From assembly GCA_964036195.1 (NCBI GenBank), contig OZ038453.1, positions 16,715,206 to 16,779,205 of the forward strand: a stretch of DNA of 64,000 nt. The letters run 5' to 3'. The notes below the pieces were generated by a model. That model saw only the letters and a list, made by a program, of their open reading frames with translations. It had not been told where the DNA came from and ran no database searches. Shown piece after piece: positions 1-64,000 of this stretch; within the stretch, counting starts at the first letter, position 1, and the number at the start of each line of letters is the position of its first letter. The stretch is from Sphaerolaimus hirsutus (taxonomy: Eukaryota > Nematoda > Chromadorea > Monhysterida > Sphaerolaimidae). Both the position numbers and the translations under genes were made by a program.

Positions 1-6
1 CATTGT

Positions 7-222
7 GGCCACACACACTGATTGACATCGGAAATAAATGTCAACTGAATGTTAACTAAACAGCACATAAGTTTTAAAAGCACCACACTTCATAGAGACA
101 ATGAAAATTATGTGTTACTAAAAAATAAACTATGCTCAATCACATAGGAAAGTTGACATCACATAATTAACCAGAATTTAGTTGACACGAATTTTGATGT
201 CAACTAGCGTGTGGGCCCATTG
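7..222. repeat. MITE with GTTGACATC-type inverted ends
   Basis: The left end (CACACACACTGATTGACATC) is the approximate inverse of the right end (GATGTCAACTAGCGTGTGGG). Relatives with the same ends lie at 23728-23940, 24728-24893 and 32925-33145, so this is a dispersed short element with no coding capacity. From 223 to about 1500 I see no gene: short AT-rich ORFs and homopolymer runs only. Confidence 0.6.
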
Positions 223-1500
223 CGATACATCAATGGAGATCGAAATTTTATACTTTAAGTACACACTGATAGGTATTTAGGCGTGTTCTCCACAAGCAAT
301 ACACAGAAACTCTGTGGAATTTTGAAAGTCGAAAAGATCAGTTGATTATGTTGAAATTGTTGAGATCTACGCACTCAAAACTATTGGATGTGTGTCATCG
401 CTGTCTAAGATAAAAATCGGAAAACACAGGCCCAGCAAAAAATTGCTAAGTATTAATCAAAATCTTACATTTTAATCACAAAAATATGGTTGAGGACTCG
501 AAACTCCTATCGTCACATACACAACATAATTGAAAAAACTCAACCTCAAAAACTGGCGCCGCCTCCTATGATCCCTCACAAAAGCGCTCCAATCCAAGGG
601 CAATTCACCGTGTCCAATCCAGGCATTTAACCCACTTTCATTCGGTCGCAACGGGTTTTCCACTCCGTGAGCTAAAACTGCAGCCGCTTTAGGTTTTTTA
701 GTGCCTGCCGGCGGTCCAGTTGGAGGGACTATGCGAGCCTATAAATGGGGGGGGGGGGTTGTTAGAGTTGACAATTTGAAGTTGATTAATGGAGGATTTT
801 TGAAGGTTGAAGACACTTTCATAAATTTTATTGGTGAGGATGGTATAAATTTTCCATGTTGCATGATGTTTATATGTCCATCTCATCAAAAAGGTAGATT
901 TTCGATAGAACAGAGCCAATAAACACAAGTTGATGCCGATTTTGACATTAAAACCCCCCAAAAATTTGCGTCCGAACCTTGGCGTCATTAAGCTCATTAT
1001 CTTTTTTCTCTACAGGACCGCCGTTGCTCGTGTAGATAGTCATTCTTAGAAATCTGAAGTTTGGAAGAAAGGGGATTTCCACCTCTGTACGCTCCTCCTA
1101 CTTAATACTGCTGGGCGTTTTGCCAAAAGCGACTATTTTGCACGTTTTATCTAAAAGACAAAACGCGCAACCACTGTCGCAATCATGTGACCAAAAAATT
1201 GGACACCCGACCACGACAACCCCCAATCCTATGCACCGGGGGCCACTGGTCGGGAACACCCCCTACATAAAAATACAATCCCAATATAGGAGGTAGAACC
1301 CTATATTGAGTCTAGGTGCAGACCCAAGTGGGTCTGACTTGAGCTCTGGCTGTCTAGGGAGCTGGTTTTATGGCTAGGGAACTGGGTGGGTGACAGAGGT
1401 TAGAGCAGTTACACTAACACAGTGGGCGGAGCCTGCATGCAAGCTCTGCAAGCAAGCTGCTTTCAGGGGGCAGTCCCAGATTCTGTTAACTGCAAAGTAA

Positions 1501-2095
1501 GATGTCAAATGTCATGCAGTGTCAATTGTCATGACAAATGCAAAGTAAAGTGTCAATTGTCACGCAAATTTCAGTAATAAAATATTCTTTTATTGATTGA
1601 CATGACATTTGACATTTGAGATTTGACATTTTACTTAACACTGTACATGGTCTGGAATTGCCACCAGCTGGCTCTGTTTGGACATGTTTGCTGTGGTCTG
1701 GAATTGGCACCAGCTGGCTCTGTTTGGACATGTTTGCTGTGGTCTGGAATTGGCACCAGCTGGCTCTGTTTGGACATTTCAAATGCAAAGTCAAATGTGA
1801 AATGTAAAGAGTAAAGTGTCAAATGCAAAGTCAAATGTCAAATGTAAAGAAAAGTGTTAAATGTAAAGTCAAATGCAATGTCAAATGTAAAGTCAAATGT
1901 AAAGTAAAGTGTCAATTGTGTATCCAAATCTTATTTTTCGTATCCAAATCTTATGCTTTTGTATCCAAATCTTACTTTTCGAAATAAGATTTGGATACAA
2001 AAACATAAGATTTGGATACGAAAAAAATAAGATTTGGATACACAATTGACACTTTACTTTACATTTGACACTTCACTTTACATTTGACTTTACCA
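1501..2095. repeat. Composite inverted-repeat element
   Basis: Left and right parts are built from short words such as AAATGTAAAGTC and their inverse. The core (about 1920-2040) is a palindrome of GTATCCAAATCTTAT facing ATAAGATTTGGATAC. The same word pair occurs inside the elements at 13569-13858 and 14230-14340, so they form one family. Nothing here looks coding; the ORFs at 1522-1834 are readings of the repeat. Confidence 0.6.
1649..1782. repeat. 46-bp tandem minisatellite, about three copies
   Basis: Copies start with GGTCTGGAATTG at about 1649, 1695 and 1741 and contain CACCAGCTGGCTCTG. The second and third copies are nearly identical. The array sits in the left arm of the composite element at 1501-2095. 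Confidence 0.8.
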
Positions 2096-2131
2096 CTACC
2101 TATTTAAGCCATTTTTAAAATGGTTCATTGC

Positions 2132-2232
2132 CCTAAGCTTAAAATGGTTAGTAGGGCTAAGCTTAAAATGGTTAGTAGGCCTAAGCTTAAAATGGTTAGT
2201 AGGCCTAAGCTTAAAATGGTTAGTTGGGCTAA
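2132..2232. repeat. 24-bp tandem repeat
   Basis: Four or more near-perfect units of AAGCTTAAAATGGTTAGTAG plus four bases follow one another. The stretch 2233-2898 holds no gene that I can support. Confidence 0.85.
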
Positions 2233-2898
2233 TTTTTTACCTAAGCCTAAGCCTAAGCTTAAGCCCAAAATAGTGAATTTTCCTAGAAAGTAGTTGGTAG
2301 AATAAATAGAACACGTTTTGTTAAAAAAGAAAACACGTTTCGTTAAGCTTTTTACTTTACCTATAAAAAACCCACTTGTATATTGTCACCATCCCAAAAA
2401 GAGTCGTCAAAAAAGCGTATAGACATGAAAAAACCGGAAGAAAGTCTCGACGAACGACTTTCTTTTTTGTTTATACAGAAGTAAACAAATCGAATTTGAT
2501 TAAGATTGGCCCGAATGGATATCACATAGTCAGTATCTAATAAATGGAACGCCAAATTGTGGATTTTGAACCCCCAAAAAACCATAGTATGCAGCGCAGA
2601 AAGTTATCAGAGCCCTATCAATAGAAAGCATTGACTCGATAGAATGTATTTACTCAAAATGCATCTCTCATCTTATCTTCAAATTCAGCTTGTATCCATT
2701 TTGATCACTTGGCAAAGTGACAATATCCAAATCGGGTGATTTATGCAACTTGGCACACTTCCAAGTTATCAGGTGCGTATTGTACGAACGAGAGTGAAAG
2801 CCCCAATTTTTGCTCAAAATCGCTAGAATTTGCTCCATCTTTACCTTCACAAAATTTTCACCTTCCTAATCGCTAGTTTGTCGATCTACGGTTATAGA

Positions 2899-3477
2899 TA
2901 TACAGGGATGGGCATTTTCAGTTACCGCTGGAAAAACGCGATAGCTTGAGCTACGGTTGAGCTATCGCAGTGAAATTTTAGCACAATAGAGTAGACTCCA
3001 TAGGACACCTATTCTGAAGTTTGCAACCCAAACGGCCACATTTTGGGTGAGTTGTGGAACACACAGTTTTTAGTGTAATTTTGTGACTTGACCCCCGTTA
3101 TCTCAGGACTGGGGGACTATTCGAGAAAAACAAAGAATTTGGTTGTAGCCCCGACCCCAAACCCCAACATACTCAAAGGGCATCCAAATCGGCCAATGTA
3201 CGACAGAATGGGACAACACCAAAGACCGGTGACCCCCCCCCCCTCAAATGCCACCCTCGATTTATCCTATGGGTGACGCCTAGCCACAAAATTACACTAA
3301 AAACGGTGTGTTCCACTACTCACCCAAAATGTGGCCGTTTGGGTTGCAAACTTCAGAATAGGTGTCCTTTGGAGTCTACTCTATTGTGTTAAAATTTCAC
3401 TGTGATAGCTCAACCGTAGCTCAAGCTATCGCGTTTTTCCAGCGGTAACTGAAGATGCACACCCCTGTATTTTTAGC
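2899..3477. repeat. Fold-back element with arms of about 190 bp
   Basis: The left arm (about 2905-3087) and right arm (about 3285-3472) are inverted copies differing at few positions; both carry ACGGTTGAGCTATCGC or its inverse and CAAACGGCCACATTTTG or its inverse. The spacer of about 200 bp encodes nothing recognisable. Arms of this length suit a non-autonomous DNA transposon. From 3478 to 4530 I see no gene; a GC-richer stretch at 4190-4450 has ORFs on both strands but no family signature. Confidence 0.85.
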
Positions 3478-4532
3478 TCTTTTTGGCCGATTTTATTGAT
3501 ATTTATAGCGATTTCGAAATGTTTGGCCGGCTGCCAAGTTGCTGCCAATATCTCCATCTGTTAATCTAAATACAATAACATACCTATTTTACTGAAATTA
3601 CAATGCCTGAGCCGAAAATTGTTTACTAAATGTTTCACCAGAGTGATGGGAAGGTCAACAATGAAATTTTCCATTTACAATGAGAAAGAATACATAATGA
3701 CATCAGAAAAATGGCAGTGAAATGCCACTAAATGTGCTGCACTAATCATGTGCAAGTGTAGAAATTCGGGCCTGATCCCATCCCTAGTAATAAATGAAAA
3801 GATCAGTGACTCAAAACTATAAAAATGGTGTTGTTTTATGATTCAATAAAGATCTAAGGCAAATGTAAGGTTATTATCTAAGATTATTTGCATGAAATTG
3901 TGTGTGTGTGTTTGTTGTGAATAAACCGTACTGTAAAACGGTATAAAAATATACGTTTTTTGCGATGGCTAGTGCTTTTTGTGCAACACCATTGTTACCT
4001 CTAATTTATCCTTTAATCAACCTCTAATCGACTCTTAAGTTAAAAAACAACAGTATATTACGCGGTGCGGTCTTGAAATAATTTCGAAATTTATGTGAAA
4101 CTCAATTTCAGATTTAAATTTCGAAAAAAAAGAAAAAAAGTCGGTGTTTTACTTGTCTCGTTTTAAGTGATTTTTATCCATGATCCCAGTCATTGAGAAT
4201 GCCCGCGACGCCCGCTGCAAGTTCCAGTGGTGCCGAACGGACGCACACGAATATCAAAGGTTTGCCTAGTTCCCTGTAGCCATGCGTGTACAAATGTGAA
4301 ATTTTTCCGCCTTTTGGAACAGTGCCAAACATTTCCAGTTTCTCCAGCGACTAGCACACCGATCTGCGGGCGCGTCGGACCTGATAAAACGTCACTTTTT
4401 CGGTTGATGTCGGCACATAGTGAACAGATGCCTTCGCCCATCGTGAATCGATCTAATGCGGGTGAGGTATTTTTCGCGTTTGTTGTCATTTTTGGCACGA
4501 TCCTTTTTTTGGTTCAAACGAGAACCCGAGTC

Positions 4533-4695
4533 ACGATGGTCCCGATCCTGAAACCCCGATCCCGAAACACCAATCCTGATCCTGAAGCCGAAATACCGAT
4601 CCCGACGACCCAATTCCGATCCCGAAGCCCAAATACCGATCCCGACGACCCAATTCCGATTCCGTCCGACCTCCAATTCCGTTTTCAATCTTGAT
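4533..4695. repeat. CCGATCCCGA-type simple repeat relic
   Basis: Irregular repeats of CCGATCCCGA and CCAATTCCGAT produce Asn-Pro-Asp-Pro or Arg-rich readings on both strands. The related and much more regular array at 30468-31088 lies inside a transposon with TAGGGTTCAAACGGG ends, so this is probably a decayed copy. Confidence 0.6.
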
Positions 4696-4747
4696 CCCGA
4701 AAAATGCAGTCACGATAAGTTAAATATCTCGTTTTAATACTGATAAA

Positions 4748-7700
4748 ATGTTTAAATACGTAGAGTCGGCGGGCGAGGCTCGAAACCTTTTGGCCGATTT
4801 AATGAACTCTAGCCAGAATCTGTCTGCTTCTGGTGATGTGAAGGTAAGCTTGATTTTATTTTATTGTCGCACGGTACACTGAGTATTTTGGTTACGCATT
4901 TGAATGTTTTTGGTTCCGAAAGTTTGGATATGGTGTTTTTAAAAAAGCGATATTTGGGATGAAAAGACGCCGACTTCAGAAATTTCGAAGGAATTTGTAA
5001 TGGTAATTTTTGAACAATTAATCGTTTTTACCTAAAGAGTGGAAATAAAAACTGATATTTTTGACGTAAGTCACAATTTATAATGCTGTCCCATGGATTA
5101 CATCGTTTATATCAAGGAACTTAAAAAAGTGTTAATAAAAACGCTTTTTCAAAATGGGTAATGAAAACGTTTTTCCATCCATATGCAATATATGGGATTT
5201 TTCAAGGTATAGAAGCAGAGAAAAGAGAAAAATACAAAAAAATAGCTCAGTAGGTATGCAAGTAAATTCAAAACTCAAAGTAGTGATTTGGAATATTAAA
5301 ATGGGACCGACGCCAGTATCCAAGGTTGACAAAATGTTGCAAGTGCAAGGTCCGTTCCCGAACATCACTGGAAATTTTTTCTCAATTGCGCGCTTCAATT
5401 AAAATTTGTCGTTGTTTTTCTGCATTAACCGCACCGTTTTCAACTGCAGCAAAGCGTATCCTGGGAGGACGTGTTCAAAAATTCAGCCGAGCAGTCGAAA
5501 ATGTCCGTTCAAGTTGAAACGAAATCGGTGGAATCTGCAGTCGACGATTCTTTGGTACCGCAACGCGGCCTGGTAAGTTTTTATTTTTACAAAAAGAATG
5601 GGTGATATTTAAAATGTCTAAACAACGCAAGGTTTTATTTCATTCGTTTTGACGCAGTTTTAGTGTAAAAGCTTCCATTTTGTTTTTAAAAACACGAGGT
5701 CCGAAACGTTTTTCAAAAAAAACATCAGCCAAAATTTTTAGTACTTAGCACTAGATATTTTGCAAAATTTTTGCGCGCAAGCGCGCAATTTCACACACAA
5801 TTTGACATTGGTGATTGTTTTCATTGGTTTTGTGGCACTTTTTGTATCAAAGCAAACATTTCTGTGTGCTACCATTGGTAAATCAGCCGCCATATGTTGC
5901 TGTAGTATATAATATTCAGGTAATGTGCTTCCATGTACCTCCACAGTCTGTAAAATCACTCCCAAAGTAACAACCTCCTTTTAAAACCTTGTTTGATCAC
6001 TATTCCGTGCCAAACTTCACTTGAAGTCACGAACATTCGACTAATAGACGATATACGAACATGTCGACAAAAATGGACATTTGAAAAAACGGGTCGTTTT
6101 TTTATATCTCTAGTCCAGTGGTGTCTAATGTCCGGGGGTAATTCACCCATTGTTGGTCATTCAATTGATCTGTAACTAGATTGTTCGACCGGTCTAAATC
6201 TGCGATTAGAAAAAAATCTGTTTAAAATGGAGGGAAAGACTAGGCTATTTCGTCAATGATCTTTCGTGTTCGTAAATTCATCGCCAGTCTCTTTGCAGTC
6301 CGGCAGCAGCGGTCATAGCAGCGCGCGTGAAAACGCCCCGCCCCTCCCATCTGCGAAACGTGTATCACATGTAAATTGTCTTCATTTCTTTCTTTTCTCC
6401 CCTAAAATTATAGTGCAAACGGGAATGCGAATGATATTCTTAGTTTTCGATGATGATATTCCTTTTCCTTAATTATCAAAAGTTCTGCATTGGAAAATGT
6501 AGAATGTTTGCATTCTATGCCAAGTATCGTTTCAAAATTATCAATCGATATCGATATCCGTGCAGAAAGGTTCAATTTTATATTTTTATATGTAAATTTA
6601 TATTTTTCAATACACATTTCCCACCATTTTTTTTCATCTATCAACCATAAATATATTTCTACCTCAGACGGGTCGCAGCGACAGAAGCCGTTCAATTTTG
6701 ATACGCGACAGCGATTCGGTACCTGCGGACAAAGAATATGAAACTGATGACTCTGATTTATCTGAGCGAGGTGTTTTTATTCTCTTTGTGTATTTTCTAC
6801 ATGACTCCTCAATGGGTTTGTCGTTTTTCAAAAAAGTGTGTCAAAAAGTTCGTTACTGTCACTTTAGAAGACAATTTGGCACTTTTCTCGATTCCCAAAA
6901 ATTCAAATTCGACAAATGAGACTCACTCTCGTTGACGATAATTTTTTTTCCTATGCAGCGCAAAAAATTCGACGTGCAAGGAATCAAGACAAAAAATTGG
7001 AACTTGCGAGGGACAGGGATGCGCGCGCCAGGGCCATACAATCCCCGACTTATGGTTGGTTATATATTTAGTATTTACTATTTAGTGGGGAAGGAATATA
7101 TGGAGAATGTTCTGGTGTTTAATTAGGTGTTCGCGAACTACAGTTGACGGAGTTTACCCATTCCGGTAAACTCAAATCTATTGAAAGCTGCACGATGAAT
7201 TTTCGAAATTTTTGGACTGTGTGTGTGTGTGTGATGGCTAGAGAGTGTCAAATTTTTTTATGGAAAATCGGCGAAATCTTGCCGGAAAATGCTAACATAA
7301 ATTTTTTGCACTGCCTGAAAATGGAAAAATGAAGTGCCGGAAGCAAATTCCTTACGGCTATTTATTCACTACAGCAGACTAACAGCGAAAGACAAGCCAT
7401 GGGCGGAGCTTGGGGACCTTTTGATTTTTGCGTGCCCACCGTAATGTGGCTTGGAATGTTTTATGTCTTGGAATGGATGTCTGAACTTCATTTGCGTTTT
7501 GGGGGTCAGAGCGGGACACACCAAAGGGTGCCCACGCCACGCACTCTCAAATTGATGTATTTAATTATCAGAAGTTCTTTGTAGTTTTTCTGCATTCATT
7601 TGAGCTCCCATTATTCCAATGAAACATGTGAGCAGTGAGTGCAATAGGTGCAATTAGAATAAATAGTTGCAATTGTACAAATGTAAATATGTAAATATAC

Positions 7701-10700
7701 TGAGTGGCTTTGCACTGAAGTTTATTTTAATATTGCTTTTGGATAAAAAATTTGGTTTTTGATGAAAAACGTTGTTTTTTTATTTGCTTCACTATTCAAC
7801 GTGAAAAAATACATAAATAACATTTCACACTATGCATGACATTTCTCATTTTACAGGGCAATTAACGTGACTTTTCACACTATGCATGACATTTGGCATT
7901 TTACAGGTGTGATAATCAACTAATCACTTCTATGCAGCGTGCAGCGTCATTGTGCTGCAACGTTTATTTACATGCCCATACGCCTACGCAAATGCGAGAA
8001 CGGTCACGCTCTCTGATGTGGATTATCTGTGCTGCGCAGTGACCGCGGAACCATGAAAGGGCCAGCCCAACTTTCAACTGCAATTACCAAAATAAATGCA
8101 GACATTGGGGGACTGAGTTTCTGTGGGGGGACAGCGCCCTGCAACGTTTATTGTTGCAACATTAAAAAACATGGGTCATTAAAAAAACGTTTGTTTACCA
8201 TAGTTTATACAAATAGTTTAGGTGTACATTTTTCTGGTTATCAGGTAAAAAATGCTCATTCAAAAAATTCACATTATTCGCGTGTGGTGGGAAGAAGCGC
8301 TTTAAATCAGTCAATTTATTTTTTAATTAATTAAATTTTCAAATATTTAGAAAACATGCAGCATAATGTAAATACATTGCGCGCACACGGCGGCATTCCC
8401 TTAAATGATGAGTGACGACTTTTGACTATTCAGATATTGACCACTCAGTCCATGTGCATATAAGCACGATTGCGGCACAGAACACATGCGGAACAGACAG
8501 TGACGATTCCGGAACTGACAATTCAGGCAGTGACGATTCATGCACAAACCTGCGTGGGTTAGGATGGCGGCAAAAATCAAAGTGGCGAAAGAGTCACCCA
8601 AGCCACTTAAAAGCGTCACTCTAGTTTAGTAAAAAGAAAGTTGAGCTGGAAAACAGAAAATGAGCCGGAAAAAATATTTAGCGGCCGGAAAATTTGCCAT
8701 TGGGAACTGAAAACGGAAATTTGACACCGTAGTGTAGCTACATCGAAATTTTTTTCTCGTTACGTAAGATCGATGCGCTCCCATGATCTCCGCGCAGGCG
8801 CGGGAGCCTCCAAACGTTTGCCCGGCGGACGTTCGCCCGAAACGCCAGCCAAAAATCAACTGGAATCAACTATCAGCCACTTGGATCGCAGCCAAGAACA
8901 GTTTAGCTTCCAAAAAGTGCGCCAAAGTAAGTCGCCGATTTCGGAGGACGAAGGAAGCCACGATGAAAGTGGCATGATAAAGAAAAAGTCTGGCGCAGCT
9001 AAAAATCGAATCATTTCGGATGATGGTTGGTGGCCCTATTCTCATTTGGTTGAAAATTGGTTGAAAAATGAATATAATGGTTGAAAAATACACAGAATCA
9101 TCCTTGGATGAAAAAGACGACAAGAAAGAAAATGACACGAGTTTAGATTCAGAATTGGATGAAACATCTGATAACCAGGAAACCGATGTTGACAGTGAAG
9201 GGCAGCACACCGATGTTGATAGTGAAGCTGGAGCGCCCCCGGCTGATAACCGTTTGTTTTGTTGATTTGTCAAATGTCAAAGTGTCAAGTCAATTTGTCA
9301 TTGTCAGATTGTGTCAAGAAGATAATCTGAATGTATCGAGTGCGTTGTTTCCTATTTTAGAAGTGTGCGGAAACTGGAAGGACATTTGATCGATTTAAAT
9401 AAAAACTATGAAAATGAACAAAAATACCTGGTGCATGTTTACTCCGAGATTTTGTTGTTGTCATTTGATTTAATAAAATTAGTTTTCACACTGTGATGGT
9501 GAAAAAGTCACTGGCCCCACTAGTATGTAATCAGTATTTGCCATTCTATCCGCAGAAGATGCAGTCAAAGTGCAAATGCAGAAAATTGATGATGTAAACA
9601 ATATAGAGGAGACTGATAGTTCTGGCGATTTTATACCACAACGCCAAACGAAAAAATCAGTTAGACTCATTTTTCATAGTCCAATTTTTTCCGCTGATTG
9701 ATTTTACATTGATTTTTTCGCTTTTAAGCCGCAGAAAAATGTGAGCATCATCGAATTGGATGACTCTTCGCCCGAAAATCCCGTGGCACCCGTACCAAAA
9801 ATGCCCCCGCCATTATCAGTGAGTTCGTTTTGCCTTAAGTTGGGTTGGAATGAAAGTTTTTTCAAACACCTTGGTTTAAAAATCAGTTTCCTGTAACTGT
9901 GATAAAAAAACTCAGATTAAAACTAGATAAAAAATAAATAAAAATCAAGTGCCATCACCTAGCCTCAACGATGCTTCCACACCTTCGACTTATCAATTTT
10001 TCCAACAATTTCAGGCCGCTCCATCCGTCGCTGCGCCCACTGGTCGTCCGCCGCAGGCGGCACAAAATTTTGGCACTCATCCAACTAGCAGTGCCTTTCC
10101 CCAAACCGCGCAAAATGTCAAAGCGCAAATTCAATCGGGTCGCTGGTCGCCCCGTTCGATGGCCGCCGCTCCCGCCAGCGTGTCGTCCAAATTTGCGTCC
10201 GGCGGCAACGGCAACGACGAGACCTGCGGGCAGAAAGTCGATTTATTGAGTGAAAAGAGGGTTATTGAGATGCAGTTGGATAGAATGCTGGTTGGTTGAG
10301 TTGGAAGCATTCAAATATTCTTATTACCATATATGTTTCCTCGAATATGCCCCCAGAGTTATTTTTTGTCGGATTTCTTAGGGGGTTGTTTAATCCGGGG
10401 GGGGGGGTGTTTCCCCAGAATTACATAATGTATCTGCTGGATAGGGGGTACTCAGTGAGGATAAACGGTATTTAAAATTTGTCGTCATTTTTGCGTTCTT
10501 ATCTCAGTCTTGTAAATTTGCGAACTGAAATGAAATTGAGAAACCCGATTAATTAGTCCAAACTAGGGTTGGCCGATGTTTTTTTTAAACGTTTTTTTTT
10601 ATTAAAAAAAACTTTTTTTTTTTAAAACATGACATCCGAAATGTTTTTTTTGAAAAAAAACATCGACCGAAATTTTTAGTACTAAGCACTAGGTATTTTG

Positions 10701-13700
10701 CAAAACTTTTGCGCGCAAGCGCGCAATTTCACACACAAATTGACATTGGTGGTTGTTTTCATTGGTTTTGTGGCATTTTTAGTATCAAAGTATCCATTTC
10801 AATGTGCTACCATGGGTTAATAAGCCGTCATATGTTGTTGTACTACATACTATTGAGGTAATGTGCTTCCATGTACCTCCACAGTGTGTAACTTCACTCC
10901 CAAAGTAACAAACTCCTTTTATAACCTTGTTTGATCACTATTCCGTGCCAAACTTTACCTGAAGTCACGAACATTCGACTATAAGGCGATATACGAACGA
11001 TATGTCGACGAAAAATGGATATTTTTGACACAAATCACCACTTATAATGCTATCCCATGGCTCCACAGCCATTATATGGTCATATATAACATCACAGAGT
11101 ATTGCCACTGTCTGATATACCTATATATGTTGACACAAGGTCATATCTGGGAGCTTTTAAAAAAAAACGTTTTTTATTAAAAAAAACGTTAAAAAAAACA
11201 AAAAACATCGAGTTAAAAAAACGTTTTTTTTCCAACCCTAGTCCAAACTGCCCAGTTTGAATTCAGATGGAGTATGGTATTGGTAGCCTTTATTGTAAAG
11301 TGCTTATAGATTAAAATTGTGTTTTTTGCACTATTTTCAGCGGACTGACGGGTCAAAAGCACCCGATGGGGGCCACAAACACCGCACCAAAGTCGCTGAG
11401 CTGAACCAGGCCCTCACCAGGGTCAATAGTCAACTGGGTCAGTTGTGATTTTGTGGTGCAGAAAAAGGTAAAAAAAAATTCGTTGGAAATTGACCTAAAT
11501 AAATTATGTGGAAATGGAAACTTGTAAAGTTTAACTTTGTGGCGCTGAAATAACTTTGCTATTCAACACAGTCTTACTCGTTGATTTTATATGTGTGTTA
11601 AATCATTACTTTTTACTTAAAAAATTCTACTTGACGTTTCTGTACTCAGAGGTGAGTAAAAATAGAATACTTCACATTTACTTCGAAAAAGTGCGGTACC
11701 TTCAACAACTCTGCTCAGATGTAGTTTTACACCATGGTAAAGGGATAACAAAAAAGTTAATTAAAAATTCACCCGCGCACTCTCGCAGTCGCTCTACAAG
11801 CCCGCAACTGCGCTAGCGGAACTTCCGGGACGAGTGCCGTTTCACAAGCAGTTACCGGGTACAGCGGCGCTTCACAAGCCACGTCTGGGCAGCTCAATGT
11901 GGATATGAGAGATGCGATGGAACGCGCTTTGACTGGTGGGTTGTGGGGTTTGGAATGGTTGTGAGGGCGAGTGGTTCGATGATTTTTGTCGATTTTTCAG
12001 TGCTGTGAAACATGTTACATTTTTGACGTGAAAATTGTTGAACGGAAATGGAAAAAATTGTAGAAATTTTGTTGGAAATGGTAGAAATTGCAGAAATTTT
12101 GGTTGAAATTGAGAAATTGCAGAAATTGAAAATGAGCGAGAAAAACGGAAATGGAAAAAAATTAGCGGCTGGAAATCGGCATGGAAAATTTTTGCTTTCG
12201 TTTAATGGAACTTCGACAACCCGAAACATTTTTGTGACATTTCGCCAGCGCGAGTGAGATCCATAAATCACATAATTCACCCCCCCCCCCCCCGCAGTGG
12301 GCAACACTGGCGGTCGCCTCTACGCCGGCCAGATGACCTACGAACGTCACATCCAAGCGCGCGGCGTCATCAACACCGCAGCCGAGCGGCTGCACCGCGT
12401 CTGCACCGGCATGCCACCGGAAGACGCCGAGTTGACCGACCCCGATCACTTGACGGTGCCCTTGTTGAGGCACCAGCGACAGGGGTTGAAGTGGATGTGC
12501 TGGAGGGAGACCCAGCCTGTTGCCCCCGGGGGCATTTTGGGTAGGTGGTTTTTTGGGAGCCTGTGTCGGTGGTCATGTAGGCCCGGTGCTTATGTTTACC
12601 CGGTGCTCACGTGGACCCGGGGCTCAGCCCCCCCCTAAAATTTTGCCTTCAAAGTGACAGAATGACGCCATGGCGCCAGCACCATTCGTAGGCGCCACGC
12701 CATAGCGCCAATGGCGTTGGCGCTGGCGCCAGAAACCGCTGTAAATGTATGTAAATATACGTACATATACAGAAACAGGCACATGATTGAGTGCATTTTC
12801 ATGGATTTGTGTTTATGGGGACCGATCTAAAGAAAATCTAACATGCATACGGGTAAAATGGTAAAAATTTGACCCCAAAAGTTGCATTTCCTGGTGTTTT
12901 TTCAGTCAGCCCCGGGAAGGGGGGGGGTGCAGCCCCCCCGCCCCCCCTGGATACGGCCCTAACCCGGTGCTCATGTAGCTGGCTGTCCGGTAGCGGTTTT
13001 CGCGACTGGGCCTACATGAACACCGGGCCTATGTGAGCACTGGGCAAACATGAGCACCGGCACAGGGTCCTTTTTGCGAGGGCTTCGATGTGTGACATTG
13101 TTTTTGGGAGATTTGTTTTGGAACGAGACCAGATTTTTATTCTGCCGCATGGAATCTTTATGTAATACTAAACGTTGACAAGGTACGCCATGCGGGTCGG
13201 ACATTTAAAATCGCGGGGAATGCAATTACCAAATAGTGCAAATGGCGCACCAAGGAACAAATTGTATTCATAATTTTATCAAAAGACCATATCGATTTTT
13301 TTGCAAATTCAAAATGTCTTGTTCGACGGATGGCAACAAATAACAACATTAATGAAAAAAATAATTGCCTCCCTTTCCAGCGGACGACATGGGTCTGGGC
13401 AAGACTCTCAGCCTTATTTCCCTGATTCTCAAGCAAAAACAGCTGCGCAAACAAGGCGAGTCTGAGGAGGCGGTGCTTCTGAGAAAAAGGAGGGACAAAA
13501 TTGCCTGTATGTTTGTTTGATGCGTTGCTTTGAGTATCTGGTGGGGACGGCGAAATTTTACTGTTGCCGTGACTAGGTGGCAGTCCCAGGCCCTGTAAAA
13601 CGTCCTCTGAAATGTCATTTGTCATGTAGAAGACTGTGTAAAGATTCTTGCGCACCCAAATCTTATTCTATTGTATCCTAATCTTATTTCCAAATGTAAG

Positions 13701-16700
13701 ATTTGGCTACAAAAATGTAATATTTGGATACTAAAAATACAACATTTGGATACTCTAGAATAAGATTTGGATACACATGACACTTTACATGGTCTTTTAC
13801 ATGACACTTTACAGGGTCCTTTACATGACATTTTACATGGTCTGGGACTGGCACCTGTGCACTATCGAACAGTGTGTCACCTGTAGAGATATCCGGCCTT
13901 TTGAACCGTTTTTGAAATGCTTGAAAAAACGAAACCATCGAAACCCTTTTAATAACCCTTCAATTCACAACATTTCGCAATTTTTTTTCATTTCAAAGCA
14001 TTTCTTTCCACATTTTCCCAGCCGAACAAGGTCTCATAGTGACGAACGCAACTCTCGTGATCTGCCCCACTTCGCTCATGGGTCAGTGGGAAACCGAGAT
14101 GGAACAAAGGGTGAAAAAGGGCAGGGTGTCCTATATGAGGTATCACGGGTCGCGCACCAAGGACCCTAAAATGTGGGTTTTTAGTTTTGGAGAAATTTTT
14201 GGTTTCTGAACCCTGTAAAGTGTCATGCGTATCCAAATATTTTTGTCTTGTTTTTAAATACTATGTTTTTGCATCCGGATCTTTTTTCTATCCAAATCTT
14301 AAAGATTTGTATCCAAATCTTACGCTTTGTACCCAAATCTTATGCATAAAAGTAAGGTTGGACCAAGGACGTACGCAGGGGGGGGGCGGGGGGGGGGCGG
14401 CCGCCCCCCCCCGTTCCCGGGCCGGACATAAAAATTCGCCAGGAATGGCACTTTTCTAAAGCGATTTTGTAGGCATTTTCAAAAATTTTTGCGCGCAAGC
14501 GCGCAAACCCCACCCCATTGTTATTGTGTATTTTCAGGAGCCCGAAAAGCATCATAAATGTGTCCAACACGTGTCTTAGACTTATATATAGGTCTAAATC
14601 GATACCTATAGAGTATACGTTGGCGCCAGCGCCAACGCCAATACTGCCATGGCGCTGGCGCCTACAAATGGCGCCAGCGCCAAGGCTCCATTCCTCTACT
14701 ATAGGGCCAAATTTTAGGGGGGGGGGCGCCGCCCCCCCCGTTCGCCGGGCTCCGTAAACAATCCGCCCCCCCCCGCTCAAAAATCCTGCGTACGTCCCTG
14801 GGTTGGACACAAAGATTTGGATACCACACAATATCATAGGGATACACATGACACCTTACAGAGTATTTTACATGACATTTGACGTTTTACGGTGTCTTTT
14901 ACATCACATTTTACAGGGTCTGGGACTGCATACAGGTGCACAACAAAATTTCATCTTCCAAAAAATTTTGCATATTGCCATCACCAACTGTTCTTCAAGT
15001 CGCATTTTCCGCCAACGTGCACGAGAACACGATTCACCACAGCTTCCGTAACTACGACGTGGTGGTGAGCACCTACGGCACGGTGGGCAGCGAGTGCGGC
15101 AACGACCCCGCCGCCCAGAACTCGCCCAATTCCAGCGGGGACAGACCTACTAGGCAGCGGGTTTGTGCTTGTGTTTTCGTTGTTGCATTTGGTGGGCTGA
15201 ACCACCGTCGAAAAATGCGTGATTTTGTGAAGATATGATCTTAGACAGTTTGTTGAAAACAAAATGTGATAAAATCTCACTGCTTGAATGCACATAATCT
15301 AGCGATAATCTAATGTCGCTGGTAAAAATCTAGAGAAAATATACATGAATATAAGATTTTTTCTATTTTCTGGCATAAAAAAATATGAATTTCCATAGAT
15401 TTTTTCGATGCTTTTTTCGAGGCGAAATGCGGTGTGTTGTCGATCATCGCTGCCTCATTTATCGACACCCAAGTTTTGGATACATCCTTTAATTTTGAGA
15501 CACCGGAGATGTTTCCACTACAATTTTATCATTTCAAACTCACAAATCCTAACCTATACCCAACCCACCAACCCAGGGCGGCACGTCGCCGCTGCTGCGC
15601 GTGGCGTGGGAGCGCCTGGTGCTCGACGAGGCGCACAACATCAAGACGCACACCACCAAGGCGGCCAAAGGCTGCTGCAAGATCGCCGCCGCCACTAGGT
15701 GGTGCCTCACTGGTTGGTTGAGGGGGGGGTATAGGGTTCAAACGGGACCACGGTCCCGGTAGATGGTACGGCAAAATTCCGGGACTGGGGCGGTATCGGT
15801 CCCGGTCCCGACACACCAGTCCCGGTCTCGATAAAAAATATGCTGGTCCCAGCCTGAAAAAGTGGTCCCGTTTGAACAAGGACGTAGCCAGGGGGGGGGC
15901 GGGGGGGGCGGCCGCCCCCCCCCCTTCCCGGGCCGGACCAAAAATGTGCCAGAAATGGCACTCTCAGACGACGATATTGTCGACAGTTTGAAAATTTTTT
16001 GCGCGCAAGCGCGCATTCTCCCTTCTCAACATATCTTTTTGGCTGACCAGTCCTGGCGGCCTAAAGGCCAGTGAAAATGGACTCAATTTCTGTCCATGAC
16101 GCTGTATATGCCTGTAAAATACAGACGTATACTGCTGTTTTGGCGCCAATGCCAACGCCAGTGGCGCCATGGCGTGGCGCCTACGAATGGCGCCAGCACC
16201 ATGGCGTGGCGCCTACGAATGGCGCCAGCACCATGGCGTGGCGCCTACGAATGGCGCCAGCACCATGGCGTGGCGCCTACGAATGGCGCCAGCACCATGG
16301 CGCCATTCCCCTACAACAGGGGTAAAATTTTAGGGGGGGGGGGGCGCCGCCCCCCCCGTTCGCCGGGCTCCGTATACAATCCGCCCCCCCCGCTCAAAAA
16401 TCCTGGCTACGTCCCTGCGTTTGAACCAGGGGTCTCCGAGATTTTGGCAATCGCGGGGCTGGATAGATAGCAAATCGCTCCTCCGGAGGGATAGATAGCT
16501 GAATAAATTTTCTGGGGGGGGGCTTGGGGGGGGGGGGGGCTCGCGGGGGCAAAATATATAGGCTTTTTCAGTGCATAGAAGGCCGAAAGGGGACAAAAAT
16601 CGCTAACAATCTGTTAAAAGTGGACAAAAGTAGGTTTAAAATGGCTAAAAACAGGCATATAACCATGCATATAGCCGGAGAGCATGATTTTGAAGGTGAA

Positions 16701-19700
16701 AAACTATAAAAAGGAGCGAAAAAGGGTGATTTTGAGCGAAAATTGGGGCAAAATTTCGCAAAAACCACTCTAGATAGGTAGCTGAGCGATTGGGGGGGGG
16801 GTCTTTGGGGGTAGTAACCAAAAATTTTGCCTCTGGATAGATAGATAGCTGAGCGGCCTCCGGGATAGATAGATAGCTGGCGGATTTGGGGGGGGGAGCC
16901 CGCCCCCAGCCCCCCCCTAGGAGACCCCTGGTTTGAACCCTACTTGGGTAGTATTAGTTTGAAATTTATTCAAATTATTTTAAATTAGTTTATCAATAAA
17001 AAATCTATAAAATGCAATTTTAAAATGCGACACAATTTGCTGCAGTTTTTGTAAAACCCCCCCAGCAACTTTGTAAAACAACAGCAAACAAAAACGCATT
17101 ATGTGCCTAATATTTATGTTAAATTTAACACTGCAATGGCTGGCGGCTGTTTGGATTCGTTGAAATGATCAATTCCAAAACGCTATGAAATGTTCAAACG
17201 CGCGTTTTACCCCTGCCAGGCACGCCGATCCACAACAAGCTGACAGAGTTCTACAGCCTACTGCGATTTCTGCGCCACTCGCCCTTCGACGAACTCGCCG
17301 TTTGGAAGGAGCACATCGAGAGCAGACAGAAAACTGGTCTATTTTATTTATTTTGTACATCAAAACTTTTATGAGCGAAACACAAAACTTTTTATGTTAA
17401 AAATGAGTACCGTATAAGCTCAAATAAGACCACCGTTGAATAATTCCCGCCCTTGAATAACTCTCGCCTATTGGTCGAGTGAGGGAAATAGCTCTCCCTT
17501 GAATAGCTCCCCCACTTGAATAACTCCCCCTAGGGTTGGAAAAAAATCCATTTTTTTCTAAACGCCTTGATTTAAAAAAATCTATTTAAAAAAAATTGAA
17601 TTTTTTTTTTGTAATTAGATTTTTTTTTTTAAATCGCCCAAAATAGGGGTATAGAGAATAATATGTGTAGGTTAAGTGTCAGACAATGTATTGTTATGTC
17701 TATTGTGGTCATATTATGACTGTGGAGTCATGGGATAGCATTATAAGTAGTGATTTGTTTTAAAAATATCCATTTTACGCCGACTTATTACGTATATTGC
17801 CTTTTGTCGAACGTTCGTGACTTCAAGTGAAGTTCAGCATGAAATAGTGCTTAAATAAGGCTGTTAGAAAAGGGTTATACATTGTCAGTGATACTACACA
17901 CTGTAGAAGTATGTGGGAGCACATTGGCTGGATATTATATACTACACTAGCATATCACAGCTTATTATGACACGGTAGCATAAATAAATGCAATCTTTTA
18001 CACTAAAAAATGCCCCAAAACCCATGAAAACACCACCAATGGTAATGTGTATTGAAAATTGCGCGCTTGCGCGCAAAAAAATTGCAAAATACCTAGTGCA
18101 AGTCTACCAGAAATTTTTCATTTTTTTTTTCAAATTAAAATCAGTTTCCACCCCTTGATAAAAAAAATCAGACTTAAGAAAGAACAAAATCAAGTGCCAA
18201 CCCTAACTCCCCCTCTGCGATAGGTGGAAAAGATGGGGGGCTAATTAAAAAATTAATGAAGTCAGAAAGACCGAATAACGCCTGGGCTGCAAATGCAGTG
18301 CAGTGTGAAATGAAAAATATAAAAGAATATCTGCTTACGCCAGCGACAACAGATGTAAGTCTGATGAAAAAATTTACTCCCTTGAATAACCCTCTAAAAA
18401 CTGATGAGAACTCCCAGGGGTCTTATTCAAGCATATACGGTAAGTATATATTCGGCTTACGCTCATTGTAACCTCGAAAATCTCACAAATCTCACCCGTT
18501 TTTCACAACCAAAACCGTATCCAAACCCAGAACAAGGTCGCGAGTGTCTGGCCACCCTGGTCAAATCGATTTTACTCCGCCGCACCAAAGAGCAAACTGA
18601 CAAAATGACGGGCAAGCCCCTGGTGCACCTGCCCGCTAGAAAGTATGAGGAATTGAGTGTGACCATGGCTGAGAGGGAACAGGCTGTGTATGATAAGCTG
18701 TTTGAGGCGTCCAGGTGGGTGGGGGTGTTGTTGTTTTGAATGATGCATTGGTGCCAGTGCCGAGCCAGGTGCCAGGTCTTGGGACTGCCCCCAGGTCAGG
18801 TATATTTTTTTGTGCGCGCAAGTGCACAATTAAAGCTGCAAATAAAAAGTCACGCTTGATGATTAGGCATGATTAGGCATTTTGCACTCTGGAAAACAGA
18901 CTTTGTCGTCCCGCATCCTAATTTTGCATAGCTTGTTTTTCACAAAAAAAATCCGCAAACGAGCAACGTTGCCAATATTTTAGAACCTGAATTTTTCGGC
19001 ACCTTACTCAATCCTACAGCCCAAACCACCTCACCAAACGCAAATCTCGCAGACTTCAAGTAGCCGAAATAGTCAATCACTCGACGAGCGGCGGTGACGA
19101 CGAAGGGGGCCTGGCATCGGCGCAAAATCGCAACATTTTCCGGCCCACCGGCGGCAACGCGGAGAACCAGGGCGCTTTCTTTGACATGTCGCACATTTTG
19201 GTGCTGCTGTTGAGATTGAGACAGGCGGCTGTGCATTATGGATTGTTGAAGGAGGTTTGTTGGGGGGCGGGGGTTGGAAAGGGGTGGACATCGATTGATG
19301 TCTCTATGTAAGTACTTGTAGATAAGTCCGCCATGTATCGGCTTCGGATTGAATAGTTGAATAACTCCCCATCTCCACCTATACAATTTCGAGAGAACTG
19401 CACGCTAAGGATGCTTCAATGCAAAAGATAGGGGCACAATCACAGCCTCATTTTTTGCCCGATTCGTGTGTGTTTTTGCACACAATGCAGTCACTATTTA
19501 TTAGTACAAAATGCCCTTTACAAACACGTTACAATCTTGACAAACAGGGTTAGTAGATGGCAAAGTTGCTTCCCAAGAATGCAATTGCACATGTATAGGG
19601 GGTGAACTTGAGTTTTTAGGGGCTGAGTTTTCAATTCAGGGTTGAGTTGATGGGTGTTTATAAATTAGGGTTGAGTTGACAGAAGTTTTAAAATAAGGGG

Positions 19701-22700
19701 CTGTTGACACAAGTTTACAAATTAGAGGCTGAGTTTATGGGCGTTGAGTTGATGGGTGTTTGCCAAATTTGGGGCTGAGTTTATGGGAGTTAACAATAAC
19801 ATTACCATAATCCTTCAGTGAGGCCCCCGGGGCTAAAAAATATAAATTGTGATATGATGCATTTGTGGGTTACTGATTACAATGATTTGAAATATGCACT
19901 CCATTCTGACAGTACATTACCATAACCCTGAAATTGAATCCCTGGGGCCAACTTTCAAATTGTGAAATGATGCATTGTGGGTTTCTAATTGCACTGATTT
20001 GATATATAATGCACTCCATTTTGACACTACATAACCCTGAAAACTACATGACCATAACCCTGAAAATGAACCTCTGGAACCAAAAACTTTCAATTTGTGA
20101 AATCATTCATTCTTGGGTTTCTGATTGCACTGATTTGATATATGCACTCCATTTTGACACTACATTACCATAACCCTAAAAATGAACCCATGGGGCCAAA
20201 TACTTTCAATTTGTGAAATCATTCATTTTTGGGTTTCTGATTGCACTCATTTGAAATATGCATTTCATTTTGACACTACATTACCATAACCCTAAAAATG
20301 AACCCCCTGGGCTGAAAACTTTAAAATCATAAAATGATGCATTTGTGGGCTTCTGATTGTAGCAATTTCAAATATGCACTCCATTTTGACACTAAATTAC
20401 TAAAACCCTGAAATTGAACCCCTAGACCAAAAAAATTCAAATTGTGAAATGATGCATTTTGCAGGTTTCTAATTGCACTGATTCGAAATGACTCAATTTC
20501 AACTCTACATTACTGTAAGTGTTAAATTGAAAATAAATTATAAATTGTGAAATGATGCATTTCTGGCTTTTTGATTGCCTTGATTTGAAATATGCACTTC
20601 ATTTTGACACTACATTATCATAACCCTGAAAAATGAACCCCCAGGGCTAAAAATTTTCAAATCATAAAATGATGTGTTTGTGGGTTTCTGATTGTAGCAA
20701 TTTCAAATATACACTCAATTTTTACACCACATTACTAAAACCCTGATAATGAACCCCTGGGCCCAAAAACTTTCAATTTGTGAAATGATGCATTTGTGGG
20801 TTTTTTATTGCAGTGATTTGAGATGTGCACTCCATTTCTACTCTACATAACCATAACCTTTAAGTCTAACCCCCGGGGCTAAAAAATTGAAGATTGTGAA
20901 TTGATGCATTTGTGGATTGATGTTAGAGATTATTTCAAATATTCATTCTTTTTTGACACTACATTACCATAAACCTGAAAATGAGTTTACAGGAGTTTCC
21001 AAATTAGGGACTGAGTTTATGGGAGTTTCCAAATTAGGGGCTGAGTCTATGGGAGTTTCCAAATTAGGGGCTGAGTTTACAGTAGTTTCCAAACTAGGGG
21101 CTGTGTTTACAGGATTTAGAGGGGGTCCCCATGGGGTGCCATTTTTGGGGGGTCTCCAGGGGGTGCCATTTTTTGGGTGGTCCCCAGTGGTGCCGTTTTT
21201 TGTTGGTCCTTAGGGGGGTGCTATATTTTTTTGTGGGGGGGGGGGGTCCATAGGGGGTGCCATTTTGGGGGGGGGGGTCCCCAGGGGGTGCCATTTTTGT
21301 GGCGGTTCCTAGGGGGTGCCATGTTTGGGGGGTTCCCAGGGGGTGCCATTTTTGGGGGGTCCCTAGGGGGTGCTATTTTTTGGTGGTCCTCAGGGGGTGC
21401 CATATTTGTGGGGCCCTAGGGGGTCCCATTTTTGGGCAGTTCCCAGGGGGTGCCACTTTTGGGGGGTTCCCTGGGTGATGCCATTTGGAGGGGGGTCCCC
21501 ACTGGGGTGTCAGTTTTTGCAAGCCTCTGAGTAGTGGGTACCTATAGCAGGATTCTCTCCAACCTTCAGTTGGGTTTTGTGGTTCTCTACAATTTATACC
21601 ACAAGGATTTACAAACACAAAAAGAACAGCAAAGCACAAATGTAACCAATTGAAGATAACAACAAATTTTGACACCTTGCAAAAACCACACTATCATATC
21701 ACAAAACCTATACCACACAAAATGCACACTGCCCAACCATTTTACAGAAGTTTACAAAAAATCCATTCCAAAACATTGCATCTTTGGTATTGGTCTTGTT
21801 ATTGTTGGTACATTACATACCGCATTTCAAAACACATGCCTAGCATGTGGGCAAACTTAACTAAACTATCATATTTCCTCCAATGGTATTAATTGTAGAG
21901 AACCACAAAACCCGACCAAAGGTCGGAGAGAATCCTGCTAGTTTGACACAAAACTGGTGTAGACATAGGAATAAAATTTTAAAAAACTCACCAGAATGCG
22001 GAAATGAAGCCTCACGCAAGGAGTCATTTATTCATTCAGCTGGGAGTTATTTTCCGCCAGCCCCCTACATACTAAATGCATGAGTAAACCCGTATTTGCT
22101 CGAATAATTCCCGTAGATGCAAGGACGTACGCGGGGGGGGGGGCGGGGGGGGGGGGGGGGGGGCGGCCGCCACCCCCCCCCCCGTTTCCGGGCCGGACAG
22201 AAAAATTTGCCAGAAATGGCACTTTTCTGAGGCGAACTTGTGGGCACTTTAAAAATTTTTTGAGCGCAAGCGCGCAAATCCCTGCCCCATTCATTAATAT
22301 GTATTTTCAGGTGTCAAATTGCATTAGAAAAGTGTCCTACAGTGCCAAAAGCGGACATAGTACCATATAGATAGGCAGGGACGTATCCAGGATTTTTGAG
22401 CGGGGGGCTGCTTGTTTACGGGGGCCGGCGAACGGGGGGGGGGCTCAGCCCCCCCCCCCCTAAATTTTTTCCCTATATAGGGACGGAAAGGCGTTTTGGC
22501 GCAAGCGCCATACATAGGCGCCATGCCATGGCGCCATTGGCGTTGGCGCCAGCACCAGGAACCGCTTTATATGTATGTAAATATGCATACATAAACATTT
22601 ATACAGCGAAACTCGCAAAAAATGTGTTCATTTTCAACGATTTTGGTCTAAAGGGACCGATCCGTTGAAAATACCATGCGCGGAGAAGCAATTGCGCGCC

Positions 22701-25700
22701 AGCGCGCAAAATTTTTCAGAAACATCGAAAAATTTATAGGAAAAGTTGAATTTTCCGGGACGTTTTAGGTCAGGCTGCAGCCCCCCCGCCCCCCCCCCCC
22801 CCCTGGATACGTCCTTGTAGATAGGTATAAATATATCCCTATATGGTAGACGTTAGCGCCAACGCCAATACTGCCATGGCGCTGGCGCCTACAACTGGCG
22901 CCAGTGCCATGGCTCTATTCCTTTACTATAGGCCAAATTTTAGGGGGGGGGCGCCGCCCCCCCCCCGTTCGCCGGGCTCCGTGTACAATCCGCGCCCCCC
23001 CCCGGCTCAAAAATCCTGCGTACGTCCCTGCCTAGTAGGGGGTACTATTCAAGCTTAGATTATTCAAAGCATTACCAACAAACTACGGTAGTGTTGTCCC
23101 CGTCGCAGGCAGTGGATGTGGAGGCGCTGTCCAAGGAGGCCGACGGGCGCGTGGAGACAGCGGCCAACGAGAAGAATGTGCTGTCGCAAATGGCCCACAT
23201 GTCGCTCGACGAGTCTCGTTAGTTCGTTTCCTGTGTCGCCGTGCTACCTTTGAACAAGGTGATCATGTAGCTATTTGCGTGTGCAAATCACTCTAGGCGC
23301 CAATACCAGACCCTGTGTAGTGTAAAGTAAATTGTCAAATGTCATGTCAAATGTCTTGCAAAAAGTCAATTGTCGTGACAAATGTAAAGAATCAAAGTCG
23401 TGCAAACTTCAATTATAAAGTATTTTTTGTGTTCATCGACATTTTACATGTAAAAGAAAAGTCAAACTCAGTTTTTTTTTTAAATTTTCACTTCTCACTT
23501 CAAAATTCGTTTCCAATTCTCCACTCGCATAATTAGCACCCTCCCCCAGAAATCGCGATGGACGTGGACGGGCTGGTGGAGGGCGTCACCTGCAGCGCGG
23601 TGGACATGTTCGAGTCGAGCTACGCCAGCGCCAAGGTGCGCTCCGTGCTGCACACCGTTCGCAGGGTGGTCGCCATTGGGGAGAAGTGGTCTGTGGTTTT
23701 TTTGGGTGTGTTTAAGCAGCCCACGCATGCTTATTGACATCGCAAATTTGCGTCAACTCGATGTCAACTAAATGATACAAAAAAATTCTTTAAACATCAC
23801 ACTTAACAGAAACAATGAAAATTAAGTGTCATGATGTAAAATTAACTATGCTCCATCAGATAGGAACATTGAAATCACATAGTCACTAAAATTGAATTCA
23901 CATTAATTCAGTTGACAAAGTTGACATCCAGCGTGTGTGGTGCCAAAGATGTTGAAAATTCTCGTTGTATCGCCTTAATATGTTAATGTTCAATCCATGC
24001 TCTCTCAAAACGGCTTTTTCCAAGATAATAGTTCAGTATTTATGTATTTGTGGTCTTTTCGCGGGGGTTTGCGATCGTCATTGTTGGGCAAACAGTGAAA
24101 TTTCACCTATAAAAAAAACAATATTTCATTCAAAAATAATTTTAGTATTATTTTTTTTATTAACCCACCCAAGCTTTCTCCAATCAAACAACCCCCTACC
24201 CCTACCCCTCAGCGTGGTCGTTTCGCAATGGACCAAATTCTTGGACATCATCCAAGAGCACCTCAAAAAGGCGTCCGTGAAAATCATGCGTATCGACGGG
24301 CAGGTGCACGTGCGAGATCGACAGCCAATTGTGAACGCTTTTAATCGGGACGATAATAGGGGGTGCGCCCTACTTCTCAGTTTGACCGCGGGGGGTGTGG
24401 GCTTGAATTTGATTGGAGGAAATCATCTCATTTTGGTGGATTTGCATTGGTTCGTTTGGGGGAAGTGGGCGGCGTTTTGGGGTTGATTTAGGTGGTTTAG
24501 TCGACGCTCACTGCTCGTTTGCAGTGATGTTTTTTAGATTTGCGTATGTTCTATGAGCTTTTTGAAAAACCTCTCCCATTTGAAAAATCACCCAAAATCG
24601 TCGACGCAGAACTTCATATTTACAAATTTAAGAAATCACCAAAAATACGTGACATGACGTGAAACGTGACATGTTTCAAATTTGACAATTTCCAAATTTT
24701 GTGCTAATTTTAACTATCGCCTTTTTCCACAATGGGGCCCCCACACGCTAGTTGACATCAACACCAAATGTCAACTGGTGCCGATCCCGATTCAAAGCTT
24801 GCTGACTAGCCGACGATCTTTGAAGCTTTGAATTGTGAAGGGAACCAGTTGACATTTGGTGTCGATGTCAACTAGCGTGTGCGGGGCCATTATCACTGCT
24901 TTCATAAATATGATCTCGTGAGTTTTTCTGCAGGAATCCAGCATTGGAAAGTCAGGCGGCCGACCGCATTTATCGCATGGGCCAAACGAGGAACACTTTT
25001 GTACACAAGTGCGTCACATTTTCCCACGTCTATTTGGTTTGGGGTCAAAACGGGACCAATATTTCGGGCCGGGACCGGCACCGAAATTTTTTCATCGGGA
25101 CCGCGACCGGGACTGGTATTTTTATCGAAACCGGTACCTTCTTAGTCCCGGTACATTAAAATACCGGGACCGTGGTCCCGTTTGAACCCTAATTTAGTTG
25201 TCGAAATCTTATAATTTCTTTTACTAGTCTCGTCATTTCAGACTCGTGTGCGAGGGCACAGTGGAGAAGCGCATTTTGCAAGTGCAGGAACAAAAGAAGC
25301 AGCTGGCGAAAAGTGTCCTCGAAGGGTTCGTTTTTTTATTTTTTGTTGCATTTTTTAGTGTTTTTTTTTGTGTGGGGTTCAAACGGAGCCGTGTTTTCTA
25401 AACCGGAACCAGAAATTTGATTTGCCACGATCTTTGCACTGCGATTAGCATTTAAAAAAATCTCTGGGAGATTTATATTCAAAAAGAACGAAAATATAAG
25501 ATTTAATGAGATTTATAATTTTTTCACGATTTTCTAAAGAGATTTTATTTTATTTTCTTTTTTAGAGATTTTTTAAAATATCAGAAAATCTTTCAAATTA
25601 TGATATTTATATATTTTTCCAGGGGTTTTTTTGTGAGAGATTTTATCTATTTTTATTGAGAGATTTTCTGAGATTAGGTATATTTATTTATATATTCTAA

Positions 25701-26131
25701 AAATTGATGATTTTTTCAATGCTAACTGCGATTTGTTATGGTTGTAACTGGAACCGGGTTAACGGGGTCTGGTAGAGAATGCGGAAAATCGAAACATTTT
25801 TCAGGTCTCAAGACTTGTGTACTTTTTTGTTTTTCGGTTGTCAGGAGCAGGATTCAGGCGTGATTTTTTTAATTTTTTCGGGAGCATTACGCTGATTCTC
25901 CTTGTTGTCGGATGTCCGGGCTAAATTAAATTAAATGGGATAAAACAATCATTAGCATCATTGCAGCATGGGGACCGGAATATTCAACCCATCATTTCAT
26001 CGTTCCAACCCTAACAAAATCACGTGAATGTTTTCAGTGCTCGCGTGCGCCAAGTGAACAAATTGACGCTGGCCGATCTGAAATTCCTTTTTGAGCTGGA
26101 TGGTCCAAAAGCAAAGAACGCGAAATCGTAG
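4748..26131 (+). CDS. TTF2: SNF2-family ATPase, TTF2/lodestar homologue (26 exons)
   Basis: Exons: 4748-4843, 5450-5572, 6299-6361, 6668-6770, 6959-7054, 8798-9025, 9096-9251, 9556-9659, 9735-9818, 10015-10290, 11341-11437, 11789-11935, 12298-12540, 13381-13506, 14022-14172, 15043-15160, 15577-15712, 17220-17336, 18531-18714, 19020-19254, 23109-23217, 23550-23688, 24213-24449, 24934-25008, 25242-25325, 26038-26131. All phases agree; the product is 1206 residues, against about 1160 for human TTF2. Family members are double-stranded-DNA ATPases that strip RNA polymerase II from templates and act in mitosis. Visible motifs: ADDMGLGKT (about 606-614), DEAH (about 754), [37 protein letters not shown] (about 1135), and the family C-terminal signature [14 protein letters not shown]. 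The N-terminal 520 residues are acidic and polar. I find no N-terminal GRF zinc finger, which vertebrate TTF2 has. The start (AAAATG) opens exon 1. Exon 6 could end early at a GTAAGT donor after 8931. Confidence 0.93.
5690..6010. repeat. Truncated copy of the TAGGGTTGG hAT-like element
   Basis: It shares with the full copy at 10564-11240 the order AACATC, AATTTTTAGTACT, GCGCGCAAGCGCGCAA and GACATTGGTG...TTGTTTTCATTGG. The terminal TAGGGTTGG is lost. It lies in TTF2 intron 2. Confidence 0.7.
9735..9818 (+). other. TTF2 exon 9: candidate SUMO-interacting motif
   Basis: This 28-codon exon reads [12 protein letters not shown] near residues 326-337. A hydrophobic V-x-I-I core followed by acidic and serine residues is the classical SUMO-interacting motif, possibly phospho-regulated through the two serines. 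It lies in the disordered acidic N-terminal region, where the neighbouring exons (6668-6770, 9096-9251, 9556-9659) also carry Asp/Ser-rich runs. SUMO binding is an inference from the motif alone. Confidence 0.55.
10564..11240. mobile_element. hAT-like non-autonomous element, 8-bp TSD GTCCAAAC
   Basis: The ends are TAGGGTTGG and CCA​ACCCTA, flanked on both sides by GTCCAAAC (10556-10563 and 11241-11248). Eight-base duplications and TA(G)GG ends suit the hAT superfamily. The interior is T/A-homopolymer-rich near the ends and carries the GCGCGCAAGCGCGCAA palindrome at about 10710. There is no transposase ORF. It lies in TTF2 intron 10. Confidence 0.9.
12586..12965. repeat. Decayed CAGGGACG-family element
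   Basis: It contains the family features in inverse order: a C-run with CTAAAATTTT, GGCGCCAGCACCATTC, and at the right a C-run followed by TGGATACGGCCCT. CCCGGTGCTCA occurs on both sides. It lies in TTF2 intron 13. Confidence 0.6.
13569..13858. repeat. MITE with CAGTCCCAG...CTGGGACTG ends
   Basis: GGCAGTCCCAGGCCCTGTAAAA at the left is mirrored by TTTTACATGGTCTGGGACTG at the right. The centre repeats ATCCAAATCTTAT and its inverse. The same ends bound the element that makes up an intron at 48357-48548. This copy lies in TTF2 intron 14. Confidence 0.8.
14210..14935. repeat. Second CCAGACCC-type MITE, interrupted by another element
   Basis: AACCCTGTAAAGTGTC (14211) and GACATTTTACAGGGTCTGGG (about 14911-14930) are the outer arms, with ATCCAAATCTTA repeats inside. 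The CAGGGACG element at 14364-14800 is inserted in the middle. It lies in TTF2 intron 15. Confidence 0.75.
14364..14800. mobile_element. CAGGGACG hAT-like element, TSD GGTTGGAC
   Basis: The ends CAAGGACGTACGCAGG and CCTGCGTACGTCCCTG are inverted, and GGTTGGAC flanks both (14356-14363, 14801-14808). Inside are long G- and C-runs, the GCGCGCAAGCGCGCAA motif and GGCGCCAGCGCC palindromes. It has no coding capacity. Confidence 0.9.
15877..16417. mobile_element. CAGGGACG hAT-like element, TSD CGTTTGAA
   Basis: The ends CAAGGACGTAGCCAGG and CCTGGCTACGTCCCTG are flanked by exact CGTTTGAA copies (15869-15876, 16418-16425). The interior holds the GCGCGCAAGCGCGC motif and a 32-bp tandem array (16165-16300) of GGCGTGGCGCCTACGAATGG units. 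Confidence 0.92.
16427..16930. mobile_element. CAGGGGTCTCC hAT-like element, TSD GTTTGAAC
   Basis: CAGGGGTCTCC at the left is mirrored by GGAGACCCCTG at the right, and exact GTTTGAAC copies flank it (16419-16426, 16931-16938). The interior repeats GGATAGATAGCTGAGCG around G-runs. A related sequence lies at 35262-35530. Confidence 0.9.
17531..18205. mobile_element. hAT-like TAGGGTTGG element, TSD ACTCCCCC
   Basis: TAGGGTTGG and CCAACCCTA ends are flanked by ACTCCCCC (17523-17530, 18206-18213). The orientation is opposite to the 10564 copy: GCGCGCTTGCGCGC lies near the right end. It is inserted in a TTGAATAACTCCCC-type repeat that fills the rest of TTF2 intron 18 (17400-18440). Confidence 0.9.
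19840..20985. repeat. 118-bp satellite array, about ten units
   Basis: The landmark CATTTTGACACTACATTACC recurs with variation near 19900, 20017, 20150, 20267, 20383, 20600, 20718, 20836 and 20954. The linking words GATGCATTTGTGGGTTTCTG and ATGAACCCCTGGGGCC recur too. Units differ at several positions, so the array is not recent. It lies in TTF2 intron 20. Confidence 0.9.
20985..21512. repeat. Two successive minisatellites (about 30 bp, then about 28 bp)
   Basis: First come units of AGGGGCTGAGTTTATGGGAG (20990-21115). Then about fourteen units of GGGGGTGCCATTTTTGGGGG follow (21118-21512). The second array reads as Gly- or Pro-rich ORFs on both strands, which are artefacts. From 21513 to 22118 I see no further structure apart from AT-rich unique sequence. 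Confidence 0.9.
22119..23033. mobile_element. CAGGGACG element with a nested second copy
   Basis: CAAGGACGTACGCGGG at the left pairs with CCTGCGTACGTCCCTG at 23033. A second member of the same family (22376-22817) is inserted within it. Flanking duplications of the outer copy no longer match. Confidence 0.75.
22376..22817. mobile_element. CAGGGACG hAT-like element, TSD TAGATAGG
   Basis: The ends CAGGGACGTATCCAGG and CCTGGATACGTCCTTG are flanked by TAGATAGG (22368-22375, 22818-22825). The interior has G/C runs, GGCGCCAGCACC and the GCGCGCCAGCGCGC variant of the palindrome. Confidence 0.9.
23728..23940. repeat. GTTGACATC-type MITE
   Basis: CCACGCATGCTTATTGACATC at the left and GTTGACATCCAGCGTGTGTGG at the right are inverted. 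The interior resembles 7-222 (ACACTTAACAGAAACAATGA versus CACACTTCATAGAGACAATG). It lies in TTF2 intron 22. Confidence 0.7.
24728..24893. repeat. GTTGACATC-type MITE, nearly perfect palindrome
   Basis: ATGGGGCCCCCACACGCTAG and its inverse CTAGCGTGTGCGGGGCCAT bound the element. The arms continue through AGTTGACATC and CAAATGTCAACTGG. It lies in TTF2 intron 23, just before exon 24. Confidence 0.85.
25033..25191. repeat. Short TAGGGTTCAAACGGG-type element
   Basis: A right end CGTGGTCCCGTTTGAACCCTA faces a decayed left end GTCAAAACGGGACCA. The interior is GGGACCG-rich. It lies in TTF2 intron 24 and is the intact-size relative of the element interrupted at 15732-16942. Confidence 0.7.
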
Positions 26132-27538
26132 ATTGAATTTACGATGTATACATAGTGGATGATCTCGTCATTTTTTGCATATCATGTATTCGGCGGACCG
26201 CAGAGTATGCGCCCAAAATTACTTATGTCGTAGTCGATAACGCCCCTACGGGATACTCATGTACGCACTTTCATAAAAGATAGAAAAATATCTTGAAAAG
26301 AAAAATTCGGAGTCGCGTGAAAGTCACCTATGTTTGTTCTGAAATTTGTTTTTTGAACAATTTTTATCCTTTTTACGATGACGTCATGATGGAGTGTTGC
26401 CTTCAGAAAAATGCACAGCGTGCGGTCCGCCGAGTATTGCCGAATTGACCCGATAAAGTTTGTACATGCTGTGTAGCCTATAGGAGGTTTGCACTAAATT
26501 ACGTTGGTAACATGAAGGTGTTTCTTTTGTATTTACGGCAAGCGGTGGTTGACAAGTTATTCGCCCAATTTTTTATATTAGCCATGTTTTTAAAAGGCTT
26601 CAAATTGGCGCTGGCAGATTACTAAAGTAGACCCAATTTTAGTTAGTTTTGTTCTGCTGAGATTCATTATCTTACAAATTCGCAAAGTTTGAATGTGCAT
26701 CTCCAAATTGTCGAGGATTCTTCAAAAATAATTCTGTATTTTCTGACATCCCAAAAATTATTCATGCGCGTTTGGAGAATTTCTATGAATTATCGAATTT
26801 TGGTTTGCACTTGCGAACTAAATGTTCAAGCATTAATCTGCTGGCGAATCTTGTCAATTACTGCATTTAGTGGCAGTTTTTCCCAGTGATGTTTGTTTGA
26901 ATAATGGCAAATAAGTTGTTTCTAAATTGCTCGTATGTTAAAACTCACTTCAATTTCACTTGAAAAGTGTAACGGTTCTAATATTAATCGTTTTTTACTC
27001 TTTTTTTAAGTGGCATTAAGTTGCGGATTCATTGTCGAACTTTTTATTCGTTATTTCGTTTTTTTTACGTATATAAATTTTACAAATCCGCTGTCGCGAA
27101 GTGTTTACATTATGCTACCTTTGATTCAAATTAAAACTGCAAATACCGCAATTGTTTGATTAGCCTAGCCGCAATAGCCTTCAGTTTTGTTCAATTCTGT
27201 GTTATAGTCATTTTTTATACCTATAACATTTTTTATTTTATTTTAGTAAATACTATTAAAATTAATTTGTTTAAAATATTTTAATATGCTTCTATAATTA
27301 TGCATGTCTTAGTGTCTAGTATTTTATCTGGTCCAAATTTATCATTTTTGTGGGTATATTGGTTGTGAACGTACCAAGTAAACTTGATCAGAAAGCCTTA
27401 ACAAATTTATTTGTCAACATTTATGTAGCCAAGCACATCCCGCAAGACATCATAATCTTTATCGGCCACTTTTCCCATTACTTCCATAATTTGACACCCC
27501 GGAAAAAAACAAGCTTTAAAAAATCCCACAGGCTGAAA
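26132..27538. other. Intergenic interval between TTF2 and the zinc-finger gene
   Basis: AT-rich sequence with no supported gene. It should hold the TTF2 3' UTR and the promoter of the downstream gene. I see no clear AATAAA close to the TTF2 stop. A frame running into the downstream start codon is open from 27350 but reads AT-rich and unconserved-looking, so it is treated as 5' UTR. Confidence 0.5.
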
Positions 27539-30500
27539 ATGGACATTGACGAAATTCTGGCCCATTCACGCGCGCAACAGCGAAAAAGGCGTGACGAGCG
27601 CCGGCCAAAAAAGTGTCCGCAGGAAAACAAATCGTACTTGGAGCCAGTTGGTGGCGACGCTGGGGTAGGGTTCAGATATTGTTTTTCAAAATGATGAAAA
27701 ATTAGGGGTGTTTTGAGCTTGGAGGAAACGTTCCGTGGGATTGTGTGGTGTGGGTTTGTATTGGGGAAAGGTCCATTAATAAACAATGTGATGGTAACCA
27801 GTGATGTAAAAGGGGGCAGGCCTGATACGCACATCTGCCCGTTACGCACATTTGCCCGTTTTTTTCACTTGACACTTTTTCAAGTGATTTTCAGATATGA
27901 GTGAAGTGAAAAAAGTTCACTAATGTCATTGCGCAACTTTTTTTTCACTTTACTCATATCTGAAAATCACTTGGAAAAGTGTCAAGTGAAAAAAACGGGC
28001 AAATGTGCGTAACGGGCAGATATGCGTATCAGTGCACCCCCACGTAAAAGCACCTTGGCGCTGGACCTTGGCGCTAGCGCCAAAGCAAAAAGCGCTGTGA
28101 CGCTAGGCGCTTTTTATCGGGTGCGCCAGTGAGAAAATCGCCTGGCGCTTTTTTCTCTGGCACCACTGGCGCTACAGGGTAGAAAAGCTCTTGGCGCCAA
28201 CATGCTGGCGCTTTTTACACCACTAATAGTTACTGCCTACTACGGTTAGATTTTTAAATACATAAAACAGGCAAATTAATATTCAATAATTTATCTGATC
28301 ATTTCCTCAAAACTCTGCGCAGCGCCAGCACGGGTGGGCTTCAACAAATATCGGTGCCGTTGGCGAGCACCAAGCCGAGCACGCCGGTGGTGACCATGTC
28401 GTCCAAAATATGGACGGAGTGGTGAAGCCACACGGTGCTGCAGCTGACTGTGATCAGCTACCATCCACAACCGAATCAAGAATCGACCCAGTTGCAACTA
28501 CACCCAGCATTTCGAATGTCAATCAAGTGGAGAAAAGTGACGAATTTTCCGAAGAAGTAATCGACCAGCCTTTCATCGATTTGGAGGCGGAGCCAGAGCG
28601 CGACAAGGAGAAAGACACACCTTGTTCCTGGATGGACATTCGCCGGACCCATTTCTCGTGTCCTTGCTGCGCTCGGAAGTTCCCCACTTTGCTGCATATG
28701 CAGCGACACCGGTGCGATCTGGTGCCGGTAAATACCTCAAGTGGAGAAATGAACAGCAAACGCGAAGTGAAATAGAAGTGAAAGGTGAAATGGCACATTT
28801 GTTTTTTAACTTGACTTGCCATATATTACTTCGTTTTTGCCAATTTACTTGCCATTTCACTTCACTTTTGCCGTTTGCGCTTTCACTTCTCCACTCGCGG
28901 AACTGGCCCCCGGTGAAGGGGTTTGGCAGTTTGGGGGAAGTTGGCTCAAAAATATCGAAAGGGGAAATATGAAAGCACACAAGATGAAATATAAGTATGA
29001 ATTAGGTAGTTCAGCAGTTTGATCGAAATCAGACTCAAATACAAATGAGGCGTCTAATTCTGAAAGTAGACAAGTCCACAAAATGCGATTTTGAGTAAAT
29101 CGCATTTTAATCTTCAGACCCAATTCAAGGCCCGTGGTGCGTCTCCAATTTGCTCTCTCATGCTTCAATTGTGTTCCATATGTTGACAATAAAATGTCAA
29201 ATTTTCAGCCCCTAATCTCAACCTATATGTGAAAAATGGGGTGTCCATAAAATTCCATTCGGTCAGAGAAAAACAGTTTTTGGGAGGGAAATGGACATTT
29301 TGCCTTCTTGCACGCGTTAAAATTTTTGTCCCCGGCGACGACGACGCTGCCTTATAGGAAATTTATGGACTTGTCGACTTTTAGAGATCGGTGTCCACGG
29401 TGGACTTACACATTTCTTGCGTTTTTTTCCCATAAAAAAGATGCGGAGGATGGACTTGTCGACTTCTTGCCCAAATTTTTTTTGCATTTTTCCCAAAAAC
29501 TGTCAAATTTGGCACTAGGCCATCCGGGCATGTGAGGTCAAAAATGTTATGGAAAATTATGAAAAATGTGCAAGAGTAGCCCCAGAATCCAGATGACATT
29601 TCCGGGCCTTACTCGAAATTTTCGTATGTTGGACTTTTAGAATTGGACGCCTCAAATGAATTGAAATGAAATATTTTCTATAAATTTCTTTCTGTAGCCA
29701 TTAGTAAACAGAAAATGTATGTTATGACAGTTGTACATTTTTATAAAGTTCAAAACTTGTAAATGAAGTATATGATGTTGAAAAATAACATGGATTTTGT
29801 CTTGTTTGCATCTTTCAATTTGAAATCCCTTGCTTTGCAGACTGCGCTGTTTGTACTACGATCCGGCAGTATTGCAACCAGATGAAGAGTTGATTTTCAA
29901 ACCAGACGCGGAAGTGATGATTCCTTATCACATCCTCAGGTTATTGTTTTTCTCTGCCACATTGTAGTTGCCCTAAACCCTAGAATAACAACCCACTAGA
30001 ATAACTTCCCCTGTTGATCGGGAGAGCAAAAATAACTCCCCCCTTGAAAAAATCCCTCTCTTGAAAACCTCCCCCTCTGTGATGGGTGGAGAACGGGCTG
30101 CAAAAACGATCAATCTACTATCTAGTCCCACATAGGGTTGGAAAAAAAACGTTTTTTTTAACTCGATGTTTTTTTTATTTAAAAAAAACGTTTTTTTTTA
30201 AAAAAAAACGTTTTTTTTTTAAAAGCTCCCAGATATGACCTAGTGTCAACATATATAGGTATATCAGACACTGGCAATACTCTGTGATGTTAAATATGAC
30301 CATATAATGGCTGTGGAGCCATGGGATAGCATTATAAGTGGTGATTTGTGTCAAAAATATCCATTTTTCGTCGACATATCGTTCGTATATCGCCTTATAG
30401 TCGAATGTTTGTGACTTCAGGTAAAGTTTGGCACGGAATGGTGATCAAACAAGGTTATAAAAGGAGGTAGGGTTCAAACGGGATCCCGATCCCGATCCCG

Positions 30501-33500
30501 GATCCCGTGAAATCCCGGGATTTACCAGTCCCGATCCCGATCCCGATCCCGAAACCCCAATCCCGATCCCGATCCCGATCCCGAAATCTCAAAAATACCA
30601 ATCCCGATCCCGATCCCGATCCCGAAAATTTTCAAATCCCGATCCCGATCCCGAGAAACTCCCAAGTCCGGGATCCCGATCCCGGAAAAATTAGTGGAAA
30701 TTATAAAAAGTGAAATAATGACGTTTTTGCATGCAAAAAAGTTGATGCAAACCCCCAGCGTCAATTTTATGCCACTTTTCTGGCATCCAACAGTGTTTTG
30801 ACACCTTTATGAACAACTGTGAATGCCAGAAAAATGGCCGAAATCTCTATCCCTAGAACCCAATCCCGATCCCGGAAAAATGCCTATCCCAATCCCGATC
30901 CCGATCCCGTGACCCCAATCCCGGCCAATCCCGATCCCGATCCCGATCCCGAAATCTCAAAAAACCAATCCCGATCCCGATCCCGATCCCGAAACCCCAA
31001 TCCCGATCCCGATCCCGATCCCGAAATCTCAAAAAGTGAATCCCGATCCCGATCCCGATCCCGAAAAGTCAATCCCGTTTGAACCCTAAAAGGAGGTTGT
31101 TACTTTGGGAGTGAAGTTACACACTGTGGAGGTACATGGAAGCACATTACCTCAATATTATATATTACAGCAACATATGTCGGCTTATTCACCCATGGTA
31201 GCACATAGAAATGGATGTTTTGATACTAAAAATGCAACAAAACCAATGAAAACAACCACCAATGTCAATTTGTGTGTGAAATTGCGCGCTTGCGCGCAAA
31301 AATTTTGCAAAATACCTAGTGCTTAGTACTAAAAATTTCGGCCGATGTTTTTTAAATAAAAAAAACATTTCGGACGTCATGTTTTTAATAAAAAAACAAC
31401 TTTTTATTTATTTAAAAAAACGTTAAAAAAACATCGGCCAACCCTAGTCCCACAGACCAAAAAAGCTACGTCTGGGAGCTGATTTATCGTATGCAAATGC
31501 AGTGCAGTGTGTGCGACGAAAAATAAAAAGGAATGTTATCCTTCCGCAGTGGCGCAGGGGTGATTCCAATATCAAGTTCAAGAAAAAATGACTCCGCTCC
31601 TTGAATAACTCCCCCCCCCTTGAAAAACTGACGAAAAAATAACTCCGCTGGGGTTTCGAGGGGAAATAATTCGAGGGTTTGCGGTATGTATCCATCTATC
31701 TACTCTGCAAAAACTGAATTCTTCCACCCATAGGATGGGTAAAACTAGCGAAACGGGTCGCCAGAGTGAAACCGGTGAACAGCGCAAAAATAAACGCGCG
31801 CAGCCGGGATCGAACTCGGGTGAAGTTCGGGGCACGGGCGCTCAGCCAACTCAGCGAATGGTTTCGTGTACTTTGTGCGCCGCTGGACCTTTTAGGTGGG
31901 TTTTTCTTTTTGTACTTTTTGAGGTTATGTTGCGACCGAGAATGTAGTCGGGGGCGGCGCCCCCCCCCCCTTTCCCCGGCCGGACCAAAAAATGCGCCAG
32001 AATGGCACTTTCAGAAGACGATTTTGTTGACAGTTTGAAAAAAATTTGTGCGCAAATGCTCATTTTCCCTTCACAGCATATATGTTCGCTGATCACTCTC
32101 CGCGGCCTCAAAGCCAGTGAAAATGGACTCAATTCCTGTCCATATCGCTGTATATGCCTGTAAAATACAGACATATACTGCTGTTTTGGCGCCAGTGGCG
32201 CCTACGAATGGCGCCAGCGCCTTGGCGCCATTCCCCTACTACAGGGGTAAAATTTTAGGGGGTTCGAACTTTTTCGCATGCGCAACTGCAAATGCGGAAA
32301 TGCGAAATCTGCTGAACACGACACGTTTCGTAACCAAAATTTTCAGTGTACCATCCGTAGTTTTCCTAAAATTGGTGTTTTTCTGTAAATAAAATGAAGT
32401 ATAATTTCAGAAAATATCTTTAGAATCACTTCAATTAACTCTCTCTGAAAAAAATGCAGAGGGAATATAAATGAAAAAACTTTTTATAGTTTCTTCTCAT
32501 AAAAAAAATATAACTAAATTTTCAAAACAAGACCCGCAAAACTATAAAAAATTTATTATTTATCTATAAAAACACAAATCTCCCGGAATTTTTGCAACAC
32601 TAACCATGCGACATCTGATTCGAATAGCCAATGGCCTAAAATTGTCAAAAAAATCACAAACTAAAACAAACCACCCCGCAGCCAGGCAGCAGCAGTCGCG
32701 CACTCCGAACGTGTGCACCGTGCGAATCCGGGACGCCCCCTGCGCTGTCTAATGTGCAAAAATGCATATTTCGACAATCATAACTCACTGGTGTCACATA
32801 GAAGGCTGTTGGTTTGGGGGGGGGGTTGTTTTTGATGGTTTGTGTAGAATATTGGAAAGGTTCGCTATCTTCATGTGCTTTTTCAAGGTGTATTTTGCTG
32901 GATCAAACTTTACAGCATTGGTGGCCCACACACTAGTTGAAATTTGTGTCTCAACTGGTTTTTGTCAACTCAGAGATCGGCTTTACGTGTCGCAGAGCGA
33001 TCTTCCAAAGCACTTGCCTCAAACTTTCTTTTTAAACATTGCTGCATGTGCATTTGGAGATCGTTCGGCGACATGTGAAGTCTAAATCTGAGTTGACAAA
33101 GACCAGTTGACACGCATGTGTCAACTAGTTTGTGGGTCGGGCCGCCAATAGAGCTATGAAATGAACTTAAAAATATACAAACACAGTAGATCATTACATA
33201 ACCTCCTACCCAAACACAAACAGAAACCTCTATTCATTAAAAAACGAACTTCCTTCGCAGCTACTGTCCCAAGCGGCAGCCAAATCTACTCAGCGAGGCG
33301 GCAAAGAACACAGCCTACCTCTCAATGATGAAAGCCGGCGGCCGCAAAACAGTACATTGCGCCCAATGCGATTCCCTATTTGGCTCTACTTTCGCGTACC
33401 GGAAACATATGCCCGTTTGCGATGCTGTCACTCGTCGTTCTGATACTAGAGGGGATGAGCGGTGAGCGGGGGGTTTGAGGGTTTGCACCCCCGTGGGTGT

Positions 33501-34661
33501 GAGAAGGGGTTGATGGCAAATCGCTTCTCCTGGGGGTAGGTAGGCGGAAAAGTTTCGCGTGTTTTTTTCTAGATCGCTCCGGAGCGGCGTTGGGAAACTG
33601 AAATTTCTGGAGGAAAAATTCTAATTTCAATATTTTCTTAGATTACCAGTTCCACAAAAATAGTCTGTAACGGGTGTAAACGACCCCTTTCAACTCTCAT
33701 CTAACCCCCTCAAAACTACCCCCCCCCAATCCTAACGACACCAGCATGCTGCCGTGCTACAAGTGTCCCGTGAAATGTCCTGGCGCCCGCACGCTGCGCT
33801 CGCACGAACTCAAGCACGGGCCCATCGAGCTGCCCTACATGTGCCCCCTGTGCCACTCGAGGGCGGCGCATGTGGACGCGTTGTTGCAGCACTTTGTGTT
33901 GGTTCGATTGTTGTGCGGAGAGCGACCCACTTTTGGGCTACCGTATTCAATGGGAGGATAATTCGAGGGAATACGATATTTTAAAAAGTCCAATATTTAT
34001 TGAACAAATCATTTTTTAAGTAGTTTTTTTTGAACGAAATGGATAATGATGTCAATACCAATACGTGTATATTCATAAGTGAAGTTGCACACCTTCAAAC
34101 GATTATAGGTAGTATTGACCATACTTAATTTACTATTACGGTATATTAAGTTTTCTTTTCTGCGCACAGGCAATGCACTGCGAGCCAGGCTTCTATACAG
34201 GGCACGAGTCTAACCCCAGTTTTTTACTGTCCATTTTGTCTGACAAAATTCAATCGACCAGATATGCTGAAAGCACACGCCACACTTGCCAAAGGTCTGT
34301 TTTGTTTTCCAAACTTGCCATTTCAATCAGCATAGCTTGCATCCACATATACTTATGTGGTACGCGTCAACGCACCGCAGCGAAACTTACGCACGCATTT
34401 TGAAAAAAAAAAACGTTTTCGAGAAAAAGGCGGAGTCGAGTACAAAACTTGAAAAATGTTCATAAGGTAGTATGTATGAACGTGTAGGATGTTGCGAAAG
34501 TGGGCCGAAGGCCCGGATAACATCCCGCTAGTTATGGGATCCATCAACTCCTTCGAAACTACCATTCCGTATCAGTATCATTCCGTTATTGCTGTCACTC
34601 TTTTTGTGCAGACCGCCCGTGCCCAAAAATCTCCCCGCCGCAAGCCGTTCTGATCGATTGA
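27539..34661 (+). CDS. Multi-zinc-finger protein, mostly C2HC fingers (9 exons)
   Basis: Exons: 27539-27664, 28323-28711, 29841-29939, 31734-31895, 32682-32804, 33261-33461, 33745-33897, 34170-34294, 34612-34661, giving about 475 residues. Seven fingers are visible: FSCPCCARKF...H-RLR-C (exons 2/3), CTLCAAGPFS...H-SERV-H (4/5), CLMCKNAYF...H-x3-C (5/6), CAQCDSLFGSTFAYRKHMPVC (6), CYKCPVKCPG...HELKH (7), CPLCHSRA...H-FVQ-C (7/8) and YCPFCLTKFNRPDMLKAH (8). Spacing is C-x2-C-x12-H-x3/4-C/H in nearly all, which fixed most donors. The N-terminus is basic (RAQQRKRRDERRPKK), then acidic. Nucleic-acid or protein binding is inferred; no known orthologue was recognised. Weak points: exon 5 needs a GC donor at 32805, and exon 2 needs the donor at 28712 rather than the stronger one at 28728. 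A polyadenylation signal lies at 34985. Confidence 0.8.
27799..28224. mobile_element. hAT-like element with internal hairpin
   Basis: CAGTGATGTAAAA and TTTTACACCACTA are the ends; ATGGTAAC and ATAGTTAC flank them (six of eight match). The interior has a 200-bp hairpin (27822-28032) built on GCACATCTGCCCGTTACGCA and its inverse, then GGCGCT/AGCGCC words. A related word set (TTCGCACA, GCGAAACGGGC) occurs at 46025-46170. It lies in intron 1 of the zinc-finger gene. Confidence 0.7.
30133..31446. mobile_element. hAT-like TAGGGTTGG element, TSD GTCCCACA, carrying a nested element
   Basis: TAGGGTTGG and CCAACCCTA ends are flanked by exact GTCCCACA (30125-30132, 31447-31454). It is a full copy in reverse orientation relative to 10564-11240 and is split by the element at 30468-31088. 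It lies in intron 3 of the zinc-finger gene. Confidence 0.92.
30468..31088. mobile_element. TAGGGTTCAAACGGG element filled with GATCCC satellite, TSD AAAGGAGG
   Basis: The ends TAGGGTTCAAACGGG and CCCGTTTGAACCCTA are flanked by exact AAAGGAGG (30460-30467, 31089-31096). Two blocks of (CCCGAT)n interrupted by AATCTCAAAAA or AACCCCAAT surround a unique 150-bp core. The six-base period yields alternating Pro/Asp or Arg/Ser readings that are not genes. Confidence 0.93.
31797..31862 (-). other. tRNA-like (SINE-type) sequence overlapping a coding exon
   Basis: On the minus strand a box-A-like GAGTTGGCTGAGCGCC is followed, about 25 bases on, by a box-B-like GAGTTCGATCCCGG with a stem partner. This is the layout of a tRNA head of a SINE. 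It overlaps exon 4 of the zinc-finger gene (31734-31895). No full cloverleaf is intact, so it is a relic. Confidence 0.5.
31935..32262. repeat. Truncated CAGGGACG-family element
   Basis: GGCGGCGCCCCCCCCCC, then CAGAATGGCACTTTCAGAAG, GTGCGCAAATGC and GGCGCCTACGAATGGCGCC follow in the same order as in the 15877-16417 copy. Both termini are missing. It lies in intron 4 of the zinc-finger gene. Confidence 0.7.
32925..33145. repeat. GTTGACA-type MITE
   Basis: GGCCCACACACTAGTTGA at the left faces TCAACTAGTTTGTGGGTCGGG at the right. Inner arms repeat GAGATCGGC and AGTTGACAAAGACC. It lies in intron 5 of the zinc-finger gene. Confidence 0.75.
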
Positions 34662-34984
34662 AATTTGTACGCTTTTTGTGTGCCGCTTTCTTTCATCAAC
34701 CAAGTGAGTATAATATAACATCACATAAAATATACTCCAGTTACTTTACACCCTGCACCCGTGGTTCCCCCTGGAAGCGTGCCAACGATCTTTTACGCAT
34801 GCGATTTTCACAGAAAGTTGAAAAAGTCATCTCTGTTATAAGGCTATTCGTTAACTTATCCACAACAATGATTTTTTCATCTTTTTCTCAAAAATCGCAT
34901 GCTTTATCATCATTGGCACGCTTCCAACGTTAGACATAAATGAGTGCGACGGCAGAGTATCATGTCCGCCCAGTATACTATTTA

Positions 34985-34990
34985 AATAAA
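34985..34990 (+). terminator. Polyadenylation signal of the zinc-finger gene
   Basis: AATAAA lies 324 bases after the stop codon at 34661, with no better candidate between. The assignment rests on position only. Confidence 0.45.
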
Positions 34991-35261
34991 ATGAATTAAA
35001 TTTGCTTTTGGATATGATTGCATCTCAGCAGATTACTGAGTAAATGGTCAAATTCTTGGTCAATTCACAAACCTGCTCGAAAATGTTACAAATTTTGGTT
35101 GAAAGGGATTCCTAGTGATGTTCCAACTAGTGATTGAAAAGCGCCAGAACGAAAATCGTTCTGAAAAACTAGTTGAATGGCTCCTTTACGCCATTTTGTG
35201 CTTATGGCATCCCGAGCTGACATTGACTCAGCAGCTGTGGACATTTGACAACAACCACCGC

Positions 35262-35855
35262 AGGGGTCTTCTAGATTCCGACACTCCGGGGGGTTGGATA
35301 GATAGAAAATCGCTCCTCCGAAAAAATAGATAGCTGAAAAATATCTGGGGGGTGTTCGCGGGGGTATCTATAAAAAATCTTTAAAAAGGCATGTAAAGTA
35401 GCAATTTAAAGCAACAATTTGGGCAAACTTTCTCAAAAATTGCTCCGGATAGGTAGATAGCTGGGCGATTTGGAGGGGGGGGGGGGTTAGGGGATAGTAG
35501 CGAAGAAATTTGCCTCCGGGATAGATAGATTCGCGCAATTTCTTCTACATGCATTGTATTTTCAGCGGATCCGTCCCTGTAAACCAATATCCTTGCAAAT
35601 GAACACTTTTTTGCGACTTTCGCTGAATATGTATGAATATTTACATACATATAAAGCGGTTCCTGGCGCTGGCGCCAACGCCAATAGCGCCATAGCGTGG
35701 CGCCTTTGTATGGCGCTACCGCCAAAACGCCTTTCCAGGGAGCCTTTTAGGGAACAAATTTAGGGGGGGGGTGAGCTGAGCCCCCCCCCGTTCGCCGGCC
35801 CCCGTAAACAAGCAACCCCCCCCCCCGCTCAAAAATCCTGGATACGTCCCTGGTC
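35262..35855. repeat. Composite of CAGGGGTCT and CAGGGACG family fragments
   Basis: AGGGGTCTTCTAGATTCCG...GGATAGATAGAAAATCGCTC matches 16427-16520. The right part ends in CCTGGATACGTCCCTGG after a C-run and holds GGCGCCAACGCCAATAGCGC. The order suggests one element inserted in another. Confidence 0.7.
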
Positions 35856-36836
35856 CAGCGGTTATTCGTCCTGGCATTCTACAGTGTGTACTCGGTGACA
35901 TTCATTGTACAGGACATTGTGCAGAATAATGATTGAAAAATTTATTGGGTATTCGCGAGTTAAAATTCGAAAACTAAATTCAAAAATTCGAAGACTACTT
36001 TGGGAAAAAAATCTCAAATTCGAAAAGTCATTTTAGAAAAAATACTTAAAAAATTTAAATACTTTTTTTCAAGAGGGTTTGCCATCGTTACAAACGGCCA
36101 GCCAAAAACTTATGAACGACGTGATGATGACGAAGTGAGGACGTCATGAAGACGACGTGATGACGAGAGATGATGAGGACGACGAAAGTGATGACATCAT
36201 GATGGAGTGTTTCCTCCAGAAAAATGTGGGGCGTAATGTCATCCCAGTATATAGGTACTTTCTTCAAAGTAACGTAAACCTATGTACTCAGTACTCGAGT
36301 ATACGTACTTTTTGAGTAAACGTAAATACGTTTTAATGACTATGGATTAGGTACATAGCAGCAAATTACTGTAAATGGTCAAACTCATGTCCAACTCACG
36401 AACGTGGTCCAAAATGCGACAAGTTTTGATCGAGGCTGAGTATTAAACCAATGGTGATGTTCCGACTAGTGATGGAAAAGTGCCAGAAAAAATCGTCCTG
36501 TTAAATGAGTTAAAGTTTGCGACATTTTGTGCTTATGGCATACCCAGTTGGCATTATACAGTGCGTGCGTACCCGGCAATATTCACTGTACAGGACATGC
36601 AGAACGTGCAGAATAATGTTTGAAAAATTCATTTTGTGTTTGCCCTTCATTTGTTTCGAGTTGCCGCACAGGAGGGAAGTTATGATCATCAAAATCAGTA
36701 CAGGAAGATTTGAAAACAAATAATGACACGTGAACTGTGTAGATGCAGCATGCACAGCAATGGTATCCAGTCAACCTACCTACAGACATCAATATCCATT
36801 AGACATCATACAAACATCTATTTATAAGAAACAGTT
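35856..36836. other. Repeat-derived intergenic sequence
   Basis: Low-complexity TTCGAAAATT-type runs (35940-36070), a GACGACGTGATGATGA stretch (36115-36200), and segments also found near 35100 and 44980 (CATGATGGAGTGTT, AATGTAGGG or AATGTGGGG). No gene is supported. Confidence 0.5.
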
Positions 36837-37081
36837 TCACACCAAAAACCTCTTATGAATGTATGAAGGATCACTTGTAGGTTCAAAAATGTCGCCCCTG
36901 CTGCACGGGAACACAGTGAAGGTGCACACCTTTGTGGCCTCGTTGTAGGCAACACACCTGCATTCTGATTTTGTTGTGGCACATTTTTCCAAACACATTA
37001 AAATGTGAGCACTGCCAAATTGTTGTGCTATAGCAAGTTTCTGCGTTGCATGCAGTGTAGAATAATATATTGTTGTGGGCA
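36837..37081 (-). CDS. Isolated PAN/apple-like cysteine exon (partial gene)
   Basis: An open reading frame follows a plausible acceptor (GGCAG at 37086-37082) and ends in TGA at 36837. It reads PTTIYYSTLHATQ, then MCLEKCATTKSECRCVAYNE, then TKVCTFTVF. The spacing C-x3-C-x5-C-x-C-x2-Y-x6-C is that of PAN/apple modules, which bind carbohydrates or proteins in secreted and membrane proteins. No upstream exon with matching phase (1) was found, so this may be the last exon of a gene I could not assemble, or a stranded fragment. An alternative frame is also open but lacks the pattern. Confidence 0.45.
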
Positions 37082-40000
37082 CTGCCGGCGCAGCATGTCA
37101 ACCCCTTATAGCAAAGTTGTTAAAAGGTACGTACATTTACTCGAAAAATACGCGTACGCGAGTACGCGGTAAATACGTTTACATATACTTTTCAAAAAAA
37201 GTAACGTACTCACGTGTACGCGTACGTTTTTTAAGCATACGCGTAAAGAAAACGTATTTCTGTGAATTCAATGTGGGACATATTTATAAGGTGACTACAC
37301 TGCATTTAGCATTGAAAAAAAAAGACCGATTTTGAGAAAATATAATTAAATATTATCTTAGACAATCTCTCAAGAAAAAAATATAATTAAATCTCTTGGG
37401 TCATTTTTGAAAATATAATTAAATCTCTGAGAAAATCTCTTGCAGTTCAAAAAATATCATTAAATCTCTCAACTTTAAGTATGATTTCATCAATATTTCA
37501 AGGTGTTTGAACCATTGAGAGTAGATATTAAGCTCACTATGTGTTGTTTAACCTTTTCATTCACAATTTCATATGATAACAGCATATTATCTACTGATGG
37601 CACACTTTGTACTACCATGTATTTAGTATCTGAATAATGAACATGGTTTAATAATACAATATAATAAAAAAATATGGTTTAGGCACATTTTTCCTCATAG
37701 TAGAATACATTACTTTCACGTGTGATGATCCCCGCACAATTTATCAGATGACTTTTTCACCAAAATTTGGTAACTATATTTCCAAAGCATGCTGTCAACT
37801 CTTTAGTTGTTAAAATGGCTAGAACCCAGTGCATAAGTTTACCCGTTGCACAAGTAGCAAAATCCAGTGCTATTGTAGACCCGGTGGTTAGGTACAGCCC
37901 AGTACTTGAGCACTGGGTCTTCATGGGACTGCAGGGGTTCAGTATGGTTCAGGGGTTAAAACAGGTATTTATGTTTACTCAAAAATACATATATTTGAGT
38001 ACTGAGTAAATACATCTAAATTTCCCCTGAAAAAGTTTATTTCCCCTGAAAAATTTTCCCTCTTTTATGTATACTTCTTGAAAGTACTTAGTACAGAAAA
38101 TGTACTTCAGATAACTTTTTTATTTGCTCTTTTAGAACAGAAAAAGCGGAAGAAAAACTACAAATAGGGGGGAAATAGCCAAAAATGGGTATATAAGTAA
38201 ATATATAGTTTAAAATAGATGAAAATTGGTAAAAAACACATGAACTAGTGAATTTGAAGGTGAAAATGGGCTATTATAGAGAGATTTTCTCAATCAGGAG
38301 AAAATATAATTAAATCTCTCTGGAAAATCATGGAAAAATATAAATCTGATAGATATAGATTTAGATGAGATATAGATGAGATTTTTAAAATATAAATCTC
38401 CCAGAGATTTTTTCAATGCTAACTGCAATGAACTCTATTTCCTCGAAATACCGTATATTTTAAGGGGGGAGGGGTGGTTAAACAAGGGTGAGTATTTCAA
38501 GGGGAGTTTATTACTTCGCCAGAATGTTTTGGAACTCTCAGTGCTAATTCGTAGTTTGTCATGTACGCTGAGGTAGAAAATATTCACCATGTACAAAAGC
38601 ATAAAGTCGGCGGACATTTCATCCTACAAAATCAGAGAGTTAGAATTCGCTCGTGAATAGAGCGAACAACAAAACTTGTGTCCCACGCGGACGCTAGAAA
38701 TTGAAAAAGAAAATCATATTAAAAGAAAAATGGACGGTTCGCTGCGTCCGTGCGTGCCACGCCCTAGTTATCTACATTTTCAACGTTGCTCGTAAAGAAT
38801 TTGACTGTTCAAACTACCGTTTTACCATTCAAACCACCGTTTTTGTTTTTATTTTATTTTTCATTCGTCATGGAAAATGCTCTGGAAAATGGCAAACTTA
38901 TTTGTACAAACCCCCGAATCCTACAAATCCTCGATTAAACCCCCCTTGAATTAATTCCCCTTGAACTAACCCGCCTCAAAATGAGCTGGGGAAATAATAC
39001 CCCCCCCCCTGGAATGAAGTAAACTGGTGGCACATTTAAATGAGAAATCAGGTACCTCATTTTTCATAACAATCTCACAGGGAAACGTGCAACCCAATAT
39101 GGCTGCCATTTGTTGTGGGGGTGCCCACAACATTTGCCTACATAAATGCCAAGTGGCACCCCATGGCACCCCCCTGTTCTGCTGCTACAGATAAATGAAA
39201 AAATTTTGCCAATTTTTTCCTGGAAAATATAAATGAGAATTTTCAAAAAAACACACAAAATATGGCTGCGGTAAAGTGTGCAGCCTTTTTTTGGTGTGCT
39301 GACAACACAAGTGATGAATACACTTGTGTTGGTGCTTTTTCAAAAAATAATAATTCCTTGTGGCTTGCCCAAAGCCATCGTTTGACCCACTGGTAAGTAG
39401 GGGGTATATTTTGACCCCCAGCCCACTCCCCCACACAAAAATTACCCCCAATATACAGACATGTGCCACGAAGCCATGTCAACAATGATTTTAAACTTTG
39501 TGATTACCTAAATTGTGGTTGTAATTAAAAAACTGTGATTTTTGATTTTCTGGACATGACGTCTTTATTTGTCTGGGCCAGTCACACTAGATACAGGGCA
39601 CATTGCCCATCGGCCCCTATAGGTTTTTATCAGATAATTAGTGCCCACATTGAATGGGCACAAGTATTTTGTGATTAGCATCATGACACTGCAGGCGCTG
39701 GACGCGCTGTCACGTGAGTGCCCTCTTTACACAGGGCTGTTTTTATCATTTGCTATAAAAAATACATAAGTGCAAAAACGGGGCCCAGGCGCAGCCATAT
39801 GTTGCCCCTGACACTGAGCGAGCCAATTCTGGCCACCATGTGCTCCATAAATAGCTTGGGATGGTGGATTGTCCATTTTTTCTAACCTATGTTTTTCTCC
39901 AAAAAAATTTTTTAATTTGATCAACAACGCCATCATTGTGTGGGGCTTCTGGGGTTTCTGAGGGGGTAGAAAAGTTGCACGTACTTACACTCTACCAATG

Positions 40001-41105
40001 TCAAAAAAACTTTTTTGTTTAAAGTGTCTAGAAAAAAATTTATTAAAAATATAAATTTCATCGGGAACAAAAATTTGTATGGAATTCTCATTTATATTTT
40101 CCAGAAAAAAATGATAAAAAAATTATTTTCTGCACCAAGGGTAGCCTGAGGGGGGTGCCCCCTAGGGTATATATAGTGAACACTTGGGGTCACCCTCACA
40201 CAAGATGACAGCCTGACAGCTTTCATGTGGGATCTGTAAAAGACAATAAAGTGATTTTCTCATTTATATTTTCCACCAGTTTACATCATGTATTCAATGT
40301 TCATGTATTTCAAAAATTCGAAAATTAAATTCGAAATTCGAAAATAAATTTGAGGAAAAATTCGAAAATTCGAAAATTGATTTGAGAAAAAACACTTAAA
40401 AATTTAAATACTTTTTTCGGGGTGTTTGCCATCGTTACTGGTAGTGCACACTACATTGCATCTTTGAACACCGGATGTACTGCATTTGCATTCAGTGAAT
40501 CAAACCACACACAGCTCTTTCGCTTGGGTTGACTTCATCGATTGGTTTTTTTTATAAATGTGCATACACTACCTTCTATCATTTGGGGGGGATTATTCAA
40601 GTGGGGGAATTATATTTTCCTCACTCGCCTAACAGGGGGGAATTATTCGAGTGGGGGGATTATTCAAGTGGGGGGAAGTATTCGAGTAAATATGGTATTT
40701 AGGTATGTAAATATAGATGGTATAAACCCTGTTCTAACGTGACTCGGTCATTGTTTTAACGTGTCTTCTGCATTTCACAGAACACAAACTGAAGGTTTTG
40801 TTATTTACGTTCTCTTTACACTCAATTGGGGGGGGGGGGGTTCGACGGGGGTCTATTAGGTAATTTGTAGTGGCCATTTTGAGTGGGGTATTTCGAAAAC
40901 GTACCCAGTTCTACATATTCTATGAAGAAAAGTGCTCGCTATTGCAATTAACTGGGAATAAATTTTGTACTCGCATTTACGCGTACGTACGAGTAAAAAA
41001 AAAGTATTTTACGTTTTCTGTACTTTGTGATGAGTAAAATAAAAATACTTTACGTTTACATATACTTTTAAAAAAGTTCAGTAATTCTAACAACTCTGCC
41101 TTATA
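37082..41105. other. Gene-poor repeat region
   Basis: It holds simple GTACGCGTA-type runs (37130-37260), AAATATAATTAAATCTCT tandems (37325-37470, 38270-38410), TTCAAGGGGG/CTCGAATAA MITE fragments (38450-38520, 38930-39010, 40575-40700) and TTCGAAAATTCG runs (40310-40420). An inverted pair based on ACATTTTCC/TGGAAAATATAAATGAGAA lies around 39050-40280. I see no supported gene. Confidence 0.5.
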
Positions 41106-41112
41106 GTGACCA

Positions 41113-41190
41113 GCCACCCCTGTGGTCTACCGGTTAGGGCGCTCGTGTTTGATATGAGAGGTGCGGGTTGGGTTCCTTTCCCGCCTGAAG
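41113..41190 (+). pseudogene. tRNA-like relic
   Basis: TGGTCTACCGGTTAGGGCG resembles a tRNA D-arm and box A. CTCGT and ATGAG bracket a seven-base loop as in an anticodon arm, and GCGGG and CCCGC form a T-stem. The T-loop is about twelve bases rather than seven and the acceptor ends do not pair, so this is a pseudogene or SINE head, not a working tRNA. Confidence 0.5.
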
Positions 41191-41615
41191 CAAGTTCAAT
41201 TTTGCACTCTTTCTATATATTTTATACTTGCATTCTTTGCAGAACTAAGTGGACTTGTGGATTTCTTGCCCAAATTTTTTGCATTTTCCACAAAAATATC
41301 AAATTTGACACTATCATCATATATGGGCATGTGTGGTCAAAAATTTATGGATGATTCTGAAAACTAGGAGGGAGTATCCCTTGATAAGACACAAATCATC
41401 GAGGTACCTTTATCTGGTGATTCGCGAGTGTTTCGACACGAATATAATGAACATTGGCCACCACATTGTCGTGCTCACTGTACTCGCAGATTCCATATGC
41501 ATACGAGATGCACCTGAGTAGGGGGCGTGGATTAGATGCATGTATTTGTAAGTCTTGTATCAATTGAATATTAATCCGGTCCAGGCTATCACTATTATAT
41601 TAATTGTATCACTAC

Positions 41616-42532
41616 TAGTGATGGAAAAGCGCCAGAAAAAAGGGCGCCAGGCGCCAATGGCGCCATGGCGCCATTCAGAAAGTGGGCGCCAAGCGCCAAG
41701 GGCGCCACAGAAAAAGGGCGCCAGGCGCCAAGGGCGCCATGGCGCCATTCGGAAAGCGGGCGCCAGGCGCCAAGGGCGCCACGAGAAGAGGGCGCCAAGC
41801 GCCAAGGGCGCCATGGCGCCATTTGAAAAAAAGGGCGCCAGGCGCCAAGGGCGCCAGGATAAATAAGTGCATACAAAACCCTGCGTGTGCTAAAAGTGTT
41901 TCTACAGCACCCTAGTACATGCATTCACTACTTAATTTGCGTTCTCCAGGGTGTAATGAACAAAGACAACACATGCAACAAAAAAATTCAAGTAAAATTC
42001 ACATGACAATTCAAACACAATGGATATTGTCATTTGACAACAATCCATTCACTTCAAATTGACTTTTCCAATCATGTTTCCTCGAAATGGACAAAAAAAA
42101 CGGAATTGCAACGATTTGAATCCGTTGATTTATGATTTTGCAAGTTCAACGTTCCATCATTCTTGTCTTCTGATCTGTCAGACACATCTGATGAACTGTT
42201 GCACAAAAGGTTTATACCCACTCACACCACTTCGTCCATTTTTCTGGCGAATTCAGATCATCCATGGATGCGTTTTTCATCTTTTTTCCATTTATACAGC
42301 ACTCACCTTGAAACCCTGCTGGCGCTTTTTTGGCGCCCTTTAAAAGCAGGGCGCCAGGCGCCAAGGGCGCCACGGAAAAAGGGCGCCAAGCGCCAAGGGC
42401 GCCATGGCGCCTTTCAGAATGTGGGCGCCAGGCGCCAAGGGCGCCACAGAAAAAGGGCGCCAATGGCGCCATGGCGCGGCGCCCTTTGGCGCCCTCAAAT
42501 GGCGCCAGCGCCATGGCGCCATTCCATCACTA
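41616..42532. mobile_element. hAT-like element with two GGCGCC arrays, TSD ATCACTAC
   Basis: TAGTGATGG and CCATCACTA are the ends; ATCACTAC flanks both exactly (41608-41615, 42533-42540). Two subterminal arrays (41632-41860 and 42320-42520) repeat GGGCGCCAGGCGCCAAGGGC with spacers such as AAAAAG. The 450-bp middle is AT-rich and unique. Alanine/arginine-rich ORFs on both strands come from the arrays. No transposase is present. Confidence 0.93.
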
Positions 42533-42540
42533 ATCACTAC

Positions 42541-45139
42541 CGTGGAGAATAGTTGGGGACTTTCATTCCAAAAGTTAACATATCCAGATTTTTCGATTTT
42601 TAAAAATCGCATTTTAAAGTTTGGCGCTGGCCCGGCAGCGCCATGTTTGGGCGACAAAGCTTGCCCTACACTTTTCAGATATCTCGGACATTTGTCTACA
42701 ATTTTTGTGTCCCTAAATTTTCTCGGCTGGTAAATTTTTTGGGAGTTATGTCATATTTTGTAAACCACCCAAAATAAGGAGTAAATTTGAAAATTTGAAC
42801 TTGAAATGTAAATCACTTCCTAACGGTGCATCGCAGGGCAAAACCAATTACACCACTGAGAAGCCCTTTTCGAGAAGTACACAAACCTAAATTTTCAGAT
42901 CTATAATACCTGTACTTGATTTATAGAGCAAAATAAATTTGGAAATTCACGTATGCACATTTGGAAATGAAACTTTATTTTGTATGGGAAATCCGGCCGG
43001 CTCTTCGCGAGCGATCCGGAGCACGCGTGCACTTTTGGAAATGAAACTATTTTTTGGATATGTGCACTTATGGAATAAAACTCCGGTGGTTCGACATGGA
43101 TATGTGCACTTACGAAATGAAAGTTCTGTTTTTCATAGGGGATCTGAGATGGATATGTGCATTTTCGATATGAAAATTGTGATTTTTCTGAAAAACGGTA
43201 CCACTGTATCTCGGGAACGAAATGGACTATAACACTGATTTTTTTTACCAAAATGGGCAGAATTATACGTGGATGTCGAATCCACAGCTAACTCGATTTT
43301 TCTGGATTTGGCGCTTGTGAACGTTTGGAACGGAAGTCTCCAGCAGAGTTGTTAAAATACCGGTATTTTTGGAAAGTGTAACTGTAAGCGTAAATACACT
43401 TTCCAAATTTTGAGTATGGATACCAAAAGTGTAAGGTATTTTAAAAATACCTAGGAAAGTGTAAAAAAAGTGTAAGTGTAAAAAAATTTATAGAAAAAGC
43501 TCTCACTGTTGAGCATTAGAAAACACCACTGTTACCACCTTTAGATCAATTTATTTGTCATTTTCATGCATTATTTCACATTTTACTGCCTTTCAGAAAA
43601 CATTTCAGACTGTAACAAATACTGTAGTGGTATGAAGTTCCCTTATAATGGCATTTTTTCAGTGTTTATATTTTACTGATTAAGCACACTGTTTAAATGC
43701 AAGAATAGACATGCAGCAAATGTCAATGCAAAAGCCAGTTGACTTTGTGTCCACCTTGTGAATTTCCATTGATCTTGTCCTTTTTACAAAAGTATGATGA
43801 AACTGTAGAATACCATGAGTACTGATCAAAGGTCGGAGATCAAAGGCTAGTTTGTACATTTGCCATATTTTCTACATTCAATGCATAACTGCATGTGGGC
43901 ACTGTGCAGTTATTTTTTGTACATGACCCTATTTTATGCTTTCTCAAAAGCATAAAACAGGGTCATCTGAAAGGAAAAAATACACTTTCTGTACCCGGGT
44001 ATTTTGCTCAGGAAAGTGTAAAAAAAGTGTATGGGTATTTTATGAAAGTGTAAGTGTAAGTGTAAATATAAATACCCATTTACCCGGGTATTTTGGGTAA
44101 GTGTAAATACACTTTCGCAACTCTGGTCTCCAGTTGGGACTTTTTCACGCCATGACCAGGGTGGGCAGAATCTCAGAAAAAAATAAAAATAAAATAAAAA
44201 TAAAATGGAAAATTTCAAAATAAAAATACAATTTGTATACAAATTCGAATTTTTGTAAAATTTTTGTAAAATTGTATAAAAATTTGAATTTTTGTAAAAT
44301 TGTATACAAATTCATATTATTTTTGTAAAAAAATTTATGTTGTTGCGCAAGTTTCTACCAGCCCATTTGCGAAACTGTCGCGTGGTTGTTGCTTTCATGG
44401 CTGTTGTAGGAATATTGTTTGGTTGGAATATCTCTTTGGTTCATTTTTGGATGAGGTATCATAAATTCTAATGCAACAAACAATAATCAAACATGCGACA
44501 AAAAATTTCACGGCAATTTATCAAGGAATTTTTCATTAGCGCGCAACATCACTTCCATCTCAAGGCCCCCAGCGCTAACGATGGCAAACCCTTCAAAAAA
44601 AAGTATTTAAATTTTAAAGTGTTTTTTCCCAAATGAATTTTCGAATTTTTCCTGAAATTAATTTTCGAATTTCGAATTTAATTTTTGAATTTTCAAATTT
44701 TCGAATCTTTTTTTGGCAATTTTCTAATTTTTTTGGCCATTTTTTGAATTTTTTCAAATAATTTTCGAATTTTTTTGGAAAAATATTGAATCTGAAGCTT
44801 TAAACACAGAATTTGGACTGTTTTGGAAGTGGCTATACTCAGCAGACGTGCTAATCTACAAATAGATATGATTTATATCTTTGGCTGGCAGACAGCCAAC
44901 TGAAAACTTGTGAACTGATTCACCACTGCACTCCATTTCATCCTGACTCCGAACCAGTTCAGTCAGCCATAAGTTCACTGCGGACTGCGGTTATGACGTC
45001 ATGATGGAGTGTTACCACCAGAAAAATGTAGGGTGTAATTTCGCCTGAGTATAGCACACTGAGCGTACTGAGCGCATACAGTGCTAACTAACTGCACAAA
45101 ATATGGGTATTTCTCAAACCAATACTCAAAACCACTCTT
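42541..45139. other. Gene-poor region with low-complexity tracts
   Basis: It contains near-repeats of ATGTGCACTT...GAAATGAAA (42950-43170), GTGTAAGTGTAAATAC words in inverted arrangement (43370-43460 and 43980-44120) and TTTTTCGAATTTT tracts (44580-44790). ORFs here show no family motif and mixed codon use. I see no gene. Confidence 0.5.
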
Positions 45140-45328
45140 ATACTCCAGCGACATTACACCTACAATGAAATCTACCATAACCCATCTGAATAAAAGAACA
45201 AACAAAAAAATTTTCATCATATTTATCAAAGCAATTTGATTAATATGATGAAAAAAATTTGTGTTTGTTCTTTTATTCAGATGGGATATGGTAGGTTTCA
45301 TTGTAAAGTGTAATGTCGCTGGAGTATA
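45140..45328. repeat. Hairpin MITE
   Basis: The arms ATACTCCAGCGACATTACAC and its inverse extend for about 85 bases each side, with few mismatches and almost no spacer. It has no coding capacity. Confidence 0.88.
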
Positions 45329-45374
45329 TCTTTGATCACATCTCTTTTACTTATAAATATGTGCAGTTCCTATG

Positions 45375-45560
45375 TGCAGTCCCAGACACCTGTAAAATGC
45401 TCTGTGAAATGTCAAATGTTATGCAAAGTGTCTAAAGTCATGGAAATGCTGTGGAAAATGGCAAATATGTTTGCCATTTTTCCAGGGCATTTTCATAACT
45501 TTTGACACTTTGCATGACATTTTACATTTTACAGGGCAGTTTACATTTCAACGTTTTTGG
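45375..45560. repeat. CAGTCCCAG-family MITE fragment
   Basis: GCAGTCCCAGACACCTGTAAAATG opens the element, which folds on CATGGAAATGCTGTGGAAAA and its inverse. ACATTTTACAGGGCA lies near the right end. Confidence 0.65.
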
Positions 45561-46024
45561 ACTTTTTTCTGTTTTGTTTCGCTTTTTCATAAGCACCGCG
45601 TATCAATTTTCGTTGTATTTAGTACGTTGAACTTAAGAGTGCCTTGAATTGCCTGAAAAATTCAAAAAGTATTCTCGAATTTTCGAATTTTCGCATTTTT
45701 TGGAAAATAAATCGATTTTTAAGTGTTTTTTCTAGGGGTGAAATAAAAATTTGAAAATTCCGGAAAAATTCGAAAATTCGAAAATGTTTTCAAATTTTCG
45801 AATTTTTTTTTGCCATCGTTACCCCGGTGGACACTCCCCAACACAGCGATCACAGTTCATAATATTGTCGAAACCACCAGGAGATGTGGACACCATTTTT
45901 TTTTGGATACTTATTTCATCGTTAAACTTGGATACTATGTACATATTTACACACTATAAATACATGCATACCTTATGTATGCACATACACACATTGTTCA
46001 GTTCAAATCTTGTGCCTTCAATTG

Positions 46025-46170
46025 GGGCCAGGCCTCTTTCGCACATAAGCCTGTTTTGCAAACGCCCGTTTCGCACATGCATGAAACCCATGTCGCACAA
46101 AAATGATGCCTGTGCGAAACGGGCCTATGTGCGGAACAGGCGTATGTGCGAAACAGCCGTCAGTGCGTCG
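46025..46170. repeat. Inverted repeat on TTCGCACATA
   Basis: CTTTCGCACATAAGCCTGTTTTGCA faces GGGCCTATGTGCGGAACAGGCGTATGTGCGAAAC. The words match the hairpin in the hAT-like element at 27799-28224, so the two are probably related. Confidence 0.65.
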
Positions 46171-46362
46171 AGCGTCGAGTGTGAGTCGAGCGTGACCGGG
46201 CACCCCAAGTTTACCCCCCCCCCCCAGCACAATTGGTTCCAGGTGGCGCAAGCTGGCTGTATAATCCGAATGCACTGGCATTGGTGACCTAAACTAAACC
46301 CAAAACTTTTTCGGGTACCGAAGTTCGATTTTGGTTTCAGTGCCGTGTTCTTCGCATAATTG

Positions 46363-46465
46363 AGTTTCCATTTTGCAGGGCATTTTCCATGACTTTTGAC
46401 ATCGTAAAATATCAAATGTCATGAAAGTGTCAAAAGTCATGGAAAATGCCCTGCAAAATGGAAAC
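46363..46465. repeat. Short hairpin element
   Basis: GTTTCCATTTTGCAGGGCAT and its inverse form arms of about 45 bases around a short loop; TTTTCCATGACTTTTGACA continues the stem. Only about 20 bases separate it from the next element. Confidence 0.85.
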
Positions 46466-46485
46466 ACGAGCAGAATACTGGGGCG

Positions 46486-46919
46486 TTTGAACCTATTGGG
46501 AAGAGGGTGTGCGCTACACTCGTTCCGAGTAAAGAAAATGGGGGGAATATGGTAGGAAAAGTCCGGAAAGTGTCCGTATTTGTGAAACTTATGTCCCCAA
46601 AGTGGTACTTATGTTATTATGACGTCATAGTTGTTGACGCAAGATGGGTTACGGTAGCGACGCGAGAATTATGTTAACGCGAGAATATAGGGGGGTTGAC
46701 GCAAAAGAATGGGACGCAAGATTATAGCGTGAGTATTATTGCGTCGCCGTCGTATCCAAATCTTATGGTAGTGTTGGGGGGGGGAGGTGTTTTTCGTCGC
46801 TATCTACCGTAACCTAATTTTGCGTCATGGTTAAGTGGTTGAAAATAGTGAATTTTGTGTTTGGGGTGGGGACTTTTGGAACGAGTGTAGCGCACACCTT
46901 ATTTCCTCATAGGTTCAAA
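46486..46919. mobile_element. Element with 40-bp inverted ends
   Basis: TTTGAACCTATTGGGAAGAG plus GGTGTGCGCTACACTCGTTC at the left pairs with the inverse at 46877-46919. The interior has GACGCAAGA/TTGCGTCG words and the CCAAATCTTATGG motif. There is no ORF of note. Confidence 0.85.
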
Positions 46920-47198
46920 GGCCTTGATAGGTATTTTTTTGTGGCTTTTTTTATGGAGTGATAGAAGAGGCATTTTTTATTGAAATGTTGATAGGAAAAA
47001 AAATACAGGCCAGACGATGGCATTACATGCATTTTTTCACAGTTTTTTTCTGAAAATCACTAGACACATTCTCCAAATATTTGGACTTTGTCTGGGTGGA
47101 TTTTGAAACTGCAAATTTCTGCACGGTACATTTGAATGCGGCCTCATGCATTCTGCGTGGGGTGGGCGGAGCGTATTTGAATTTTGAAATACGGTATA

Positions 47199-48665
47199 TT
47201 ATAAAGGTAGTACGTTATGCATGAGCCCCGACCTTTTTTGAATTTTGTCATGCCTATGGTGTTCGACAAGAGGGGTGGTGATTTTTCTTTTTTGGGCAGA
47301 ATTGCCTTTTTCTACAAGTTTGTCGACATGGCGCCAATTAAATTGCACAAAGGGAAGCAATTCCCTCGGTATTTTGAGGGGCTCATGCGAAAAACACCCT
47401 GTGCAAATCAGATATGGGACATGTAGCATGGGCCGATTTTTCTTGGTGCCTTCACAATACTTGCACCTGGAAAATGGGGGGGTGAAAATGTGTTTTTATA
47501 ATGGAAATGATTCATAAATAAGTGTGATTATCAACTGACGTGTGGATAATTTCACCATTTTCCGTAATCACACACTGATTTTTGAGTGTGAAGTTCATGA
47601 AATTGTCCATGGACCGCCTATTTTCTGAATTTTCTGCCAATTCGTTGCGGTCCAAGATTTTCAAAACTTTGCAAGACCAGCCGACAATATTGTCGGGCAT
47701 GTCTCCTGCACATGCAAGGTTTACACGTTTTTTGTTTTGCGGCGGGTGTAACCTTGGTGATGTTAAAAAGAGCAAACTTGTAAGATATTCTGCATCCATA
47801 TAGTGTCGACACCTTTGTGCAAAATCAATGACATTTTCTCTCGATTTTGCAGGGTCGTCTCTATATACAGGGTGTGTGAATGCAAAATCCATATTTTCCG
47901 GTATTTTTATTCTAAATTTGGGCATGGTTTTGCCATCTCTAAGGGGACTGGGGCGGCGGCGTCCCAGCAAATATAAATCTGTTGAGTGAATGCATGGGAA
48001 AGAAAATGAAAGTGTAAAACATGGGGGGCAGTGAACAATATAAACTAACTATCTTGATCGTGCAATAATTTTTTGACACAGGTGGAAATTAGTGTGTCAA
48101 TTTGTGATGGTGTGAGTGTCACTCCTAGGTGTTCCATGAATCTTTTTGGAACATAAATATTCACTTCGGTCTGTTGCACATCGTCTGCAACCACCGTTTT
48201 GAAAATCTGAAAATTCCCCCCACATACCGCAGATGACTTAACAAGGACGACCGATGTGATGAAGAACGAACAACAAACCTCTATCTGGACAGCCATACCA
48301 TTGTGTTCCAGCTGAATTTTGCCCGTGTCGGGCAGGATGGTGGATTGAATTGTGGCCTGGGGGTGGTCCCAGACCCTGTAAAATGTAGAATAATGTGTAA
48401 AATACATGTAAAATGCCACGTAAAATGTCAGTTTTTCATGAAGTTTCCCATGTATTATCAGTAAACATCTTGACAAATGGCACTTTACATGGCATTTTAC
48501 ATGTATTTTACACATTATTATACATTTTACAGGGTTTGGGACTGTGACCAGGCTATATACAGCTGTTTTGAGAGGTAGTTCAAGGAAAGAGAGAGCTTGT
48601 GAATTCTCATCTTTGTATAGTTGAGATTTGGATTTTTTGTTTATATCCAATTTCAGTGATGTCAT
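47199..48665 (-). CDS. Uncharacterised four-exon protein
   Basis: Exons (minus strand): 48665-48549, 48356-48050, 47978-47556, 47398-47199; about 348 residues, all phases consistent. I do not recognise the family. The first exon starts MTSLKLDINKKSKSQLYKDE. Exon 2 has ILPDTGKIQLEHNGMAVQIE and a VNIYVPKRFMEHLGV segment; exon 3 has RIKIPENMDFAFTHPVYRDD. Mixed hydrophobic and charged periodicity suggests a folded globular protein, with no signal peptide or membrane helix. Alternatives: exon 3 can read through to a stop at 47512 (HTSVDNHTYL ending), making the last exon optional. A 72-base in-frame stretch with GT and AG ends at about 48254-48183 could be an extra intron. Intron 1 is nearly all MITE. 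An upstream exon before 48665 is possible. Confidence 0.6.
48357..48548. repeat. MITE forming a whole intron
   Basis: On the minus strand the intron begins GTCACAGTCCCAAACCCTG and ends CAGGGTCTGGGACCACCCCCAG. The arms are inverted for about 60 bases, and only about six bases at each side lie outside the element. It belongs to the CAGTCCCAG family seen at 13569-13858 and 45375-45560. Splice phase is 0 on both sides. Confidence 0.8.
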
Positions 48666-50673
48666 TTTGAGATGGGACACCCTGGTTGTATATAGAAAGT
48701 GTCCATAGAAGTGAAAATGCAACTGAATGGATCATGTATATTTACCGGCAATCTTCTGTTTGTTTTTACGAAAAAATGCAATATGGCGGACGTTTTTGCC
48801 GGAGGGGGGGGGGGGGGGGTAGGGGGGAAGGGGTAGTCGCTTTGCAATGATGTCAAAGACAACGTTTTCCATTAGATTATATTAGGGAGGGGGAGGTGCA
48901 AAAAAGTCCGCGCTGCGCTTGCCGCTGTCATTTTTGTCTGTCATGGAAAAAATCGAAAAATCGCTGCGGGCGGCGGGGTGGCGCGGGGCGGCGAGCACAC
49001 TTTGTACGAATTATAATTAGGTTTGTTTTTGTGGGCTGTATGTATACAGCCCAATCAGGACCCATATTCATTTTGCCCTGTTTCATGGGCAAAACTGTTT
49101 TGTAAGGTTTTGTAAGGATATGATGCGACTCTCAAAAACAAGGTGCTTACATATATGCCCATAATTATGAAAAACATTGACTGGCATGATATCTTGTAAA
49201 AGTGTTTGCAAAAAAATGGGCAGATTAAAATGGGTTCTCTTTTTAAATGGATAGGTTTGTGTGACCTTGTGTAAAATGGGAACGCTCTGTTTTGGCGGCA
49301 GTGGACAAATTACACGACTTAATAATGTGACAAGTCCGCAGACCCACCCTCCCCCCCGCAAAAATAACTAACGTTGTCGATTAAATCCGATTAAGTAACA
49401 TAAGGTATGATATGGCGGCGTTGTCGCGATCAAGTTTTGATACAGTGTGTTCCTATATACATATGCTGATTTTAGGATGATCGAGTTGGGTTTTGCATAT
49501 CGTAATCGCTCAACGATCCCATGGGATTTTATTCGATCTCTGTACAGAAATGTTTACATATGACAACGTTCATGCTATTTTATCTGCACTATTTGAAAGG
49601 TACTGTAATAATTGCAAATTTCGAAGTGGTTTACATAAGTTTTACATGAATGTTGTCATATGTAAACATTTCTGTACAGAGATCGAATAAAATCCCATGG
49701 GATCGTTGAACGATTATGGTATGTACAATATTCAAAGGTTGATGTTTTGATCTTGGTGTTGGCAAATGAAGATCGCATGAGCGTTTTTATGAGCAATTTG
49801 CTTAATTTTTAAACCATCTATTGTTTACAAATGATATAAATTCGGATAAAAAATAAGAGTAAATCATAAATAAATAAATAAATGCTGGATAAAACACACG
49901 TGAACGTTTCATAAAATGCACACAAAAACGGTGTTGATAAAACGCAATGACAAATAAAACAAAACCAGCAAGTGTAAACATTGAATATATTTGATCGATG
50001 TTCTACCATGAAATGTTTTTGTTGATTTGACATATTTAATGGAAGTGTGGAAATGGTGGCATATGTCGTTTTTCCTCGAACTACCCCCAGGTTTTTTTTC
50101 AGAGTGAAGGTTTTGAGAGAAAACGCTTGAAAATGTAATTGCTATTATCCATTTCCCGGACTACAAATTCACTGCGTCCTGTTTTGAGGTGGGTATTTCG
50201 TGGAAACATCATAGGCATATTTATTCGAGCAAATATATTCTCAAAAGTGACGTCAAACTGATTGAATGGTCTGTATGCATAATTGGAAAAGATGACATAT
50301 GCTAAGTTTTGCACTTTTTGGGGGGGGAATGAAAATAAAGCTTCTAAAATACAAAGTTAAAGGGGCTTTTAAAAAAAGTTCTTTTAAAGTTTTTAAATAT
50401 AATTTGTTGTTTTTAACATCCCTCATTAACGTGGGCATTGTAGAAAATATTAGGTATTTCAGAATTGACAATAATGCCTCACCCTGTGGAGCATCGTTTT
50501 TGGGGGGGGTGACTTTTCACACATTGCTTTTTGTTTTAAAATAATAACCGGTTTTTTGGTATTCCCCTCCCCCAAAAAGGTCTAAAAAAATGGGGTAAAC
50601 AACTGAATCAATGGATATTTAAGGCGGTGTAGATTTGGCCAATCGGCATAGTTTGACTTTCGGCTCGCGGTGT
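48666..50673. other. Intergenic interval, no supported gene
   Basis: It contains a G-run near 48804, a C/G-rich ORF at 48896-49105 without family signature, the hairpin at 49497-49722, and a CTCGAACTACCC...GGGTATTTCGTGG inverted repeat (50070-50205). ORFs are AT-rich shadows. Confidence 0.5.
49497..49722. repeat. Hairpin element with arms of about 85 bp
   Basis: CGATCCCATGGGATTTTATT and ATCTCTGTACAGAAATGTTT in the left arm are repeated inverted in the right arm with almost no change. The loop is about 55 bases. It resembles a young MITE. Confidence 0.9.
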
Positions 50674-53600
50674 TCAGTCATCTCTGGAGTAGGAGGAATA
50701 AAAATCACCATCACTATAGCGTGCAATATAAGAACTTGTGGCGCTATTATTTTCTGACACACCGCTAGACGTTGGGCCATCTTCTTGCACTTCTTCTAAC
50801 TGCTCGTTCATGTGTTCGGCATGGGTGCGGTTCATTTTTTCAATGGCAGCTCTCATATCGTTGCGATTTATTTCTGCACTGGCATAGTAGGTTTCAGATC
50901 TCTGAGTGGGTTTTTGCGAATTAATATGTTTTCAACTATCGTATTTCCTCGAAATACCCCCCCCTCAAAACAGGGCACAGTGATTTTGTGGTCCGGGAAA
51001 TGCAAAACAGACGTTCAAAACACTTACTGCGTTACATTAGAACATCGTTTATACCATTTACATCCTTATATACGGCTGTAAAAGCTTAAAAATGGTGGTT
51101 ATTGTTGCATTTTTCACATTTTTCTCTCAAAATGCTCACTCTGAAACAATAAACCCCCGGGGGGTATTTTGAGGAAATACGGTATCCATCTGGTTTTTAT
51201 CCCCCCTTATCTAGCTAGATGTTTGTTTACATCGTAAAAAATTGTTTCGTTTGTTTGTGTCTAATTACATATATTTACGCCACCCCCCAACCCTTTCACC
51301 CCCAACCCCCTTCACTCTATGCGAAAAATAGCACGATGCAAACCAACCGTGATGTTTGTGGTTGGCACTCTAAACGTTGTGTCAAAAGAATCGGCGCCGT
51401 TTTCTTGTGTCACTGTTGTAGGGGTCGTGTTTGCACTGGGATAGTAGATTTCAGATCTCTGAGTGGGTTTTTGCGAATTAATACATATGTTTAAGATTAT
51501 ACATCCCTATGTATCCAACTATCTATCCAGCTGTTATCCCCCTATCTAGCTAGATGGTTATTTACATTGTAAAAAATTTGTTTTGTTTGTTGTTGTTTAA
51601 TTACATATATGTACCCCACCCCATCTCCTTTCACCCCCCAACCCCCTTCACCATATACGAAAAAAATACCACGATGCAAACCAACTGTCCTGTTTGTGGT
51701 TGGCACTCTAAACCTTGTGTCAAAAGAATCGCCGCCGGTTTCTTGTGTCGCTGTTGTAGGGGTCGTATTTTGCCTATGTTGTTTTACATGTTTTCCACGG
51801 TAAAGCTGAATACAAATTTCAGTCTGAAAAAACGCATGTGTGATCGCACATTGCTGTATTAAACAACTTACAACTGCACTCTCTCTATATCATTCCTCAT
51901 GTTTGTGTGTCCTCTAACAAAGATTCGATATCCAAAAAACATGCCAACAAAGAGTATCAGTGTGGTGCAGCCAAACAGTACGATAAAGCTCATCATGATC
52001 ATTTGAGTCTGAAAGTGGGTGGATTTTTTGTTTGGATAATGTGTGAAATAAACCCCCTCTCCCCCCTTTCATACATAATGTTTTTTATTGTTGTCCCTGA
52101 ACCCCCCCCCCCCCCAAAAAAAAAAGTGCTATTGTTTTGCATATCATCAAGATTCAAAACACATTCATGAAATAAAATAATGTTTTTAAGGTATTACTTT
52201 GTGAAGTTTTGTCAATTTGTCATCCAATTCTAGCATAAATGTCTCAAATGTGATCCTTCTCTCCATGCTGGTTTTAGCAGTTGTGTTTTCATTCATATCA
52301 AAATTGGCTGTTTCATGCTGGTGTAGCTTTTTGGCTGGCCTGACAATCGATGGCATTGTGGTTGAATCGATTGTGCCCAATGTGGTTGTTCTGATGAAAT
52401 ACCCTTCAATGTAATCCAGCTTTGCTTTTATTTCATTTAGATTGCTCTCCCATTGTGTGTCATTGGCACATTCCAGCTTCAATTTGAAAGCAACTTTTTA
52501 TAGTAGGCAAAATTTGAAAGCAAAATTTGTTTAAAAGAGCATAAAATAGATATACCTCAGACTTTGACATTGATGTATTTAGTTCAAAAAAGCCATTGCA
52601 TAGAGCTGTAAACATGCATGCCACAGTGTTGTTAATCTGCTTAATGTTTCCATTCATTGATGTCTGAAAGGCTTTCTGTTTATATTTGACTTTGTAAAAA
52701 TGTAAAAATAAAAATAACAATCACCATAGTATTTTGAATGTTCCTATGATTCTGGGACAGATGTGATGTCACAGGGTGAATGTGCTTTTCAATTGATCTC
52801 TCTATTTTTCCCAAAAATGTCTGCAGATGGTCATTCACTCTTCCAAGGCTCATGTCACTGTCCTATAATATAGAGTGTATTGGTATATGGATGTGTTTTA
52901 ATTTATCACAATATGTTTTAATATGCAAACCAATGTTGTGGCTGTTCCTTGAACTTCATCAGTACTTTTATCATTGGCCAGCCTTTGCAGGATTTGTGTA
53001 GTGTGATTTTGAAGCATATTCTCAATTTTGCTCAGAATGCTGTTTTCAATGCTAGATGTTTTGTCCACATTTTTGCTTTCAGTGCTAGAAATTTTGTTGG
53101 CCCCAATTTTGCTTTCAATGCTAGAAGTTTTAGCCTCAATTGTACTTTCAATGGTAGAAATTTTGTCCACAAAACTGCTTTCAATGCTAGAAACTGCACT
53201 CGCAATTTTGCTTTCAATGGTAGAAATTTTGTCCACAAAATTGCTTTCAATACTAGAAAATTTGTCCACAATTTTGTTTTCAATGCTAGAAACTTTGCCC
53301 ACAATTTTGCTTTCAATGTTAGAAATTTTGCCCACAGTTTTGCTTTCAATGGTAGAAATTTTGCCCACAATTTGGCTTTCAAGGTTAGAAATTTTGCTCA
53401 CAAATTGGCTTTCAAGGTTAGAAATTTTGCTCGCAAGATTGCTTTCAATGGTAGAAATTTTGTCCATAATTTTGCTTTCAATGTTAGAAATTTTGTCCAC
53501 AAATTGGCTTTCAAGGTTAGAAATTTTGCTCGCAAAATTGCTTTCAATATTAGAAATTTTTTCAATGCTAGATTGTACAGTTATCATTTTTTTGTCCAAG

Positions 53601-55859
53601 CTTTCAAGCACCCCATCATTCTTGAAAGTGCCACACTTATTTGGAGTGAAAAACATGAAACAAATAAAATATGCCGCATTATCTCGAAATATCCCAAGGG
53701 GGTTTATTATTTTGACTGTAAAACTTTAGGTGGAATTGTTTGAGGGGGGGTTGTTCAAGGGGGTCTATTATTTCGACAGATTTTTTCGGAAGGTCTCCAC
53801 ACTCAGACATAGAAATATCATGTATATTCGCTTTTACTTAATCATTTCAAGGGGGGTTTATTATTTCCTCAATCAAACTTTAGGGGGGTTTTTGAGGGGG
53901 ATATTTCGAGGTAATATGGTATATTGGAATACATACCAGAACTGTAGGTTGTGGATTCTGTTGACATTTCACATTTTCCAAATTTTGTGAATTGTGGGCA
54001 TTCACCATGAGCGTAATGTTGCTTTCAAATTGTGCCATTTTTTCAAAAATTTGTACACTTTGTTGTGACAACTCAGTGGAAAACTGTTTGCCAATGTCAC
54101 ACTGATAGGGATTCACTGTTTCACTGTTTTCTGTCAATGCTTTCATTTGTTCAGTGTGTTGGGAGACCATGAGCATTTTTTGATTTGAAACCTCATTCAG
54201 GATGGTTTTCTCAGTATTTATAATGGTTTTTTGCATTTCTTTCTGCCCCTTCTGCACCCCTTCACATTCACATACCTATGTTAAATTAAAATATATCCTA
54301 TTTTTTCAGTGAAAACCCAAAGTCGTGAAACAGAAACTAAAGTTACCGATTGTGCCATTGTCACTGTGTCACCGGGCATTGTCACATAATAGTCAATGTC
54401 ATATTTGGCAGGTGTTGTGATTTCTGTTGTGGCTGTGGCTGTGGCTGCGGCTGTGCTGCCAAGTGTGGATGTCAGCCATTTTTCCAAATTGAAAGGCGGG
54501 TGCGTAGTGGGAATCGTGGTTTTTTCATTTGTGCATTCGATTGCCGTTGTCGGGCCGACTCTGAAACGTTTCAGTGTTTTTATGTTGTTTGTCTCAGTAG
54601 GACCCCTGAATTTTGCCATTTTGTAGGCGATCTTGTTCAATACTGAACCCCCTTTCCCCCCTTCACATTCACATACTGAACCCCCCTTTCCCCCTTCACA
54701 TTCACATTATCTTGACAATGCTCTCAAGTTTAAAGTATAAAAACCATTCTCAGGGTATTTTTCAGTGTTTTTGATGCTTAAGCATCTGAAAAACCGATCA
54801 AAACAAAACTGTGAAACGTACCGCTTTTTAAAATCGTCAGCAAGGTCGCAAAAGCCACTGGGTAGTTGTAGTTTTGTGCCAATGCCCCATTCGCTTTTCA
54901 GTTTGCCCTGCATTTTAATGGTTTTTTGCAAAAATTGTTAAATATGTTACACATTCCACTGTTTAAATGAAAGCACAATAAGTGAATGTTTAGAAAATCT
55001 TTTCATCCATTTTTTTTTAAATTTTGAGAACATTTTAAAAACTTGTATATTCCATGATTTAAACGAAAATATCGAAAAGATAGGTGAAGTGTAATTCGCA
55101 TTTTAAGCTTTGAAAACTTTTAAAAACTCACCACATCAAAGTTGCCCTTTGACAGGTTCTGTATTGAACAGGCGATTATTCCAGATCTGTCGTTAGGACA
55201 TACACAGTATGTACATATACTCTGATATGCGCCAAATCCATAGCCTGAAATTTAATTTATAAGTTGGAGTTTGTTAATCAACATTGAGGCCAAGCGTTAA
55301 CTGATTTCAATCCCAATTCAAGCCTTATAAATGAATCAGCAGAGGACTTTCGAATGTAAGGTTTGAATTGTGAGCGAAACTAGTTGACGTTTGACCCCAA
55401 TGTCAACTGATAAGTATGGCACAAAATGTCAGCTGTTTCCACTCACAATTAAAATCTTACATTCGAATGTTCCTCGTCGGTTTGTCTAGATGGCTTGAAT
55501 TGGAATTGAAATGAGTTGACGTTTGACTCTGATGTAAACTAAAAGTAAAACGTCAACTCATTTCGATCCCAATTCAAGCCGTAAAACGTCAACTCATTTC
55601 AATTCCAATTCAAGCCATCTAGACAAACCGGCGAGGAACATTCGAATGTAAGATTTTAATTGCGAGTGGAACCGGTTGACGTTTTGTGTCAATGTCAACT
55701 GGTATAACAAAAACGGAACAGTATCGACTCAAGAAATGTGGTTTGCATGATTGTTATTAACAATATAAAAACTATTTCGAAACGTTTATGGGAAGCGCGC
55801 CAAGTTTAAAATAACATACCAAACAATGTCAATATCGTGGAAAAAAACAATCGCCACAT
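50674..55859 (-). CDS. Candidate type I membrane protein with hendecad coiled coil
   Basis: Exons (minus): 55859-55820, 55244-55132, 54907-54745, 54642-54347, 54275-53937, 53635-52931, 52862-52725, 52675-52556, 52476-52198, 52008-51872, 50899-50674; about 851 residues. The start MWRLFFSTILTLFG is a short signal peptide. Exon 2 is cysteine-rich (CTYCVCPNDRSGIIAC) and exon 6 holds about sixteen 11-residue repeats such as KISNLESQFVD. Exon 10 has a membrane helix (MSFIVLFGCTTLILFVGMFF) followed by YRIFVRG, basic on the inside. The tail is Ser/Tyr/Asp-rich (DGDFYSSYSRDD). I know no such family; a cell-surface or adhesion role is a guess. Less certain: the exon 3/4 join (54745 to 54642). Otherwise 55859-54707 could be a separate 117-residue secreted protein and a second gene would start at 54619. 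The tail exon is also uncertain: exon 10 itself reads to a stop at 51868. Confidence 0.6.
50940..51182. repeat. MITE with GTATTTCCTCGAAATACCCC ends
   Basis: CGTATTTCCTCGAAATACCCC at the left faces GGGGTATTTTGAGGAAATACG at the right. Similar pairs occur at 53668-53922 and, decayed, at 56280-56510. It lies in the last intron of the minus-strand gene. Confidence 0.8.
51336..51494 (+). CDS. Cysteine-rich mini-ORF, copy 1 (doubtful)
   Basis: Starting MQTNRDVCGWHSK, it keeps C-x7-C and FLCHCCRGR spacing, then runs into sequence also found at 50876-50935. It lies inside the proposed last intron of the minus-strand gene and is one of two tandem copies about 338 bases apart. Differences from copy 2 fall at first and second codon positions, which is not what purifying selection leaves, so coding status is doubtful. 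Confidence 0.25.
   Translation: MQTNRDVCGWHSKRCVKRIGAVFLCHCCRGRVCTGIVDFRSLSGFLRINTYV
51674..51862 (+). CDS. Cysteine-rich mini-ORF, copy 2 (doubtful)
   Basis: It reads MQTNCPVCGWHSKPCVKR then FLCRCCRGR, a possible zinc-binding pattern CPVC...C...CRCC, followed by a hydrophobic stretch and a basic end. The opposite strand is also open here (DSFDTRFRVPTTN). Both strands cannot be judged without transcripts. Confidence 0.3.
   Translation: MQTNCPVCGWHSKPCVKRIAAGFLCRCCRGRILPMLFYMFSTVKLNTNFSLKKRMCDRTLLY
52931..53635 (-). repeat. 33-bp coding tandem repeat (11-residue units)
   Basis: About sixteen units encode variants of KISNIESKIVD: I/V at positions 2 and 5, E at 6, S at 7 and a hydrophobic residue at 9. 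An 11-residue period favours a right-handed or nearly straight coiled coil. Units keep frame exactly except for one 12-residue unit near KIGANKISS. The plus strand is open by mirror composition and is not coding. Confidence 0.9.
55281..55705. repeat. Nested GTTGAC-type inverted repeats
   Basis: ATTTCAATCCCAATTCAAGCC and CACAATTAAAATCTTACATTCG occur several times in both orientations, with GTTGACGTTT words at the turns. It lies in intron 1 of the minus-strand gene. Confidence 0.75.
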
Positions 55860-56749
55860 TTTTCAATCCAATGTTTAGGTGCCAGACTTGTGTTTCTGCT
55901 GGTTAGAAATCATAAAAAACGTTTGGAGAAATAGTTGATTACATAAAAGCACCTTATTTATCAGCCTTTTTTTGGCATTTGATTTGAGAAGTGAAACGAA
56001 TTGTTTTGGATACGCTGTTTACACTCGGGCATTTGTTTTGAATACTTTACATTCCAATTGAACCACATAAATTTTGATGTTTAGAAACGTTTTTTTACAA
56101 TGTTTTTATATTGGGATGGCTTAAATTAATTATAATATTATTCTTTTCTTAAATTCAACGATCGAATGTTTTCTTGTTTTACTTCCGAGTTTTTTCAGAC
56201 TTCTTACCTCAGAGATTTATTCGAATGTTTTCTTGTCTTACTTCCGAGTTTTTTCAGAGTTCTTATCTCCAAGATTTTTTTCAGAGTGAAAATTTTGAGA
56301 GAAAAAATGTGAAAAAATATAGGTATTTTTTCAGAGTGAAAATTTTGAGAGAAAAAATGTGAAATATAAAACAACAACTATATTATGTTTTACAGACTTA
56401 TATAAGGATTTAGGCGACATAAAAAATATTCTAACGTATGTTATGCATTCCCTGGATCACAAGATCATTTTGTCATTTTGAGGGTGTTATTTCGTGGAAA
56501 TACGGTAAACGTTAATTAAAGGTGTATTTTTCGAAACTTCGCCAACGTTTCAACGAGAATAATATTGAATTAATCTCTTGAAAAAATACTGACAAAGTTT
56601 TACATTGAGGATGTTTTGAGATGTTTTTTGAATGCATATTTTATGTTTGGTATTGTGTGGTGTAAAATAATATAATGTTGAATGGGACTGTGGGGGTGAA
56701 ACTATATAATGGTGAGTAGCACTCATGTCGAATATGTTTTCACATTCAG
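55860..56749. other. Divergent intergenic region between two orphan genes
   Basis: The minus-strand gene starts at 55859 and the first plus-strand exon at 56750, so both promoters should lie here. Tandem copies of TCGAATGTTTTCTTGT...TTACTTCCGAGTTTTTTC (56163-56275) and of TTTTTTCAGAGTGAAAATTT (56275-56365) are present. ACTATATAATGG (56701) could be a TATA box or the first donor site. I found no convincing first coding exon for the plus-strand gene. Confidence 0.45.
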
Positions 56750-59700
56750 ATTTTCCACGGGCGCATCCTCATACAACCTGGATGATAGCATTGACAGCAG
56801 GGAGAAGCTCTTGTTTGAGCTTGTAATACTCAAAGAGAATCAAACATCCCAGGAACTGTTGGAGGTTTTCAAGGAGGCATTCAAGGAGTTGCACTTGCTG
56901 TTTGGTCCCTCAAAAGTGGAGCAGTGTGGCAGCAAGAAAAGTGAGCTTCAGAAAGAAAAAAACAAGGTTGGTTTTTCTTGTCTCATGGTATGATGAAATG
57001 AAGTCCTGGGGATCTTACACTTTAAAGTCCCTGGGGATCTTATACTTTACATGTTTAATGTTTTTTTCTGAATAAAAAAATACCCCCCTGGGGTCTTATT
57101 TGTGAATATGTGGTGTATAACAATGTACTGTTGTAGAAAACATTGCAGACACCTGTCATCATCGATTCTGCTGGATCCACCAGCACCAAACCTGTCAGCA
57201 GCACCCCTAACACCCAACACGCACCGGCGCGAACGTATGCTGCTGTTGTTGCAGCTAATCACACTGCTAAAGCATCTACAGGTGGACCATTGTCCACCTT
57301 CTGGAAGCCAGGTGGGTTTAATATGGCACTTTTGCAGTGTTTTGGCCTGTGTGAATGTTTGATGTTTTGGTGACACAAATTCGTTTGTCCCCTTTTTTTG
57401 CACAGGCCCGACAGCTGTCAAGCCGGTGGTCAAAGCTGGGATCTACACCCCCCCCTGTGTTGACGAGCAGCCACCAAGAAGGCCAGAGCTCCTGGCACAG
57501 ACCGAGCTGGAGAAAGTGAACCAGGTGGACGGGTCTGCTGCCCATTGTGGTCGCGGACGCGGACGTGGACGGGGGCGTGTGTCAACGGTGGACATACCCA
57601 TAGCAAGGTTGGTGGGGGTGACTTCACAAATAAGACCCCCAGGGGGTTATTTTTACTCAGCAAACTCCACATACCACAACATGCAGGGTGCTTGTTGCTG
57701 ACGTTCAACGCGTACCGCCATCGCCAGCAATCGAAAGGGTCAGGGATTTCAGACCTGTTCCCAATGTTCTGCCACCCACGACACGGTCAAGTAGCACTGG
57801 TGGACAGAAGCCAGGGTTGGTCATTTTTGTGAATGTTTGCTAATGTTGCTATTGAATGTCACCTTTTTTGTGGATTTGCCATGATCTGCCAGCGAATGCC
57901 AATATGTTTTTTATCTCTTATCCCCCCCTTTCACACAGACACAACCAAGGTGGCCATATCACTACCTACAACCAACAGCCAATCCTTACAAGTGGGACAC
58001 CTGTGCCCGGAATCTGCAGCTGTGCTGGCCAGAACAGCACCACCGAATGCCACCAGGTTGAATGTGGAGCAAAATCTGGGCAGTCAGACAGAAGTGGTGA
58101 CCACGTCAGTGACAGTAATTACAGAGATAGTGGATCGACACGTGGACAATCAGCAACTCAGACCACTCAGATTCAGGTGCCCTCCTGGCAGCAGACCGCC
58201 TCCTTCCAGCAGGCCACAATCACCAGACAAGGACACAATGGTCAGAACAAAAAGGACACAAAGACAGGACACCGATCCGGAACGGCTGAGGAGATGGCAA
58301 GATGGACAGCCCCCACCCCCCCAGGTTTGTGGTTTTTTCATGTTTTTATTGTGATTTGTGTATGTGTGTGTGTGAAACAGTCATTTTTTCATTGTCCATT
58401 CCCATTCCCCCCCCCCCCACACACAGCAACGATTGAGGGAGACCAGTTCAACAGTTGTGGTGACAACATCAAGGCCAAATCTCACAAGAGAAAGACTAGT
58501 GCGGGTTCAAGAGAGAGTGCTGGAAGAAGAAAGGAGGGCAGATGTAGTGGAGCAGGTTTGTTTTTCCATCACTTTTTCTATACATGCTCAACACTGAATC
58601 TACCAAGACATTTTAGTGACTGTGCTTTCATCTTGCAGCAGAGGAACACACCGGTCAGCAGCGACGACACATCGGTCGACAGCAACCCAGCTACCCAGAT
58701 GGACACAGCAACAGCCACCCAGATGGACACAGCAACAGCAGACAGCCACCAGAAACAGAAGGACAGTGGCTGCACCTTGGTTTGTTGACGTTTTTGTTGA
58801 CATTCTTGTTTTGTTGTGAAGATGGTTGTGAAGATGGAAATGTGCTATGTTTTTGTACTTTGATTCAAACCCCCCCACACCCCCTGTGCAGATGTCATCA
58901 ACGACCCCAGCTGTAGTCCCACAGGCCCAGGTAGAAACCCCAATGGACACAACGTCCCAGGAGACAGAAGGTCAAGCTGCACAGATGGAGGTGGACTCAA
59001 AGACAAAGGTATGTTGATAAGAGGGTTGTTTTTATGTTTGTGTGGTACCGTTTTACATACCATGGGATCATACATATCACATATGGTGCTTTTCACATCT
59101 TAAGTAGGTCATACATATCACATGTCGTCGTACTTTTGGCGTTTTAGGGGGGCACACATATCACATATTAAACGATGACTGTAAAATAATCTCACCTCCC
59201 ACCCCCTTATAGGCACCCATGGAGGTGGAAAAGCAGCTCCCAGTAGAGGCCATTCCACTACCACCAGGCACTCCCCAACAAAGGCCGATAGTGGCAGACT
59301 GGCCAGCCAGCACATCAAAGGCAGTGGTGCCAGTGGCACCGACTCCACCACAGGCACCGACTGTGCCAGAGGCACCGGCTGCACCAGAGGCACCGGCTGC
59401 ACCAGAGGCACCGGGTGCACCAGAGGCACCGGCTGTACCAGAGGCACCGGCTGCACCACAGACACCACAGGCACCGGGTGTACCAGAGGGACCACAGAGA
59501 CCACAGCCGCCGGGTGCACCACAGAAACCACGGCCACCACAGAAACCACGGGTACCACGGGTAGGACGGGCACAGCGGGCACCACAGACACCAGATGGAC
59601 CGATAGCAAAGAAAAGGAGGTCAGAACTGGAGGTGGTGATTGTGGGGTCTCCACCACCAAAGTGTCTACCAGGAATGACGGTTATGCAAACATGGAGAGT

Positions 59701-60783
59701 GATGGGGTTGAACGCAATGACCCAAGCATACGGCAGCACCAGCACCAGCACCAGTGGCCTGTTGAATGCCCCAAAAATGGAGCAGAGACAACTGAAAAGG
59801 GTCACAAATGCAGACAACGCAGTGATATGCGTCAGGAAAAGGCTGTTCAGCTCACCGCAGAAGGGGGGTCAGCCCGTGGCAAAGCATATGAAGAAGCATC
59901 AGTGGCGTGGCAAATGGGGCTGGACATCCAGCGACAGCAGCTCAAGCAGCAAAAGCAACAGTTCGCCACAGTCGCAGACGGCCAGAAAGAAGCGCAGGTG
60001 CAAGAAGTGCAAAGCAACAGCCAGCAGCACCAAGAGCAGTCGCAACAGCTCCCCATCACCACAAACGCGCTTGCTGAAGCATGTCAACTCAAAGCTGGAA
60101 CTAAGGCAGTTGGAAAAAAAGGCAGCAAACATGGTGATGGACAAGGAACAGACAGGGTCAGCACAGTGCTCTCCAGCGAAAGGTCAGGACCAGCAGGTGA
60201 CAGTGGCCACGTCGTCAAGAAGCGCAGAACAACAGTTGGATCTGGACAGCCTGCCAATGGAGATGGAGAAGATCAGGGAGCTGCTACAGGTGAACGAGAC
60301 GGTCCAGTTGGAGATGTGTCCACGCATGCGACAGATAGCACGAGAGCACCTCCAGCTACCTCCTCTAAAGAAGCTGGAGGAGATGCTGGTGGAAGAGGCA
60401 AAGCAAATGCCGGACATGGATACAACGGTGCCAGTTCCCAACAAGTGTCCAGGGGGCGATCTAGACAGTGTGATAACGTCAATAGAGGAAGATGTAATCT
60501 GGCAGCTGCTGGGTCTGAACCAGCTCACAGACGATTTGCCAGTTATGACCAGTCCACTGCGTCAGGTGGGTTTGATGGTGGGGTTTGTGTTTGAAGTGGG
60601 GTGAAGTGGGGTGAAGTGGGGGGTGTGATATCACAAACAATATTTTTGTCAATGCATGTCAGAAACCAAATAGTCAATGTAAAATCAATGTTAAGCTGTC
60701 ATGGTCAATTCTTTTTGTTCACTTTGCAGGTGGCACGGCGCAAGCTGGAAATGGTTGGCGCAGTGCCAGCTGCCGACCAGTGA
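56750..60783 (+). CDS. Same locus, short isoform (frame A)
   Basis: It uses the donor after 57799 instead of 57815, so exons 57939-58324, 58427-58555, 58639-58779, 58892-59008 and 59213-60565 are read one frame over, ending at TGA 60781-60783 in the next exon (60730-60783). About 960 codons. Frame A reads RLVRVQERVLEEERRADVVE, a Pro/Ala repeat (PEAPAAPEAPGAPEAP), a basic Ser-rich block with KKRRCKKCK, and a strongly helical C-terminal segment (LEEMLVEEAKQMPDMD; EEDVIWQLLGLNQL), ending VARRKLEMVGAVPAADQ. Hydrophobic periodicity makes it more protein-like here than frame B. Alternatively, one missing base at about 60779 would fuse frame A to the long C-terminal ORF and make frame B unnecessary. 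Confidence 0.55.
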
Positions 60784-62811
60784 GGGAAAGCAATCAAGAA
60801 TACCACGACCGTATGTCCACTTTTATAAGATGGTGCTGTGAGAAGGGATATATGGCAACAATGCCTCCAATGTCGATGGCTCAAGCTGCCCATCTTGTGG
60901 CATTGGGTGGTGGACAGTCAATTCCACCTACTCCAGTATTAGTGCCACACCCGCTCATGTCAATGGGACCACCAAGGTTCCCAATGCCATCACCACCAAG
61001 GTTGCCAATGGCACGACCAACTTTGCCAGTGACACCACCAATGTTGCCAAGTTGCCAGTTGCCACACCTGCCAGATCCACATGTGCCCGTTGATCCATCT
61101 GCCCACTCTTTGCCAGAAACCACCACCACCAGCACGAGAAACTATGCCACGATGACCAGCAGCAGCAGCAGGTCCAGTAGCTGTGCTGCCACCACTAGAG
61201 CAGAACCTGTGACTGAACCTGGGGCTGGCTGCTCAACTGCACCTACACAAGGAATGGCAGCCCTTCTGGAGCCTCTGTCAGGGGTGCCAGATGTGCCAAG
61301 GGATCCAACGGGCAGACCGATGTACGAGCTGATCACTCCACCACCCCATGGCAGAGCTGAGTTGGGGGTTTCCGTTTCCTCCATCCCTGAAACAGCACAA
61401 GAGGGGGTGGAAAGGCTGAGGGTAGAGCCAGGGCAAGAGCCCACCGTTCAACAACAAATAGCGCAGCGCATAAACATAATCGAAAATGTGAACCTTGCTA
61501 GGGCCAAGGAGGTTGTGCGCGAGTGTGTGCTCGAAGCAGACAGACAAATGCTGGCCACAGCCTTGGCTTTGACAGCCTATGGCGGCATGCTGCGCGCCAT
61601 TGACATTGAGCGGAATGCTTTGCCGTTCGATGCACTGTTCCGGGAGTATGAGGGTGTGGATCCAGAGCCACAAAAGTACATTCTGATGTTTGAACTAAAC
61701 GGCAACCTCGTGCGCACTCAAACGAGACACACAACCGACCCCCAGGTTGTTTCCACCGCAATGTGCACCCACTTGAACAGTGGCTTCCCAGTTAGACTAC
61801 AGCGCATCATGTCAAGGGGCAGAAACAGAATACAATCCATGAGCGAAATCCATGTTGTGTTCAGGCAAAATGTGGATTTGAATGGGGCTGACATGTCGGG
61901 CACATTTTTGACAAAGGACTACCTAGGGCGCGAGGGGCATGGGCCATCGGCCTTAATGTACACAACGCTATATGCACGCGCGCGCAGGGGTTTTGGCAAC
62001 CCCCCAAAACCCTTGGACACATTGCCAACGGTCCAATGGGTGCCCGATCCAAAGACTGGACAAATGCGCATCAAAGTGGATGGCTATGTTGGTTATCTAT
62101 ATATGCATACAATAAATATGGGTGATGGGTTTACTCACTACTCAAATTCATAACCCCCCTTGTAGATCCCCCGGAACAAGTCCGTGACCGAGTTGCAGTA
62201 CGCCTTCATGGAAAAGTTGCAGGCGGATGGCACAGTGGCACCGCCGTCGAACGTGGACGAAATGGTGATGGCCAAACTGCTGAAGTGGAGAAAGGTGGAA
62301 AAGTTGATTGCCCGCGTGCTCTGCATGACGGTCAACCCCACCCAGGTGCCGCAGGTGCCCCTGAATCCTGCCTATCGCAGGGGTGCCAACTCGGGCAGTC
62401 CAAACACAAAGGGCTATGTACCCCCCCCATGCGAACAGGGCAGTAGCAGTGGGACATATGTAGAGGGGGGGGAAAGACCAAAGGCCACAAATGGCTATGA
62501 ATTTTGGAAAAATTGCAGGTACTTTTGTGATGGGGTTTTATGGAAAACAACGTTTAATTGTTTGGAGACAAAAAAACTTTTGTGGGGTTCGATGAAAAAA
62601 CTTTCAAAATTGTGGGATCTGACAAAAAAATTCCAAATTCATAATCTGAAATCTGTTTTTGCCTATTTTGGAAACAATACTTTTTGCTTGAAGGTTCTGC
62701 AACACCACCGAGGCCACACACCACTTGTTCCTACGCTGCGCGCACTGCGAGTGCGAGGGTCACCTGACTGTATCCCCAGAGACCTGCATGGAGCTGTGCA
62801 GGACCATGTGA
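56750..62811 (+). CDS. Uncharacterised large protein, long isoform (frame B), 5' end open
   Basis: Exons: 56750-56966, 57137-57311, 57406-57607, 57687-57815, 57939-58324, 58427-58555, 58639-58779, 58892-59008, 59213-60565, 60730-62087, 62166-62518, 62694-62811; about 1560 codons, phase-consistent throughout. No family recognised. In order: an acidic helical start (LLFELVILKENQTSQELLEV), GRGRGRGRGR (RGG-like), a long polar Gln/Thr/Gly-rich middle read in frame B, a Pro/Met-rich stretch (MPPMSMAQ...MGPPRFPMPSPPR), then a folded-looking region (ARAKEVVRECVLEADRQML; KYILMFELNGNL). The end is CRFC...CAHCEC with C-x2-C-x11-C-x2-C spacing, probably zinc-binding. RGG and KKRR motifs suggest a nuclear or RNA-bound protein (inference). 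The 62087 donor (GTTGGT) was preferred over read-through to a stop at 62153. The true start codon was not found. Confidence 0.6.
57796..57821 (+). promoter_or_regulatory. Tandem alternative donor sites, 16 bp apart
   Basis: ACTG|GTGGAC (exon end 57799) and CAGG|GTTGGT (exon end 57815) precede the same acceptor at 57938. The 16-base difference is not a multiple of three, so donor choice decides which of two open frames is read in the next five exons. GTTGGT matches donors used at 56967 and 57608 in this gene. Confidence 0.6.
59340..59590 (+). repeat. 18-bp coding repeat (PEAPAA units)
   Basis: Units of CCAGAGGCACCGGCTGCA encode Pro-Glu-Ala-Pro-Ala-Ala in frame A and Thr-Arg-Gly-Thr-Gly-Cys in frame B. 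The near absence of T opens other frames by composition here, including minus-strand ORFs up to about 218 codons, which are not genes. Confidence 0.85.
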
Positions 62812-63099
62812 AATGTACCATAGAATATGAGCTTATTTGATGTACAGCTATATACCAAAATTGTGCACAGCTATGTGACAAGGTATCTGTAAAAAATGTG
62901 TATCTGTAAAAAAATGTCCCCCCTTGGGTTATCTGTACAAAAAGTGTGTCAACTGATTTATCTGTAAATATGAAAGTCAAGTTCACTTTTAACATGTGGC
63001 ACATGTAACTTATCGCTACACTTATTCTTTCAATGTGCCTTGACAAAACAGCATACCTCATGAGATGGTGTTTTGAGTGAGGTATGTTTCAAAGAATGT

Positions 63100-63350
63100 A
63101 AAGAGAAAATATATATAAAAAATAGAAAATACAAAAAACAAATTCATCAAATATATTTTTTCACAAAAAATACAAAAATACAAAAAAATATTGGCACCTT
63201 TATTTATTTTTCACAAAAAATACAAAAATACCAAAAAACAATAGCACCTTTTATTTTTTTTTCACAAAAAATACAAAAAAAAACAAAAAACCAATGGCAC
63301 ATTTATTTATTTTTCGCAAAAATAAAAAAATACAAAAAAATATTGTCTAA
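63100..63350. repeat. 60-bp A/T-rich tandem repeat
   Basis: About four units share TTATTTATTTTTCACAAAAA followed by ATACAAAAATACAAAAAA and a TGGCACC or AGCACC word. The units are imperfect. Confidence 0.85.
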
Positions 63351-63563
63351 TTTTTTATTCTCGCTGAGTGAGTGAGTGAGTGAATGTAAAAGTGAGCTCA
63401 TAATGTGCACAGACAAAAAAAAAGCACATTGAGCTCACACCAAAAAAATTAGATTAGTTAGTTGTTGACTTAGGTGTTGTTACTCTAGGTGTTGTTATTA
63501 TTGTTGTTGTGATAATGGGAGGAGAAAAAATAAAAATTGTTATCTGTTTGTTGCTGCTGCTGC

Positions 63564-63569
63564 TTTATT
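63564..63569 (-). terminator. Polyadenylation signal of the minus-strand gene
   Basis: AATAAA (minus strand) lies 45 bases past the stop codon at 63614-63616 and is preceded by a CAGCAGCAGC-type run. The distance is typical of a short 3' UTR. Confidence 0.6.
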
Positions 63570-63613
63570 GATACAAACTAAAAATCACATTGAAACACAA
63601 TCACAGTTTATCA

Positions 63614-64000
63614 CTATGCATGGACTTGTTGAGTGTAAATGGTGTTGGTAGGGTCTGAAATAGTGAAATAGACGTTTGTGAAAATAACATACAAGTGTGA
63701 ATATAACACGCTGTGAAAATGACACATAGTGAAAATGACATACCGATTCTCAAGAACGCGTCGTTTATTAATAATGTATATAATATCACACCACCCCGGG
63801 GTATGGGCTCCCCAAATGTCAAATTGAGAAAAGCATCACCAGTATTCAGAGCCTCCCAAGTATTGCTGAAAATGGAAAAATTACATTGAAAATGGCATTT
63901 TTTGACTCGTTTAGCTACATATAACATACCTGGTGACCTTATCATTGCACAAGCTTATACATACAAAGAATTGACATGTTGTAAACTTTATCATTGTCAA
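63614..64000 (-). CDS. 3' end of an uncharacterised gene (partial)
   Basis: Exons (minus): from beyond 64000 to 63930, 63865-63744, 63654-63614, with good donors (CACCAG|GTATGT, AATCG|GTATGT) and acceptors (TTTCAG) and matching phases 2 and 1. The visible part reads CNDKVTSNTWEALNTGDAF, then LTFGEPIPRGGVILYTLLIN, and ends DPTNTIYTQQVHA. I do not recognise it. The mix of hydrophobic strands and Gly/Pro turns suggests a beta-rich domain end. The gene continues outside the window. Confidence 0.6.

Follow-up and report, generated by a model that had tools for sequence, protein, structure and literature searches.

A nested pair of overlapping genes on one strand is very probably encoded by a multicopy mobile element in the genome of the nematode Sphaerolaimus hirsutus, an ORF designated A lying in the +1 frame within a longer ORF, U-B-D, on one spliced mRNA. 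The pair was analysed in a stretch of 64,000 nucleotides (the window) and in other copies of the element, and since more than 2,000 coding bases are readable as two proteins in many diverged copies, a real gene pair is favoured over a chance reading. The spliced mRNA would carry U-B-D and run into further 3′ exons. ORF A would begin at an ATG in exon U4 (57764), span five complete exons and end at a TGA at 60783, 743 codons in all. Its translation would start from this internal ATG, either on that mRNA or on a shorter one, by leaky scanning, by reinitiation or from an internal promoter.

Table 1. Features of the overlapping gene pair in the window copy.
Feature	Position	Strand	Remarks
Exon U1, long U-B-D frame	56750..56966	+	51-63% aa identical in distant copies; exon with the most variation, pi 0.17
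Exon U2	57137..57311	+	in other close copies acceptor apparently 12 nt further on, in frame (by eye)
Exon U3	57406..57607	+	U frame
Exon U4	57687..57815	+	U frame; from 57764 frame A too; donor cagg/GTTGGT
ATG of nested ORF A	57764..57766	+	kept in 21/21 close copies; matching ATG in 4 distant copies (by eye)
Alternative donor proposed by the sequence-only reading (exon end)	57799	+	actg/GTGGAC; GT in 21/21 close copies
Exon E1, dual-coding A and B	57939..58324	+	
Exon E2, dual-coding A and B	58427..58555	+	
Exon E3, dual-coding A and B	58639..58779	+	copies differ by 24 nt in length, in frame
Exon E4, dual-coding A and B	58892..59008	+	
Exon E5, dual-coding, 451 codons	59213..60565	+	A and B open in 12/12 sequences tested
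Pro/Ala (frame A) tandem repeat within E5	59330..59596	+	excluded from polymorphism counts
Exon D, carries on frame B	60730..62087	+	47-52% aa identity to five distant copies; 3′ end set by eye (scripts took 62098)
TGA ending nested ORF A (743 codons)	60781..60783	+	TGA in 21/21 close copies
Next U-B-D exon after D	62166..62460	+	acceptor by eye; 36-44% aa identity to distant copies
Cys/His-rich 3′ coding stretch	62692..62851	+	75-76% DNA identity to distant copies; zinc-like look by eye

In the window copy the long U-B-D ORF comprises about 1,400 codons and continues into further 3′ exons. No Met codon is present in the 240 codons of U, and the U-B-D frame has its first Met at 58294. The region of the window from 49.4 to 56.7 kb was searched against one other copy for an exon preceding U1, and only a dispersed repeat was found. 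ORF A starts at its own ATG in U4, stays open through the donor at 57815 and ends at the TGA, frame B going on into exon D. These exon coordinates, the canonical splice dinucleotides and the frames are as described in an earlier sequence-only reading of the window.

The same reading had reported that five consecutive exons (57939-60565) are open in two frames and that the third frame is full of stops. Both statements hold: A and B each contain no stop in 708 codons, and 40 stops were counted in the third frame (C). The frame-A codons ending in T number 69 and not about 60 as first given; none is followed by AA, AG or GA, as claimed, against 19.6 expected by independence. The upstream control was also reproduced, U1-U3 in the shifted frame showing 9 stops in 197 codons (10.6 expected), and D in the shifted frame showed 14 in 437 (17.2 expected). 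Off-frame stops in the single-coding flanks occur near the expected rate in three of four comparisons, the exception being U1-U3 at offset 1 (3 seen, 5.9 expected, P=0.04).

The codon-shuffling simulation that had been proposed was carried out. When protein A was kept and its synonyms were shuffled, 17.2 +/- 3.2 B stops were obtained, with a lowest count of 7 in 5000 shuffles, against none observed. When protein B was kept, 5.5 A stops were expected and none observed, the share of shuffles with no A stop being 0.0002 in one run and 0.001 in another. The caution that the Pro/Ala repeat is open by composition alone does not account for the result: without the repeat, 15.5 B stops are still expected (lowest of 3000 shuffles: 5) and, with B kept, 5.5 A stops, none of 3000 shuffles being stop-free. 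The joint openness of A and B is confirmed to exceed chance.

The repeated nature of the locus had been missed. When the frame-A protein was compared with its own genome, 164 match pieces were obtained, and those listed merge into 97 loci; the locus is thus a repeated mobile-element gene and not a single host gene. A 501-base D probe gave 23 matches at 95-100% identity and a further 17 at 65-69%. A gene for a 322-aa protein in the right flank, the next conserved gene of the element, was found at 99 loci, and at 91 of the 97 A loci it is no more than 9 kb from A. The close-copy set (n=21) comprised the window copy and 20 of the other 22 close copies, the two on C15 being left out, one of which shows stops in A. 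A and B are both open in 18 of the 21; of the other three, L011 and L021 have a shift in E1, and L024 carries a single stop in A. Core-exon length differences in the remaining copies are multiples of three. Across the set U-B-D is open in 16 copies, A in 18 and both in 15, and the splice-site differences at U1, U2 and E3 look in-frame by eye. The start and stop of A are conserved among close copies. A base missing near 60779, which had been raised as an error that might join frame A to the long ORF, is excluded, as the TGA at 60781-60783 is present in all 21. Left of about 57684 the close copies diverge, and of the 20, L016 alone has the 5′ side in common, at about 98% as far as 54303; this divergence suggests that the copies may be mosaic.

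Five distant copies (L029-L033) were fetched, of which L032 showed only D in its 8 kb. In the other four, frame A is 49-51% identical to the window, and A and B are open in the E5-equivalent exon, with 12.6-13.2 B stops expected when A is kept and none seen. By eye, each of these four has a frame-A ATG in the position of 57764, closely preceded by a frame-A stop, and the U4-equivalent exon enters B via a CAGG/GT-type donor in L029, L031 and L033. Inspection by eye also showed that in L030 a U stop occurs where U4 ends and an E1 acceptor cannot be seen, and that L031 has no TGA at the aligned place.

A deep set was assembled from seven 2-kb stretches, one per identity class, in which A is about 22-42% identical. 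In all seven, A and B are open over 435-580 codons; 14.9-21.6 B stops and 2.9-5.9 A stops were expected, and none was seen of either. For E5 of the window the expectation with A kept is 11.0 B stops, again with none seen. Over the 12 sequences (window E5, four distant, seven deep) 11-22 B stops were thus expected in each and 2.5-5.9 A stops when B was kept, against none of either and a frame C near expectation; the limits of E5 were set here by ORFs, so that the zeros arise by construction and what matters is that joint openness of such length is unexpected.

The deep copies also bear on the connection of B with D. In L037, L039, L040, L041 and L042 the E5-D intron is absent, B runs unbroken into D, and A stops 13-28 codons past a conserved LRQ; in L036 and L038 E5 and D are apparently separated by an intron. 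B is in phase with D and, in these five deep lineages, contiguous with it. Met 60813 of D is not conserved in the deep copies that lack the intron, an argument for D being reached through B. Five of the seven deep copies lack intron 60566-60729 at the corresponding position, a case of intron gain or loss within a dual-coding gene.

Selection was assessed from polymorphism among the close copies, with the Pro/Ala repeat left out. Variable columns at A codon positions 1, 2 and 3 number 40, 29 and 74 (pi 0.012, 0.007 and 0.025), as compared with 14, 16 and 47 at the D codon positions; pi in the introns is 0.058. For the counts of changes, 19 copies were used, L011, L021 and the repeat being dropped (n=127). 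Changes silent in A and altering B made up 71 of the 127 against 31.8 expected, a 2.2-fold excess, and those altering A and silent in B made up 16 against 34.1 expected. The third-position variation and the excess of A-silent changes indicate that A is under normal protein-level purifying selection, and A carries strong protein-level constraint.

Changes making a B stop were absent (5.5 expected), and one made an A stop (5.1 expected). At A third positions, C-to-T variants were found at 0 of 65 sites where the T would create a B stop and at 12 of 78 harmless sites (P=0.0005), these per-site counts not being fully independent because the close copies are related. The single-coding control D gave 4 of 30 in stop contexts and 12 of 81 in others (P=1), and the core differed from D within stop contexts (P=0.009); the C-only comparisons split by following base were not significant individually. 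Selection keeps B free of stops. The proposal that selection maintains both frames is thus borne out in other copies of the gene.

The nature of frame B differs from that of A. B is unusual in composition (8% LIVMF, 14% Gly, 13% Thr), and its codon usage correlates with that of the flanks at r 0.31, against 0.72 for A and 0.19 for C. Four-fold sites of A, compared between the window and distant copies, show no extra conservation over those of D (0.43-0.55 vs 0.49-0.52). Similarity of B was evaluated against a null in which A was kept and B stops were forbidden. Over 36 pairs the mean z was 2.7 (BLOSUM), with many pairs near zero and many deep pairs without excess B identity. Eight sequences taken together gave z 11.4, and two sets of five mutually distant sequences gave 5.8 and 5.5 with global and 3.5 and 4.6 with local shuffles. 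The strongest conserved blocks are near 60014-60083 and 60413-60505. These values point to weak protein-level constraint on B. B would be a G/T/S-rich, probably disordered linker that serves mainly, by staying open, to join U and D in a single protein, and a few blocks of it would be weakly conserved beyond stop avoidance. The coding constraint on A would be the older or the dominant one, B being the overprinted frame.

Other explanations of the two open frames were weighed against this evidence. That A alone is coding, B being open through composition, repeats or codon bias, would fit the flank-like codon usage and amino-acid make-up of A and the gathering of variation at its third positions. 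It is nevertheless very improbable, given the absence of B stops in each of 12 sequences where 11-22 were expected while frame C is near expectation, the 0 of 65 stop-making variants against 12 of 78 others, and the openness of B that remains unexpected without the Pro/Ala repeat. The converse, in which U-B-D alone is coding and A is open by chance, draws on B being in phase with D and, at the better-looking donor, with U, and on a chance of an open A given B in one copy of 0.0002-0.03. A is, however, the better conserved frame (49-51% identity), variation falls at its third positions with the 2.2-fold excess of A-silent changes, and it is open in 7/7 deep copies; an A open by chance is exceedingly improbable.

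Two further explanations concern splicing. In the sequence-only reading the frames were switched by a 16-bp donor toggle, alternative splicing from 57799 yielding a U-A protein and that from 57815 yielding U-B-D. U indeed runs into A stop-free through 57799 and the GT there is kept in every close copy, which says little as U4 varies little anyway (8 of 129 columns variable). By eye the site looks weaker than the other donors of the gene and has no counterpart in L029, L030, L031 and L033, yet A is open and conserved in these copies, where A's own conserved ATG is preceded by frame-A stops. The toggle is therefore not upheld as the switch and is considered unlikely. A tandem donor four nucleotides further on (60569) could likewise join A to D, A and B then being alternative middles of a U-x-D protein: by eye, CAG/GTGG/GTTTGA could shift by 4 nt and bring A into phase with D. 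Four of the 21 close copies (L019, L022, L027, L028) have lost the second GT, A's own stop is conserved, and the intronless deep copies stop A 13-28 codons later, so that this arrangement has very little likelihood. The preferred reading remains that of ORF A translated from its own ATG within U-B-D.

How this ATG would be reached was considered from the leader. The ATG of A lies in a context, TCCCAATGT, that looks poor. Two ATGs precede 57764, one of which (57237, 62 codons) is kept in 21/21 copies, and ATGs in U are not depleted (3 seen, 3.4 expected). Simple leaky scanning through an ATG-depleted leader was thus not supported, and the poor context, the kept ATG and the undepleted ATGs make an internal promoter or reinitiation no less likely than leaky scanning.

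The flanks of the window copy were scanned for genes of the element. The right flank carries minus-strand ORFs, one with a match to the retroviral-type integrase core (rve; E 8e-7, 29.7 bits, below the Pfam cut-off of 32.6). Capsid, ATPase and protease gave no match in the ORFs scanned, nor did OTU or Ulp1 in the 7 flank ORFs scanned, the integrase gene being unassembled. Homologue searches in Pfam and PHROGs returned only the weak rve match and sub-threshold noise. No homologue was found in a large protein set for a 313-aa D piece or the 322-aa flank protein, and viral contigs searched with the D piece gave no match. PDB searches with profiles A1 and A2 gave none for A1 and two at E 0.8-0.92 for A2; Rfam and tRNA scans gave none. 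Single-sequence structure predictions were uninformative (pLDDT 41 for the D piece, 50 for a C-terminal piece of A).

Further overlapping ORF pairs were seen on the minus strand of the right flank. One consists of L034:3456-4679 and L034:3704-4303 (408 and 200 codons; share of stop-free shuffles 0.003-0.017), and another, beside the integrase match, of L034:5348-6652 and L034:5377-5973 (435 and 199 codons; share at most 0.002). Elsewhere in the window, 46486-49443 shares 85% identity with the sequence on the left side of another copy (L035:11-2941), and this stretch may belong to the element as its left part. A 33-bp tandem repeat in 16 copies with long ORFs on both strands occupies 53024-53560, and an ORF at 23956-24486 with a helicase C-terminal domain match (E 3e-10) is probably an exon of a host helicase gene.

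Among known systems, ALEX is shorter than ORF A and lies within one exon. ORF A has 743 codons, involves seven exons in part or whole and belongs to a multicopy mobile element. Shared with the mammalian frame-shifted nested ORFs including GNAS XLas/ALEX (PMC2329644) are a nested same-strand shifted ORF on a spliced eukaryotic mRNA and constraint on both frames. Very long +1 nested ORFs, with one frame using the codons of the genome and the other overprinted, are shared with the tymovirus p69/replicase overlap, listed at 626 aa in a table of PMC8227390; +1 overlaps of more than 2,000 nt appear in PMC8903798 for Kennedya yellow mosaic virus and Providence virus. These are RNA viruses without introns, whereas the overlap in the element is split by introns and present in chromosomal copies, and the frame of atypical composition (B) is here the inner part of the longer ORF and not the nested ORF.

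The element resembles Polintons/Mavericks in being large and repeated, and it may share their retroviral-type integrase, to judge from the sub-threshold rve match of the window copy's right flank. Unlike them, it gave no capsid, ATPase or protease match in the ORFs scanned, and a PF03175 (DNA_pol_B_2) match was found within 60 kb of only 1 of the 97 A loci among the listed matches, with 70 of 391 candidates scored in six frames without intron joining. ORFs of about 1,500 codons for this Polinton-type polymerase were listed at about 70 loci, nearly all away from the element. Ginger DNA transposons have an integrase-type transposase, of which the element may carry a counterpart, and like it they have introns in the coding sequence, their intron-containing genes including some GC-AG introns in the account of PMC2836005, whose table gives 2.6-7.1 kb for Ginger1. 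The present element would be larger than Ginger1, judging from the distance of up to 9 kb between A and the 322-aa gene at most loci; in the window copy the integrase match is about 24 kb of sequence away. A literature search on overlapping frames in Polintons or transposons returned no such case in the titles and abstracts listed, which leaves absence unproven. It is an evenly balanced possibility that the copies constitute an uncharacterised class of large intron-bearing elements, present in about 100 copies of many lineages, with a 700-plus-codon nested pair that predates divergence to 22-35% identity and with overprinting elsewhere in the element too.

Most long dual-coding genes known so far belong to compact viruses, and their study is hampered by the small number of independent sequences. 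Here, one genome gives tens of copies at every divergence from 100% to about 22% identity, and the introns, the single-coding flanks U and D and the third frame serve as internal controls. Direct tests thus become possible of the order in which the two frames arose, of the extent to which the sequence of the second frame matters and of the way stop avoidance shapes synonymous sites. The pair also carries a warning for annotation: the nested A is the better conserved protein, and a gene finder choosing the longest ORF would report U-B-D only. If the copies do constitute an old class of elements as outlined, they would be among the longest and, for genome-resident eukaryotic elements, the best replicated natural experiments on two proteins sharing one sequence.
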